A stretch of DNA of 54,449 nucleotides, from assembly GCA_029780075.1 (NCBI GenBank), contig JAKOZI010000070.1, forward strand, positions 1 to 54,449. The letters run 5' to 3'. Below are positions 1-54,449 of the stretch, piece by piece. Every line of letters begins with the position of its first letter. Within the stretch, counting starts at the first letter, position 1. Origin of the DNA: Pseudomonadota bacterium (GTDB lineage Bacteria > Pseudomonadota > Gammaproteobacteria > Burkholderiales > Rhodocyclaceae). Both the position numbers and the translations under genes were made by a program. The notes under the pieces are model-generated. The model worked only from the letters and a program-made list of their open reading frames with translations. It searched no databases and was not told the DNA's origin.

Positions 1-153
1 TTGCCACGCACCAGTGGCGCTCCGCCAATCGAGCCACTCGCACACCCGACGCGACAGCGCGCGGCGGGATATCTCCGGCACCGACACCACCTCCTCCCGG
101 ATCCGCTCCAGGATGTCGAGAGAAAACTCCTGCCCGCAGATCCGCATGACCAT
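1..153 (-). CDS. DUF4338/DruA-like IS-type protein, N-terminal fragment (truncated by window edge)
   Basis: Reading the minus strand from an ATG at 153 (a second ATG lies at 147) gives an open frame of 51 residues that runs off the left edge. It begins MVMRICGQEFSLDILERI and contains ALSRRVCEWLDWRSATG. The pattern 'LSRRALSRRVCEWLDWRS.G' is typical of the N-terminus of DUF4338-containing proteins, which are annotated as IS4-like transposases and are related to DruA of the Druantia defence system. Only the N-terminal helical part is visible, so the catalytic region cannot be judged. It lies just downstream of the dcw cluster end and in the same orientation, so it may mark an inserted element. 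Family recognition is from memory of the motif. Confidence 0.6.
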   Translation of the reverse strand, partial: MVMRICGQEFSLDILERIREEVVSVPEISRRALSRRVCEWLDWRSATGAWQ

Positions 154-249
154 ACAATACGGATCCGCGGCGACGGAGTCAAGTGTGTGTTACGGTCAGC
201 CCACAAGCGGGCGAGGGGAGGTTCGTGAGTCGCTGGCGCGACTTTCACA

Positions 250-438
250 TTAAACAGGAATGATCGCCACCCGCTCAAGGATCATCAGCGCGAAGACGAG
301 CAGGGCGACGATCAACGCATAACGAAACAGACGCCAGGAAATCTGAAGGTAGCGTGCGTCCCTGGTGAACAGGAAAACCACCACGCCGGCGGCGACGCTG
401 ATCATTGTCAGGACCGCCAGCAGGCGCAACAACCACAT
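250..438 (-). CDS. Small inner-membrane protein of unknown function downstream of lpxC
   Basis: A 62-residue frame starts four bases after the lpxC stop codon, beginning MWLLRLLAVLTMISV. It has two clear hydrophobic segments, at about residues 4-24 and 40-58, separated by a short charged loop containing FTRDARYLQISWRLFRY, so a two-pass membrane hairpin is expected. The spacing suggests co-transcription and coupled translation with lpxC. I do not recognise a named family. It is kept as a real gene because the frame is open exactly from the lpxC end, has a credible membrane topology, and is not a shadow of another gene. Confidence 0.65.
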   Translation of the reverse strand: MWLLRLLAVLTMISVAAGVVVFLFTRDARYLQISWRLFRYALIVALLVFALMILERVAIIPV

Positions 439-442
439 GCCG

Positions 443-1372
443 TCAGAACGCCGGCAACGCCAGCCAGCGGGAAACCGTCTGTGGTGCCAGGTCGACGTTT
501 TCGAAACTGACGTATTCCCAGGCCTCGGGGCTGGCCAGCAGTTCGCGGGCCAGCGCATTGTTCAGCGCATGCCCCGATTTGTGGGCGATGAACGAGGCCA
601 GCAAGGGCTGCCCGAGCAGGTAGAGGTCGCCGATCGCGTCGAGCACCTTGTGTTTGACGAACTCGTCGCTATAGCGCAGACCGTCGGCGTTGAGCACGCG
701 GAATTCGTCGAGCACGACGGCGTTGTCCAGGCCGCCTCCCTGCGCCAGACCGTTCTCGCGCAACCATTCCACTTCCTGCATGAAACCGAAGGTGCGCGCG
801 CGCGCGACTTCACGGATATACGAGTGGTCGGCAAAATCGATGGTCACCGACTGACCGGTACGATCGATTGCCGGATGATTGAAACCAATCGAAAACGACA
901 GGCGGAATCCGTCGTAAGGCTCGAGCCGCGCCCACTTTTCGCCGGAGGCGTCGCGGTCGCGGACTTCGATCGGGCGTTTGACGCGGATGAAGCGTTTGGC
1001 GACCGGTTGCTCTTCGATGCCGACCGATTGAATCAGAAAGACGAATGGCGACGCCGAACCGTCCAGAATCGGCACTTCGGCGGCGTCCAGGTCGACAAAG
1101 GCGTTGTCGACGCCGAGACCGGCAAAAGCCGACATCAGGTGTTCGATCGTGCCCACCTTGGCGCCCTCGTGCTCCAGGCACGAGCACATGCGCGTATCGC
1201 CGACGAGCAGTGCCGAAGCGCGCAGGTCGACCACCGGATCGAGGTCAATGCGGCGAAAAATGATGCCGGTACCGGGAGCAGCCGGGCGCAGGCTGATGGT
1301 CACCTTGACGCCGGAATGTAGTCCGACGCCAGCGGCGCGGACCACCGATTTGAGTGTTCGCTGCTTTAACAT
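443..1372 (-). CDS. lpxC: UDP-3-O-acyl-N-acetylglucosamine deacetylase LpxC
   Basis: Catalyses the committed step of lipid A synthesis: zinc-dependent deacetylation of UDP-3-O-acyl-GlcNAc in the cytoplasm. The 309-residue length is normal for the family. The zinc ligands are visible as H78 (in TIEHLMSA), H241 and D245 ([10 protein letters not shown]), and the catalytic His as H268 (HKSGHALNN). The N-terminal KRTLKSVV-like start ([21 protein letters not shown]) is the usual LpxC opening. It is the last classical gene of the dcw operon, 89 bp downstream of ftsZ, and that gap holds a plausible own promoter. A small membrane gene follows almost immediately. Confidence 0.97.
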
Positions 1373-1400
1373 GGATCTGAAAAACCGCAGGAATCGGCGG

Positions 1401-1429
1401 ATTCTAGCACAGGCTGGCCTGCCCCGGAA
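1401..1429 (-). promoter_or_regulatory. Candidate sigma70 promoter for lpxC
   Basis: In the ftsZ-lpxC gap the minus strand reads TTCCGG, a 17 bp spacer, then TAGAAT (bases 1406-1401). TGC sits immediately upstream of the hexamer (an extended -10). The -35 is weak. The start codon of lpxC is 28 bp downstream of the -10. It would let lpxC be expressed apart from the long dcw transcript. Pattern match only. Confidence 0.4.
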
Positions 1430-1461
1430 TCCGCCTGCAGAGGAGTAGACGGCGGCCCGGC

Positions 1462-2646
1462 CTAGTCGGCCTGTTTTCTCAGGAACGCCGGGATGTCGTA
1501 GCGATCAACGCCGCTATTGGCCAGCGCTTCGACGGTCGCGCTGCGACCCTTGCGCACGATTGCCGGAACCTGATCCAGACTGGAGTAGTCGATGCTCGGC
1601 CCATGCGGGTAACGGTCGCCGGTGCCGGTGGCCTGATTGAGGCCGGAACCCGTGTTGATCACTTCGAAATTCTGCCGCTTGGCCTGCGGCTGGCCGAGAC
1701 CCGTGGCCACCACCGTGACGCGGATGTCCTCGCCCATGTCCTGATCATAGACGGCGCCGAAGATGATATGCGCGTCGTCAGCCGCGAAGGCGCGGACGGT
1801 ATTCATCACCTCATTCACTTCCTTCATCTTCAGGGAGCGCGTGGCGGTGATGTTGACCAGTACGCCCTTGGCGCCGGACAGGTTGACGCCTTCGAGCAAT
1901 GGCGAGGCCACCGCACGTTCGGCGGCAATGCGCGCGCGGTCGACACCGGCGGCGTTGGCCGAGCCCATCATGGCCATGCCCATTTCGCCCATCACCGTAC
2001 GCACGTCCTCGAAGTCGACGTTGACCAGGCCGGGGAAGTTGATGATCTCGGCAATTCCGCCAACCGCGTTGCGCAACACGTTGTCGGCGGCCTTGAAGGC
2101 ATCATCCATCGAAATGTCGTCGCCGAGGACGTCCATCAGCCGGTCATTCAGGATGACGATCAGCGAATCGACGTGCTTCTGAAGTTCGGCAATGCCGACG
2201 TCTGCCACTTTCAGGCGCTTGCCTTCGAAACCGAATGGCTTGGTCACCACGGCCACGGTCAGCACGCCGAGTTCGCGGGCCACCTCGGCAACGATCGGGG
2301 CGGCGCCGGTTCCCGTACCGCCCCCCATGCCGGCGGTGATGAACACCATGTGTGCACCCCTGAGCGCCTCGGCGATGGCGTCGCGCTCCTCAATCGCGGC
2401 GCTGCGCCCGGCTTCCGGTTTGGCACCGGCGCCAAGGCCGGTCTTGCCCAGTTGCAGTTTCTGGACGGCAATACTGCGGCCCAGCGCCTGCGAGTCGGTA
2501 TTGGCGGCGATGAAGTCGATCACACCATTGACTCCTTCGCGGATCATGTGATCAACGGCGTTTCCTCCGGCGCCGCCGATCCCGATGACCTTGATCACCG
2601 TATCCTGATCGCTGTCTCTTTCGTCTTTGTCGATGATTTCAAACAT
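1462..2646 (-). CDS. ftsZ: Cell division protein FtsZ
   Basis: Tubulin-like GTPase that polymerises into the cytokinetic ring at mid-cell. The 394-residue product shows the nucleotide-binding [13 protein letters not shown] segment near residue 22, the tubulin signature GGGTGTG at 108-114, and the T7-loop region [18 protein letters not shown] short variable linker follows, then the conserved C-terminal peptide [10 protein letters not shown] that binds FtsA, ZipA and MinC. A strong ribosome binding site (AGAGGAGG) precedes the ATG. It is separated from ftsA by 67 bp, the widest gap inside the division block. A GATAAT hexamer at 2700-2695 could be part of an internal promoter. Confidence 0.98.
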
Positions 2647-2713
2647 TGTTGCCTCCTCTGCAAAAGTAGCTCAATAGCTGGTAAAAAACGTGTGATTATC
2701 GTTCACAACGGGA

Positions 2714-3943
2714 TCAGAAATTCTTTTCAAACCAGGATTTCATGCGCCCGAACACCTGTTTGACGTCGCGTGTTTCCCGCACCTTCAAGCCACGCTTGCG
2801 TTGCGTCTGAGCCTCCAGCAGCAAACCGCAGGCCGTGGCAAAACGCGGGCTTTGCACCACATCGGCAAGGGCCCCCTGATACTTGGGAACACCCAGGCGA
2901 ACGGGCATGTGAAAGATTTCCTCGCCCAGTTCGATCATCCCCGGCATGACCGAGGCGCCTCCGGTCAGGACGATGCCGGAGGACAACACATCCTCGAAAC
3001 CGGAACGACGAAGTTCCGCCTGGATCAGTTCGAACAATTCCTCGACGCGCGGCTGGATGACATCCGCCAGCGCCCGGCGCGACAGTTTGCGCGAAGGACG
3101 ATCGTCGACCCCGGCGACATCCAGCACGTCTTCCGGGTCCGCCAGATGCGCCAGCGCACAGCCATACTTGCGCTTGATGTCTTCGGCCTCGCGCGTCGGC
3201 GTACGCAGTGCCATTGCAATGTCATTGGTGATCTGGTCGCCGGCGATGGGAATGATCGACGTGTGGCGGATGGCCCCCTGCGTCCACACCGCCAGATCGG
3301 TGGTGCCGCCACCAATGTCGATCAGGCAGATGCCGAGGTCCTTCTCGTCTTCCGAGAGCACCGCGCAACTCGACGCCAGCGGCTGCAGCACCAGGTCGTT
3401 CACCTCCAGTCCGCAACGGCGAACGCACTTGACGATGTTCTGGGCGGCGGAAACCGCTCCGGTGACGATGTGCACCTTCACCTCGAGCCGGAAACCACTC
3501 ATGCCGATCGGCTCGCGGATGCCATCCTGGTCGTCGATGATGAATTCCTGGGTCAGGATGTGCAGGATTTCCTGATCGGCGGGAATCGGCATCGCACGCG
3601 CCGTTTCGATCACTCGCTCGACATCCATTGTGGTGACTTCCTTGTCCTTGATGGCCACCATGCCATTGGAGTTGAAGCTGCGGATGTGACTGCCGGCGAT
3701 TCCGGTGTACACATCTCGCACCTTGCAATCGGCCATCAGTTCCACTTCCTGCAGCACGCGGGAGATTGTGGCGACCGTCTCTTCAATGTTGACCACGACG
3801 CCTTTCTTGAGACCCTTCGACTCCTGCGACCCCATGCCGATGACGTTCAGCCGCCCCTCCGGCGTGACTTCGGCAACCAGTGCCACAATCTTCGACGTGC
3901 CGATGTCCAGTCCGACGATCAGATCCTTGCTATCCCTGCTCAT
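2714..3943 (-). CDS. ftsA: Cell division protein FtsA
   Basis: Actin-like ATPase that tethers FtsZ to the membrane and recruits later divisome proteins. The 409-residue product begins MSRDSKDLIVGLDIGTSKIVALV, with the phosphate-1 loop GLDIGTSKI. It contains the phosphate-2 motif CLIDIGGGTTDLAV and the adenosine-motif region IVLTGGASVMPG, and ends in the amphipathic targeting sequence GRMKSWFEKNF. Its start codon overlaps the ftsQ stop by 4 bp (ATGA), so translation is probably coupled. Confidence 0.98.
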   Translation of the reverse strand: MSRDSKDLIVGLDIGTSKIVALVAEVTPEGRLNVIGMGSQESKGLKKGVVVNIEETVATISRVLQEVELMADCKVRDVYTGIAGSHIRSFNSNGMVAIKDKEVTTMDVERVIETARAMPIPADQEILHILTQEFIIDDQDGIREPIGMSGFRLEVKVHIVTGAVSAAQNIVKCVRRCGLEVNDLVLQPLASSCAVLSEDEKDLGICLIDIGGGTTDLAVWTQGAIRHTSIIPIAGDQITNDIAMALRTPTREAEDIKRKYGCALAHLADPEDVLDVAGVDDRPSRKLSRRALADVIQPRVEELFELIQAELRRSGFEDVLSSGIVLTGGASVMPGMIELGEEIFHMPVRLGVPKYQGALADVVQSPRFATACGLLLEAQTQRKRGLKVRETRDVKQVFGRMKSWFEKNF

Positions 3944-4692
3944 TTCTTTCCTTTGACTTCTTGAGCCGCACTGGCCGGAAAGCGCAATGCGAAACCATTT
4001 GGATACCGCATATCCACCGCCATCGGCCGCCCCTGGCGGGTGTTCGACAGTGTCGGGTAGTAGTCGACAAACCGCTGCAGGCGCATGCGGATCGGCGCCT
4101 TGGCCTGCTCGCGACCCAGTTCAACCAACATTCCATCCTCCAGTTTCAGGAGCCAGGCCAGGCGTGGCGACAACGCCATCTGCGCGGGCAGCCGGCCGGT
4201 GGGTTTCAGGATCTGCGCGAACTCCTCGTATCGGCGCAGAACTTCGCTCGACGAACCGACCGGTCCGCTGAGCCAGGGAAGCTGCTGATCTTGCGACAAC
4301 GCGGCGGAAAACAGCTCGCCGTAGGTGTTGACCAATTGCTCCGACCCATCGCCCCAGTGCGCCGCGGCACGATGTTCCTCGATGCGCACCTCGATGCGTG
4401 ACGGCCATTTTCGCCAGACCTCGGCACGCCGCACCCACGGCAACTGCTCGACGGCGCGGCGCAATGCTTCGATATCGACGGTGAAAAAATTGCCGCGCAG
4501 CACGTCCGACAGCGATTGCTCCATGTCGCTTTGCCGCACTTCCTGCAAGGCGTGCGTCACCTGTACTTCGTGCAGCGGAAACAGGCGCAGCCGCGGCATC
4601 CCCCAAACGACCGCCGCGACCAGCAACGCTGCGGCGCCTGCCAGGAAGAGCAGGTCCGAAACAGCCGTCATCACCCGCGGTTTGTGCCACAT
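3940..4692 (-). CDS. ftsQ: Cell division protein FtsQ
   Basis: Bitopic inner-membrane divisome scaffold linking FtsB/FtsL to the rest of the septal machinery. The 250-residue product has a short cytoplasmic N-terminus, one transmembrane segment at about residues 12-31, and a periplasmic POTRA domain starting near LFPLHEVQVTHALQEV. The FtsQ C-terminal domain with the YPTLSNTRQGRPMAVDMRYPNGFALR stretch (split here by its obvious turn) follows. Length and topology are normal. It starts 3 bp after ddl ends and overlaps ftsA by 4 bp. Confidence 0.95.
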   Translation of the reverse strand: MWHKPRVMTAVSDLLFLAGAAALLVAAVVWGMPRLRLFPLHEVQVTHALQEVRQSDMEQSLSDVLRGNFFTVDIEALRRAVEQLPWVRRAEVWRKWPSRIEVRIEEHRAAAHWGDGSEQLVNTYGELFSAALSQDQQLPWLSGPVGSSSEVLRRYEEFAQILKPTGRLPAQMALSPRLAWLLKLEDGMLVELGREQAKAPIRMRLQRFVDYYPTLSNTRQGRPMAVDMRYPNGFALRFPASAAQEVKGKK

Positions 4693-4695
4693 CGC

Positions 4696-5628
4696 TCATC
4701 CCAGTGCTGCGAGTGCCAGCACCCGCAGCACGAGTTCGTCATAGCCCACGCCGGCGGCGCGTGCCGCCATCGGAACCAGCGAGTGATCGGTCATTCCGGG
4801 CGAGGTATTCACCTCCAGAAAATAGGCCCGACCGCTGCCGTTCGCTGCCGACTCCATCAGGAAGTCGACACGCCCCCAGCCGCGGCCACCGAGGACCCGG
4901 AAGGCCTCAAGGGCCTGCGCGCGCAGTTCACGCTCACGGTCCTCCGACAGGCCACAGGGACAGCGGTAAGCGGTGTCGTCGCGCAGGTATTTGGCTTCGT
5001 AATCGTAGAATTCGCCGCGCGGTTCGATCTTGATGATCGGCAGCGCCGTATCGCCGAGGATGGCGGTAGTGTATTCGCCGCCCAGGATCGCGCGTTCGGC
5101 AATCACCAGCGAATCGTGCTTCGCCGCTTCGGCGTAGGCCGCGCCAAGATCGCCCGCCTGCTTGACCTTGCTGATACCGATCGACGAGCCTTCGCAGGCC
5201 GGCTTGACGAACAGCGGCAAGCCCAGCTCGGCTTCGACGCGGGCAAAATCACTGTTGGCGTCGAGCAGCACGTATTCCGGTACCGGTAGCCCACAAGCCT
5301 GCCAGAGCAATTTGCTGCGCCATTTGTCCATGCCCAGTGCCGAAGCCATCACGCCACTGCCGGTATAGGGAATGCCCATCAGTTCAAGGACCCCCTGAAT
5401 GGTTCCGTCTTCGCCGTAACGCCCATGCAGCGCAATGAAAGCGCGATCGAAGGCTGCCAGTTCGTCGAGCTTGCGCTCTGACGGATCAAAGGCAGTGGCA
5501 TCCACACCCTGCCGCTGCAAAGCCGCCAGAACCCGCGAACCACTGTTCAGCGACACTTCACGCTCGGCCGAACGCCCCCCGAAGAGCACCGCGACCTTGC
5601 CGAAATCCTTGACCGTCATCGTCCTCAT
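4696..5628 (-). CDS. ddl: D-alanine--D-alanine ligase
   Basis: Joins two D-alanines using ATP to make the dipeptide used by MurF. The 310-residue ATP-grasp enzyme shows [17 protein letters not shown] at the N-terminus, the [14 protein letters not shown] motif, the [21 protein letters not shown]-binding loop and the metal-binding [15 protein letters not shown]. Its length fits the short DdlB type found in dcw clusters. The start chosen is the ATG at 5628, 1 bp after murC. An in-frame ATG at 5619, preceded by GAGG, is a credible alternative. Confidence 0.96.
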
Positions 5629-5629
5629 C

Positions 5630-7018
5630 CTAGCCGGCAGCCAGTTTGCCGGGAATCGCGCCGATCGACCCGGCGCCCATGGTCATCACCACGTCGCCAT
5701 CACGGGCGGCGTCCAGAATCGCTTGCGGCAGGTCGGCAATGGCTTCGACGAATACCGGCTCGACCTTGCCGGCGACCCGTACCGCCCGCGCCAGTGCGCG
5801 CGCGTCGGCAGCGACGATGGGTTGTTCGCCGGCCGCATAGACTTCGGTCAGCACCAGCGCGTCGACGCCGCTCAAGACCTTGACGAAATCCTCGAAACAG
5901 TCACGCGTACGGGTGTAGCGGTGCGGCTGGAAGGCGAGCAGCAGACGGCGACCCGGGAAAGCCCCGCGCGCTGCGGCCAGGGTCGCGCGCATCTCGACAG
6001 GGTGGTGCCCATAGTCGTCGACCAGCGTGCAGTAGCCGCCACCCGGCAACGCCAGGTCTCCGTAACGCTGGAAACGCCGGCCGACACCGCGAAACTCGCC
6101 CAATGCCTTGACGATCGCCGCGTCGGCAATGCCCAGTTCGTTGGCCACGGCGATCGCTGCGAGCGCGTTCAGAACATTGTGCCGGCCCGGCAGGTTGAGG
6201 ATCACCGGCAGTCGACTGACGCTCCCGTTGACCCGAACGCAATCGAAATGCATCTGGCCGGCGACGGCGGTCAGGTTCTCGGCATAGATGTTCGCCGACG
6301 CGTCGAAACCGTAGCTGACGATCTGTTTGCTGACCAGGGGCATGATTTCGCGAACGTTGACGTCGTCAGCGCAGAGCACGGCCACGCCATAGAACGGCAG
6401 GCGCTGCAGGAAATCGACGAACGCCTGCTTGAGCCGGCTGAAATCATGGCCATAGGTCTCCATGTGATCGGCATCGATGTTGGTGACGATCGAAATCACC
6501 GGCGACAGGAGCAGGAAGGAAGCATCGGACTCGTCGGCCTCGGCGACCAGGAAATCGCCGGACCCCAGGCGTGCGTTGGCGCCGGCAGCGTTGAGCCGGC
6601 CACCAATGACAAAGGTCGGGTCCATGCCGCCCTCGGCAAGAATCGACGCCACCAGACTGGTGGTGGTGGTCTTGCCGTGCGTGCCGGCGACGGCGATGCC
6701 CTGTTTGAGGCGCATCAACTCGGCAAGCATCTGCGCACGCGGCACCACCGGCACCTTGCGACGACGCGCGGCGAGGACTTCAGGGTTGTCGGACTTGACC
6801 GCTGAAGAAACCACCACCGCCTCGGCGGCGTCCACGTTCGCGGCGGCATGCCCGATCATGATTCGCACGCCGAGGCTGGCCAGGCGCCGGGTCGTCGAAC
6901 TTTCGGCGAGGTCCGAGCCGCTGACCGAAAAGCCCAGATTGGCCAGCACTTCGGCGATGCCGCTCATGCCCGCGCCGCCGATGCCGACGAAGTGGATGTT
7001 CTTGACTTTGTGTTTCAC
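5630..7018 (-). CDS. murC: UDP-N-acetylmuramate--L-alanine ligase MurC
   Basis: Adds L-alanine to UDP-MurNAc in the cytoplasm, the first amino acid ligation of murein precursor synthesis. It shows the dinucleotide-like loop [17 protein letters not shown], the Mur ligase P-loop [13 protein letters not shown], the central-domain [10 protein letters not shown] and [11 protein letters not shown] motifs, and a C-terminal domain with DDYGHHPVE. The GTG at 7018 is chosen as start because it forms a GTGA overlap with the murG stop and gives the usual [12 protein letters not shown] opening (462 residues). An upstream ATG at 7036 would add six unlikely residues. Confidence 0.96.
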
Positions 7019-8073
7019 TGTGCAAGCTCCTCGCACATCCGGGCAAGCTCCGCCGTCGCTTCCGGTCTGGCCAGTTCATGGGATTTTTCGGCCATTTCCT
7101 GCAACTGGCTACGGGGATAGTTGCGGATCTCGCTGATCGATTCGGGCGTCATCTGGTCCTGCGGCAACAGGATGGCGCCACCCGCCTGCGACAGGAAGAT
7201 GGCGTTGTGCGTCTGATGGTCGTCCACGGCGTAGGGAAACGGCACCAGCACGCTGGCCACGCCAGTGGCAGCCAGTTCGGCGACGGTGAGCGCGCCGGCG
7301 CGGCAGATCACCAGATCAGCCCACTCGTAGGCCCCGGCCATGTCGTCGATGAACGCCGCGCAGTGCGCCTGCACACCGGCCGCCTCGTAGTTCTGGCGAA
7401 GCTGCGCGAGGTGCTTCTCGCCCGCCTGGTGCACGACCAACGGCCGCTGCTCGGAATCGATCAAGGCCAGCCCCCGGGGCACGATGTCATTCAACGCCGC
7501 GGCGCCCTGACTGCCGCCAAGGACCAGCAGGTGCAGCGGCGCCCGGCGCCCGGCGAGACGCTGCGCCGGTGCCGGCACGCGGCTCATTTCCGGACGCAGG
7601 GGATTGCCGACCCACACGCCGCTCGGCAACGCATTCGGGAAACCGCAGGCGACGCGCCTGGCAAAGCGTGCGAGCACCCGGTTGGCCAGCCCGGCAATCG
7701 AATTCTGTTCATGGATGATCAGTGGGCAGCCCAGCAGCGCCGCCATCATGCCGCCGGGAAAGCTGACGTAGCCACCCATGCCCAGAACCACGTCGGGTCT
7801 GACGCGGCGAATTTCTCGCCGCGCTTGCCAGCACGCGGCGAACAGGTGAATGGGCAACAGCAGCTTGCGCAACAGACCCTTGCCGCGCAACGCGGCGAAG
7901 CGCACCCAGGCCATTTCGTAGCCGCGCGGCGGAACGAGCTTTGCTTCCAAACCGTCCGGCGCACCCATCCAGACGACTCGCCAGTCACGGCTTTTCAGCA
8001 GGTCAGCCACTGCCAGACCCGGAAATACGTGGCCGCCGGTGCCGCCGGCCATCACCAGCAGGGTCCTGTTCAT
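7015..8073 (-). CDS. murG: UDP-N-acetylglucosamine--N-acetylmuramyl-(pentapeptide) pyrophosphoryl-undecaprenol GlcNAc transferase MurG
   Basis: Peripheral inner-membrane GT-B glycosyltransferase that converts lipid I to lipid II. The N-terminal [14 protein letters not shown] glycine loop, [15 protein letters not shown], the [10 protein letters not shown] loop and the UDP-GlcNAc site region [15 protein letters not shown] are all present. The start at 8073 ([11 protein letters not shown]) gives 352 residues and lies 13 bp after ftsW. A GTG at 8103 would overlap ftsW and add ten atypical residues, so I did not use it. Its stop overlaps the murC start by 4 bp. Confidence 0.96.
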
Positions 8074-8086
8074 GCCGCGAACTTGC

Positions 8087-9247
8087 TCATACCTTTGCCC
8101 CACGCATCAACTGGCGGTTCTCCCAGTCGATTCGCAGCAGCACCGCCAGCGCCACGCAGTTGGCGAGAATCCCCGAACCGCCGAAGCTCATCAAGGGCAG
8201 GGTCAATCCCTTGGTCGGCAGCAGACCCATGTTCACGCCCATGTTGATGAAGGCCTGCACGCCCAGCCAGACCCCGATGCCCTGCGCCACCAACGCGGAG
8301 TAGAGACGCTCCAGGGCGACGGCCTGGCGCCCGATGGCGAAGGCGCGCTGGATCAGCAGCCCGAACAGGAGGATGACCACCAGGACGCCGACAAAACCCA
8401 GTTCTTCGGCGATCACCGCCAGCAGAAAATCGGTATGGGCTTCCGGCAGATAGAACAGCTTCTCGACGCTCGCACCCAGGCCGACTCCCAGCAATTCGCC
8501 ACGCCCGAAAGCGATCAGCGCATGCGAAAGCTGATAGCCCCGCCCGAACGCGTCCGCCCACGGGTCCATGAAACCAAAAATGCGGTCACGCCGGTAAGGA
8601 GAAAAGATGATCAGCGCGGCGAAAGCGGCACCCAGCACGATGATCAGCACGACGAACAGGCGCGCCTTCATGCCGCCGAGAAAAAGGATGCCCATGGCGA
8701 TCGAGATGATCACCACGAAAGCGCCAAAGTCCGGTTCCTTGAGCAACAGGATGCCGACGGCGACCATTGCGCTTGCCAGCGGCAGGAAGGCCTTTTTCAG
8801 ATCGTGCATGTGCGGCATCTTGCGCGCCGTGTAGTCGGCAGCATAAAGGACGGCAAACAGCTTCATCAATTCGGAAGGCTGCAGATTGGCGATTCCAAGG
8901 GGCAGCCAGCGGCGCGCACCATTCACATCGCGACCGATACCGGGTATCAGCACCAGCGCCAACAGCACGAATCCGCCCACGAACAGCCACGGCGACCAGC
9001 GCTGCCAGGTCGCCAGCGGCACCTGAAACGCAACCATCGAGGCGACCAGCGCGACGACCAGGAACACTGCATGCCTGATCAGAAAATACGCCGACTGGTT
9101 GCCGGTCTGGCGCCCGGCCTCGGCAATGGCCATCGACGCCGAATAGACCATGACCATGCCGATCACCAGGAGCATCAGGGTGCTCCACAGCAGTGCGAGG
9201 TCGACTTCCGACGGCAGACGGCGTGGGGCGTCGAGAGTGTGCAGCAT
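8087..9247 (-). CDS. ftsW: Septal peptidoglycan polymerase FtsW (SEDS family)
   Basis: Multi-pass SEDS glycosyltransferase that polymerises lipid II at the septum together with FtsI. The 386-residue product has about ten hydrophobic segments and the conserved stretches [48 protein letters not shown] and [15 protein letters not shown]. The start [11 protein letters not shown] at 9247 overlaps the murD stop by one base (TGATG). The frame is open 63 codons further upstream, but that part lies inside murD and is arginine-rich shadow sequence. Confidence 0.96.
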
Positions 9248-10614
9248 CAGGCGGCCTCCCTTTCGATACGACGAACGGCATCGACGAAGGCTTCGGCGCG
9301 ATGCGCATAGTCGCGATACATGTCCATGCTGGCGCAAGCCGGCGAGAGCAGCACGGCGTCGCCGCGCTGCGCCTGGGCGGCGCACCAGCGCACCGCCTCC
9401 GCCATGTCGGCGCAAACGCGTTGTGGAACCTGGCAACCCGCCAGGACCGCAGCAATCTCAGACGCGTCGCGGCCGATCAACGCCACCCCCCGCGCATGCT
9501 GCTCGATTGCATGCCGCAAGGGCGAGAAATCCTGTCCCTTGCCGTCGCCGCCGAGAATGATCGCGACGCGGCGACCCAAACCCTCGATGGCCGCCAGGGT
9601 GGCACCCACGTTGGTTCCTTTCGAGTCGTCGAAGAAGCCGACGCCATTGAATTCGGCGACCCACTCGACGCGGTGGGCGAGCCCCCTGAAATCGGCCAGC
9701 GCCGGCAGCACCGACCCGGCCTGGATGCCGACCGCCTCGCACAAGGCCAGCGCAGCCATGGCATTGGCGGCATTGTGCCGCCCGACCAGGCGCAACTCGG
9801 TGAGGGCAAGCAATTTCTCGCCGCCTCGCACGATGCAGCCGTCCACCACGCCGTAGTCCCCGGCACGCCTTGCCGGATCAAGACCGAAGGTCATCAGCTC
9901 GCGATCCGGGCGCGCGGCAGCCAGACTGCGCACATCGTCGCGATTGAGGACCATCACGCCATCGCCCTGAAAGATCCGCGCCTTGCTGGCTGCATATTCA
10001 TCCATCCCTTGATAGCGATCGAGATGGTCCTCGCTGACGTTGAGAATGGTAGCCACATCAGCATTCAGGGTATGTGTCGTTTCTAGCTGGAAACTCGACA
10101 GTTCCAGAACCCATGCTTCCGGCAGATCGTTACCGTCGATGGCCGCCATCAGGGCGTCCAGTGCCGGCGGGCTGATGTTGCCGGCAACCGCCGTCCGGAG
10201 ACCGGCGGCCCGACACAGGGCGCCGGTCAGGGCGGTCGTCGTGGTCTTGCCGTTGCTGCCGGTAATGGCAATCAAGCGCGCCTGCGGCGTGCGCTCGCGA
10301 ACTGCCCAGACAAACAGTTCGATCTCGGAGACCACCGGGACGGATCTCGCGATGGCGTCCTGGACCAGCGGCTCCTGCACCGGCACGCCTGGTGAAATGG
10401 CGATCAGTTCGACGCCGGCAAAAGCTTCCGGCGCGAATGGGCCGGCAAACACCGCCACTTCGGGCAGCGCGGCACGCAGCGCATCGACCTGCGGCGCGCT
10501 ACGGCGGCTATCGGCAACACGCACGCAGGCGCCCTGCCGTACCAGCCACCTGGCCATCGCCAGCCCGCTCTGCCCGAGGCCGAGGACGAGGGTCGACTTT
10601 CCTCGCAGTTCCAT
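9247..10614 (-). CDS. murD: UDP-N-acetylmuramoylalanine--D-glutamate ligase MurD
   Basis: Adds D-glutamate to UDP-MurNAc-L-Ala. The 455-residue product shows the N-terminal [16 protein letters not shown] nucleotide-like fold, the P-loop [28 protein letters not shown], the [20 protein letters not shown] motif that includes the carbamylated-lysine region, and [21 protein letters not shown]. It starts 1 bp after mraY and shares one base with ftsW. Size and motifs are normal. Confidence 0.97.
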
Positions 10615-10615
10615 G

Positions 10616-11704
10616 TCAGCGCAGCTTCAAGGTTGACAGGCCGACCAGCACCAGCATGATGGTGATGATCCAGAAGCGGACGACCACCTGGGTCTCTTTC
10701 CAGCCGCCCAGTTCGAAATGATGATGCAGCGGTGCCATGCGGAATATCCGTCGGCCACCGGTCATCTTGTAGTACAGCACCTGCGCCGCCACCGACAAGG
10801 TCTCGGCGACGAAGATCCCTCCCATGATCGCCAGTACGATTTCCTGGCGCACGATGATCGCCACGGTACCGAGAGCGGCGCCGAGCGCAAGTGCGCCGAC
10901 ATCGCCCATGAAGACTTCCGCGGGGTAGGCGTTGAACCACAGGAAGCCAAGCCCGGCTCCGGCCATGGCACCGAGGAAAATGGCCAGTTCGCCGGCGCCG
11001 GGAATGTACGGCAGCAGCAGGTACTTGGCATAGAGGGCATGCCCGGCCACGTAGGCAAAAATGGCCAGGGCGGCGGCGATCATCACGGCCGGCATGATCG
11101 CCAGGCCATCGAGGCCATCGGTCAGGTTGACGGCATTGCTGGTACCCACGACGACCAGATAGCTGAGGAAGATGAAGCCGATGACGCCCAGCGGATAGGA
11201 GATGGTCTTGAAAAAGGGAACGATCAACTCCAGTTGTGCCGACCCGGTAGCCGTCAGCCCGAGATAGACCGCCACCAGCAAACCGATCGCCGATTGCCAG
11301 AAATACTTCCAGCGCGCCGGCAAGCCGCGCGGGTCACGCTTGACCACCTTCTGCCAATCGTCGTACCAGCCGATGCCGCCGAAGCCGACGGTAACGATCA
11401 TCACCACCCACACGTAACGATTGCTGAGGTCGCCCCACAGCAGCGTGGTGATGATGATGGCGATCAGGATCAGCGCGCCGCCCATGGTCGGCGTTCCCGA
11501 CTTGATCAGGTGCGTCTCCGGACCATCATGACGGACCGCCTGGCCGATTTTCTTCGCGGCCAGCCAGCGAATGACGCGCGGGCCGGCGATGAAGGAAATC
11601 ACCAGCGCGGTCATCGCCGCGAGCACGGTGCGCAGCGTGATGTAGCCGAAGACGTTGAACGCGCGCACGTCCTGAGCCAACCATTGCGTCAGTAGCAGCA
11701 GCAT
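10616..11704 (-). CDS. mraY: Phospho-N-acetylmuramoyl-pentapeptide-transferase MraY
   Basis: Integral membrane enzyme that transfers phospho-MurNAc-pentapeptide to undecaprenyl phosphate to make lipid I. The 362-residue, roughly ten-helix product has the aspartate motifs GWYDDWQK and [28 protein letters not shown], and the cytoplasmic [13 protein letters not shown] loop. The ATG overlaps the murF stop by one base. Length is typical. Confidence 0.97.
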
Positions 11705-13086
11705 TACGCGCCTCTCCCCGGTGCAGACACGCTGATGGCATCGGCCACCCGCTCCATGCGCATGAAGCGCGAGCCCTTGACGAGCACTGTCGTTTCCGGG
11801 GTCAGTTCAGCGGACAAGGCGGTAATCAAGGTGTCGATCTCCGTGAAGTGCTCGCCACCGGCGCCGAAATTGTGCGCCACCAGGGCACTCGCTTCGCCCA
11901 GTGTCAACAACCGATCGATTCCCTGACTCTTGGCGTAGCCGCCGATCTCATCGTGGAACTGCGCGCTCATCTCGCCAATCTCGCCCATGTCGCCGAGCAC
12001 CAGAATCGTCTTGCCGATCATTGCTGCCAGCACATCGATGCCGGCGCGTACCGAATCGGGGTTGGCATTATAAGTGTCGTCGAGCAGGACTGCACCCTGC
12101 AGGGCGGGCCGTTGCTGCAGCCGCCCCTTGAGACCACGAAAGCTGGCCAGACCAGCCTGCACGTCGGCCAGCGATACACCTGCCGCCAGGCAGGCCGTGG
12201 CTGCGGCCAGAGCGTTGCGCGCGTTATGCTGCCCCGGCAGGGCCAGCAGGACCTCGAACTGGCCACCCGGAGCGCAAACGCTGAGGCGACTTTCGAGACC
12301 ATGCAGGTAGAACCTGCCGGTCACCTCCGCCGGCTGCTCAAAGCCGAAGGTCATCGTCGCCAGGCCGCGGCTCTGGTCGCGCCAAAGCGCAGACCAGGCG
12401 TCATCGGCGTTGAACACAGCGACACCGCTTTCATCGAGCCCACTGTAGATGCTCCCCTTTTCTGCGGCAATCGCCTCGAGCGAGCCCATCCCGGCCAGAT
12501 GCGCGCGTTGGGCGTTGGTCACCAGGGCCACCGTGGGACGTGCGATTCCCGCCAGATACGCGATTTCACCGGGGTGGTTCATGCCCATCTCGAGAATCGC
12601 CGCGCGATGTGCCGCGTTCAACCGGAGAAGCGTGAGTGGCAATCCGATGTCATTGTTGTAGTTCCCGTGGGTTGACAGGACCGCTTCGGAGAAAGCCGTG
12701 TTCAGGATGCTGGCAATCATTTCCTTGGTCGTCGTCTTGCCGTTGCTGCCGGTGACGGCGATCAGCGGCAGCGTGAAACGGCCACGCCAATCGGCAGCCA
12801 GCGCCCCCAGCGACAAACGCGTCTCGGCGACCTGCACCAGTGGCACACCCAACGCCTGCAAACCTTCGGCGGCGTCTGCAGCAACCACGGCGGCAACTGC
12901 GCCACGCGCGGCAGCAGCGGCAACATATTCGTGACCATCGAAATTATCGCCACGCAGGGCGACGAACAGCTCGCCATCGGCAACACGGCGACTATCGGTC
13001 GATACACCGCAAAAGGTCCGGTTGTCGCCGAGCAGTTTGCCGGCAGTGGCGCGGGCAGCGCTCAGCAGATCCATCATCACGCTCAT
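11704..13086 (-). CDS. murF: UDP-N-acetylmuramoyl-tripeptide--D-alanyl-D-alanine ligase MurF
   Basis: Adds D-Ala-D-Ala to the UDP-MurNAc-tripeptide, finishing the cytoplasmic precursor. The 460-residue product has the [18 protein letters not shown]-terminal domain, the P-loop [45 protein letters not shown] and [14 protein letters not shown]. It overlaps murE by 4 bp (ATGA) and mraY by one base. Confidence 0.97.
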
Positions 13087-14594
13087 CGCTCGCTCTCCCG
13101 GCGGGCATCGAGCGCCGCACGCGCCTGCGTCACGTCCGAAAACGGCCGCCGCACACCGGCGATCTCCTGATACGGTTCGTGCCCCTTGCCGGCCAGCAGC
13201 ACCACGTCGGCGGGATGCGCGGCAATAATGGTGCGACGAATCGCTTCGCCACGATCGACCACGCTCTCGGCGGTCCGGGCAGCGACGCGGATATCGTCAA
13301 GAATGGCTTGCGGATCCTCGCTACGCGGGTTGTCGCTGGTCAGCACCACACGGTCGGCATGGCTTACCGCAATTTCGCCCATCATCGGCCTTTTGCCGCG
13401 ATCGCGATCGCCACCACAACCAAACACCACGGTCAGACCCGCGCCGCGCGCACTCGCCACCGGCCGCAAGGCCCGCAAGGCGCTCTCCAGGGCATCGGGA
13501 GTGTGCGCATAGTCGACCACCACCAGCGGCTCGTTATGACCACCGATTTTCTCCAGGCGACCGGCCGGCGGCGTCAGGCCCGCAAAGCGCTCGGCAACCG
13601 CCGCCGGCGTCAGGCCGGCGTCGAGCAGAACCGCGGCCACGGCCAACAGATTCGACACGTTATAGCGACCGAGCAGGCCGGTTTCGACAAGTGCACGCCC
13701 ACTCGGCGCGCACAGGCGGAAACGCAGGCCGTCGATGGTTTCCTCGACCTCCTCGGCACGGATCGTCGCCAGCCGATCGGTGGGCAGATCCTGCTGGGTG
13801 TAGCCGATGACCTTGGTCGCCGTGCTCAACGCGGCCAGAGCACGCCCGCAGGGGTCGTCGAGATTGCTGATCGCCAGGCGCAGGCGCGGCCAGGTGAACA
13901 GTCTCGCCTTGGCCTGCGCGTACTGCTCCATGCTGCCGTGGTAATCGAGATGATCGCGCGTCAGATTGGTAAACACCGCCACGTCGACGCGTGCGCCGTC
14001 AAGACGCCCTTCGGCGATACCGATCGAGCTGGCTTCGAGCGCGCAGGCCTGCGCTTCCTGGTCGGCAAAGTCGGCCAGGAAGCGCATCAATGTCGTCGCC
14101 TCGGGAGTGGTGAAACCGGTTTCGAGCAATTGACCCGGAAGGCCGGCTCCCAGCGTACCGATGATCGGACAAAGACGCGGATGGGTGCTGCCGATCCACT
14201 GCGTGACGCTGGTCTTGCCGTTGGTGCCGGTGACGGCGACCAGCGACAAGCGCTCGCTTGGACGCCCGTAGATGGCGTGTGCCAGCGGTCCGCAGAACGC
14301 GCGCAGACCGTTGATCGGCAGATTGGCAATCTGCCAGCCACTCTGCCAGGAAAATTCGCCGCCCGCAGCCGGGTTTTCCTCCCAGAGCACCGCCGCCGCG
14401 CCGTGGCTGATGGCTTCGGCGATGTAACGACGGCCGTCGGCCAGTTCGCCGGGATAGGCCAGGAACAGGTCGCCGCGACGGACCTGACGGCTGTCGTCGG
14501 TGACGCCGCTCGGTACGACGCCGAGCGCTGCCAGCCGCTGCAGCACGCTGCTGCTGGGGTCACCATGCGCGACTGCCGCCTGAAGATTGCTCAC
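13083..14594 (-). CDS. murE: UDP-N-acetylmuramoyl-tripeptide synthetase MurE (meso-DAP type)
   Basis: Adds the third stem-peptide residue. The substrate signature DNPR (within LTSDNPRSEDPQAIL) indicates meso-diaminopimelate rather than lysine. The 503-residue product also shows TDDSRQVRRGDLFLAYPG, the P-loop VTGTNGKTSVTQWIG, EASSIGIAEGRLDG and NLTRDHLDYHGSMEQY. Start and stop codons overlap ftsI and murF by 4 bp each, which fits coupled translation. Confidence 0.97.
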   Translation of the reverse strand: MSNLQAAVAHGDPSSSVLQRLAALGVVPSGVTDDSRQVRRGDLFLAYPGELADGRRYIAEAISHGAAAVLWEENPAAGGEFSWQSGWQIANLPINGLRAFCGPLAHAIYGRPSERLSLVAVTGTNGKTSVTQWIGSTHPRLCPIIGTLGAGLPGQLLETGFTTPEATTLMRFLADFADQEAQACALEASSIGIAEGRLDGARVDVAVFTNLTRDHLDYHGSMEQYAQAKARLFTWPRLRLAISNLDDPCGRALAALSTATKVIGYTQQDLPTDRLATIRAEEVEETIDGLRFRLCAPSGRALVETGLLGRYNVSNLLAVAAVLLDAGLTPAAVAERFAGLTPPAGRLEKIGGHNEPLVVVDYAHTPDALESALRALRPVASARGAGLTVVFGCGGDRDRGKRPMMGEIAVSHADRVVLTSDNPRSEDPQAILDDIRVAARTAESVVDRGEAIRRTIIAAHPADVVLLAGKGHEPYQEIAGVRRPFSDVTQARAALDARRESER

Positions 14595-16342
14595 AGCCTG
14601 GCCTTCGGCGTTGGCGTCTTCGGGCTTTGCGCGACCACCAGCGGTGCGTCCGGAGCAATGCCGAGGGTGCGTAGCGAGTTGCCCATCACCGCGGCAAACA
14701 CCGGCGCCGCGACATCGCCACCATAGTGCTTGCCGCCACTGGGTTCGTCGATCATGACGGCAACGATCAGCCGCGGGTCCGATGCCGGCGCGAAACCGAC
14801 AAACGAGGAGACGAACTTGTTGGCGTAACGACCGCCTTCGAGCTTGTGTGCGGTACCCGTCTTGCCGGCCACCCGGTACCCGGGAATCTGCGCCTTGGGC
14901 GCCGTCCCGCCTGGCAGGACCGCCATTTCAAGCATGCTGCGAACTTCGCGTGCGGTCTTCGGGCTGAACACCGCGGCGCCGGTTGGCGTGGAGGAATCGA
15001 GTCGTGTCAGCGAGAGCGGCATCAGATCGCCGTCGCGGGCAAACACCGAATAGGCGCGCGCCAACTGGATCAGCGACACGGAAATGCCATGGCCGTAGGA
15101 CATCGTTGCCTGTTCGATCGGCCGCCAGTTCTTCCATGGACGAACCCGGCCGCTCACTTCACCGGGGAAGCCCAGGCGTGGCACCTGTCCGAAACCGACA
15201 TCGTCGAACATCTGCCACATCTTCTGCGCGGGCAACATGGCGGCGATCTTGGCCGCTCCGACGTTCGACGACTTCTGGATGACTTCGGCCACCGTCAGCG
15301 CACCGTGAGGATGGGCGTCGGAAATCGTCGCACTGCCGATCGTCAGCCGACCGGGTGCGCAGTTGATGACGGTGTCCGAGCGCACCTTGGCATTCTCGAG
15401 GGCGAGACCAATGGTGAAAGGTTTGAGCGTCGAGCCGGGCTCAAAAGTATCGGTGACGGCGCGGTTGCGCAACTGCCCGCCGGACAGGCCCTCGCGATTG
15501 TTCGGATTGTAGGTCGGCCAGTTGGCCAGCGCGACGATTTCGCCGGTGCGCACATCGAGCACGACGACCCCGCCAGCCTTGGCATTGTTCTCGGCGATCG
15601 CCTGCTTGAGGTGGCTGTAAGCCAGGTACTGAATCTTCGAATCGAGCGCCAGGCGGATTTCCTTGCCATCCTGCGGCGGCTTGATCGAACCGACATCCTC
15701 GACGATCTGGCCGCGCCGATCCTTGATCACGCTGCGACTACCCGGCTGGCCAAGCAGTTGACCGTGGAAGGCCAGTTCGACACCTTCGAGCCCCTTGTCG
15801 TCGACGCCGGTAAAACCCACCATGTGAGCAGTCATCTCACCGGTCGGATAGAAGCGACGGTACTCCTTGTCCTGACCAATCCCGGGCAACTTCAGCGCCG
15901 CCACCTGTTCGGCCACCGGCGGCGGAATCTGCCGGCGAAGAAAAACGAAAGTCTTGTCGGTGTCGAGCTTGTGGGCCAGTTGCTTGGGGTCGGTTTCCAG
16001 CAGAGCGGCCAACTGTCTGGTCTGCACCGGCGTCAATGTCGTCGCTGGCGGGATCGCCCAGATCGACTTCATCGGCGTCGATATGGCCAGGACATCGCCG
16101 TGACGATCAGCAATCCGCCCACGCGAGGCCGAGATTTCGATATCGCGCCGGTAGCGTGACTCGCCCTTTTCCTGCAGGAAGTCATTGTTCAGCGTCTGCA
16201 GGTAGAAGGCACGTCCGATCAGCACGGCAAAAGAGCCCAGAATGAGCAGGGCCATCAGGCGCGAACGCCAGAGTGGCAGACGCATTTGCAGCAAGGGGCT
16301 CTCGGCAAACTTGTGTGCCACTTTTCCTTTGAAACGCATCAT
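14591..16342 (-). CDS. ftsI: Septal peptidoglycan transpeptidase FtsI (PBP3)
   Basis: Class B penicillin-binding protein that cross-links septal murein and partners FtsW. The 583-residue product has a cytoplasmic tail, one transmembrane anchor at about residues 28-48, a pedestal domain with RGRIADRHGDVLA, and the transpeptidase motifs SxxK (S304-K307, GSTLKPF), SxN (S358-N360) and KTGT (494-497). It overlaps ftsL and murE by 4 bp each. Confidence 0.97.
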   Translation of the reverse strand: MMRFKGKVAHKFAESPLLQMRLPLWRSRLMALLILGSFAVLIGRAFYLQTLNNDFLQEKGESRYRRDIEISASRGRIADRHGDVLAISTPMKSIWAIPPATTLTPVQTRQLAALLETDPKQLAHKLDTDKTFVFLRRQIPPPVAEQVAALKLPGIGQDKEYRRFYPTGEMTAHMVGFTGVDDKGLEGVELAFHGQLLGQPGSRSVIKDRRGQIVEDVGSIKPPQDGKEIRLALDSKIQYLAYSHLKQAIAENNAKAGGVVVLDVRTGEIVALANWPTYNPNNREGLSGGQLRNRAVTDTFEPGSTLKPFTIGLALENAKVRSDTVINCAPGRLTIGSATISDAHPHGALTVAEVIQKSSNVGAAKIAAMLPAQKMWQMFDDVGFGQVPRLGFPGEVSGRVRPWKNWRPIEQATMSYGHGISVSLIQLARAYSVFARDGDLMPLSLTRLDSSTPTGAAVFSPKTAREVRSMLEMAVLPGGTAPKAQIPGYRVAGKTGTAHKLEGGRYANKFVSSFVGFAPASDPRLIVAVMIDEPSGGKHYGGDVAAPVFAAVMGNSLRTLGIAPDAPLVVAQSPKTPTPKARL

Positions 16343-16617
16343 CGCGTTAGTCCTCCGGCAGAGGTTGCCGTAATTACCCGTTCCGTTTCCGGGGTGCGCA
16401 TCTTGAGCTTCTCGCGGGCAATCTTCTCGATACGTGGCGCGGTGCCCCAGGTCGAAAGTTCCAGCTGCAACTGCCCAAATTCGACCTCGAGTTGCCGCGC
16501 GCGCTCCTGTTCAACCTCAAGCGCCTGAAAAATCTTGCGCGCCTTGTGTTGTGAAGTCACCACTCCGAGACTGCAGATGACGACGGCAAGCAACAGAAAA
16601 ACGTTCAGACGAACCAT
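16339..16617 (-). CDS. ftsL: Cell division protein FtsL
   Basis: Small bitopic protein that forms the FtsQLB complex and regulates FtsWI. With the start at 16617 the product is 92 residues: one transmembrane segment (VRLNVFLLLAVVICSLGVV, about residues 2-20), then a coiled-coil-like periplasmic region rich in Q, E and L (IFQALEVEQERARQLEVEF), and WGTAPRIEKIAREKLKMRTP. This start is one base after the rsmH stop (TGAGATG); a longer frame to 16653 would overlap rsmH. Assigned by position and topology as well as sequence. Confidence 0.92.
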   Translation of the reverse strand: MVRLNVFLLLAVVICSLGVVTSQHKARKIFQALEVEQERARQLEVEFGQLQLELSTWGTAPRIEKIAREKLKMRTPETERVITATSAGGLTR

Positions 16618-16618
16618 C

Positions 16619-17569
16619 TCAGGCAGCCCTTCCGGCGAGTTTTTCGGCGACACGCATCACTGCGCTGCGGGCCCGCGGGTTGGCCGCGACCTCGGCTGCG
16701 CTGGCCCTGAGCGGCCTGCCCAGCGGACGCAGCCTCGGCTGCGGCAACTCCGCGGCACGCAGGGGCAGCTTTCTCGGCGCGTGGTCAGGATCCGCCTCGT
16801 CGCGCATGTAGTGCTTGACGATCCGGTCTTCGAGCGAATGGAAACTGATCACGACCAGGCGCCCTCCCTGTTTCAAGACGGTCATGGCCTGCGGCAGCAC
16901 TAACGCGAGTTGTTCGAGTTCTTGATTGATATGAATCCGTAAAGCTTGAAAGGTACGCGTCGCCGCGTCCTGGCCGGGCTCGCGGGTCCGCACGGTCGCG
17001 CGTACAAGGGCTGCGAGCTCGCCGGTGCTTGCCAGCGGCCGCTCTCTCCGAGCAGCCACAATCTTCTTTGCAATCTGGAAAGCAAACCGTTCTTCACCAT
17101 AATTCCTAATGACCTCCGTGATCTCCTGCACGCCAGCCCGCAACAGCCACTCTGCCGCAGTCTCGCCTTGTGTCGTATCCATCCGCATATCAAGAGGCGC
17201 GTCGTAGCGAAAGCTGAAACCGCGCGCTCCGTCGTCAAGCTGTGGCGATGAAACGCCAATATCGAGGAGGACGCCATCGACGCCTGCCTCGATCTCAATC
17301 CCTGCCCGACTCACGGCATCTGCCAGGTCGGCAAAGCGTCGGTGCATCACCTGCAGTCGCCGATCCCGAATCTCGCCGGCCAACACCACCGCCTGCGGAT
17401 CACAATCGAGCGCCAGCAGACGACCTTCGGGTCCGAGCCGCTCAAGGATCGCCCGACTGTGTCCGCCGCGGCCAAAAGTGCCGTCGATGTACGTTCCCGC
17501 GGGCTTGATGTCCAGTGCCGCCACCGCCTCCCGCAACAGGACGGTCTGGTGCTGCAAGTACAGGCTCAC
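16619..17569 (-). CDS. rsmH: 16S rRNA (cytosine1402-N4)-methyltransferase RsmH
   Basis: Methylates N4 of C1402 in the ribosomal P site; its partner RsmI, which modifies the same nucleotide, is also in this window at 21263-22102. Motifs: [13 protein letters not shown], the SAM-binding [33 protein letters not shown] and [17 protein letters not shown]. The GTG at 17569 is chosen as start (316 residues, [12 protein letters not shown]) because it forms a GTGA overlap with the mraZ stop. The frame extends to 17692 but that part lies inside mraZ. Confidence 0.96.
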
Positions 17570-18012
17570 AGCGCCAGGTTTTCGAGCCCGGGGGGCAAGA
17601 ACTGATCGCCAAGAGCGAAGACTGCTTCCTGTTGCTTCTGCCAGCCGGCGTCGGACCAGATTTCGAAATGACTGCCCTGACCCACCAGCCACACCTGCTT
17701 CTCAAGCTGTGCAAACTGGCGCAGTTCAGGCGCTACCAGGAGCCGACCGGCGGCATCCATCTCCTCTTCACGGGCATGCCCGACCAGCAGACGCTTGATC
17801 GCCGCCGCTTGCACATTGAAACTCGAAGCCGCCAGGACCTGGTCCCGAATGGGCGCCCACGCGGGTTCCGGATAAAGCAGGAGACAGCGATGCGGGTGCG
17901 CGGTAAGCACCAGCCGGCCATCGGCGGCGGACGCGAGTGCTTCCCGATGGCGAGCCGGAATGGCGAGCCTACCCTTGGCATCCAGACTTAGTGCAGCCGC
18001 GCCCTGAAACAT
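17566..18012 (-). CDS. mraZ: Transcriptional regulator MraZ
   Basis: AbrB-fold protein that forms a ring, binds repeats upstream of its own operon and represses dcw transcription. The start [19 protein letters not shown] at 18012 gives 148 residues, the family norm. The two tandem SpoVT/AbrB-like halves show the diagnostic [14 protein letters not shown] and [14 protein letters not shown]. It is first in the dcw operon. A matching three-repeat MraZ box lies about 40 bp upstream. The frame remains open to 18105 but that extension crosses the MraZ box and is not credible. Confidence 0.95.
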
Positions 18013-18053
18013 CGCCCCAACTCTTTCCTTGCTTTCCAGCCACCGAGACGGCA

Positions 18054-18083
18054 AACTTCCCACTTTCCACCACTTGCTCCCAC
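18054..18083 (-). promoter_or_regulatory. MraZ-binding box: three 10-bp direct repeats upstream of mraZ
   Basis: On the minus strand three consecutive decamers read GTGGGAGCAA, GTGGTGGAAA and GTGGGAAGTT (bases 18083-18054). A GTGG(G/T) core repeated every 10 bp matches the known MraZ operator pattern (TGGGN repeated with 5-bp spacers). The middle copy deviates by a G-to-T change. It overlaps the edge of the predicted -10 box, as expected for autorepression. Confidence 0.8.
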
Positions 18084-18110
18084 TGTAAGGCAAAGATTCT
18101 GCCAAAGCAA
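18082..18110 (-). promoter_or_regulatory. Predicted sigma70 promoter of the dcw operon
   Basis: The minus strand shows TTGCTT (18110-18105), a 17 bp spacer, and TACAGT (18087-18082), about 70 bp upstream of the mraZ start. The -10 touches the first MraZ repeat. Three of six -35 bases are the strong TTG, and spacing is ideal. Pattern match, no transcript data. Confidence 0.5.
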
Positions 18111-18333
18111 GAGGTGCGATATTGTCTTTCCCAATATGTACAATGGGTTATGGACGACTTCTGATGCAAAAAGGAAAGAGATCCCTTCAAAAAAACAATG
18201 CTAGAATCAGCGTAGTTAAAGTAGTTTCTTAAAAAAGTCTGCTAAGTGGCAGAAAAACACACCGGATGCGCGCGAACAGCTGGCGCAGTGATGCCAGATG
18301 GATCCAGCCTGAAGGGGAATAATCAGCGAAATG

Positions 18334-18358
18334 CCGGCGCAGCCGTCGGCTATGCCGG
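18334..18358 (-). terminator. GC-rich hairpin downstream of rnpB, possible terminator
   Basis: About 15 bp past the rnpB 3' end the minus strand can fold as CCGGC/GCCGG enclosing AGCC-GAC-GGCT. No U-run follows, so it may instead act as a processing or 3'-protecting structure. The rest of 18111-18333, between this hairpin and the dcw promoter, shows no gene or recognised RNA. Confidence 0.35.
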
Positions 18359-18371
18359 GAATCAATGCAGG

Positions 18372-18742
18372 AAGGTGGGAAGCCGGTCGATAAGCCGGGT
18401 TCTGTCGTGGACAGCCATTCCTCTAGGCGTACCGTCACCGGCACGCTCAAGCAGCCTACCCGGAAGCAGCGCGAGCCACGCCCAAGCTTCCCTATTTGGC
18501 CTTGCTCCGGATGGGGTTTGCCGTGCCGTCCGTGTTACCACGGCCGCGGTGAGCTCTTACCTCACCGTTTCACCCTTACCTGCCCTTGCCTGCGCATGGA
18601 CATCGGCGGTCTGTTTTCTGTTGCACTTTCCGTCACCTCACGGTGCCCGGTCGTTAACCGGCATCCTGCTCTGCGGAGCCCGGACTTTCCTCTCGGCGCG
18701 AGGTCTGCACCTCTTGCCCAGCGGCTGCCTGACCGACTTCCC
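18372..18742 (-). ncRNA. rnpB: RNase P RNA (bacterial type A)
   Basis: The catalytic RNA of RNase P, which trims tRNA 5' leaders. The minus strand contains the universally conserved 5' block GAGGAAAGTCCGGGCTCC (around 18690), ACAGAAAACAGACCGCC, GGTAAGGGTGAAACGGTG, and the 3' block ACAGAACCCGGCTTATCG that pairs to form helix P4. The 5' end GAAGTCGGTCAGGCAG can pair with the 3' end (P1-P3 region), giving about 371 nt, normal for type A. End positions are estimated within several bases. It is downstream of, and touching, the DUF3025 gene. Confidence 0.95.
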
Positions 18743-18748
18743 GGCTTG

Positions 18749-18754
18749 ATTATA
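18749..18754 (-). promoter_or_regulatory. rnpB -10 element TATAAT
   Basis: A perfect TATAAT ends 7 bp upstream of the inferred rnpB 5' end on the minus strand. The region where a -35 would lie is GC-rich with no good TTGACA match. The TAA inside this hexamer is the stop codon of the upstream DUF3025 gene. Confidence 0.65.
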
Positions 18755-19532
18755 CGCCGGGCGTGCGTCGCCCCGGCCGGAATTGCCATTGGTCGTCGTA
18801 GTACGCCACCGTTTCGTTATCGGGCGTAACCCCAGGCAGCCCCATCAACGGCAGTGGGTGCAAGGCGCGCGCACGCAGGTGCTCACCGGCCGCGAACTCG
18901 CCGGCCAGGCACCGGTCGATATCCGACAGTTGCCCGGGCAATGGGCGGTACAGCCAGTCCGCAGTCACTTCGTAGAGCACCGCCTTGGCGGTCAGACCCC
19001 GAAATGGTCGCAGCAGGTGTTCGTAGGTCGCGTGCCCGAAGACGAAGCAACGCAGCGCCCGCGCCAGATCGTGTCGGCGCGTCCAGAACAAGTCCCGCCA
19101 CTGAAAACCGCGGAGCAAGGCCAGCAGCGAGGGATCCGAGGCGACCACCACCACGCCGCATTCGTCGAAATGCGTCAGCGCGTCGCGATCGCTGCCGCGG
19201 ATTCCGGGTTGCGCCGTCAGCGCGGCGGCATGGCGTGCGTTCAGGGCGGCCTTGGCCAACGGAAAGGTACACCACACCAAAGCATTGAAGAAGTCGTGCC
19301 AGTTGTCCGGCCGCGTGGCCACTTCGCCACGCGCCCAAATGCGCATCTCGTAATCAAGGCCGTCGGCGGGTGGCGGCACGAAACGGAGCCGCCGCCCGCT
19401 ACCGGTGCGCAGATCGAGCGGTGCGATCAGGAGGTCGAGCGAAGCCGGGTCCGGGGCAAAGGGAATCCGTGCAAGCAAGGGCGACAAGGGCGCGAACAAG
19501 CCACCCGGCGAAGGAAAGGCATCCGGGCTCAC
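18750..19532 (-). CDS. DUF3025 domain-containing protein
   Basis: A 260-residue protein matching the DUF3025 family of proteobacteria by its run RPDNWHDFFNALVWCTFPLAK followed by LNARHAAALT, by DALTHFDECGVVVVASDPSLL, and by FVFGHATYEHLLRPFRGLTAKAV (separated by variable sequence). No enzymatic function is established for the family and no signal peptide is seen. It overlaps the preceding lipoprotein gene by 4 bp (ATGA), so the two are probably co-translated. Its stop codon lies within the rnpB -10 box. Confidence 0.85.
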   Translation of the reverse strand: MSPDAFPSPGGLFAPLSPLLARIPFAPDPASLDLLIAPLDLRTGSGRRLRFVPPPADGLDYEMRIWARGEVATRPDNWHDFFNALVWCTFPLAKAALNARHAAALTAQPGIRGSDRDALTHFDECGVVVVASDPSLLALLRGFQWRDLFWTRRHDLARALRCFVFGHATYEHLLRPFRGLTAKAVLYEVTADWLYRPLPGQLSDIDRCLAGEFAAGEHLRARALHPLPLMGLPGVTPDNETVAYYDDQWQFRPGRRTPGV

Positions 19533-19993
19533 TCAGTTGCCGGTGCTTTTTCAGTGGCCTCTCGTTTCGGTGCGACCACAAAGGTCAGCGTACCGCTACG
19601 CATCTGGAATGTTCCCTGCAAGGGACCGAGGCCGCCTTCCGGCTCCCCGTCAAGCTTTGCAAACCCCTCGCAGGTGCGCGTTTCCACGACAAACATGCGC
19701 TTGCCCTGCTTGAGAATCCAGGCATCGTTGCCCGGCGCATACACCTCCACCTTGCTGTCCGCACCACCCGGGCCCATCTCGTGTCGGCGCATGCAATCGG
19801 GCATGCGCGTGGCGACGACCGAGTAGTTGGCGGTCCTTTCCCAGAAGAAGTTCTGCACGCGGATCAGCGTCAGCGAATGCTTGCTCGAGGCAATATCGTA
19901 AGACATGCGCTGGTCCGAGCAGCCGACCAGCAGGGGCACCAACAATACGGCCAACAATTTTTCCCACGCCACGCGCCACCTCCCCGGATGCAT
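19529..19993 (-). CDS. Predicted outer-membrane/periplasmic lipoprotein
   Basis: The start MHPGRWRVAWEKLLAVLL at 19993 gives 154 residues with a positively charged n-region, a hydrophobic core at about residues 13-23, and a lipobox LVGC with the acylated cysteine at position 25. The mature part includes NFFWERTANYSVVATRMPDCMRRHEMG and ends in a charged EATEKAPATE tail. I do not recognise a family. The frame is open upstream to 20263, but that part lies inside pyrC. It sits 23 bp after pyrC and overlaps DUF3025 by 4 bp, a likely three-gene unit. Confidence 0.75.
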   Translation of the reverse strand: MHPGRWRVAWEKLLAVLLVPLLVGCSDQRMSYDIASSKHSLTLIRVQNFFWERTANYSVVATRMPDCMRRHEMGPGGADSKVEVYAPGNDAWILKQGKRMFVVETRTCEGFAKLDGEPEGGLGPLQGTFQMRSGTLTFVVAPKREATEKAPATE

Positions 19994-20016
19994 TTCGCGG
20001 TATCCTCCCGTTCGCC

Positions 20017-21051
20017 TCAGGCGAGCAACCGCCAGGGCAGCCATTCTCCGGCACGCAAGGGCACCAGCGCTTCTCCCTCGACGTAGGCATAGCGGTCTGG
20101 CACCAGGAACCGAGCCTGCTCCAGCGTCACCCGGTCGGTATTGCGCGGCAGGCCGTAAAAATCGGCACCATGGAAACTGGCGAAAGCTTCCAGCCGATCC
20201 AGAGCGCCTGCTGACGCGAAAGCCTCCGCGTACAGTTCGAGCGCCGCATGCGCCGTGTAGCAACCGGCGCAGCCGCAGGCAGCCTCCTTGGTGTGACGCG
20301 CATGCGGCGCGGAATCGGTCCCGAGGAAGAACCTGGGGTTGCCGGAGGTGGCCGCACGCAGCAGGGCCCGCCGATGCTCCTCACGTTTGAGAACTGGCAG
20401 ACAATAGTAGTGTGGGCGCACGCCACCAGCAAAAATGGCATTGCGGTTGTACAACAGGTGATGAGCGGTGATCGTCGCCGCGACGTTCGCTCCACAGGCA
20501 GCGACAAACTCGGCGGCATCGCTGGTCGTGATGTGCTCAAAAACGACCTTGAGACGCGGATAACGCGTCAGCAACGGCTGCAGCACACGCTCGATGAACA
20601 CTTTTTCGCGGTCGAACACGTCGATCGTCGGGTCGGTCGCCTCGCCATGCACCAGCAAGGGCATCCCCAGTTCCTCCATCGTCGCCAGCACCGCGTCACA
20701 CTTATCGACGTCCGTCACCCCGGAGTCGGAGTTGGTCGTGGCCCCGGCGGGATAGAGCTTGACGGCGTGCACGTCAGGGTGCTCGACGGCGCGCCGGATC
20801 TCGTCGGCCGGCGTGTTGTCCGTCAAGTACAAAGTCATCAGCGGTGCGAAGGACATTCCTGGCGGCAGGGCGGCGATGATGCGTGCGCGATACGCCTCGG
20901 CGGCGGCGACCGTGGTGATCGGCGGACGCAGGTTGGGCATCACGATGGCACGCGCAAACTGTCGCGCGCTGTGCGGCAGGACAGCCCGCAGCGCTGCGCC
21001 ATCGCGCAGGTGAAGGTGCCAGTCATCGGGACGGGTGAGGGTGATCAGCAT
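20017..21051 (-). CDS. pyrC: Dihydroorotase PyrC (class II)
   Basis: Cyclises carbamoyl aspartate to dihydroorotate in pyrimidine synthesis. The amidohydrolase zinc motif HLHLRDG follows the N-terminal [24 protein letters not shown] carries the carboxylated lysine, and [22 protein letters not shown] and [13 protein letters not shown] supply the other metal and substrate residues. The start at 21051 gives 344 residues, the class II norm, with GGAAGA seven bases upstream; the ATG at 21081 is an alternative that lacks a good ribosome site. Confidence 0.95.
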
Positions 21052-21103
21052 GCGTTCTTCCGGCGAAGTCAGTCCCGTCATTCCGGGAGGCCATTCTGCA
21101 ATT

Positions 21104-21238
21104 CTAATGTGAAAGCGGCTTCAACCAAGCAGCAATCTTTTCCGGTGCAAGCGGAAAACGCATCAGCAATGTGCCGGGGCAGGACATGCCCTCGATGACC
21201 GTATTCGGGATGAAATTCTCCGCCGCTGGCAGATGCAT
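21104..21238 (-). CDS. Possible small ORF between rsmI and pyrC
   Basis: A 44-codon frame starting [14 protein letters not shown] and ending in AAWLKPLSH. Codon choice resembles the flanking genes (many GCG, CCG, ATC). It lies in the same frame as rsmI, 24 bp after the rsmI stop, and no good ribosome binding site sits at the usual distance. It could be a real small protein, a decayed C-terminal segment, or chance. No family recognised. Confidence 0.3.
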
Positions 21239-21262
21239 GGAACGGCACGTCCGCCTTCCACC

Positions 21263-22102
21263 TCAGCCCTGCAGGAGCAAAGCCCGCTGGTATAGCGCCT
21301 TCTTCCCGACACCGCTGATCGCGTGCGCCAGCCGGGTTGCCTGGCTGACCGACAGTCCGTCATCAAGCAACAACTTCAGCACGCGTTCACCTTCGGCCGC
21401 TTCCTCGACTCGCGGCGCACCGGAGATAAGCAGCACGAACTCACCGCGCTGGCGATTGCTGTCAGCCGACAACCAGTCCTGCGCTTCGCCGAGCGCGCAG
21501 GAATGAATGCTTTCGAACAACTTGGTCAGTTCACGAGCCAGCACCAGCGTTCGTTCGGGCCCAAAAGCCTCGGCCAAAGCGGCGACAGTTTCGAGAATGC
21601 GATGTGGCGCCTCGTAGAAGACCAGCGCGTACGGTAAATGCATGAGTTCTCGCAAGGCCTCTGCGCGCTGCCCGGCCTTGCTCGGCAAGAATCCGTAGAA
21701 CAGAAAATGCGCTTCGCTGAGCCCGGACGCAGACAGCGCGACGATGGCCGCACAGGGACCGGGCAAGGGAACGATGCGATATGCTGCGGCACGCACGCGC
21801 GCCACCAGTCGCGCTCCAGGATCGGAAACGGCAGGCGTGCCCGCGTCCACAATCAGCGCCACCGATTCTGCAGCGGCCAGGCGGGCGATGACCTGCTGCG
21901 CAGCGCTTTCCTCGTTATGCTGGTGTGCGGCCAGCAAGCGCGCCTGGCAACCGTAGTGGCGAAGCAGTGGCGCACTGTGACGCGTATCTTCGGCGGCGAT
22001 CCACGGCACCTGTCGCAGGACCTCGATTGCGCGCGGGGTCATGTCGCCCAGGTGACCAAGGGGAGTCGGTACTACATATAATGCCGGGGATTCTTCCGTC
22101 AT
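21263..22102 (-). CDS. rsmI: 16S rRNA (cytidine1402-2'-O)-methyltransferase RsmI
   Basis: Methylates the ribose of C1402 and works with RsmH (also in this window). The 279-residue tetrapyrrole-methylase-fold protein shows LYVVPTPLGHLGDMTPRAIEVL, AEDTRHSAPLLRHY, VDAGTPAVSDPGARLV, PLPGPCAAIVALSASG and FYEAPHRILETV, plus a C-terminal domain ending ISGVGKKALYQRALLL. The start MTEESPALYVV at 22102 is chosen from family alignment; the frame continues to 22237 but that part is antisense to yraN. Confidence 0.95.
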   Translation of the reverse strand: MTEESPALYVVPTPLGHLGDMTPRAIEVLRQVPWIAAEDTRHSAPLLRHYGCQARLLAAHQHNEESAAQQVIARLAAAESVALIVDAGTPAVSDPGARLVARVRAAAYRIVPLPGPCAAIVALSASGLSEAHFLFYGFLPSKAGQRAEALRELMHLPYALVFYEAPHRILETVAALAEAFGPERTLVLARELTKLFESIHSCALGEAQDWLSADSNRQRGEFVLLISGAPRVEEAAEGERVLKLLLDDGLSVSQATRLAHAISGVGKKALYQRALLLQG

Positions 22103-22115
22103 GGAGATCAGCTTG

Positions 22116-22508
22116 ATGGTGAGCGGCAAAGATAACACGAGCGGCGCGGCCGCACACCCCACCGGCCAGGGGATGCTCGCCGAGGACCTGGCCGCGCGTT
22201 TTCTCGAACGGCACGGCCTGTCGCTGCTGACCCGCAATCATCGCTGTCGGGGTGGCGAGGTCGACCTGATTTGCCGCGAAGGACGAGTGCTGGTTTTCGT
22301 CGAAGTACGCCTGCGCCGCAATACCAGTTACGGCGGCGCGGCGGCCAGCATCACCACGGCCAAGCAGCGGCGCATCGTGCTGGCAGCACAGCATTACCTG
22401 GCGTCGCACCCGGGGCGGGAATGCGACTGCCGTTTCGACTGCATCCTGCTCGACGGGCTGTCCGAAACGGCTATCGAATGGATTCGTGATGCGTTTTCCG
22501 AGTCTTAG
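22116..22508 (+). CDS. yraN: YraN family (UPF0102) endonuclease-like protein
   Basis: A small protein with a PD-(D/E)XK endonuclease-like fold and no firmly established role. The core AEDLAARFLERHGLSLL, RCRGGEVDLICREGRVLVFVEVRLR and AAQHYLA is diagnostic. The ATG at 22116 is preferred (130 residues, GGAG nine bases upstream) over one at 22101. It diverges from rsmI with no spacer between the two genes, the same neighbourhood as in enterobacteria except that lpoA is missing. Confidence 0.92.
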   Translation: MVSGKDNTSGAAAHPTGQGMLAEDLAARFLERHGLSLLTRNHRCRGGEVDLICREGRVLVFVEVRLRRNTSYGGAAASITTAKQRRIVLAAQHYLASHPGRECDCRFDCILLDGLSETAIEWIRDAFSES

Positions 22509-22863
22509 CGCACTGCTTTGGCTGGGTCTGTGCCTGCACGCCGGCGCCGAAGGAACGATCCGGATTCTCGTGCAAAGCTCGCCGCTGGCCGGCAGCCAAT
22601 ATTACGCTGTGGCCGAATTGTGGCCGCAGATCAGGGTCGGCGATCGACTGACCCTCGTCCGCGAACCCGGCAACCGCCACGACCCGCAAGCGATCCGCGT
22701 GGAATGGAATGGCCGGCAACTGGGTTACGTACCGCGCGCCGAGAACCGTGCCGTTGCCACCGCCCTCGACGCCGGCGAGAAACTCGAGGCACGCGTTTCG
22801 AAGCTGCGGGTGGACCCGAATCCCTGGCGACGAATCGAGTTCGAGGTCTTCCTCTCGCTGTGA
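22489..22863 (+). CDS. Secreted single-domain HIRAN protein
   Basis: A 124-residue protein with an N-terminal signal peptide ([20 protein letters not shown], about 20 residues). The rest is a HIRAN domain: [36 protein letters not shown] and [24 protein letters not shown] domains are best known from DNA-repair helicases, where they bind DNA ends; a stand-alone secreted version has a different, unknown role. It overlaps the end of yraN by 20 bp. A start three bases earlier (GTG) is possible. Confidence 0.82.
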
Positions 22864-22909
22864 TGTTAGAATCGTCGGCACTCCTTTCCGCAGAACAGAA
22901 TCATCGCCC

Positions 22910-23503
22910 ATGGACTTGACCGACCGTATCAGTCAGCACTTCAAGGAGAGCGCACAAACCAAACTCGACGCTGTCGAGTTGCTGGCCGCGCCGATTGCCG
23001 AAGGGATCGAGGCGATGGTCGGGAGTCTGCTGAACAACGGCAAGATCCTTGCCTGTGGCAACGGCGGCTCGGCGGCCGACGCGCAGCACCTGGCAGCCGA
23101 ACTGGTCGGACGCTTCGAGGTGGAACGCCACGAACTGGCGGCAATCGCGTTGAGTACCGACACCTCGGTGATTTCGGCGATCGCCAACGACTATGGGTAT
23201 AAAGCCGTGTTCGCCAAGCAGGTGCGTGCCCTGGGGCAACCCGGCGACATCCTCGTGGCGATCTCGACCTCGGGCAATTCACCCAACGTCATCGAAGCGA
23301 TCAATGCCGCCCACGAGAACGATTTGCGCGTCATTGCACTCACCGGCAAGGGCGGCGGCGCCATCGGCGAGATTCTGCGCGACAGCGACGTCCACATCTG
23401 CGTGCCGGCCGAGCGTACGGCGCGCATTCAGGAAACGCATCTGCTGATCATCCACTGCCTTTGCGATGGGATTGATTGTCTGCTTATGGGAGTTGAAGAA
23501 TGA
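22910..23503 (+). CDS. gmhA: Phosphoheptose isomerase / DiaA-like SIS protein
   Basis: A 197-residue SIS-fold protein. GmhA converts sedoheptulose 7-phosphate to D-glycero-D-manno-heptose 7-phosphate for the LPS core; the paralogue DiaA binds DnaA. The position between yraN and dolP is that of E. coli diaA. The sequence keeps residues that align with the GmhA catalytic pair, E64 ([10 protein letters not shown]) and H177 ([10 protein letters not shown]), along with [12 protein letters not shown] and [13 protein letters not shown] therefore favour isomerase activity, which fits waaC and waaA in this window; a DnaA role cannot be excluded. Confidence 0.85.
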
Positions 23504-24153
23504 AACGGTTTCTGGCCACCGGCCTGCTGCTCGGCGCAGCCCTCCTGCCGACGCTCCAGGGTTGTCTGCCGATGGTCGCCGCCGGCGCCACCGGCGGCGC
23601 ACTGGCGACCATGGATCGCCGTTCCCTGGGCACGCAAACCGATGACGAAACCATCGAATGGAAGGCCAGCGCCCGCGTCAACGAGAAATTCAGCGAGACC
23701 TCGCACACCAACTTCACCAGTTACAACCGCAAGGTCCTGATCACCGGCGAGGTCGCTTCCGAGACCATCAAGGCCGAAATCGAACGTATCGTTTCCGGCG
23801 TCCCACAGGTGCAAGGCGTCTACAACGAACTCGCCATCGGCCCGGTCACTTCGTTCTCGACGCGCAGCAACGATTCGTATATCACCACCAGGGTCAAGAG
23901 CCGCTTTGTTGACTCCGGCAAGTTCAACGCGATACACGTCAAGGTGGTGACCGAGGCTGGCATTGTCTATCTGCTAGGCCTCGTCACCCAGCGCGAGGCC
24001 GATTCAGCGATCCAGGTAGCGAGAACCACGAGCGACGTGAAGAAGGTGGTGACACTGCTGGAAGTCCTCCCCGACACCAAGGCCAGGGAACTCGACGTGA
24101 ACCTGCCGACAACCAGCAAACAGCCGCCAAAGCCCGCCGCCGCAGGCGGCTGA
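23500..24153 (+). CDS. dolP: BON-domain lipoprotein DolP (YraP family)
   Basis: A 217-residue outer-membrane lipoprotein; family members support outer-membrane integrity. The signal peptide [22 protein letters not shown] ends in lipobox LQGC with the acylated Cys at residue 22 (shown in two overlapping parts: [14 protein letters not shown] and LLPTLQGC). Two BON domains follow, the first around [20 protein letters not shown] and the second around [22 protein letters not shown]. The Pro/Ala-rich tail is low complexity. The ATG overlaps the gmhA stop by 4 bp. Confidence 0.9.
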
Positions 24154-24164
24154 CGAGGGCACCT

Positions 24165-24521
24165 TCAGGCCGCGGCGCCGCGCTCGATGACCACGCCGAC
24201 GCGCTGCACGCCGCGCAGCATGCCGAGCTTGGCAATCGAGACGCGTACCCAGGTCGCACCAAAGTCTTCGAGCAGGAGCGTGGCAACGTACTCAGCCAGC
24301 CTTTCAAGGAGATTGAAGTGGCGTGCAGCGAGTTCGGCATGCAGGCGCTCGACCACCATGGCGTAATCGATGGTGTCGCGGATGTCGTCACTGGCACCGG
24401 CACTGGCCGTCGAGATGCCGATTTGCAACGAGATTTCTATGGTCTGGGGCATCGCCTTCTCGCGCGGGTAAATGCCGATCAGGGTCGAGGCGCGCAGGTC
24501 GTTGATGAAGATGATGTCCAT
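24165..24521 (-). CDS. folB: Dihydroneopterin aldolase FolB
   Basis: Cleaves 7,8-dihydroneopterin in folate synthesis. The 118-residue protein has the family opening MDIIFINDLRASTLIGIYPREK, then TIEISLQIGI, DTIDYAMVVERLHAELAA, NLLERLAEYVATLLLEDF and VRVSIAKLGMLRGVQRVGVVIER. It converges on dolP with only 11 bp between the stops and no clear terminator, and diverges from plsY across 111 bp that contain TAGAAT hexamers on both strands. Confidence 0.93.
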   Translation of the reverse strand: MDIIFINDLRASTLIGIYPREKAMPQTIEISLQIGISTASAGASDDIRDTIDYAMVVERLHAELAARHFNLLERLAEYVATLLLEDFGATWVRVSIAKLGMLRGVQRVGVVIERGAAA

Positions 24522-24632
24522 ACGGGAGGGCTTCAGGTCGGTGTAGAATTATGGGTAGGGCGCCCGGTTCGCAGCGCGACGACAGAGCGCGCATTCTAAC
24601 CCAGAGCACTTCCGACTACTCGATCACACCCG

Positions 24633-25253
24633 ATGCCGCCGTCCCTGATCACTCTGCTGGTGGTGCTTGCCGCTTATCTGCTGGGCTCCATCTCCTTCGC
24701 CCTGGTCGCCAGCCGACTTTTCGGCCTCGCCGATCCACGGACTTATGGCTCGAAGAATCCCGGCGCCACCAATGTGTTGCGGAGTGGCCACAAGGGCGCT
24801 GCGATATTCACCCTGTTTGGCGATGCGGCCAAGGGCTGGCTGGCGGTGTTCCTCGTCAGTCGCTACTCGTCAGAGTACGCTTGGGGTAGCTACGCGGTCG
24901 GATGGGTGGCACTGGCCGTTTTTTTCGGCCATCTCTACCCCGTCTTTCTCCGCTTCAAGGGCGGCAAAGGAGTGGCTACGGCCGCTGGCGTGCTGTTGGC
25001 GATCAACCCCTGGCTCGGCTTGGCCACCCTGGGCACATGGATACTCATCGCCTTCACGCTACGCTATTCTTCGCTGGCGGCACTGGTGGCGGCAGTCGCT
25101 GCACCGGCCTACGCGCTCCTGATATGGGGTGGTGACAGCCGGGTACTGGTCGTCGGCATCATCGCCATGGCGCTGGTCGGCAAGCACTGGCAGAACCTGC
25201 AACGCCTGATGGCCGGCAGCGAGCCGAAAATCGGTGCCGGGAAATCCCGCTGA
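24633..25253 (+). CDS. plsY: Glycerol-3-phosphate acyltransferase PlsY
   Basis: Membrane enzyme that acylates glycerol 3-phosphate from acyl-phosphate, the first step of phospholipid synthesis. The 206-residue product has five or so hydrophobic segments and all three signature motifs: YLLGSISFALV, SKNPGATNVLRSGHK and GHLYPVFLRFKGGKGVATAAG. The end is KHWQNLQRLMAGSEPKIG. Divergent from folB and convergent with tsaD; the 95 bp to tsaD shows nothing clear. Confidence 0.96.
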   Translation: MPPSLITLLVVLAAYLLGSISFALVASRLFGLADPRTYGSKNPGATNVLRSGHKGAAIFTLFGDAAKGWLAVFLVSRYSSEYAWGSYAVGWVALAVFFGHLYPVFLRFKGGKGVATAAGVLLAINPWLGLATLGTWILIAFTLRYSSLAALVAAVAAPAYALLIWGGDSRVLVVGIIAMALVGKHWQNLQRLMAGSEPKIGAGKSR

Positions 25254-25348
25254 CCGCGTTTCACGCGTTGCGACGGGCAGAAACCCCTGACTGCTCCAAA
25301 CCGGTCTTCCGCCAGTAGAACAACTTGCCGCCGGCAGCAGGCGCTGCT

Positions 25349-26380
25349 TCAGGAAGTGGTCAGCGGCCAGCGCGGCCGCACGGCGAAGGCGCCGGCCGGC
25401 TTGCTGCACGCCCCCCCGGCCTGGAGACGCAAGGCCCCCGCCAACGCGATCATCGCACCGTTGTCGGTGCAGAATTCGAACTCGGGGTAAAAAACGGCGA
25501 TTCCGGTTCTGGCCACCTGGGCATCGAGCTGCCGCCGCAGTTCGCGGTTGGCGCCGACGCCACCGGCGACGACCAGTTGTTTCAGACCGCTGACTTTCAC
25601 CGCACGCAGTGCCTTGCTGACCAGCACCTCGACAATCGCATCCTGGAATCCGCGCGCAATGTCCGCTCGCTGCTGATCGCTGAGCGTGACCCGTTCGCGC
25701 GCCTTGGTCAGAACGGCCGTCTTCAGGCCACTGAAGCTGAAATCGAGATTCCCGGATTGCAGCATCGGGCGCGGCAGTTTGACCTGCCCTGGCCGACCGC
25801 GGTCGGCCAGGGCAGCCAGCGCCGGGCCACCTGGATAGCCGAGACCGAGCAATTTGGCCGTCTTGTCAAAAGCCTCGCCGGCCGCGTCATCGAGCGTTTC
25901 GCCCATCAACTCGTATTCGCCGACACCGCTCACGCGCATCAGTTGACTATGGCCACCCGAAACGAGCAGGGCGACGAAGGGAAAGGATGGCGGCCGGCGT
26001 GACAGCAAAGGTGACAGCAGGTGGCCTTCCAGGTGATGCACCGGTACGGTCGGTACGCCCAGGGCCATGGCCAGCGCTTCGGCAAACGCCGCCCCAACCA
26101 GCAAGGCGCCAGCCAGGCCAGGCCCCTGCGTGTAAGCCACGGCGTCAAGCTCGACCAGCGAACGTCCGCTATCGACCAGCACTTTGCGCAGCAGCGGCAC
26201 GACGCGACGGATGTGATCCCGTGACGCGAGTTCCGGCACCACCCCGCCGTAATCCGCATGCATGCTGACTTGCGAATGCAATGCGTGGGCCAGCAGGACG
26301 CCGCCAGCATCACTGCTGTACAGCGCCATACCCGTTTCGTCGCAGGAGGATTCGATCCCAAGAACCAGCATCGGCGTCAT
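25349..26380 (-). CDS. tsaD: tRNA N6-adenosine threonylcarbamoyltransferase TsaD
   Basis: Transfers the threonylcarbamoyl group to A37 of ANN-decoding tRNAs, with TsaB and TsaE. The 343-residue product shows [16 protein letters not shown], the metal-binding [38 protein letters not shown] and [13 protein letters not shown]. The ATG at 26380 is used; one at 26371 also fits the usual [12 protein letters not shown] opening. Confidence 0.96.
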
Positions 26381-26540
26381 TCTACCCTAGCCGGCGCAGG
26401 CCCCAGGCCCGCGCGCGAGAAAACACGGCGGCACGCGCCGTGCCTTCTCACGGAATATCCGCTCCGAAGCCGCTGTGGGGTGCCGGAACAGTTCACAAGC
26501 TGCTATCGTTTCGCCGTCGATATCAGCCTGGAAAAGCCGA

Positions 26541-28643
26541 ATGATCAAACTCGCAGCCACGCACACGGTGCGCGGCGTCTGCCCGCACGATTGCCCCGAC
26601 ACCTGCGCGCTCGAAGTGACCATCAGCGACGGTCGCGTGCTCAAGGTCGCCGGCGCGGCCGATCATGTCCCGACGGCAGGGGTGCTGTGTACCAAGGTCG
26701 CCTTCTACCCCGAACGCATATATCATCCCGACCGCCTGTTGTACCCGCAGCGCCGGGTCGGCCCCAAGGGCCCCGGCGCGAGCTTCGAGCGCATCTCCTG
26801 GGATGAGGCGCTGACCACCATTGCCGAGCGCTTGCGCGACATTGCCGCCGAAAGTGGCGCCGAGTCGATCGTTCCCTACAGCTACGCCGGCAACTCCGGT
26901 CTGCTGGGTTATGGCTCGATGGACCGCCGCTTCTTTCACCGTCTCGGCGCGGCACAACTCGACCGGACGATCTGTGCCAGTGCGGGGGCAATGGGCTATC
27001 GGGCGACGATCGGCGCGAGCATCGGCTTCGACCCGGAAAATGTCGTCGATGCGCGGCTGATCCTCCTTTGGGGCACCAACAGCATCGTTTCCAACCTCCA
27101 CTTCTGGCGCCTGGTCCAGGAAGCGAAACGACGCGGCGCACGCCTGGTCGCCATCGACCCCTGCCGCACGGCAAGCGTAGACAAGTGTGACCAGCACATC
27201 GCCCTGCTGCCGGGAACCGACAGCGCCCTGGCCCTCGGACTGATGCACGTGCTGATCCGCGACGACCTCGTAGATCACGATTACATCGCGCACCACACGC
27301 TCGGTTTCGAGGCCCTTCGGGAACGGGTGCTGGCGTACCCGCCGGAGCGCGTGGCGGCAATCTGCGGCCTGCACACGGCGGAAGTCGAAAACCTTGCGCA
27401 CGCCTACGGCACGACCCGCCCGTCGGCGATTCGCACCAACTACGGCATCAACCGTACTGCCGGCGGCGGCATGGCACTGCGAGCGGTGTCTTGCCTGCCG
27501 GCGCTCACCGGCGCCTGGCGAGATCCTGCGGGTGGCGTGCTGCTCTCCACCTCGGGCAACTACCCGGTCAATGAAGCGGCCCTTGAGCGGCCGGATCTGA
27601 TGCCGAAACCGGCACCACGAACGATCAACATGAGCCGTATCGGTCACGATCTGCTGCACGCGCAGCCGCCGATCAAAGCGCTGTTCGTGTACAACAGCAA
27701 CCCGGTCGCGGTCGCCCCGCAAGCGGGAGAAGTGGTGCGCGGTTTTGCCCGCGACGACCTGTTCACCGTCGTCCACGATCTGTTTCAGACCGACACCGCG
27801 GACTACGCCGACCTCCTGCTGCCAGCCACGAGCCACATGGAGCAACTCGACATCCACAAGTCCTACGGCCATCTGCACCTGCAGGTCAACCAACCGGCAA
27901 TCGAGCCACTCGGCGAGGCACTACCCAATACCGAACTGTTTCGCCGCCTGGCTCTGCGGATGGGTTTCAGCGAGGCGTGCTTTGCCGACAGCGACGACGA
28001 TCTCTGTCGCCAGGCCTTCGATTGGAACGATCCTCGGCTCGCCGGATTGTCCTGGGAAAAACTCAAGGCCGACGGCCACGCCCGCCTGAACCTGCCACGT
28101 GCTGCCGCGCCGTTTGCGCAGGGTGGCTTCCCGACGCCTTCCGGCAAATGTGAGTTCAGAAGCGACATGCTTGCCCGTGCCGGGCTGGACCCCTTGCCCG
28201 ATTTCATCGCGCCTCGCGAGTGGCGCCAGAGTGCGCTCGCCGCCAGATTCCCGCTGGCCCTGATCACGCCGCCGGCACGCAACTTCCTGAACACCAGCTT
28301 TGCCAATTCGCCGCGTTTCCTGGCCCAGGAAAAATCGCCCAGCGTGCTCATCCATCCGGTGGACGCGGCGACACGTGGCATCACCGATGACCACTCGGTG
28401 CGCATCTTCAACGCGCGCGGCGAATTCCACGCCCGCGCCGTCATCAGCGACCGCGTGCGACCGGGCGTGGTCATGGCTAGCTCGATCTGGTGGCGCAAGC
28501 TTTCGCCTGACGGACGCAACTGCAACGAGGTAACCAGCCAGGAGTTGACCGACATGGGCGGTGGAGCGACCTTCTACGACTGCCTGGTCGAGATCGCCAG
28601 CAGGGGCGAGGTACCGGGCGGGGCTGCGACGTCTCCTGCATGA
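26541..28643 (+). CDS. Molybdopterin-dependent oxidoreductase (CPHDCPDTC type)
   Basis: A 700-residue member of the DMSO-reductase superfamily. An N-terminal 4Fe-4S site is formed by C14, C18, C22 and C50 (VCPHDCPDTCALEV and GVLCTKV). The catalytic domain has WDEALTTIAERL, the possible molybdenum-ligand region TICASAGAMGY (C145), WGTNSIVSNLHFW, and NNY/NYGINRTAGGGMALRA. The C-terminal aspartate-decarboxylase-like domain has GKCEFRSDML, PPARNFLNTSFANSP and NEVTSQELTDMGGGATFYDC. No twin-arginine signal is seen, so it is probably cytoplasmic; the substrate is unknown. The start at 26541 has GGAAAA upstream. Its stop is followed in frame by an alcohol dehydrogenase remnant. Confidence 0.88.
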   Translation: MIKLAATHTVRGVCPHDCPDTCALEVTISDGRVLKVAGAADHVPTAGVLCTKVAFYPERIYHPDRLLYPQRRVGPKGPGASFERISWDEALTTIAERLRDIAAESGAESIVPYSYAGNSGLLGYGSMDRRFFHRLGAAQLDRTICASAGAMGYRATIGASIGFDPENVVDARLILLWGTNSIVSNLHFWRLVQEAKRRGARLVAIDPCRTASVDKCDQHIALLPGTDSALALGLMHVLIRDDLVDHDYIAHHTLGFEALRERVLAYPPERVAAICGLHTAEVENLAHAYGTTRPSAIRTNYGINRTAGGGMALRAVSCLPALTGAWRDPAGGVLLSTSGNYPVNEAALERPDLMPKPAPRTINMSRIGHDLLHAQPPIKALFVYNSNPVAVAPQAGEVVRGFARDDLFTVVHDLFQTDTADYADLLLPATSHMEQLDIHKSYGHLHLQVNQPAIEPLGEALPNTELFRRLALRMGFSEACFADSDDDLCRQAFDWNDPRLAGLSWEKLKADGHARLNLPRAAAPFAQGGFPTPSGKCEFRSDMLARAGLDPLPDFIAPREWRQSALAARFPLALITPPARNFLNTSFANSPRFLAQEKSPSVLIHPVDAATRGITDDHSVRIFNARGEFHARAVISDRVRPGVVMASSIWWRKLSPDGRNCNEVTSQELTDMGGGATFYDCLVEIASRGEVPGGAATSPA

Positions 28644-28967
28644 AATCAGCTTATCGTCGAACTCGGTGGCGAGAAAACGCTGCCGCAGTCACTGCGCTGC
28701 ATTCGCCCGGGTGGCACGCTATCGATGATAGGCGTCCTTTCGGGCTCCTCGCTGTCTACGCCGCTCGGCCTGATCATCACCCGGCAGGTACGGCTGCAGG
28801 GCGTTACCGTCGGCCACCGCGACGGTTTCGAAGCGATGCTCCGGGCACTCGAACAACACCGTGTACCGATAATCGTCGACCGCGTCTTCGAGTTTGAAGC
28901 GCTGCCGGATGCCCTGGCGTATCTCAGGAGCGGCGCACAATTCGGCAAGATCTGTATCCGCCACTGA
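28644..28967 (+). pseudogene. C-terminal remnant of a zinc-type alcohol dehydrogenase
   Basis: Directly after the molybdoenzyme stop codon, and in the same frame, 107 codons read NQLIVELGGEKTLPQSLRC, then PGGTLSMIGVLSG, TRQVRLQGVTVGHRDGFEAML, and ALPDALAYLRSGAQFGKICI before a stop. This is the second half of the Rossmann domain and the C-terminus of an MDR-family alcohol dehydrogenase/quinone oxidoreductase. The catalytic N-terminal domain and GxGxxG loop are absent. The first in-frame ATG (28725) is in the middle of the fold. Likely left by a deletion. Confidence 0.8.
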
Positions 28968-28986
28968 GCGGAGAACTCGACCATGC

Positions 28987-29124
28987 TCAGCGATCGGCAA
29001 GCTTCACCACGACCGCGGCCGGGGGGGCATCTCCCCGTGACGCGGCGGGAATCATCCGATAGGGATATTCCGGGTCGGTGCTTACCGACGGGATCGCCCA
29101 CCAGAAGCGCAGGGGGTGAGTCAT
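28987..29124 (-). CDS. Possible small protein downstream of 29140-29754
   Basis: A 45-codon minus-strand frame, MTHPLRFWWAIPSVST through VVVKLADR, begins 16 bp after the stop of the upstream secreted-protein gene. GGGAGA lies upstream at a slightly long spacing. Codon use is like its neighbours. A run of seven C (G on the plus strand, 29021-29027) lies inside and could hide a sequencing slip. No family recognised. Confidence 0.35.
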   Translation of the reverse strand: MTHPLRFWWAIPSVSTDPEYPYRMIPAASRGDAPPAAVVVKLADR

Positions 29125-29139
29125 GTGCGGATGTTCTCC

Positions 29140-29754
29140 CTAGAAGTTGCCGGGCGTCCCTGCGGCGAGTTTTTCGAGGGGAAGCATGGACCCGAACTCG
29201 CCTTTCTCGGCAAAAACGAGAGGGCGCCCATCCGCGGAGCGCGTGCTCACCTCGAGAGCGACCGTCCGCCGGTAGCCAGCCGACAGTTGCTGATAGGTCG
29301 GCTGCTTGTCGAGCAGTTGCTGTGGCGAGATGTCTGGCCAGACCGTCACGGACAAGGTAAGCGTCGCCGCCTTCCGGGAGGTGACCACGAAACTCTCGAT
29401 CTCGCTGAAGGACAGCGTGACGGTCTCGCCGGAAGCTGACTTGCCAACCAGGGCGTACCCGACGCTGTCGTCCGCCCGCGGCTGCTCGACCCGCAGCGTG
29501 ACACGCCTGAGGCGGAGCACGTCAGAGCCATCCCCGGAAGCCGTGTCGGAGGTCATCGAAAGCGTCTGGTACTGCGCGGCAAGGGCTTTCGCCTTCTCGA
29601 TCTCCTGCACGTTCCTGGGTCCGGCGATCCTCCAGGGAGTCGCCGGATAGCCCTTGCCGCCGCCCACATCGGCCGGGACCGACCCCGGCGCGACGCAGAG
29701 GAGAATCGACACGCCCAGTGCGAGCGCGGATTTACTGGAATTTCCAACTTTCAT
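29140..29754 (-). CDS. Secreted protein of unknown function
   Basis: A 204-residue protein with an N-terminal signal peptide (hydrophobic core SALALGVSILLCVAP, cleavage likely near VPADVGG). The mature part begins GKGYPATPWRIAGPRNVQEIEKAKALAAQ and seems rich in beta-strand (VLRLRRVTLRVEQ, TVTLSFSEIESFVV, ATLTLSVTVWPD). A strong ribosome site (GAGGTGGAG) lies next to the ATG. It overlaps the end of the upstream gene by 23 bp, so the two probably form an operon. No family recognised. Confidence 0.7.
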   Translation of the reverse strand: MKVGNSSKSALALGVSILLCVAPGSVPADVGGGKGYPATPWRIAGPRNVQEIEKAKALAAQYQTLSMTSDTASGDGSDVLRLRRVTLRVEQPRADDSVGYALVGKSASGETVTLSFSEIESFVVTSRKAATLTLSVTVWPDISPQQLLDKQPTYQQLSAGYRRTVALEVSTRSADGRPLVFAEKGEFGSMLPLEKLAAGTPGNF

Positions 29755-30463
29755 GCTCCACCTCGATCAATTGCTGCCTCAACATCGACAACACGCGCTC
29801 GTAAGCCTGATTGACTTCGGCCAGGCTGCTATCCAGTCTCACGGCGACCTCGTTGGCATCGACCGCTTTGTCGGCAGACTTTTTCGCTCCGCTGAGGGGC
29901 CTGCTTTCACCGAGAAGTTCGCCAACGCAGGCCTGCAACTGTTGTGCTGGCCGCATCAAGTCATTCCAGGCGGTGCGGATAGGCTGCTGAGCAGCGCCTG
30001 GAAAGTAGAACACCGTCGCCGCAAAGACCGCGTTCTGCTGCACTCGGCGTGCCTGCAGCGCACGCAGTTCCTTGCGCCACTGTTCCCGTTGCGGCTGATC
30101 GGCGGCGGCTGCAGGCGTATTCAGGACCGCCAGACCGAGATCGTAGAGTTCCGCGCTCAAGGCCTGCACGGCGATGAACTGCTTCAGACTCTCGCGCATG
30201 CTGCCAAGCTGGCGCTCGAGATTGTTGTAGCGATTCTGCCGATGCCACCGGATCTCCTCCTGGGTGAACTGGAAGGTCGGCACGAGCATGCCGCTGATCA
30301 CCGCCCCAATCAGCAGCAGGCCAAACTTGCTGTCCAGCCATGTCCGGATACCCGTTCCGCTCGGGACACTCGGTTCGCTTTGCTGACGCGTTAACTGCTC
30401 GCGGACCGCGCGTTCGATTTCCAGCCTGGCCAGGACCTCGTCCCTGATGTGTTCGCTATCCAC
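29732..30463 (-). CDS. Membrane-anchored helical protein of unknown function
   Basis: With a GTG start at 30463 (GAGGGAG just upstream) the product is 243 residues: a charged cytoplasmic N-terminus (DSEHIRDEVLARLEIERAVREQ), one transmembrane segment (FGLLLIGAVISGMLVPTF, about residues 52-70), and a long helix-rich C-terminal part with coiled-coil character (LERQLGSMRESLKQF, WRKELRALQARRVQQ, SLAEVNQAYERVLSMLRQQL). It may be a scaffold or sensor. No family recognised. An upstream extension to 30571 is proline/glycine-rich and unlikely. Confidence 0.65.
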   Translation of the reverse strand: MDSEHIRDEVLARLEIERAVREQLTRQQSEPSVPSGTGIRTWLDSKFGLLLIGAVISGMLVPTFQFTQEEIRWHRQNRYNNLERQLGSMRESLKQFIAVQALSAELYDLGLAVLNTPAAAADQPQREQWRKELRALQARRVQQNAVFAATVFYFPGAAQQPIRTAWNDLMRPAQQLQACVGELLGESRPLSGAKKSADKAVDANEVAVRLDSSLAEVNQAYERVLSMLRQQLIEVEHESWKFQ

Positions 30464-30775
30464 TCCGCTCCCTCGCGACAACCCGGCAAGCACTGCCCAG
30501 CCGAACGGGCTGTTGTGCCGGCAGCCAGGCAGTGGTGCGAAAGCTCCCGTTGGCCACCACAGGGCCAGCATACGCTGTGGGCCACGGGACTGTCCACCAC
30601 TGCCGATGGCAGTCCTTGCTCGCCAGGGGCCGCGGGCGCTGCCGCGGCACGTTGTGCCACGCTACCAGCAGGCGGCTGTGCGGAATAACCGGTCCCACGC
30701 ATGGCCAAGGCAGCCGCAGGCCTGACGCCTGCACGACAACGGCTTGCGAGGACAGTGCACGGCGGGCACGCATGA
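30464..30775 (-). other. Gap of 312 bp with no supported gene
   Basis: Open frames exist on both strands but their translations are rich in R, P, W and H and resemble no protein. I see no tRNA, clear terminator or repeat. It may hold the promoter of the 30463 gene. Confidence 0.5.
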
Positions 30776-31858
30776 TCACGACGTCGCCTCGCGCTCCAGC
30801 AGGGCGCGTTTTCGCTCAATCCCCCAGCGATAGCCTGACAGAATGCCATCGCTGCGCACGACGCGATGGCAGGGAATGGCCACCGCCAGGATATTGGCCG
30901 CACATGCGCCGGCCACGGCGCGGGCTGACGCGGGCGCACCGATGCGTTCGGCGAGCTCCGCATAACTTACCGTCGCACCAGCCGGAATCGTGCCCAACGC
31001 CTGCCATACCCTTTGCTGAAAAGCCGTACCGCGGACGTCAAGAGGCAAATCGAGCCCAAGTCGGGGCGTTTCGACCAGGCCAACGACGCTGGCCACGAGT
31101 CGCTCGAATTCGGCGTCTCCACCGATCAATTCGGCCGCGGGAAAGCGGTCCTGGAGTTCCTGGACCAGGGCGTCCGGGTCGTCTCCGATGAGGATCGCGC
31201 AAACGCCGCGCCGGCTCTGCGCGACGAGGATCGATCCCAGCCAGCATTCACCGACGGCAAAACGAATGGCCTGGTTGGCGCCACCGCCACGGTATTCCGA
31301 CGGCGTCATTCCCAGCAATTGATCCGACTGTTCGTAGAAGCGGCTGCTGGAATTGTAGCCAGCGCCATAAATCGCCTCGGTCACGGTCGCACTCTGCAGC
31401 AGCTCGCGGCGGATTCTTGCAGCTCGCTGCGTACTGGCATAGGCCTTCGGCGTCAGGCCGGTCACTGCCTTGAACAGACGGTGCAGGTGATAGGCGCTGA
31501 AACCCGCACGCGCCGCCAGTTCTCTCAAGGTCGGCACCTGTTCGGCGGTCTCGATGAAGCGGCACAAGGCGGCAATGCTTTCCGTATGGCGCGCTCCGGG
31601 CGAGCATTGATCGGGCTGACAACGCTTGCAGGGACGAAAACCCGCGCGCTCTGCGTCGACCGGCGTGACATGAAAGGCCACGTTCTCCGGTTTGGGCCGG
31701 CGCGACGAACAGCTGGGCCGGCAATACACGCGAGTCGTGGCCACCGAATAGACGAAAGTCCCGTCGGCTTCCGGGTTGCGGGCGACGACGGCTGCCCAGC
31801 GAGGGTCACTCAGCGTTGCCAAAGCGCGTTGGTCGTCATCTCGTGCCATGTTGGTCAT
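30776..31858 (-). CDS. ada: Bifunctional DNA repair methyltransferase and transcriptional activator Ada
   Basis: Repairs O6-alkylguanine and phosphotriesters and, once methylated, activates the adaptive response. The 360-residue product has the N-terminal zinc domain with C46 (methyl acceptor position), C50, C77 and C80 (VYCRPSC and PCKRC). An AraC-type helix-turn-helix region follows (LRELAARAGFSAYHLHRLFKAVTGLTP). The C-terminal MGMT domain has the acceptor cysteine C330 in IPCHRVV. All three modules look intact. An internal ATG at 31849 could also be the start. Confidence 0.95.
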   Translation of the reverse strand: MTNMARDDDQRALATLSDPRWAAVVARNPEADGTFVYSVATTRVYCRPSCSSRRPKPENVAFHVTPVDAERAGFRPCKRCQPDQCSPGARHTESIAALCRFIETAEQVPTLRELAARAGFSAYHLHRLFKAVTGLTPKAYASTQRAARIRRELLQSATVTEAIYGAGYNSSSRFYEQSDQLLGMTPSEYRGGGANQAIRFAVGECWLGSILVAQSRRGVCAILIGDDPDALVQELQDRFPAAELIGGDAEFERLVASVVGLVETPRLGLDLPLDVRGTAFQQRVWQALGTIPAGATVSYAELAERIGAPASARAVAGACAANILAVAIPCHRVVRSDGILSGYRWGIERKRALLEREATS

Positions 31859-31982
31859 TGTCCTTCGCGTCGCCGCCGGATGGGTGATTACACTCTAGGC
31901 GTTTGCCTGGGTCTGGACACTCCGACTCTTGCTTTCCAATTTGACGTTGCCGACCGGCGCATCGCTCGGGAGGTGCGGGAAA

Positions 31983-32654
31983 TCACGAACATTGCAACGT
32001 GGCGGCGTTGATGAACGTCAGGAAGCATCCCTTGAATCGATCGCCGTTTTCCAGGAAGCTGGCCGCGCGTCGACCACTGTAGCGGTAGCCGCGGCTGACC
32101 ATTTCTCGACAAAACCCGGCACGGTTGCCTCGATCCGGATCGACGATGATCACCTCGGCGGCGGGCGCTGCATGACGATCGATAAAGCCGGCAAGCTGGC
32201 TGGCCTGTTGTCGTTCGTACAGCACATCACTACCGATGATCAGGTTGAAGAATCCAAGGCCAGGGTTGCTGCCCTCCCAGTTGCCGGTCTTGTATTCCAG
32301 CGGTCCGAGTCGGTTCAACAACAGGTTCTCCTTCAGGAAGACCCGGCTCAAAGGGTGATAGTCGCTGACCACCATGTCGCCGGCGCGGCTGTGGATCACC
32401 AGACTGGCGAGGGCGAGACCAGCGCCGATTTCCAGAATACGTTTCCCGCGCAGGTCAAAAGTCTGCATGGCCGCGGCGAGAACCCGTGCCGACGGCCACA
32501 ACTGGCCAAACAACGGCCAACTGGCCGTTGAGATACCCGCGCGGGCTGCTTCACCGAGCGGATCGGAATACTGTCGAAGGTCGAGCAGCGATCGGATCAG
32601 GTACAGCGCACCGCCAACGGCGATGGTTTCGTGCTTGACCTGGTATGCGGGCAT
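31983..32654 (-). CDS. Class I SAM-dependent methyltransferase (lysine-methyltransferase-like)
   Basis: A 223-residue protein with SAM motif I KRILEIGAGLALASLV, a motif II region MVVSDYHPLSRVF, and the post-I/III segment NLIIGSDVLYERQQASQLAGFI. The arrangement resembles the COG3897/Methyltransf_16 group, which includes protein lysine methyltransferases. The N-terminal YQVKHETIAVGGALYLIRSL probably caps the active site. The substrate is not predictable. It lies between ada and a GGDEF gene, all on the minus strand, with gaps of more than 100 bp. Confidence 0.8.
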   Translation of the reverse strand: MPAYQVKHETIAVGGALYLIRSLLDLRQYSDPLGEAARAGISTASWPLFGQLWPSARVLAAAMQTFDLRGKRILEIGAGLALASLVIHSRAGDMVVSDYHPLSRVFLKENLLLNRLGPLEYKTGNWEGSNPGLGFFNLIIGSDVLYERQQASQLAGFIDRHAAPAAEVIIVDPDRGNRAGFCREMVSRGYRYSGRRAASFLENGDRFKGCFLTFINAATLQCS

Positions 32655-32894
32655 GCCGGCGTCTCTTTATCGGGAGCGTCAGGAGAAGGTCTGCCAACGA
32701 TCGCGCACGCCAAGGGCCGCGGCGCGGGAAGAGGCGTGCTCGACGCCGCGCCGAAGTCCCTTTTCTGCGCCGCAGACATCAGGGTAACACCGCACGGCTG
32801 GCGATGAACGGCAATACACAACCATTCCGGTCGGCCCGCCGCGTGCGGCGCTACCACCGCCCGCCATCGCTACCGAGCGCGGGCGCGACGGCAG

Positions 32895-34055
32895 CTAGGC
32901 GGAGAGCAGGTTCGACTGGTCCTTGCTGGACCGCTTTTCGCGATACATTCGCTGATCGGCAACCGCCATCAGTTCTGCGGCGTCGCTCCCATCGTCGGGA
33001 TAGACTGCCCACCCTATACTGGCACTGGTCTGCACCACGATGGTATCGAGCATGAAGGGTTCGGCAAGCACCGACAGCAGTTTCTCGGCGACCTCGACCA
33101 CATCGTCATCGTCATGAACGCTGGCGACGACGATCGCAAACTCGTCGCCGCCCATGCGCGCACAAAAATCTGCCGCACGCACGGCGCCGAGCAGGCGAGC
33201 GGCGACCGCCCGCAGCAGGGAATCTCCACCCGCGTGTCCATGCTGGTCGTTGACCGGCTTGAAGTCGTTCAAGTCGACGACCAGCAGACCGAATCTGGTC
33301 TGGTCACGCGCGGCGATCTTTAATGTGCGTGTCGCCGTCTCCTCGAAGTAGCGGCGATTGCCGAGGCCGGTCAATTCATCATGCAGCGCCATGTGACGCA
33401 TGGCTTCGCGCGTGCGACGGTGCTCCTCGACTTCGTCCTTGAGACGTTCATTGAGCACGATGGCGTCGATCGCGGTCAGCGACACGCGGTGCGCCTTGGT
33501 CAGCACCACCGCCTGCCAAATGATCGAAACCATCAGCAGCAGCAGATAGTAGCTGTCCCGAAAAGCCAGGTATTGCTGGAGAAAATGTCCGGTCAGTGGC
33601 AGCAGACTGACCGCGTTCAGGGTGAGGTAGTACGCCGGCACCATGGCGTAGCCTAGGGCACCGACGGTGACCAGTGTCGAGACAATGATGAATAGAAACG
33701 TGTCCGCCGCGGGAACAGCGCCCGGCAGCAAAAAACCCGAGAGGCCATAAAGCAGGGCGATTCCGGCACCCAGCCCGATGCGCACGTACGCCAGTCGGCG
33801 GCAGTTCTCAACCGTGATCCCGACGCGTGCAACGTAACGCTCGAACAGCAGCACGCCAGCCGATGCCAGGCCGATCGCCAGACCCCAGACCGCGAGCGTG
33901 CGCAAGGAAACACCGCCGCTGTGCAGAACGGTAGCGATCAGGAGTGCACCGATCATGACGCTCGCCATATTCCCGTTCGCATGTCCACAAAAGATGCGAA
34001 TCCGGACAAGCTGTACCCGATCGACAATCGAAACCGCTTTTGTCGCAGCGTTCAT
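32895..34055 (-). CDS. Membrane diguanylate cyclase (GGDEF)
   Basis: Makes cyclic di-GMP. With the start at 34055 the product is 386 residues. The N-terminal half has six or so hydrophobic segments (GALLIATVLH, LAVWGLAIGLASAGVLLF, LGAGIALLYGLSGFLL and later ones), a sensor-like membrane domain of unclear type. A helical linker (LKDEVEEHRRTREAMRHMALHDELTGLGNRRYF) leads to the GGDEF domain. GGDEF is canonical at 302-306, and the RxxD product-inhibition site is present at 293-296. The open frame extends to 34316 but that part is low-quality sequence; the ribosome site at 34055 is weak. Confidence 0.88.
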   Translation of the reverse strand: MNAATKAVSIVDRVQLVRIRIFCGHANGNMASVMIGALLIATVLHSGGVSLRTLAVWGLAIGLASAGVLLFERYVARVGITVENCRRLAYVRIGLGAGIALLYGLSGFLLPGAVPAADTFLFIIVSTLVTVGALGYAMVPAYYLTLNAVSLLPLTGHFLQQYLAFRDSYYLLLLMVSIIWQAVVLTKAHRVSLTAIDAIVLNERLKDEVEEHRRTREAMRHMALHDELTGLGNRRYFEETATRTLKIAARDQTRFGLLVVDLNDFKPVNDQHGHAGGDSLLRAVAARLLGAVRAADFCARMGGDEFAIVVASVHDDDDVVEVAEKLLSVLAEPFMLDTIVVQTSASIGWAVYPDDGSDAAELMAVADQRMYREKRSSKDQSNLLSA

Positions 34056-34380
34056 TGGTTGATCATCGGCAAACAAGAGGACCCATGCATTCGACCTTTC
34101 CTGTTCCGCGGCACTTCCGCAGTCCGGATTATGCCGAGTTTGCCAGTTGCCCGAAAGGCATGGCACAAACAGGACGTCAAGGTCTGTTCCGCGAGGAGAC
34201 AACAGCGGCGTGCTTGATTGCGCCTGCTTCACTCGACTGACGGCGACTCTCCGATCTTGCCGTGATGGAAATATTCTGCCGCGCCGGCGTCCCAGGCCGA
34301 AAGAATTCGCCGACAATGAACGCTGGTCCGTAGCGGCTCACCGCTTGTGCGGCGTCCCGTCAGCGGCCGGAGCCCCCCTC
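34056..34380. other. Divergent intergenic region between the GGDEF gene and xdhC
   Basis: This 325 bp gap should carry promoters for both directions. I see no protein-like frame, RNA gene or convincing -35/-10 pair. Confidence 0.4.
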
Positions 34381-34449
34381 ATGAACGCCCTGCAAGCGAT
34401 TGGCCACCGACACCGCTGGCGTTTCCGCAGCGAAGACTGGCGCACCTGA
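34381..34449 (+). CDS. Possible leader peptide upstream of xdhC
   Basis: A 22-codon frame, MNALQAIGHRHRWRFRSEDW and two more residues, is preceded by GGAG eight bases before its ATG and stops two bases before the xdhC ATG (TGAAGATG). The xdhC start itself has a weak ribosome site, so translational coupling is plausible. Could be chance. Confidence 0.3.
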   Translation: MNALQAIGHRHRWRFRSEDWRT

Positions 34450-34451
34450 AG

Positions 34452-35477
34452 ATGGACAGCAGCGACCGGCAGGTACTCAAGGCAGCACGAAACTGGGCGG
34501 CACAAGGCCACCGTCTGGCACTGGTGACCGTCGCCCGCACCTGGGGTTCGGCACCGCGCCCTGCCGGCGCCTGGATGGCCATCCGCGACGATGGACGGGT
34601 ACAGGGTTCAATTTCGGGCGGTTGCATCGAAGACGACCTGATCAACCGCATGCGGGCCGGGCAGTTGGCCGGCACACTCCCGCTCACCCGGATTTACGGG
34701 GGCACCCAGGCCGAAGCTGCACGTTTCGGTCTGCCCTGCGGGGGTACTCTCGAACTCGTCATCGAACCCCAACCTGAGGTACACCTGCTGGCGCAAATCG
34801 AGAAGGCCATCGCGCTGGGGCGGTCGACGATCCGTTCCCTGGACATCGCCAGCGGGCAGGTCAGCGTCGAAGACGCCGCCGGTACCGACACGATGAGTTG
34901 GAACGGCAAGAGACTTCGCACCATGCATGGACCCGCCTGGCGCCTGCTGCTCATCGGCGCCGGCCAGATTTCGCGCTATCTTGCCGAAATGGCACCGGCT
35001 CTGGATTACACCGTCACGGTTTGCGATCCGCGGCAGGAATACCGCCAGGGATGGGATGTGCCGGGCGCCACGCTCGCCGACGGCATGCCCGATGATGTGG
35101 TGCTGGTGATGCGCCCGGACCCGCATATGGCCGTACTGGCACTCAGCCACGATCCGAAACTGGACGATCTCGCCTTGCTCGAAGCGCTCAAGTCGCCGGC
35201 ATTCTACGTCGGCGCGCTCGGGTCTCGCGCCAACAGCGCCAAACGCCGGGAACGGCTGCGGAAGTACTTCGACCTCGACACGCAGCAGGTCGATCGCCTC
35301 CACGGGCCCGTCGGGCTGCCAATCGGCAGCAGGACCTCACCGGAAATCGCGATTTCGATCCTCGCCGAAATGACGGCAGCCAAGTACGGACTGGCGACGC
35401 GGCGCGCTGCCGAAGTGAAGTGCCCGGCGCGCCCACACCCTGCCGCGGACATCGACGCGGCCCATCCTGGAGCCTAG
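34452..35477 (+). CDS. XdhC/CoxF family molybdoenzyme maturation protein
   Basis: XdhC-type proteins bind the molybdenum cofactor, promote its sulfuration and insert it into xanthine-dehydrogenase or CO-dehydrogenase-like hydroxylases. The 341-residue product shows SGGCIEDDLINRM, GLPCGGTLELVIEP, the Rossmann domain LLLIGAGQISRYLAEMA with VCDPRQEYR, YVGALGSRANSAKRRERL, and LPIGSRTSPEIAISILAEM. A longer frame back to 34347 lacks support. mocA follows 3 bp later. No hydroxylase subunits lie nearby. Confidence 0.9.
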   Translation: MDSSDRQVLKAARNWAAQGHRLALVTVARTWGSAPRPAGAWMAIRDDGRVQGSISGGCIEDDLINRMRAGQLAGTLPLTRIYGGTQAEAARFGLPCGGTLELVIEPQPEVHLLAQIEKAIALGRSTIRSLDIASGQVSVEDAAGTDTMSWNGKRLRTMHGPAWRLLLIGAGQISRYLAEMAPALDYTVTVCDPRQEYRQGWDVPGATLADGMPDDVVLVMRPDPHMAVLALSHDPKLDDLALLEALKSPAFYVGALGSRANSAKRRERLRKYFDLDTQQVDRLHGPVGLPIGSRTSPEIAISILAEMTAAKYGLATRRAAEVKCPARPHPAADIDAAHPGA

Positions 35478-35480
35478 TCG

Positions 35481-36065
35481 ATGTCCGCGGCAGACGGGGC
35501 GATCGTCGGTGTTCTCCTGGCCGGAGGATACTCAAGACGATTTGGTGTCGACAAACTTGTGCAGCCGCTTCCTGACGGGACAGCCATCGCCGTCGCCGCG
35601 GCAAGAACCCTGCTTGCGGCTTGCCCGCGTTCGATCAGTGTGCTGCGGCCCGAACAGACGGTACTGCACAAGCTCCTGATCGATGTTGGCGTTGCGGTCC
35701 GCGTCGACGCGGCGCCGGCACGCGGACTCGGGGACAGCCTCGCATGCGCCGTGCAACAGACCCCGCGCGCCGCCGGCTGGCTGGTTGCCCTCGCCGACAT
35801 GCCATTCCTGGATGCACGCACCCTGCGGTCGGTGCTCGAAGCTCTGGAAAACGGCGCCGAGATCGCGGCGCCGCGGTATCGCGGGCGCCGTGGTCACCCG
35901 GTGGGTTTTTCCCGGCGCTGGTTTGCCGAGCTTGCGGGCTTGCAGGGCGATCGCGGCGCAGGGCAGTTCATCGAAGCTCTCCAGCCATCGATCGTGCTGA
36001 TCGAAGTCGATGATGCGGGCGTCCATCGGGATGTCGACACGCCGGGTGACTTGCTGGCCAGTTAG
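35481..36065 (+). CDS. mocA: Molybdenum cofactor cytidylyltransferase-like nucleotidyltransferase (MocA/MobA family)
   Basis: A 194-residue nucleotidyltransferase: GVLLAGGYSRRFGVDKL is the NTP-binding loop, followed by ARGLGDSLACAVQQ, VALADMPFLDARTL and RGRRGHPVGFSRRWF. The GHPVGF motif and the xdhC neighbour favour CMP transfer to molybdopterin (MocA) rather than GMP (MobA). GGAG lies eight bases before the ATG. It is the second gene of a two-gene unit with xdhC. Confidence 0.87.
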   Translation: MSAADGAIVGVLLAGGYSRRFGVDKLVQPLPDGTAIAVAAARTLLAACPRSISVLRPEQTVLHKLLIDVGVAVRVDAAPARGLGDSLACAVQQTPRAAGWLVALADMPFLDARTLRSVLEALENGAEIAAPRYRGRRGHPVGFSRRWFAELAGLQGDRGAGQFIEALQPSIVLIEVDDAGVHRDVDTPGDLLAS

Positions 36066-36169
36066 CCGGCCAGATCCCAGGGGCACCAGCAACGTTTTGC
36101 CGATCGCCAAAAGCGGGTTATGCTTTCTGGCTTCGTTGTCGAGCCTTGAGCTATGGAAAGGAGGAGCAC

Positions 36170-37225
36170 ATGTTTTACGTGACATTTCACGGTGGCAGTG
36201 TGAGCAACGCGATCAACAACGTCCATGCCTACGACGTGATCAACGGCGAGCCAACCTGTGTCACTTCTGCGGCACTGCAGACGCCAGCCAAATCCCCGCC
36301 GCTGAGCGAACTGCGCGACATCGTTTTCGGTCCGGGAGACAGACTGTATGTAATCAACGGCTACAAGGACGCCAGCCAGGTCCTCGTCTACAGCGGAAAG
36401 CCCGATGCCGACCATACGCATGCCTACCTGGGGATCTATGCCGATGCTCGAGTCTCTGATGGCGTTGTACATCCCTTCGCTCTGGCCTTCGATGGCAGCA
36501 ACCGGGCGTACTTGTCCAGCCAGGACAGCAATGTCGTCACCGCGCTGCAAGCGCCGGGAGGTGTCGTGAAACGCGCTCGGGCCCTGCCGCTTGCCAGCTT
36601 CCTGAAAGCGCAGAAGGGCAAACGCTTCCTCGATGGCACCTTCGTCGCGTCGTCCATCGGCGACCTGCCGGCATCTCCACGGCGCGCGCCTTCCAGCCTC
36701 AGCCGACCGGCGGGACTGGACGTGCTCTTCGAAGCGGATCCGTCAAAAAAGAAACCCCGGCGGCGCCGGGTCGCGCACTCGGTACGCGATGTCGTGGTCT
36801 GCGGCACCTCGCTGTACGTTGCCGACGAACCCGGCAACACAGTGAAGATCTACGATCTCCGGAACGGCAGGACGCAAGGGCAACTGCAAGGACAAATCGC
36901 CGACGCCCAGTTCCTGGGAGCCCCGGTGCACCTGTTGGCGCAAGGCGAACATCTTTACATCGGCAGCAGCGCCACCGATACCGTTCTTCGGTATCACCTT
37001 GGAACCGGCGAACTGCGAACGGTGCTCAGTGGCGTCAGGACGATCGCCGGCATGTGCTTCGACAACACCGGCAACTTTTACGTCGCCTCGCGCGAGGACC
37101 GGGCCATCTACCACTGTGGAACCGACTTTTCCGCGCCGCAGCCGTTCATCAGCGGCCTGGCAGACAACCCGGAGTTCCTGGTTTATGCCACGTCCTCCGC
37201 GTCAACTCTTACCTCAAACACCTGA
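36170..37225 (+). CDS. Beta-propeller-like protein of unknown function
   Basis: A 351-residue protein with a very strong ribosome site (AAGGAGG) before the ATG at 36170. The repeating strand pattern is that of an NHL/SMP-30-like propeller: RDIVFGPGDRLYVINGY, VHPFALAFDGSNRAYLSS, VRDVVVCGTSLYVADEP, VHLLAQGEHLYIGSSATDTV and TIAGMCFDNTGNFYVASRED. No signal peptide is visible, so it is probably cytoplasmic. A basic stretch KKKPRRRR (about residue 200) interrupts the propeller. No specific family or enzyme recognised. Confidence 0.75.
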   Translation: MFYVTFHGGSVSNAINNVHAYDVINGEPTCVTSAALQTPAKSPPLSELRDIVFGPGDRLYVINGYKDASQVLVYSGKPDADHTHAYLGIYADARVSDGVVHPFALAFDGSNRAYLSSQDSNVVTALQAPGGVVKRARALPLASFLKAQKGKRFLDGTFVASSIGDLPASPRRAPSSLSRPAGLDVLFEADPSKKKPRRRRVAHSVRDVVVCGTSLYVADEPGNTVKIYDLRNGRTQGQLQGQIADAQFLGAPVHLLAQGEHLYIGSSATDTVLRYHLGTGELRTVLSGVRTIAGMCFDNTGNFYVASREDRAIYHCGTDFSAPQPFISGLADNPEFLVYATSSASTLTSNT

Positions 37226-37313
37226 TTTGTCGAAAAATCCAGGGACAGGCTTGCTGACCGGCGGGAGAGAGGCAGCTTGACCTTGTGCCGTCTCGTCGAT
37301 GCCGGCACACCGC

Positions 37314-38462
37314 TTACTGCATCGCGCCAGGCATCAGAAGCTCCACATCCGGCAGATTTCTGAGCCCCAAAGGCAAGGCGAATTCAGCGCCCGGACTGAC
37401 ATCCTGGCCTTCGATGGAAGGCTTGCCCACCACGCCTCGCAACCAGGAGGCGCCGTTGGGCCGAAAGTCCAGGACTTCGACCCCCGCGAACGCACCGTGC
37501 CACAGTGGATAATTGCCCACCTGGATTCCCGACAACCCGTAGTTGAACAGACCAACACCCGCAAACAGGTTGTTCAGCGTGTGCACCTGCGTCCCGGCCG
37601 GAAGTCGCTGCCGCCACGCACGGATGAACCATGCCGGTTTCATGCCTTCGCTGATCAAGGTATTGTGCGACAACACCAGCCGATTCCTGGGCCAGGACTC
37701 GCCTTCGGCACCATAGGCAATGACTACCGGGTTGGCGGTGGTGCTGCTCTGCCCGATGACATTGCCGATCAGCATCGCCTCCCCACCGTTCGGCAAGTCA
37801 ACCTCGTAGGAAGCCCGGCCCGCCGCACCATCGTAGATCAGGTTGTAGCGAATATCGGTGCCCCGCGCCCGCGACTTGATCAGATGGCCAATATACCCGG
37901 AATGGAAACGGCTCCCCGAAACCTTCAGCGAGGCAATCCGGCCCGCATAGAGCAGATGCGACAGGGGTTGCTCCTGTTTGACAGCCTCGGCAAAGAGGCT
38001 GCTTTCGATCACCAGTTCAGCCTTCTCGTCATTGCTGGTCAGGACACCCATCTGGTTGTCCAGAAAGGCACAATTCCTGATCAGCAACCTTCCCCCCTCG
38101 AAACGAATACCGGCACCATTACCGTCCGCAACGCGTGCCCCTCGGAACTCGATGTTCTCGATCAGGAAATCGCCGTTGCGTATGACCCAGATGGCCTTTC
38201 CTTCGGCACTCCTCCCATCCGCAACCAGGACCGGGCGTCGGCCAATGCCACGGATCGTCAATTGCCGCTGCGACCACAGCGCGACATCGCCGTGCCACTC
38301 GCCCCCGGCAATCTCGACAATATCCCCATCCTTCGCCAACTGTGCGGCATCCGCGATGCGCGAGACATCCCCACCCACGCCGACGCGGATCACGCGCGCC
38401 CATGACGAGGGCGAGAGCAGCGTCGAACAGACCAGGATGGTTGTCAGCCAGGCGTGCCGCAT
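37314..38462 (-). CDS. Secreted right-handed beta-helix protein
   Basis: A 382-residue protein with a signal peptide (MRHAWLTTILVCSTLLSPSS, cleavage near WARVIRVG). Short repeats then follow, each of strand-turn-strand type typical of parallel beta-helices: GDIVEIAGGEWHGDV, LTIRGIGRRPVLVADG, FLIENIEFRGARVADGNGAG, LLIRNCAFLDNQMGVL, and LVLSHNTLISEG. Such proteins often bind or cleave polysaccharide; I see no confident catalytic motif. It starts 2 bp after the polymerase-like gene stop and is likely co-transcribed with it. Confidence 0.8.
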   Translation of the reverse strand: MRHAWLTTILVCSTLLSPSSWARVIRVGVGGDVSRIADAAQLAKDGDIVEIAGGEWHGDVALWSQRQLTIRGIGRRPVLVADGRSAEGKAIWVIRNGDFLIENIEFRGARVADGNGAGIRFEGGRLLIRNCAFLDNQMGVLTSNDEKAELVIESSLFAEAVKQEQPLSHLLYAGRIASLKVSGSRFHSGYIGHLIKSRARGTDIRYNLIYDGAAGRASYEVDLPNGGEAMLIGNVIGQSSTTANPVVIAYGAEGESWPRNRLVLSHNTLISEGMKPAWFIRAWRQRLPAGTQVHTLNNLFAGVGLFNYGLSGIQVGNYPLWHGAFAGVEVLDFRPNGASWLRGVVGKPSIEGQDVSPGAEFALPLGLRNLPDVELLMPGAMQ

Positions 38463-38464
38463 CG

Positions 38465-40960
38465 CTACACAGCCTCGCGTGGCGATGGAGGTTGTCTGGT
38501 TGCCTGCATCGTGGTCGGCGGTGGACCGAAGGCAGCGAGAGACAGCGCGTACAAGACCAGCAGGTAGTAGATGAAGGCCAGCCTGGGTACGTCGGTCAGG
38601 CTGTCGAACATGCCCACTGCCAGAAATCCGATGATCGAGGCCGTCAGGTACGGGGACAACCGGTGCCCGCGAGCCTTGCCGAAGTTCAAGCGCCACAAGG
38701 CGCCCAGGGTCATCAGCAGAAACACCGTCAAACCCAGCGCCCCTTGATCAAACAGGATGTTGACCAGCACATTCTTCGCATGCCACGGCAGGTGCTCGTG
38801 GTCACTGGTAAAGAACCAACGCTGCATTTCCTTGCCGAAGTCACCGTTCGCCAGCAGGTTGTCGCTGCCGCCCGTAGTCAATACCAGATCGTCGAGATCG
38901 GCAGCCCCGCCCTGATTCAGAATTCCCACGGAAAACATCTTGAAACGTGGGGCATACCACGGGCCACCAGCCGAAGCCTTGCCCTCCAGACGTAACTGGA
39001 CAGGCTGCCAGGTGCCCTTGCTCGCCTTGATGGCCACCGTTCCGATCGCGCAATCCGTCGCATAGAGAAGATGCTTGGCACAGACTTCTGCATGGATTCC
39101 CACGTCCGAGCCGGCCCTCACCTTGAGTTTCAACTCGAATGGCCCCTGGGCAGCGAGGTCCAGTCGCTGCGAAACGCGAAAGATATCGCCAAAGCTCATC
39201 GGATGGCGCGCACCCGTGAGATAAAGCCAGGCCTGCCCACCTTCGCCGCGAACCTGATACGCCCCGGGAGATGCGCCATTCGGGGCCGCAAAATAATAGT
39301 TCGCTGGAAATCTTCCCAGACCTTTGCCAAACGCGACGTCCCCGGCAGTCTCCAGTAGCGCTACCGCCTGCGTCCAATGCGAAAGGCGCCCCTCCAGATC
39401 CTTGCCAGACGTCGAGAACCGGTCCCCCATGTAGGCCCCGCCAAAAAAGACCGCCACCGCGGCACTCACCACCAGGGCAATCGCCAGCAGACCGCCTTGC
39501 CATCGCCAATCGGCAGGCCACAGGGGCTGCCTGGCCAGCGCGCCGACGAGAACAACCAGGAACAGCATCGCCAGCGCCAGGCAGCTTCCCGGCAGAGCCT
39601 CGACGCCTCCCCAATGACCGGCAACGTTGGCGGCGGCAAGCGCGAGGCAGACAAAACCGCCCAAACAAATTGCCGGCCGGAAGCGGACGGCCATCACTTT
39701 CGGAGCATGCAGCAATCCGAACACGCTGAAAAACAGCAGCGCAAAAAGGAGGTAGGGACCCTTGGGCAGGAAGTTGGAGAAAACGACCAGCAGCACGCCC
39801 AACAGAAAGCCCAGGACGCTACCGACAAGCAACCGATCCGGCGGAATGTTCCGCAACACCAGGGGCGTCGACAGCGCCACCATCACGACCCCGAATAACG
39901 CCAACAGGCCGCGATAACCGCCATAAGGAAAAACGAGACGCGCCATGACGGCCAGACAGGCGATGGCAACCACCCAGCGAACGACGCCCCAATGGGGTGC
40001 CTGGTGGCCCGCTTCTCCGCGCACTTCCTTGCTGCGCGTCTGCCACAGGAGCAAGGGAAGGGATACCAACAGAGCCAGATAGACACCGCGGGAAAAGGTG
40101 GTCAGCGACGCATACGCGGCCAGGCCGACCAGGGTCAGGGCAATCGCCGACTGTGGCACACCCCCGGCGTTGCGCAAGGCCCAGATGGCGAACGGAAAGG
40201 TCAGCAGCAACCAGCCATCGAGCGCGGCACCGCCGACGTGCATCTCCCAGAACAGCGCCGTCGAGCGGTAGTCGCTAGAGAAATTGAGCAGGTCGGTGAA
40301 CGCCAGGCGTTCCCACAGCGCCGCCAGCGAAGCGGTAGCCAGCCCAAGAGCCATTCCCAGAGCCAGTTTGCGGGCCGCCGCAAACGCGGACTGGTCCGGC
40401 CGCGGTGCCATCAGGGGAACCATCAGCAACGCCAGAAAGAAACTCCGGGCAATACGAACACTGTTCATCGGTCCGTCGTAACCCTGATACCAGCCGAAAA
40501 CGAAGCCTCCCGCGTCGGCAAATCCACGCGTCATCGCCAGCAGCAGCGATATCGACATCAGGCCGGCCAGGAACAAGCACGACCAGGATAGTCGCAGCGA
40601 ACAGGCGCTCGTCCTGTACGCGCATCTGGCATAACCCCCGACAGCCGCCGCCAGAATCAGGAGATCGACTTCCTCAAAGCTGATCCACCCGGTCCAGGGA
40701 GCAAGGCCGAGCAGCGGCAGCAGCGCCGGAACGACGACCAGCCACAGGCCTGGATTGACGAAGAAGCATGCGGCGGCAAGGACGAATCCAAGCAGGGGAA
40801 CGGGCTGCCACAGCGGATGGTGCAGGGCAATGAACACCCCCAGTGCGGCCGCCGCGAGCAGCAGCAGGAGACTCAGGCCTCTGGCATGGAGTGGATGAAA
40901 CGGCAAGGTTTTCAACAAAAGCGGTCTTTCGTCTCTGCGTGGCGCGACCGGGAGCGGCAA
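38465..40960 (-). CDS. O-antigen ligase/polymerase-like membrane protein with an inserted extracytoplasmic beta-sandwich
   Basis: An 831-residue multi-pass protein of the Wzy/WaaL-like class. About a dozen hydrophobic segments fill residues 28-510. The usual catalytic-loop features appear as GRLSHWTQAVAL (524-535), FGKGLGRFPANYYF and, far downstream, HEHLPWHAKNVLVNILFDQG (721-740), before the final transmembrane segments. Between them, residues about 565-705 form an extra strand-rich domain (FELKLKVRAGSDVGIHAEV, TWQPVQLRLEGKASAG, DLDDLVLTTGG) resembling a carbohydrate-binding jelly roll. The family role would be joining glycan units on undecaprenyl carriers. Divergent from the AsnB-like gene. 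Confidence 0.8.
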   Translation of the reverse strand: MPLPVAPRRDERPLLLKTLPFHPLHARGLSLLLLLAAAALGVFIALHHPLWQPVPLLGFVLAAACFFVNPGLWLVVVPALLPLLGLAPWTGWISFEEVDLLILAAAVGGYARCAYRTSACSLRLSWSCLFLAGLMSISLLLAMTRGFADAGGFVFGWYQGYDGPMNSVRIARSFFLALLMVPLMAPRPDQSAFAAARKLALGMALGLATASLAALWERLAFTDLLNFSSDYRSTALFWEMHVGGAALDGWLLLTFPFAIWALRNAGGVPQSAIALTLVGLAAYASLTTFSRGVYLALLVSLPLLLWQTRSKEVRGEAGHQAPHWGVVRWVVAIACLAVMARLVFPYGGYRGLLALFGVVMVALSTPLVLRNIPPDRLLVGSVLGFLLGVLLVVFSNFLPKGPYLLFALLFFSVFGLLHAPKVMAVRFRPAICLGGFVCLALAAANVAGHWGGVEALPGSCLALAMLFLVVLVGALARQPLWPADWRWQGGLLAIALVVSAAVAVFFGGAYMGDRFSTSGKDLEGRLSHWTQAVALLETAGDVAFGKGLGRFPANYYFAAPNGASPGAYQVRGEGGQAWLYLTGARHPMSFGDIFRVSQRLDLAAQGPFELKLKVRAGSDVGIHAEVCAKHLLYATDCAIGTVAIKASKGTWQPVQLRLEGKASAGGPWYAPRFKMFSVGILNQGGAADLDDLVLTTGGSDNLLANGDFGKEMQRWFFTSDHEHLPWHAKNVLVNILFDQGALGLTVFLLMTLGALWRLNFGKARGHRLSPYLTASIIGFLAVGMFDSLTDVPRLAFIYYLLVLYALSLAAFGPPPTTMQATRQPPSPREAV

Positions 40961-41087
40961 CCAGGGACATCGACGCCTCCGCCATCTCTGAAAAGTGTAT
41001 CAGGCTTGAGAGTGAAATCTGACACAACAAGAGTCACCGCTTTAGCGTAGCATCCTGTCGGCCCATAAACTGCCCCCAACACACCTC

Positions 41088-42884
41088 ATGATGAAAGATA
41101 GACTCTCTGGCCAGATTGATCTCGCAGGCCTCTTCGGCACCGGCGCTGCGCCGCTTTCCATCAGGACACTGGCGTTGCAGGGCGATGATGTCGCACGCGA
41201 CGCAGAGGCCATCTGCGCGGTCATCGGCTCCCCCTCTTTCAGGGACGGAAGTGCCGCAGGCATCTCGCTACCCGGCGGTCTGGCCACGGAACTTCTGAAA
41301 GCCTGGCACCGCAGCGGGGTCGACATCGCCTCGCAACTGCACGGATCCTACGCCCTGGCCATTGTCGATTCGGCGCGCAAGTGTGCCTTCCTGGCTACCG
41401 ACCGCTTCGCCATCGAGACGCTGTGTTATCGGGCCGATGGCCAGGTGCTCGCTTTCGCCGATCGCGCTGACCGCGTTCCGGGACACGGCGGCGAACTTGA
41501 TCCACAGGCGATTTTCGATTATCTGTACTTCCACATGATTCCTGCGCCGCGCACCATCTTCCAGCAGGTACGCCGGTTGCCGGCGGCGCATTCGCTGCTG
41601 GTCGACCGCAACGGTGCGCACGTGAAGCGCCACTGGCCCCTGCAGTTCGACGAGCATCACCGTCAATCCTTTGCCCCGGCACGCGACGGTTTCCGCGCGC
41701 TGATCCGCGAGAGCGTCGCCGAGCAGATCACGGGTCACCAACGCGTCGGCGCCTTCCTGTCGGGCGGTACCGACAGCTCGACGGTGGCCGGCATGCTCGG
41801 CCAGATCACCGGCAAACCAGCGCCCGTATACTCGATCGGCTTCGACGCCGAGGGTTATGACGAAATGGAGTACGCCCGCCTCGCCGCGACTCACTTCGGC
41901 TGCGAACACCACGAATATTACGTGACACCGGCGGACCTCGTGGACAGCATTCCGGCGGTCGCGCAGCATCACGATCAACCCTTCGGCAACTCTTCCGCCC
42001 TGCCGGCCTATTACTGCGCCAGGATCGCGCAGGCCGACGGCTGTACCAGGATGCTCGCCGGCGACGGTGGCGATGAACTGTTCGGGGGCAATTCGCGCTA
42101 CGCGATGCAACAGATCTTCGAGTTCTACCACCACCTGCCGCCAGGCATGCGGCGAGCGATCGAACCGCTGTGCGAAGATGGTAGCCCCTTGCGCCGAATC
42201 CCCGGCATCAAACAGGCCACCGGTTATGTGCGGCACGCCCGCGTGCCGATGCCGGATCGCCTGCAGAGTTTCAACCTGATCATGCAACTCGATCCGGCCA
42301 GCGTGCTCAACCCGGACTTTCTGGCGCAACTCGACCTTAACGAGCCGTCAAGACACATGCAGGCCACCTGGAACGAGTGCCAGGCGCCGAGTCTGGTCAA
42401 TCGCATGCTCGCTTACGACTGGCGCTACACACTCGCCGACAGTGACCTGCCGAAAGTACGCGGCGCCACGCAGATGGCCGGTATCGAAGTCGCTTATCCC
42501 CTGCTCTCCGACAGGCTGACCGATTTCTCGATGGCGCTACCGCCCGACTGGAAACTGCGCCGCTTCAAGCTGCGCTGGTTCTTCAAGGAGGCGCTGCGCG
42601 GCTTCCTGCCCGACGCGATCCTCACCAAGAAGAAGAAGGGCTTCGGACTGCCGTTTGGCGTCTGGGCGACACGCACCCCGGCGTTGCGGGAACTCGCCGA
42701 GGATTCGCTGCGCACCCTCGCCGGACGAGGAATCGTACGCGCCGACTTCACGACCCGGCTGATGGCCGAGTATCTGCCGGGACACCCGGGCTATTACGGA
42801 GAAATGGTGTGGATCCTGACCATGCTGGAGCAATGGCTGCGTCGGCACGATACGCAAGCAGCCCAGACGCGCGCCGCGAGGTGA
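41088..42884 (+). CDS. Asparagine-synthetase-like protein lacking the glutaminase cysteine
   Basis: A 598-residue protein with the two-domain AsnB layout. The N-terminal Ntn-type domain is recognisable (LHGSYALAIVDSARKCAFLATDRF), but the protein begins MMKDRLSGQIDLAGLF rather than MCG, so the catalytic Cys2 of glutamine hydrolysis is missing. The synthetase domain has the PP-loop SGGTDS at 225-230, FGNSSALPAYY, GDGGDELFGGNSRY, and EVAYPLLSDRLTDF, with KKKKGFGLPFG near the C-terminus. It may use ammonia or another amine, or act as an adenylating ligase. Divergent from the polymerase-like gene 127 bp away. Confidence 0.85.
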   Translation: MMKDRLSGQIDLAGLFGTGAAPLSIRTLALQGDDVARDAEAICAVIGSPSFRDGSAAGISLPGGLATELLKAWHRSGVDIASQLHGSYALAIVDSARKCAFLATDRFAIETLCYRADGQVLAFADRADRVPGHGGELDPQAIFDYLYFHMIPAPRTIFQQVRRLPAAHSLLVDRNGAHVKRHWPLQFDEHHRQSFAPARDGFRALIRESVAEQITGHQRVGAFLSGGTDSSTVAGMLGQITGKPAPVYSIGFDAEGYDEMEYARLAATHFGCEHHEYYVTPADLVDSIPAVAQHHDQPFGNSSALPAYYCARIAQADGCTRMLAGDGGDELFGGNSRYAMQQIFEFYHHLPPGMRRAIEPLCEDGSPLRRIPGIKQATGYVRHARVPMPDRLQSFNLIMQLDPASVLNPDFLAQLDLNEPSRHMQATWNECQAPSLVNRMLAYDWRYTLADSDLPKVRGATQMAGIEVAYPLLSDRLTDFSMALPPDWKLRRFKLRWFFKEALRGFLPDAILTKKKKGFGLPFGVWATRTPALRELAEDSLRTLAGRGIVRADFTTRLMAEYLPGHPGYYGEMVWILTMLEQWLRRHDTQAAQTRAAR

Positions 42885-42901
42885 TGGGGCAAACGTCTGT
42901 C

Positions 42902-43177
42902 TCAGAAGAACTGCTTGGCGAAATTGGCGAGCGCCACGGCGATCAACACGCCCATCATCCATTTGATAGTCGACAGTTCGCCGCGAATGCCTGCCATCTC
43001 AAGCCGAAGCTCAGCCTCGACCTCCATTAGATCGGCTTTGGTGGCAAGCGATGAGTCCATGGCCTCGGCGAGCACATCGAGCAGCGCCTCGGCTTCGGCC
43101 TTGGCTTGTTGCTCGGGAACCCCGGCGGCGCGTAGGTGCTTGGTGTAGCGAAGTGTGTCGAAAGTCAGCGTGCTCAT
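42902..43177 (-). CDS. DUF1640-like coiled-coil membrane protein
   Basis: A 91-residue protein, MSTLTFDTLRYTKHLRAAGV through a C-terminal transmembrane segment (WMMGVLIAVALANFAKQFF). The middle EQQAKAEAEALLDVLAEAM and ATKADLMEVEAELRLEM is coiled coil. This is the pattern of DUF1640 (CCDC90-like) proteins that are common and often multicopy in bacteria. Function unknown. An ATG four codons upstream is possible. Convergent with the AsnB-like gene. Confidence 0.8.
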   Translation of the reverse strand: MSTLTFDTLRYTKHLRAAGVPEQQAKAEAEALLDVLAEAMDSSLATKADLMEVEAELRLEMAGIRGELSTIKWMMGVLIAVALANFAKQFF

Positions 43178-43549
43178 GGGCACGAGCATACACCGCCTGA
43201 CAGACGACCGGCAATGCTACGCAAGATCAACAGCAACAGCACAAGCAAAAGCAAAGGCAAGACCGGTGCAGCGCCGTCCAGCTGCCACTGAAGTCAAGTG
43301 CCCAGCTTAAACAGACTGGATGGTTGCCCTGACGTCGGGGGCCGCTTGATTCGGCTAGCGGATAAGCCAGTGGCGCCGGCACGGTTTCCGCGCCGCCCGT
43401 TTCTTGATAGTGCAACTGCACAATGCGACAATGCCTGACCTCATGGTCAAGCCCTTTTCGCCTGCAGACGCATCCAGCGACAGATATTGCGGGTATGGCG
43501 TGGAAGACAACAGGCACTGGCCGAGCAAAATCAATAGGATTCACCGAAA
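43178..43549. other. Gap of 372 bp upstream of trpG with no supported gene
   Basis: Contains a short CAGCAA/AAGCAA low-complexity run near 43227-43261 and otherwise no convincing frame, tRNA or attenuator-like Trp-codon leader. trpE, usual upstream of trpG, is not here. Confidence 0.5.
43227..43261 (+). repeat. Low-complexity CAGCAA/AAGCAA tract
   Basis: The plus strand reads a chain of imperfect hexamers (AACAGC, AACAGC, ACAAGC, AAAAGC, AAAGGC) over about 35 bp in the gap before trpG. Its antisense frame encodes a Cys-rich string (CLCFCLCCCC), which is not credible as protein. Confidence 0.5.
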
Positions 43550-44122
43550 ATGCTGCTGATGATCGATAACTACGACTCCTTTACCTACAATCTCGTACAG
43601 TACTTTGGCGAGTTGGGGCAGGAGGTCAGGGTCTTCCGTAACGACGCCATCAGCGTCGCCGAGATCGCCCGTCTCAAGCCGGCCTGGCTGGTGATCTCCC
43701 CGGGCCCCTGCGCACCGGTGCAGGCCGGGGTTTCCCTGGCGGCAATTCGCGAGTTTGCGGGCAAGATCCCGCTGTTCGGGGTGTGCCTCGGCCATCAGGC
43801 GATCGGCGAGGCCTTCGGGGGCCGCGTGGTGCATGCGCGCAAGTTGATGCACGGCAAGGTATCGCCGGTCCATCATGACCAGCACGGCGTGTTTCGTGGT
43901 CTGCCGAGTCCGCTGACCTGCACGCGTTATCATTCGCTGGCCGTCGAACGCGAATCCTTGCCGGACTGCCTGGAGATCACGGCCTGGACCGAAGACGGCG
44001 AGATCATGGGTTTGCGCCATCGCACGCTGGCCGTCGAGGGGGTTCAGTTTCACCCCGAGTCGATCCTCAGCGAGAGTGGCCACGACCTGTTGAAGAACTT
44101 CCTTGAGGAGCACGCCAAATGA
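43550..44122 (+). CDS. trpG: Anthranilate/aminodeoxychorismate synthase glutaminase component TrpG
   Basis: Supplies ammonia from glutamine to TrpE (and often to PabB). The 190-residue class I amidotransferase shows [35 protein letters not shown], the nucleophile C79 in [11 protein letters not shown], and the catalytic H168 and E170 in VQFHPES. The triad is complete. The stop overlaps trpD by 4 bp. No trpE is adjacent, so the partner must be encoded elsewhere. Confidence 0.95.
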
Positions 44123-45144
44123 AGCCCCAGGACGCCTTGGCACGGGTCATCGAACACCGCGAGATTTTTCACGATGAAATGATCTCCCTGATGCGTCAGA
44201 TCATGGGCGGCGAAGTGACACCGGTCATGATCGCCGCGATCATCGTCGGCCTGCGCGTGAAAAAGGAGACGATCGGAGAAATCTCGGCCGCCGCGCAGGT
44301 CATGCGCGAATTGTCGACCAAGGTGCTGGTCGGCGACCGCACCCGCCTGGTGGACACCTGTGGCACGGGTGGTGACGGCGCACAAACCTTCAACATCTCG
44401 ACCGCCGCGATGTTCGTCGCCGCGGCGGCTGGCGCACGCGTCGCCAAACATGGTGGCCGTTCGGTTTCTTCGCAGTCCGGCAGCGCCGACGTGCTCGAAG
44501 CCCTCGGCGTGAATATCAACCTGACGCCGGCGCAGGTCGGCGCGAGCGTCGATGAAGTGGGCATCGGCTTCATGTTTGCCCCCAATCATCACAGCGCCAT
44601 GAAGCACGCCGCGCCGGTACGGCGCGAACTGGGCGTGCGCACCCTGTTCAACATCCTCGGGCCGCTGACCAACCCGGCCAACGCGGCCAATCAGGTCCTC
44701 GGCGTCTTCCACCCCGATCTGGTCGGTATCCAGGTGCGCGTACTGCAGCGGCTGGGCAGTTCGCACGCGCTCTCGGTCTACGGCCGGGAAGGTCTCGACG
44801 AAATCTCGATCTCCGGCGAAACGCTGGTCGGCGAACTGAAGGACGGCCGCGTCGAAGAATACGCGATCCACCCCGAGCAGTTCAACCTGCCGGTACACGA
44901 CCCGCGCGTTCTGCGGGTGGCCAACGTCGAGGAATCGAAAGCCATGTTGCTTGGCGCGCTCGAAAACACGGGCGGTGCCGCACGCGACATCGTCGCGCTC
45001 AATGCCGGCGCCAGCATCTACGTGAGCGGTCTGGCCAACACCCTGGCCGATGGCGTTGACCAGGCGTTCGAAGCCATTGCCTCCGGCGCGGCACGCGCCC
45101 GGCTCGACGACCTGGTGGCCTTTACGCAGCGCTTTTCGTCTTGA
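44119..45144 (+). CDS. trpD: Anthranilate phosphoribosyltransferase TrpD
   Basis: Transfers phosphoribose from PRPP to anthranilate. The 341-residue product has the PRPP-binding [71 protein letters not shown] and [16 protein letters not shown]. It overlaps trpG by 4 bp and is followed by trpC. Confidence 0.97.
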
Positions 45145-45182
45145 TCGGCGGCCGCGACAGGAATCCGGAGCATGGCACTGCA

Positions 45183-45974
45183 ATGAGCAGCGACATTCTC
45201 AACCGCATTCTCGCTGTCAAGCGTGAAGAGGTCGTTGCCGCCAAGGCCCACGTGCCGCTTGCGGCACTGCGCGCCGACGCGGAACGGCAGCCTGCGGCCC
45301 GCGATTTTCTCGGTGCGATTCGCGATCGCGTCGCCACCGGGCGGCCGGCCGTGATCGCCGAGATCAAGAAAGCCAGCCCGTCGCGAGGGGTCCTGCGCGC
45401 CGACTTTCGCCCGGCTGAAATCGCCGGCAGTTATCAGCATCATGGCGCGGCGTGCCTGTCGGTGCTGACCGATCGTCAGTTTTTCCAGGGCGCGCCGGCG
45501 TACCTGCAGGCGGCCCGCAGCGCCTGCGAACTTCCGGTGCTGCGCAAGGACTTCCTGGTGGACCCCTACCAGGTCCATGAGGCCCGCGCCATGGGTGCCG
45601 ACGCGATACTGCTGATCGTCGCGGCACTCGACCTGCCGACGCTATGCGACTTCGAGTCCCTTGCCGACGCGCTCGGCATGGCGGTACTCGTCGAAGTCCA
45701 TGATCGCCGCGAACTCGATCTCGCGCTGCAACTGCGAACCCCACTGATCGGCATCAACAACCGCAACCTGCGCAGCTTCGAGGTCAGCCTGCAGACCACC
45801 CTCGAACTCCTGCCTGCCCTCCCGGCCGACCGCATCGTCGTCACCGAGAGCGGCATTCTCTGCGGCAGCGACGTGCAGTTGCTGCGCGACAACGGCGTCA
45901 ACGCCTTTCTCGTCGGCGAGGCCTGCATGCGCGCCGTTGACCCCGGAATGGCCCTGGCCGAATTGTTTTCCTGA
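45183..45974 (+). CDS. trpC: Indole-3-glycerol phosphate synthase TrpC
   Basis: Closes the indole ring in tryptophan synthesis. The 263-residue TIM barrel begins [17 protein letters not shown] and shows [73 protein letters not shown] and VVTESGI. Monofunctional, without TrpF. An open frame back to 45141 begins with TTG and is less likely. 38 bp after trpD. Confidence 0.97.
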
Positions 45975-46272
45975 CCGCCGGCGGACGCGGGCAACCCGAG
46001 TGCGTTCGGTCGCCAGCAACTCCGCGACATCCGATCGACTCGTTTTTGCGCGCTGTCCGTTCGCCGAGTAGCAGACTTGGGGGACAAATTGCCACGCCTG
46101 TTGCAAAAAACCAACACCGAGTGGCATACCATCGGCGAAAGCACTCAGGGAGCTTGCTCGACTCTCCGACGTTTGCCAGAATCGCTGCAACTTCTCGTTT
46201 CTTTTTCGAGAGGTCCAGTTTGATGAAGCCGCAGTCTGGCGTCATCGATCTCAAACCTAGAGGAGATTCACC
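45975..46272 (+). other. Intergenic region before the first porin
   Basis: 298 bp without a gene frame. A short stem TCTCG/CGAGA with a T-rich loop lies at about 46193-46211, possibly in the porin 5' UTR. No strong sigma70 promoter is obvious. Confidence 0.4.
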
Positions 46273-47454
46273 ATGCAAAAGAAACTCATCGCACTGGCAG
46301 TCGCCAGCCTGGCTTCGGGCGCTGCTTTTGCCCAGACCAACGTCACCATTTACGGCATCGCCGATGCCGGCTATGTTTATAGCTCGGGCGATCCTGGCAA
46401 GTTGGCCGGCGTAAACATCCCGGGCACCAACACCTTTAGTGGTATCGTAAGCGGCATTCTCAGCGGCTCGCGCCTCGGTTTTCGTGGTGAAGAAGCACTC
46501 GGCAACGGCCTGAAGGCGATCTTCACCCTCGAATACGCGCTGAACATCGACACCAACGCCGGCCTCGGCTACTCCGGCAGCTCAACTGGCCTGAATTCTC
46601 GGCAGCAGTTCGTCGGCCTCTCTAGCGCCACCCTGGGTACCGTAGCACTTGGTCGCCAGTATTCCCCAGGTTACCAGGCAACGGCCAATAATGACCCGAT
46701 GGGTGGCGCCCTGGTCGAATCGCAATCCTTCCTTTCAGCCAACGCCGGTTACACCATCACCCCGAATAGTGCCGCTCGCTGGGACAACGCGCTGACCTAC
46801 ACCACCCCGAACTGGAGCGGCTTCAGCGCCAAGGCCATCTACTCCTTTGGTGAGACGCAGGACGCCTTCGGTACCTACAACGACAAGAATGTCAGCGTTA
46901 CAGATAACAGCAAGTGGGCGCTCGGTGCCAACTATGCCAACGGCCCGCTCAACATCGACGTGGTCTATCAGGCACGCGACAACATCAGACCGACTGGCAC
47001 TCCTGCCATCAACTCATTTGATACCCAGGAGTGGTACGTTGGTGGCAGCTATGACCTGAAAATGGTCAAGCTCATGGGTAGCTGGCAGGGCATGAACGTC
47101 AGCAACTCTACACGGCTGATCAACAACAGCCAGGTCGACAGCCAGCTCTGGCAGATTGGCGCGGTCATCCCGGTTCTCTCCGCCAGCAACATTCATCTGG
47201 GTTATGCTCAGTTGATGATGGATGGCAACAATAAGGCGGTAATTCCGCTGACCGGCGACTCGCAGTCTGCCACCCTGGCTTGGACAACCGCCTTGTCGAA
47301 GCGCACCACCTTTTACGCAGGTTATGTCTGGGCCTCAAACGACAAAAAGAGCATTGCTGCAGCCCCGGTGGGTGGTGGCATCCTGACTGGCGCGATTGGC
47401 GCACGTGGCGAGGATAGCAATACCGTCACGGCTGGCCTTCGTCACTCGTTCTAA
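46273..47454 (+). CDS. Outer-membrane porin, betaproteobacterial type (copy 1)
   Basis: A 393-residue trimeric-porin-type protein. Signal peptide MQKKLIALAVASLASGAAFA, then QTNVTIYGIADAGYVYSSG. Family features include SRLGFRGEEALGNGLKAIFTLEY, RQQFVGLSSATLGTVALGRQYSPGY and YVGGSYDLKMVKLMGSW, ending TVTAGLRHSF with the C-terminal phenylalanine used for outer-membrane insertion. Ribosome site AGAGGAG lies before the ATG. Closely similar to the next porin; its own terminator follows. Confidence 0.95.
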   Translation: MQKKLIALAVASLASGAAFAQTNVTIYGIADAGYVYSSGDPGKLAGVNIPGTNTFSGIVSGILSGSRLGFRGEEALGNGLKAIFTLEYALNIDTNAGLGYSGSSTGLNSRQQFVGLSSATLGTVALGRQYSPGYQATANNDPMGGALVESQSFLSANAGYTITPNSAARWDNALTYTTPNWSGFSAKAIYSFGETQDAFGTYNDKNVSVTDNSKWALGANYANGPLNIDVVYQARDNIRPTGTPAINSFDTQEWYVGGSYDLKMVKLMGSWQGMNVSNSTRLINNSQVDSQLWQIGAVIPVLSASNIHLGYAQLMMDGNNKAVIPLTGDSQSATLAWTTALSKRTTFYAGYVWASNDKKSIAAAPVGGGILTGAIGARGEDSNTVTAGLRHSF

Positions 47455-47480
47455 TTTGACGTTGCTCAATGGCTTCTGCA

Positions 47481-47507
47481 ACGGGCGCTTAGGCGCCCGT
47501 TTTTTTT
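47481..47507 (+). terminator. Rho-independent terminator after porin 1
   Basis: Perfect stem ACGGGCGC/GCGCCCGT with loop TTAG followed by seven further T. Confidence 0.92.
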
Positions 47508-47832
47508 GTGCGCGCGCTGAAGGACAGTGCAGAGCCAGATCTTGACCAGGCCGGTCTGAAGCGCACCCCAGCCGCGGTCGGACCGTCCGCCGGCCAAGAC
47601 CCGCCGCTGGCCACCGCATCGGACAAGAAAGCCCCGAACGCTTCAGAGCAGTGACTAAAATACAACAACCGCTCTTCTCTGCGCTCAAGGAACACGCATA
47701 AAACTTGCCCAAGGCCGGATGGCCTGCGAGAATCGAGTCGACTTCCGCCACTGGCCACTCGAAGGTATCGATCCAGACTCTGGCGGAGCAAGATTTTTGC
47801 TTCATTTTTTTGATTTACAGGAGATATCACTC
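47508..47832 (+). other. Intergenic region between the two porins
   Basis: 325 bp without a supported gene; it must hold the promoter and 5' UTR of porin 2. A TAAAAT hexamer occurs at about 47656-47661, without a clear -35. Confidence 0.4.
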
Positions 47833-48984
47833 ATGCAAAAGAAACTCATTGCTTTGGCAGTTGCCGGGCTGGCATCGGGTCTTGCTTCCGCGCAGACCAA
47901 CGTCACCATCTACGGCGTCCTTGATCTGGCCTATGTTTATAGCTCGGGTAGCGCCGGCCGCATCAACGGGGTCAAGGTTCCCGGCACCAACACGTTCAGC
48001 GGCATTTCCGGCATTGGCGCCGGCAACCGCCTGGGGTTCAAGGGCGAAGAAGCCCTCGGCAACGGCCTCAAGGCTGTGTTCACCCTGGAGTATGGCCTCG
48101 ACCCTGACTCCAACTGCGGTGTCGGCACCTGCGGTCTGAACGCCCGTCAGCAGTTTGTCGGACTGGCCAGCAAATTCGGCACTGTCGCCCTCGGACGTCA
48201 GTACGCCCCGGGTTTTAACGCCACCGCCAACAACGACGCACTTGATGCCAGCGACTTCGGCATTCAGTCGAGTCTCAGTGCGATCAACGGCATGACGATC
48301 ACACCGAACAGCCCGGCCCGTTTCAACAACGCCATCACCTACACCAGCAACGACCTGTCAGGCTTCAAGATCAGCGCGATCTACGGCTTCGGCGAGAGCG
48401 GGCTGGGGGGCACTTACAACGACAAGATCAACAGCACATGGGACAACAGTCAGGCTGGCATCGGCCTGAACTACGCCAATGGCCCGCTCAACCTTGATGC
48501 CGTCTTCCAGTCACGCCTTTCCTTCGCGCCGGCCAACGGCAATCCGCCTCCGTACAAGCGACCCGGCAGTAGCAAGAGCATCAACGAGTGGTACGTGGGT
48601 GGTAGCTACGACTTCAAGGTTGTCAAGATCTTCGGCAGCTACCAGGCTCTCGAAAATAATAACGACATCATCGCTACCGGCATCGACAACAGCGACCTCT
48701 GGTCAGTCGGCGTCACCGCACCAATCGGTCGCGGCACCCTCGGCCTGAGCTATGGCCGACTGACCACCGACCGCAACTACGCTTCGGACGGTGTGAGCTG
48801 GGGTGCGGGCACCCAGTACACCTACCCGCTCTCGAAGCGCACCTCGATCTATGGCGCTTACAGCTATTTCAGCAACAACAACAACGTCTTCCTGCCTGGC
48901 CAGGCGATTGCTGTTCCAGGTATCGTCGGTGCCAGCGGCGAAAGCAACTATGCTCTGGGTGCGGGCATCACGCACAGCTTCTAA
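47833..48984 (+). CDS. Outer-membrane porin, betaproteobacterial type (copy 2)
   Basis: A 383-residue paralogue of the preceding porin. Signal peptide MQKKLIALAVAGLASGLASA, then QTNVTIYGVLDLAYVYSSG. It shares GEEALGNGLKA, ARQQFVGLAS, GTVALGRQYAPGF, ITPNSPARFNNAITYTS and YVGGSYDFKVVKIFGSY, and ends YALGAGITHSF. The loops differ: this copy has a short Cys-containing segment CGVGTCG and a PPPYKRPGSS loop absent from copy 1. Ribosome site ACAGGAG precedes the ATG at 47833; the frame extends upstream to 47719 without signal-peptide sense. Confidence 0.95.
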   Translation: MQKKLIALAVAGLASGLASAQTNVTIYGVLDLAYVYSSGSAGRINGVKVPGTNTFSGISGIGAGNRLGFKGEEALGNGLKAVFTLEYGLDPDSNCGVGTCGLNARQQFVGLASKFGTVALGRQYAPGFNATANNDALDASDFGIQSSLSAINGMTITPNSPARFNNAITYTSNDLSGFKISAIYGFGESGLGGTYNDKINSTWDNSQAGIGLNYANGPLNLDAVFQSRLSFAPANGNPPPYKRPGSSKSINEWYVGGSYDFKVVKIFGSYQALENNNDIIATGIDNSDLWSVGVTAPIGRGTLGLSYGRLTTDRNYASDGVSWGAGTQYTYPLSKRTSIYGAYSYFSNNNNVFLPGQAIAVPGIVGASGESNYALGAGITHSF

Positions 48985-49009
48985 AATCCAGACCAGCCGT
49001 TGGGAAAAT

Positions 49010-49033
49010 GGGCGCTTCGGCGCCCGTTTTTTT
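49010..49033 (+). terminator. Rho-independent terminator after porin 2
   Basis: Stem GGGCGC/GCGCCC with a stable TTCG tetraloop, then a T-run of seven. Nearly the same stem as the terminator of porin 1. Confidence 0.92.
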
Positions 49034-49079
49034 ACTACCAAAGCAGATCGAACGGACAACAGAATAACAAACATCGCGC

Positions 49080-49108
49080 TTGCGCCGAGTTGCTTCATTC
49101 TGTAAAAT
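49080..49108 (+). promoter_or_regulatory. Predicted sigma70 promoter of rpsT
   Basis: TTGCGC (49080-49085), a 17 bp spacer, and TAAAAT (49103-49108), about 48 bp before the rpsT start. Ideal spacing and a good -10. Confidence 0.6.
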
Positions 49109-49155
49109 CCTGGCCTTTCCATCTCACCAGAAGTTATTGATAGGGACAATCATTC

Positions 49156-49422
49156 ATGGCCAATAGCGCACAAGCGCGCAAGCGCGCCCGCCAAGCCGTC
49201 AAGCAACGCGCCCACAACGCCAGCCTGCGCTCCAGCCTCCGTACCGCCGTCAAGCGCGTGCAAAAGGCCGTTGTGGCTGGCGACAAGGCAGCCGCACAGA
49301 GCATTTACCAGGAGTCGGTGGCGGTGATCGATCGCATCGCCGACAAGAAGATCATCCACAAGAACAAGGCCGCCCGCCACAAGAGCCGCCTCGCCGCACA
49401 GGTCAAGGGCCTCAGCGCCTAG
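49156..49422 (+). CDS. rpsT: 30S ribosomal protein S20
   Basis: An 88-residue, very basic helical protein binding 16S rRNA. The opening [21 protein letters not shown] and the later [20 protein letters not shown] are diagnostic S20 sequence. Monocistronic: own promoter upstream and a hairpin terminator 29 bp downstream. Confidence 0.98.
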
Positions 49423-49450
49423 CGTTCTGGAGTCGAACTTCGGCAATTGG

Positions 49451-49480
49451 AAACGGCGCCAAGGGGCGCCGTTTCTATTT
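49451..49480 (+). terminator. Terminator after rpsT
   Basis: Perfect stem AAACGGCGCC/GGCGCCGTTT with loop AAGG, followed by CTATTT. The flanking A and T runs make it potentially bidirectional. Confidence 0.88.
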
Positions 49481-49685
49481 CGCGTCACTGCGTCATCCTT
49501 TCCCAAGCAGCCCCGCACCGGAGAAGGAAGCGCCACCTGCAGCACAACTCCCGGCGTTCTGTCTGCGCGCCGGCTTATCCGATGCCCGAGCAATTGCCGA
49601 TCCAAGGTATAATTTTGGGCTGGACGTTGAATATTAGGTCGTGCTAATATTACTTGTGACGGGGATGGTTATGGCTGCGGTGAAG

Positions 49686-50336
49686 ATGGACATGGAACAG
49701 GCTCGCTTCAACATGATCGAGCAACAGATCCGCCCTTGGGAGGTGCTGGATCCGGAGGTACTGGATATCCTGGCAATGGTCAGGCGTGAAACTTTTGTAC
49801 CCGAGGCGCTCAAGGCACTCGCTTTTGCCGACCTGGAGTTGCCCATTGGCAACGGGCAGACAATGCTGCCGCCGAAGATCGAAGCGCGTGTTCTCCAGGA
49901 ACTGGGCGTCAGGAACACCGATATCGTGCTCGAGGTCGGCAGCGGCAGCGGCTACATGGCCGCACTCCTGGCCTCAAAAGCCGAGTACGTACACACCGTC
50001 GAGATCGACCCGGTTCTCGCCGAAACCGCACGGCGCAACCTGCGACAGGCCGGGGTAGTCAACGTCAGCGTCGAAATCGGTGACGCGGCACGCGGATGGT
50101 CGGGACCGTCGCCCTACGACGTGATCGTCCTCTCGGGTTCCCTCCCGGAACTTCCCGACGCCTTCCTGCAGCAACTCAAACTCGGCGGCCGCCTGATGGC
50201 GTTCATCGGTACGGCACCGGTCATGCAGGCACGCCTGATCATCCGTAGCGATGATCAGGCGTTCAACTCGATCAACCTCTTTGAAACCGTGGTTCCGGCG
50301 CTGATAACCGGCAAACGCCAGAGATTCGTCTTCTGA
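49686..50336 (+). CDS. Protein-L-isoaspartate O-methyltransferase-like protein
   Basis: A 216-residue Pcm-family protein: MEQARFNMIEQQIRPWEVLD, RRETFVPEALKALAFADLELPIG, GQTMLPPKIEARVLQELG, and the SAM loop VLEVGSGSGYMAALLAS with HTVEIDPVLAETARRNL. Repair activity is assumed from the family. The exact start is uncertain: ATGs at 49665, 49671, 49686 and 49692 are all possible. It is followed 15 bp later by a rhodanese gene and then tolC, probably one operon. Confidence 0.88.
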   Translation: MDMEQARFNMIEQQIRPWEVLDPEVLDILAMVRRETFVPEALKALAFADLELPIGNGQTMLPPKIEARVLQELGVRNTDIVLEVGSGSGYMAALLASKAEYVHTVEIDPVLAETARRNLRQAGVVNVSVEIGDAARGWSGPSPYDVIVLSGSLPELPDAFLQQLKLGGRLMAFIGTAPVMQARLIIRSDDQAFNSINLFETVVPALITGKRQRFVF

Positions 50337-50351
50337 GGGCGGCCTCCCTCG

Positions 50352-50705
50352 ATGCACCACCTCTCGGCAGTCGAACTGGCAGAGTGGCTGGCGGCAGGCG
50401 AGCCGTCTCCGGGGACCGCGACCTCCCTGGAACGGCAAGAGCCGATGCTGCTGGATGTTCGCGAGCCCTGGGAGTACGCGTTGTGCCATATCGCCGGATC
50501 GGTTCTGATGCCGATGCGGACCTTGCCGACCCGGCTCAATGAGCTTGACGCCACCGCCGACATTGTCGTGATCTGCCACCACGGCGTGCGCAGCTTGCAG
50601 GTCGGAGCCTTCCTCGAACGCCAGGGCTTCAGCGCCATCTACAATCTCTCCGGGGGGGTCGATGCGTGGGCAAACGATGTTGAACCGGCCATGGACAAGT
50701 ACTGA
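50352..50705 (+). CDS. Rhodanese-like sulfurtransferase
   Basis: A 117-residue single rhodanese domain: MLLDVREPWEYALCHIAGSV, the active-site loop CHHGVRS with C75, and GFSAIYNLSGGVDAWANDV at the C-terminus. The cysteine loop is complete, so persulfide transfer is likely; the partner is unknown. No signal peptide. Confidence 0.92.
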   Translation: MHHLSAVELAEWLAAGEPSPGTATSLERQEPMLLDVREPWEYALCHIAGSVLMPMRTLPTRLNELDATADIVVICHHGVRSLQVGAFLERQGFSAIYNLSGGVDAWANDVEPAMDKY

Positions 50706-50720
50706 AAGCGAGTTAGCGTC

Positions 50721-52079
50721 ATGCCCCTGAAACTCAGCGCCGGCAAATACCGTTTTGTACTGGTGGCTCTGCTGTCGGCCATTCCGGCGTTTGCCGCCGA
50801 TCTGGTACAGGTGTACCGTGAAGCTCTGGCGTACGACGCCCAGTACGCTACGGCACGCGCGACCGCCGCCGCCGGGCGAGAAAAACAGCCGCAGGCTCTC
50901 GCCGGCCTGCTGCCGAACATTGGCGCGAGCGGCAACACCTTCGGGAACGACACCCGCTACGCGGTCACCAGCAACGACATCACGGGCTTCTCGGTCAAGA
51001 AAAACTATCAGAACAGGTACAACAGCAACAGCTACGGCGTCAACCTGACACAACCGCTTTTCCGCTGGCAGAACTTCGTGCAATACGATCAGTCCAGGCT
51101 GCTGGTGATGCAGACCGAGGCCAACTTCGCACAGGCGGGTCAGGACCTCATCCTGCGCGTGGCACAGGCTTATTTCGACGTCCTGTTCGCGATCGAAAAC
51201 CTGCGTGCCGTTCAGGCCAACAAGACGGCCATCGCACAGCAGTTGGCGCAGGCGCGGAAGAATTTCGAGGTCGGGACGGCGACGATCACCGACACTTACG
51301 AATCGCAATCGCGCTTCGACCTGGCCACCGCCCAGGAAATCGCCGCCGAGAACGACCTGGAAGTGAAGCGCTATGCGCTGCGCGTCCTCGTCGGCAAGGA
51401 TCCCGGCGAACTGCATCGACTCAAGCCGCAAGCGATGATGGAACCCCCGCAACCCGCCAGCATGGACCCGTGGGTCGAAGCGGCCGAACGCGACAACTTC
51501 GTCGTGCAGGCGCAACTGGCCGCCGCCGAAGCCGCCGACAAGGCGGTCGACATCAACCGCGCCGGGCATTACCCGACGGTCGATGTGGTCGCCAACTACG
51601 GGTACAACAATGGCCCGGGTCAGCTTGGCGCCGGATCGATCGATACGGTTACCGGCCAGGTCGGTCTGCAGATCAGCATCCCCATTTTTCAGGGTGGGGC
51701 GGTCAACTCGAGAACGCGCGAAGCCATCGCCCGCCGTGACGCCGAACGGGCGGGGCTGGACAGCGCCAGGCGCAACTCGGCGCTCGGCGCGCGCCAGGCT
51801 TACCTCGGCGTGGTCAACGGTCTGGCCGGCGTCCGCGCGCTCGACGCGGCGCTGGTTTCGAGCCTCAGTTCCCTGGAGTCCAATCGACTCGGATACGAGG
51901 TCGGCGTACGCATCAACATCGATGTGCTCAACGCCGAAAACCAGGTGTACGTCACCCGGCGCGATCTGGCGAAAGCCCGCTTCGACACCTTGCTGGCGCA
52001 ACTCAAGCTGAAGGCGGCTGTCGGCTCGCTCAGCGAGTCCGACCTGGAACGGGTCAACACCCTTTTCGAGGCTCCATAA
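50721..52079 (+). CDS. tolC: TolC family outer-membrane efflux/secretion channel
   Basis: A 452-residue protein with a signal peptide (core FVLVALLSAIPAFA, cleavage before ADLVQVYREAL). The duplicated TolC helical-barrel repeats show YDAQYATARATAAAGREKQPQ, LFRWQNFVQYDQ, FEVGTATITDTYESQSRFD, GLQISIPIFQGGAVNSRTREA and YEVGVRINIDVLNAENQVY. It forms the outer-membrane exit duct of tripartite efflux pumps or type I secretion. It converges with waaA and overlaps it by 26 bp at the 3' ends. Confidence 0.93.
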   Translation: MPLKLSAGKYRFVLVALLSAIPAFAADLVQVYREALAYDAQYATARATAAAGREKQPQALAGLLPNIGASGNTFGNDTRYAVTSNDITGFSVKKNYQNRYNSNSYGVNLTQPLFRWQNFVQYDQSRLLVMQTEANFAQAGQDLILRVAQAYFDVLFAIENLRAVQANKTAIAQQLAQARKNFEVGTATITDTYESQSRFDLATAQEIAAENDLEVKRYALRVLVGKDPGELHRLKPQAMMEPPQPASMDPWVEAAERDNFVVQAQLAAAEAADKAVDINRAGHYPTVDVVANYGYNNGPGQLGAGSIDTVTGQVGLQISIPIFQGGAVNSRTREAIARRDAERAGLDSARRNSALGARQAYLGVVNGLAGVRALDAALVSSLSSLESNRLGYEVGVRINIDVLNAENQVYVTRRDLAKARFDTLLAQLKLKAAVGSLSESDLERVNTLFEAP

Positions 52080-53328
52080 GCCGCTGCACCAACGCCATCG
52101 TACGCACCGTGGCACCGCAGTGTGCCTGACTGAAACGCAGCGCGGCTGCACGCATGGCGCATAGTCGCGGTGGGTGCCCGATCAGTTCGCCGGCGGCAGT
52201 CGCCGCTTCTCCGACGTCTGCAACCTGCAGCGCAGCCCCACAGGCAATCGCATCGGCGCTGGCCTGCGCGAAATTGAAACTGTGCGGCCCAAGCAACACC
52301 GGGCAGCCACAGGCCGCCGCCTCGATCAGGTTCTGTCCACCAAAAGGCAAGAGCGTACCGCCGATCAGCGCCAGGTCGGCGAGCGTGTAATAGGCCGCCA
52401 TTTCACCCATGCTGTCGCCGAGCCAGACCTGCGTTGCGGGGGACGGCAAGGTCCCGGAGCTCCTTCGGCAGAGTCGCAGCCGACGCTCGTCGACGAGAGC
52501 GGCGACCGCGGCGAAACGTTGCGGATGGCGAGGTACCAGGAGCAGCAGCAAACCGGGAATGTGCAGCGCGGCAAACGCGTCGAGGATCAGTGCCTCCTCG
52601 CCTTCGCGGGTACTGGCCGCCAGCCACACCGGGCGGGCGCCAAGAGACTGCCGCCATGATTCCCCCTGGCGCAATTGTTCAGGTGCCGGCGAGACGTCGA
52701 ACTTCAGGTTCCCGCAAACGCTGACGCGACGCGCTCCGAGCTGCTGCAGGCGTTCGCCGTCGGCCACCGTTTGCGCAGCGACAGCGTTCAGGGAAGCCAG
52801 CGCCGGCCCGATCAGGCTCGGCAAGCGGGCGTAGCCACGCTGCGACCGAGCCGACAGGCGAGCGTTGATCAACGCCAACGGTAGATTGCGGTTTCCGGCA
52901 GCGGCGATCAGGTTTGGCCAGATCTCGGTTTCCATCAGCAGCCCGATCTGCGGACGAAAATGGTCGAGGAAGCGGGCGCAGGCACCCGGCAGATCGTAGG
53001 GCAGGTACGCCTGCAGCACGCGCCCCGGGTACCGTCGCAGCAGCTCGCCGCCCGCCGTTCGACCGGTCGGCGTCATGTGCGTCAGCAACACGCCGTGCGC
53101 CGGGTAGTCGCGCAACAGCGCGGCGATCAGCGGCTCGGCAGCCCGCGTCTCACCCACCGAAACCGCGTGCAGCCAGAGCAGTGGCTGTGCTGCATGCGCA
53201 CCATAAAAACCGTGCCGCTCGCCAAGCTGTTGCAGATACTCGGGCTGCCTGCGCGCCCGCCACAACAGCCGCAGCCAGACCAAAGGCATCGCCAGATAGA
53301 ACAGCAGCGAATAGATCAGACGGCTCAT
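52054..53328 (-). CDS. waaA: 3-deoxy-D-manno-octulosonic acid transferase WaaA (KdtA)
   Basis: Attaches Kdo to lipid IVA at the inner membrane. The 424-residue GT-B enzyme has an N-terminal membrane anchor (SLLFYLAMPLVWLRLLW), WLHAVSVGETRAAEPLI, METEIWPNLIAAA, LINARLSARS, STREGEEALIL, and the donor-site GGTLLPFGGQNLIEAAACG. The start overlaps the waaC stop by 4 bp. Confidence 0.96.
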   Translation of the reverse strand: MSRLIYSLLFYLAMPLVWLRLLWRARRQPEYLQQLGERHGFYGAHAAQPLLWLHAVSVGETRAAEPLIAALLRDYPAHGVLLTHMTPTGRTAGGELLRRYPGRVLQAYLPYDLPGACARFLDHFRPQIGLLMETEIWPNLIAAAGNRNLPLALINARLSARSQRGYARLPSLIGPALASLNAVAAQTVADGERLQQLGARRVSVCGNLKFDVSPAPEQLRQGESWRQSLGARPVWLAASTREGEEALILDAFAALHIPGLLLLLVPRHPQRFAAVAALVDERRLRLCRRSSGTLPSPATQVWLGDSMGEMAAYYTLADLALIGGTLLPFGGQNLIEAAACGCPVLLGPHSFNFAQASADAIACGAALQVADVGEAATAAGELIGHPPRLCAMRAAALRFSQAHCGATVRTMALVQRLMEPRKGC

Positions 53329-54280
53329 GCGCGCAGGGCCTGCGCGGCTACCGTCAGGACCTCCTGCACCGACGGTGGGGTACCCGCACCTCCGAGATTA
53401 CGCACGAAGCCGGTGCCGCAAACGCCGGTCAATGCCGGATCCGTCGCAATGTAGAGCGCGAGCACCGGCACGCGCAGGGCAGCGGCAAGGTGCGCCAGGC
53501 CGGTATCGACGCCGATCGCCAGGCTTGCGCGTGCGATCAGAGCCGCCACCTGCGGCAGGCGCAGGGGTGGCGCCACCACCGATCCGACCACCGCAGCGGC
53601 AAGGCGCTCGGCGCGCTGCCGTTCGAGCGCGTGACCAGAAGGCAGGACGGGCGTCAGTCCGCGCGCCAGGAGCGCCCGCCCGACCGCACACCAATGCCGT
53701 TCATCCCACAATTTGTCGTCGCGACTGGTCGCAGTCAGCAGCACCGCCAGAGGCCCCGTGGGCAGCCAGGAGAACGCACTCACCGGCGCGGCGATTCCGT
53801 AATCCAGCGGCAGGTCGAACGGGTACTCGAAAACTGCGGCGGCCAGCCAGCGGTTGCGCTGTACGGCGTGCACATTGCGCGGAATCACGAACGTGGCGTC
53901 GTAGAAACGCGCGGCGAGCGGTTCGCGCGCCGCTTCGGCGGCGTAACCACAACGCCTGCCTTGCGCCTGTCGGGCGATCAAGGCGCTTTTCAGCAAACCT
54001 TGCGTGTCGAGCACCACGTCGTAGCGCGTCTCGCCGATTCGCCGCCGGAAATCGCGCATTTCGCGCCAGGTGGCGAGTCCGCCAAGATTCTTGCGCCAGC
54101 GCCTGATGGCCACCGGGATGACCTGACCGACACCCGGATGCATTGACGGAACATCGGCAAAGGCCTCTTCGACACACCAGTCGATGCGGGCTTCCGGAAA
54201 GCTCCGGCGCAGGTCGCTGACACCGGGAGGTTGTGAATTACGTCACCGAGCGAAGAGGTCTTGACCAGTAGGATGCGCAT
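53325..54280 (-). CDS. waaC: Lipopolysaccharide heptosyltransferase I WaaC, frameshifted near the 5' end
   Basis: Adds the first heptose to Kdo2-lipid A. The start at 54280 gives MRILLVKTSSLGDVIHNLPV in one frame, the classical WaaC opening. The rest continues one frame over: SDLRRSFPEARIDWCVEEAF, PSMHPGVGQVIPVAIRRWRK, VVLDTQGLLKSALIARQA and GVDTGLAHLAAALRVPVLALY. The switch lies at about 54219-54224 and is explained by loss of one base between GTG and TCAGC. With that base restored the product would be about 318 residues, the family norm. Sequencing error, true mutation and slippage are all possible. A TATCAT -10-like hexamer lies at 54334-54329. Confidence 0.85.
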
Positions 54281-54380
54281 CGGTGAGCTGGCGGTGTGGG
54301 GGCGATCGGCGGGAGCCGAGAAGTGCGCATGATAGAAGATGCCAGCGCGCCTCAGGCCGGCTCGCAGCCCGACGAAGCGC

Positions 54381-54386
54381 TATAAT
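54381..54386 (+). promoter_or_regulatory. Candidate -10 element TATAAT for the gene entering at the right edge
   Basis: A perfect TATAAT lies 52 bp upstream of an ATG with GGAG in front of it. The matching -35 region is poor. It diverges from the waaC promoter region. Confidence 0.5.
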
Positions 54387-54438
54387 GCCGCCTCCTGCAA
54401 ACCCTGCGGCGACCCGGCCCCCTCTGGAGACACGCTCA

Positions 54439-54449
54439 ATGAATTCCCC
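54439..54449 (+). CDS. Start of an unidentified gene cut by the window edge
   Basis: ATGAATTCCCC begins a frame (MNS...) eight bases after GGAGA and downstream of a TATAAT box. Only three full codons are visible, so no product can be named. Confidence 0.4.

What the first reader, a model, noticed from the sequence alone, without database searches (positions are those of the whole stretch)
38465..40960. Glycan polymerase/ligase with a beta-sandwich domain inserted in its catalytic loop
In Wzy/WaaL-like proteins the segment from RxxxW...GxGxG to the HxHN-like motif is normally a compact periplasmic loop. Here the two halves (GRLSHWTQAVAL at 524-535 and HEHLPWHAKNVLVNIL at 721-736) are separated by nearly 200 residues, of which about 565-705 look like a jelly-roll carbohydrate-binding module. 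A binding domain placed inside the catalytic loop could hold the growing glycan or acceptor. I do not know a described family with this layout.
Basis: partly seen in the sequence, partly recalled or inferred. Interest (0 to 1): 0.75.

Follow-up and report, generated by a model that had tools for sequence, protein, structure and literature searches.

The report
Sugar-chain polymerase with built-in sugar-binding domain
A bacterial membrane protein, likely the enzyme that joins sugar units into a surface polysaccharide, carries inside its predicted catalytic loop an extra stretch of about 155 residues that is predicted to fold like a sugar-binding module, so it would be a chain builder with its own sugar clamp.

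Summary

All 358 sequences aligned (query plus 357 homologues, found with insert-bearing queries) have it, in three subfamilies marked by K, D or W at 729.

Context favours a Wzy polymerase: in 8 of 21 named loci it lies with an amidotransferase-like gene and Wzx, and no other ORF there has nine or more predicted membrane segments. A paralogous type sits beside an initiating sugar transferase in three loci. A beta-helix protein is a recurrent neighbour, sometimes fused. Against: 13 of 21 loci, and the window itself, lack Wzx nearby.

Sugar binding is inferred, not shown. The listings I saw contained no paper on this layout.

The parts
38465..40960 (-). Wzy/WaaL-superfamily membrane protein, 831 aa as an ORF; likely start TTG at 40918 (817 aa)
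40085..40099 (-). TFSRG motif, residues 288-292 with R291 (invariant in 358 of 358); likely first diphosphate-binding Arg
   Evidence: role inferred from WaaL Arg-191 in PMC10920833
39521..40048 (-). Variable extra membrane segment, residues 305-480, missing in the paralogue
39356..39391 (-). GRLSHWTQAVAL, residues 524-535 with R525 and W529 (invariant in 358 of 358 aligned proteins)
39311..39328 (-). GKGLGR, residues 545-550, conserved part of the loop before the insert
38795..39295 (-). Inserted beta-sandwich, residues 556-722, CBM4-like by predicted fold and by profile
39050..39082 (-). C627-C637 hairpin with two Cys placed opposite each other; predicted disulfide
   Evidence: C627 358 of 358, C637 357 of 358; hairpin in the model; disulfide inferred
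38816..38848 (-). NGDF...W, residues 705-715, closing segment of the module
   Evidence: aligned to NGTFEENADGW of 4mgq
38753..38800 (-). HEHLPWHAKNVLVNIL, residues 721-736 with H727 and subfamily-specific K729
37314..38462 (-). Right-handed beta-helix protein (382 aa; N-terminus looks like a signal peptide by eye), starting two bases after the polymerase stop; its homologue is fused to the polymerase in 6 of 120 listed homologues
41088..42884 (+). AsnB/XrtA-type amidotransferase-like protein, divergently transcribed; its homologue shares the locus in 8 of 21 named relatives

Best explanation
This is a Wzy/WaaL-superfamily membrane protein, likely the polymerase of a Wzx/Wzy polysaccharide pathway, whose predicted catalytic periplasmic loop contains an insertion of about 155 residues that is predicted to fold as a CBM4-type sugar-binding beta-sandwich and would hold the glycan at the active site. 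Shown: the insertion, its length, its presence in three subfamilies, and the gene neighbourhood. Predicted by model: the WaaL fold of the membrane part and the CBM-like fold of the insert. Inferred: R291 and R525 would bind the lipid diphosphate; H727, two residues before the usual His position, would activate the acceptor; the module, stiffened by a C627-C637 disulfide, would bind the growing chain or the acceptor repeat unit and keep it next to the catalytic residues, making transfer more processive or more selective. The beta-helix partner would modify or trim the same chain in the periplasm.
Confidence: 0.58

Rival explanations
1. It is a ligase (WaaL- or PglL-like) rather than a polymerase: it transfers a finished glycan to lipid A-core, a protein or another acceptor, and the module recognises that glycan or acceptor.
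For: The nearest solved fold is a ligase (7tpg). A near-invariant His is retained, as in O-ligases, whereas polymerase families of the same inverting clan (except GT127) carry a conserved Asp or Glu there (PMC10920833, passages). In 13 of 21 named loci no homologue of the asnB/Wzx genes is near. The window's genome shows no PF04932 match at E<=0.001 other than the paralogue, so one of the two could be its ligase.
Against: In 8 of 21 loci it is the only ORF beside Wzx with nine or more predicted membrane segments, and the paralogue type is next to an initiating sugar transferase in three loci. Polymerases and ligases share this fold, so 7tpg does not discriminate.
Confidence: 0.28
2. The insert is a structural or protein-docking beta-sandwich, for example for a co-polymerase or the beta-helix partner, and binds no sugar.
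Against: The best match stands above most others and is a CBM by both fold and sequence. Q598, W651, N705 and W715 are nearly invariant, though their exposure was not measured.
Confidence: 0.25
3. The insert is a neutral, lineage-specific decoration without a role in catalysis.
For: The family is patchy: 44 of 199 genomes of the family (4 of them only weak hits), 35 of 300 in the order, 5 of 398 in the phylum.
Against: It is present in 358 of 358 aligned sequences across three subfamilies and in a genome outside the order, with a near-invariant Cys pair (spaced differently in that outside genome).
Confidence: 0.06

Closest known systems
WaaL O-antigen ligase (CAZy GT121; PDB 7tpg)
   Different: A ~155-residue beta-sandwich in the loop; the usual His position is mostly K, D or W by subfamily and the near-invariant His is two residues earlier.
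Pfam Wzy_C PF04932 polymerases and ligases
   Same: The paralogue and 16 of 53 aligned members are recognised by the model; same order of motifs.
   Different: Ordinary members measured in the same order have 42-55 residues between Arg and His (25 of 30).
CBM of the xylanase PbXyn10C (PDB 4mgq)
   Different: Its host is a GH10 hydrolase (named so; that the module is inserted there too is recalled), here a membrane glycosyltransferase; 18-19% identity.
Emb arabinosyltransferases (EmbC)
   Same: A membrane GT-C glycan polymerase with a CBM-like domain that binds acceptor (PMC3044687, abstract and discussion read).
   Different: Different GT-C family; in EmbC the module studied is at the C-terminus, not inside a Wzy/WaaL-type catalytic loop.
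MtGlu5 endoglucanase with a CBM29-like domain inserted in the catalytic domain
   Same: A binding module inside a catalytic domain (PMC9063844, title, abstract line, headings and search listing seen).
   Different: A hydrolase, other CBM family.

Membership tests
Pfam Wzy_C (PF04932) | Match to the curated HMM | tested here: inconclusive
   Query: no hit at E<=10. 16 of 53 aligned members hit at E<=1, best 4.1e-7. Same-genome paralogue 39.1 bits, above the 31.7 cut-off.
WaaL / GT121 | WaaL membrane fold | tested here: met
WaaL / GT121 | Two conserved Arg for the lipid diphosphate | tested here: met
   R291 and R525 in 358 of 358; their structural equivalence to Arg-191 and Arg-265 was not checked on coordinates.
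WaaL / GT121 | Conserved acceptor-activating His at the usual position | tested here: inconclusive
   Profile alignment puts K729 at the His of four ordinary Wzy_C proteins; H727, two residues earlier, is conserved in 355 of 358.
Wzy polymerase | Encoded with Wzx and glycosyltransferases | tested here: inconclusive
   True for 8 of 21 named loci as to Wzx; not seen for the window itself or the other 13.
Wzy polymerase | Polymerises Und-PP-linked repeat units | not testable with these tools
   Needs a mutant or an in vitro assay.
CBM4-like carbohydrate-binding module | CBM beta-sandwich fold | tested here: met
   (predicted structure; profile match E 1.3e-5 to a CBM).
CBM4-like carbohydrate-binding module | Match to a CBM Pfam family | tested here: not met
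   No Pfam family for 5 inserts, native or permuted; one of 53 aligned members hit CBM_4_9 at E 0.33.
CBM4-like carbohydrate-binding module | Binds carbohydrate | not testable with these tools
   No ligand data.
Exosortase-A O-ligase TIGR03097 | NCBIfam score above the cut-off | tested here: not met
   Query no hit at E<=0.001; paralogue 19.4 bits against 188.1.

The most novel reading that the evidence does not exclude
A separate class of glycan polymerases that carry their own clamp: a CBM inside the catalytic loop grips the growing chain, replaces or supplements a separate chain-length regulator, and goes with a re-set active site (His moved two residues, its old place taken mainly by Lys, Asp or Trp according to subfamily), while a beta-helix enzyme, neighbouring or fused, works on the same chain as it emerges.
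Probability: 0.25. Interest if true: 0.82.

Novelty: new variant of a known kind. Interest (0 to 1): 0.62.

Why it matters
How Wzy-type enzymes hold a growing polymer, choose acceptors and set chain length is open, and the enzymes are hard to study because they are membrane proteins with little conserved sequence. Here a soluble, separable domain is predicted in the active-site loop. It can be made alone, tested for binding, and removed. By record titles and source names the family reaches Candidatus Accumulibacter (to which the window probably belongs), Azonexus, Propionivibrio and Roseateles. Accumulibacter is a wastewater bacterium (recalled), so the substrate may be a matrix polysaccharide of practical interest.

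Tried and rejected
Circular permutation of a CBM4/9 module: from recall, CBM4/9 modules open with NGDF...W, whereas here that segment closes the domain. I moved it to the front in 5 and 14 inserts. Pfam found nothing in either order, and the permuted profile lost the 4mgq match that the native order gives. So the native order is that of 4mgq; permutation relative to other CBMs stays a recalled impression.

Frame artefact: rejected; 831 aa open, and 52 relatives align at 42-62% identity.

Disorder: rejected on the models.

Sequence search of solved structures with the query alone gave nothing, and with the beta-helix protein nothing. Foldseek's top 50 for the full model did not list WaaL; only the VIA realignment did.

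PF13425 in the own genome gave nothing, but its control rang nowhere, so this is uninformative.

In one search the beta-helix query was read in a wrong frame; its rows were dropped and the search repeated.

Literature, listings only: no paper for the terms; 15 of 36 listed, 12 of 213, 4 of 4, 10 of 141, 10 of 393. No listed title or abstract start describes a Wzy/WaaL enzyme with an inserted CBM. In the Wzy review PMC12004945 the terms insertion and carbohydrate-binding do not occur. The library holds no preprints and few subscription papers, so this is not proof of absence.

Full report

Conservation. I aligned 358 sequences: the query and 357 of the 360 other proteins from three searches (three shorter than 580 residues were left out). 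All have 187-211 residues in this gap, but all were found with insert-bearing queries. Invariant or nearly so: R291, R525, W529, G547, G549, C627, L631 and W715 in 358; Q598, C637 and N705 in 357; H727 in 355. C627 and C637 sit opposite each other across a predicted hairpin, so a disulfide is likely; in G856 the Cys spacing differs. As a whole the insert varies more than the well-occupied parts of the core (entropy 2.18 against 1.50-1.87 bits).

Three subfamilies. The window type has Lys at 729 (121 of 121). The type of the same-genome paralogue on C59 has mainly Asp (108 of 117). A third, VanZ-fused type, mostly of about 1,100 residues, has mainly Trp (101 of 120) (VanZ by Pfam, listed). Profile alignment with four ordinary Wzy_C proteins puts residue 729 where these have the His of their HN/HS motif. 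The family thus seems to have moved the His by two residues. Whether it reaches the same place in space was not checked.

Spread. At E<=1e-3, 44 of 199 genomes of the family had a match; four of these (G032, G074, G104, G124) had only weak matches. The weak matches I could read (L044, L045 and L047 from G104, G124 and G032, and L048, a second weak place in G030) are ordinary proteins of 450-526 residues without the insert; L046 from G074 was fetched but not read. At 1e-20, 35 of 300 in the order and 5 of 398 in the phylum had one, a single genome (G856) outside the order. G856 has the insert and an adjacent beta-helix ORF.

Neighbourhood. In 8 of 21 named loci (L005-L009, L015, L020, L024) the gene lies with an asnB-like gene and a Wzx-type flippase, in most also with a DegT aminotransferase (6), a FemAB/GNAT protein (7) and a family-4 glycosyltransferase (7); these are similarity clusters, with one member each of the last four kinds annotated and the asnB-like kind. 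A hydropathy count found no other ORF of 150 aa or more with nine or more segments in these 8 loci; in L007 frameshifts split both genes. The other 13 named loci show no homologue of that asnB or Wzx in the stretch fetched; in 7 of them a UvrD-type helicase gene lies nearby. In paralogue-type loci L102, L104 and L105, the three that I annotated, the next gene is an initiating sugar transferase. In the window the gene stands among genes that look like housekeeping genes, with a beta-helix gene starting two bases after its stop and an asnB-like gene divergent upstream. The beta-helix homologue is fused to the polymerase in 6 of 120 listed homologues and lies beside it in L020, the only one of the 21 named loci with it. 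Of the 18 distinct enzyme-bearing places compared, the window included, 6 have it in the stretch: the window, L049, L054, L100, L101 and L106; in L100 it lies about 2 kb away.

The window's organism. G018, of the same genus, codes for a protein identical over residues 500-1135 to P0242 of Candidatus Accumulibacter cognatus, so the window is probably Accumulibacter. Its genome (346 contigs, 99.7% complete, 6.1% contaminated) shows one PF04932 match, the paralogue, and a Wzx on C85 that is 61% identical to the Wzx of locus L005.

How it would work. Donor: polymer or repeat unit on undecaprenyl diphosphate, held by R291 and R525 (inferred from WaaL, PMC10920833, passages). Acceptor activation: H727 (inferred). 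Holding: the CBM-like module, rooted in the loop that carries these residues, grips the chain or acceptor (inferred). EmbC is the precedent for a CBM-like domain on a membrane polymerase: a Trp change in its module cut acceptor binding and product (PMC3044687, abstract and discussion). MtGlu5 is the precedent for a module inserted in a catalytic domain (PMC9063844, title, abstract line, headings).

Verdict. Fold and conservation: firm as predictions go. Polymerase rather than ligase: about two to one on context. Sugar holding: likely, untested. The layout is a new variant of a known enzyme kind; the listings of my paper searches did not show it described.

Noticed in passing
41088-42884 (+): The AsnB/XrtA-type amidotransferase-like protein and the 7 homologues read from other loci show no MCG, the usual N-terminal glutaminase nucleophile motif (recalled); L006's ORF call is truncated. 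It may use ammonia or another amine donor.
   Followed up: partly
L099:891-4295 (+); P0275, P0280, P0312: VanZ-fused members of this family are named VanZ family protein, or by one source glycopeptide antibiotics resistance protein, although L099 carries the Wzy/WaaL core and the insert; the resistance name looks like a misannotation from the VanZ part.
   Followed up: partly
L026:5830-6498 (-) (own genome C59): Near the paralogue lies an ORF ending in VPEPSSVALAALGLIAAGAATRRRRA, a PEP-CTERM-like sorting signal (recalled pattern), suggesting an exosortase system in this genome.
   Followed up: no
L041 and two VanZ-type homologues: The near-invariant His (H727) is Asn in L041 and Asp or Tyr in 2 of 120 VanZ-type proteins; possible inactive or altered copies.
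   Followed up: no
36146-37225 (+): A beta-propeller-like ORF (weak Kelch, NHL and PQQ matches) beside the beta-helix gene, convergent with it; role unknown.
   Followed up: no
L110 (own genome C85) 2383-3804: A Wzx 61% identical to that of locus L005, on another contig than the window gene: the pathway genes may be dispersed in this genome.
   Followed up: partly
L007:5959-8448: The polymerase gene and the Wzx gene of this Propionivibrio assembly are split by frameshifts, possibly sequencing errors.
   Followed up: no
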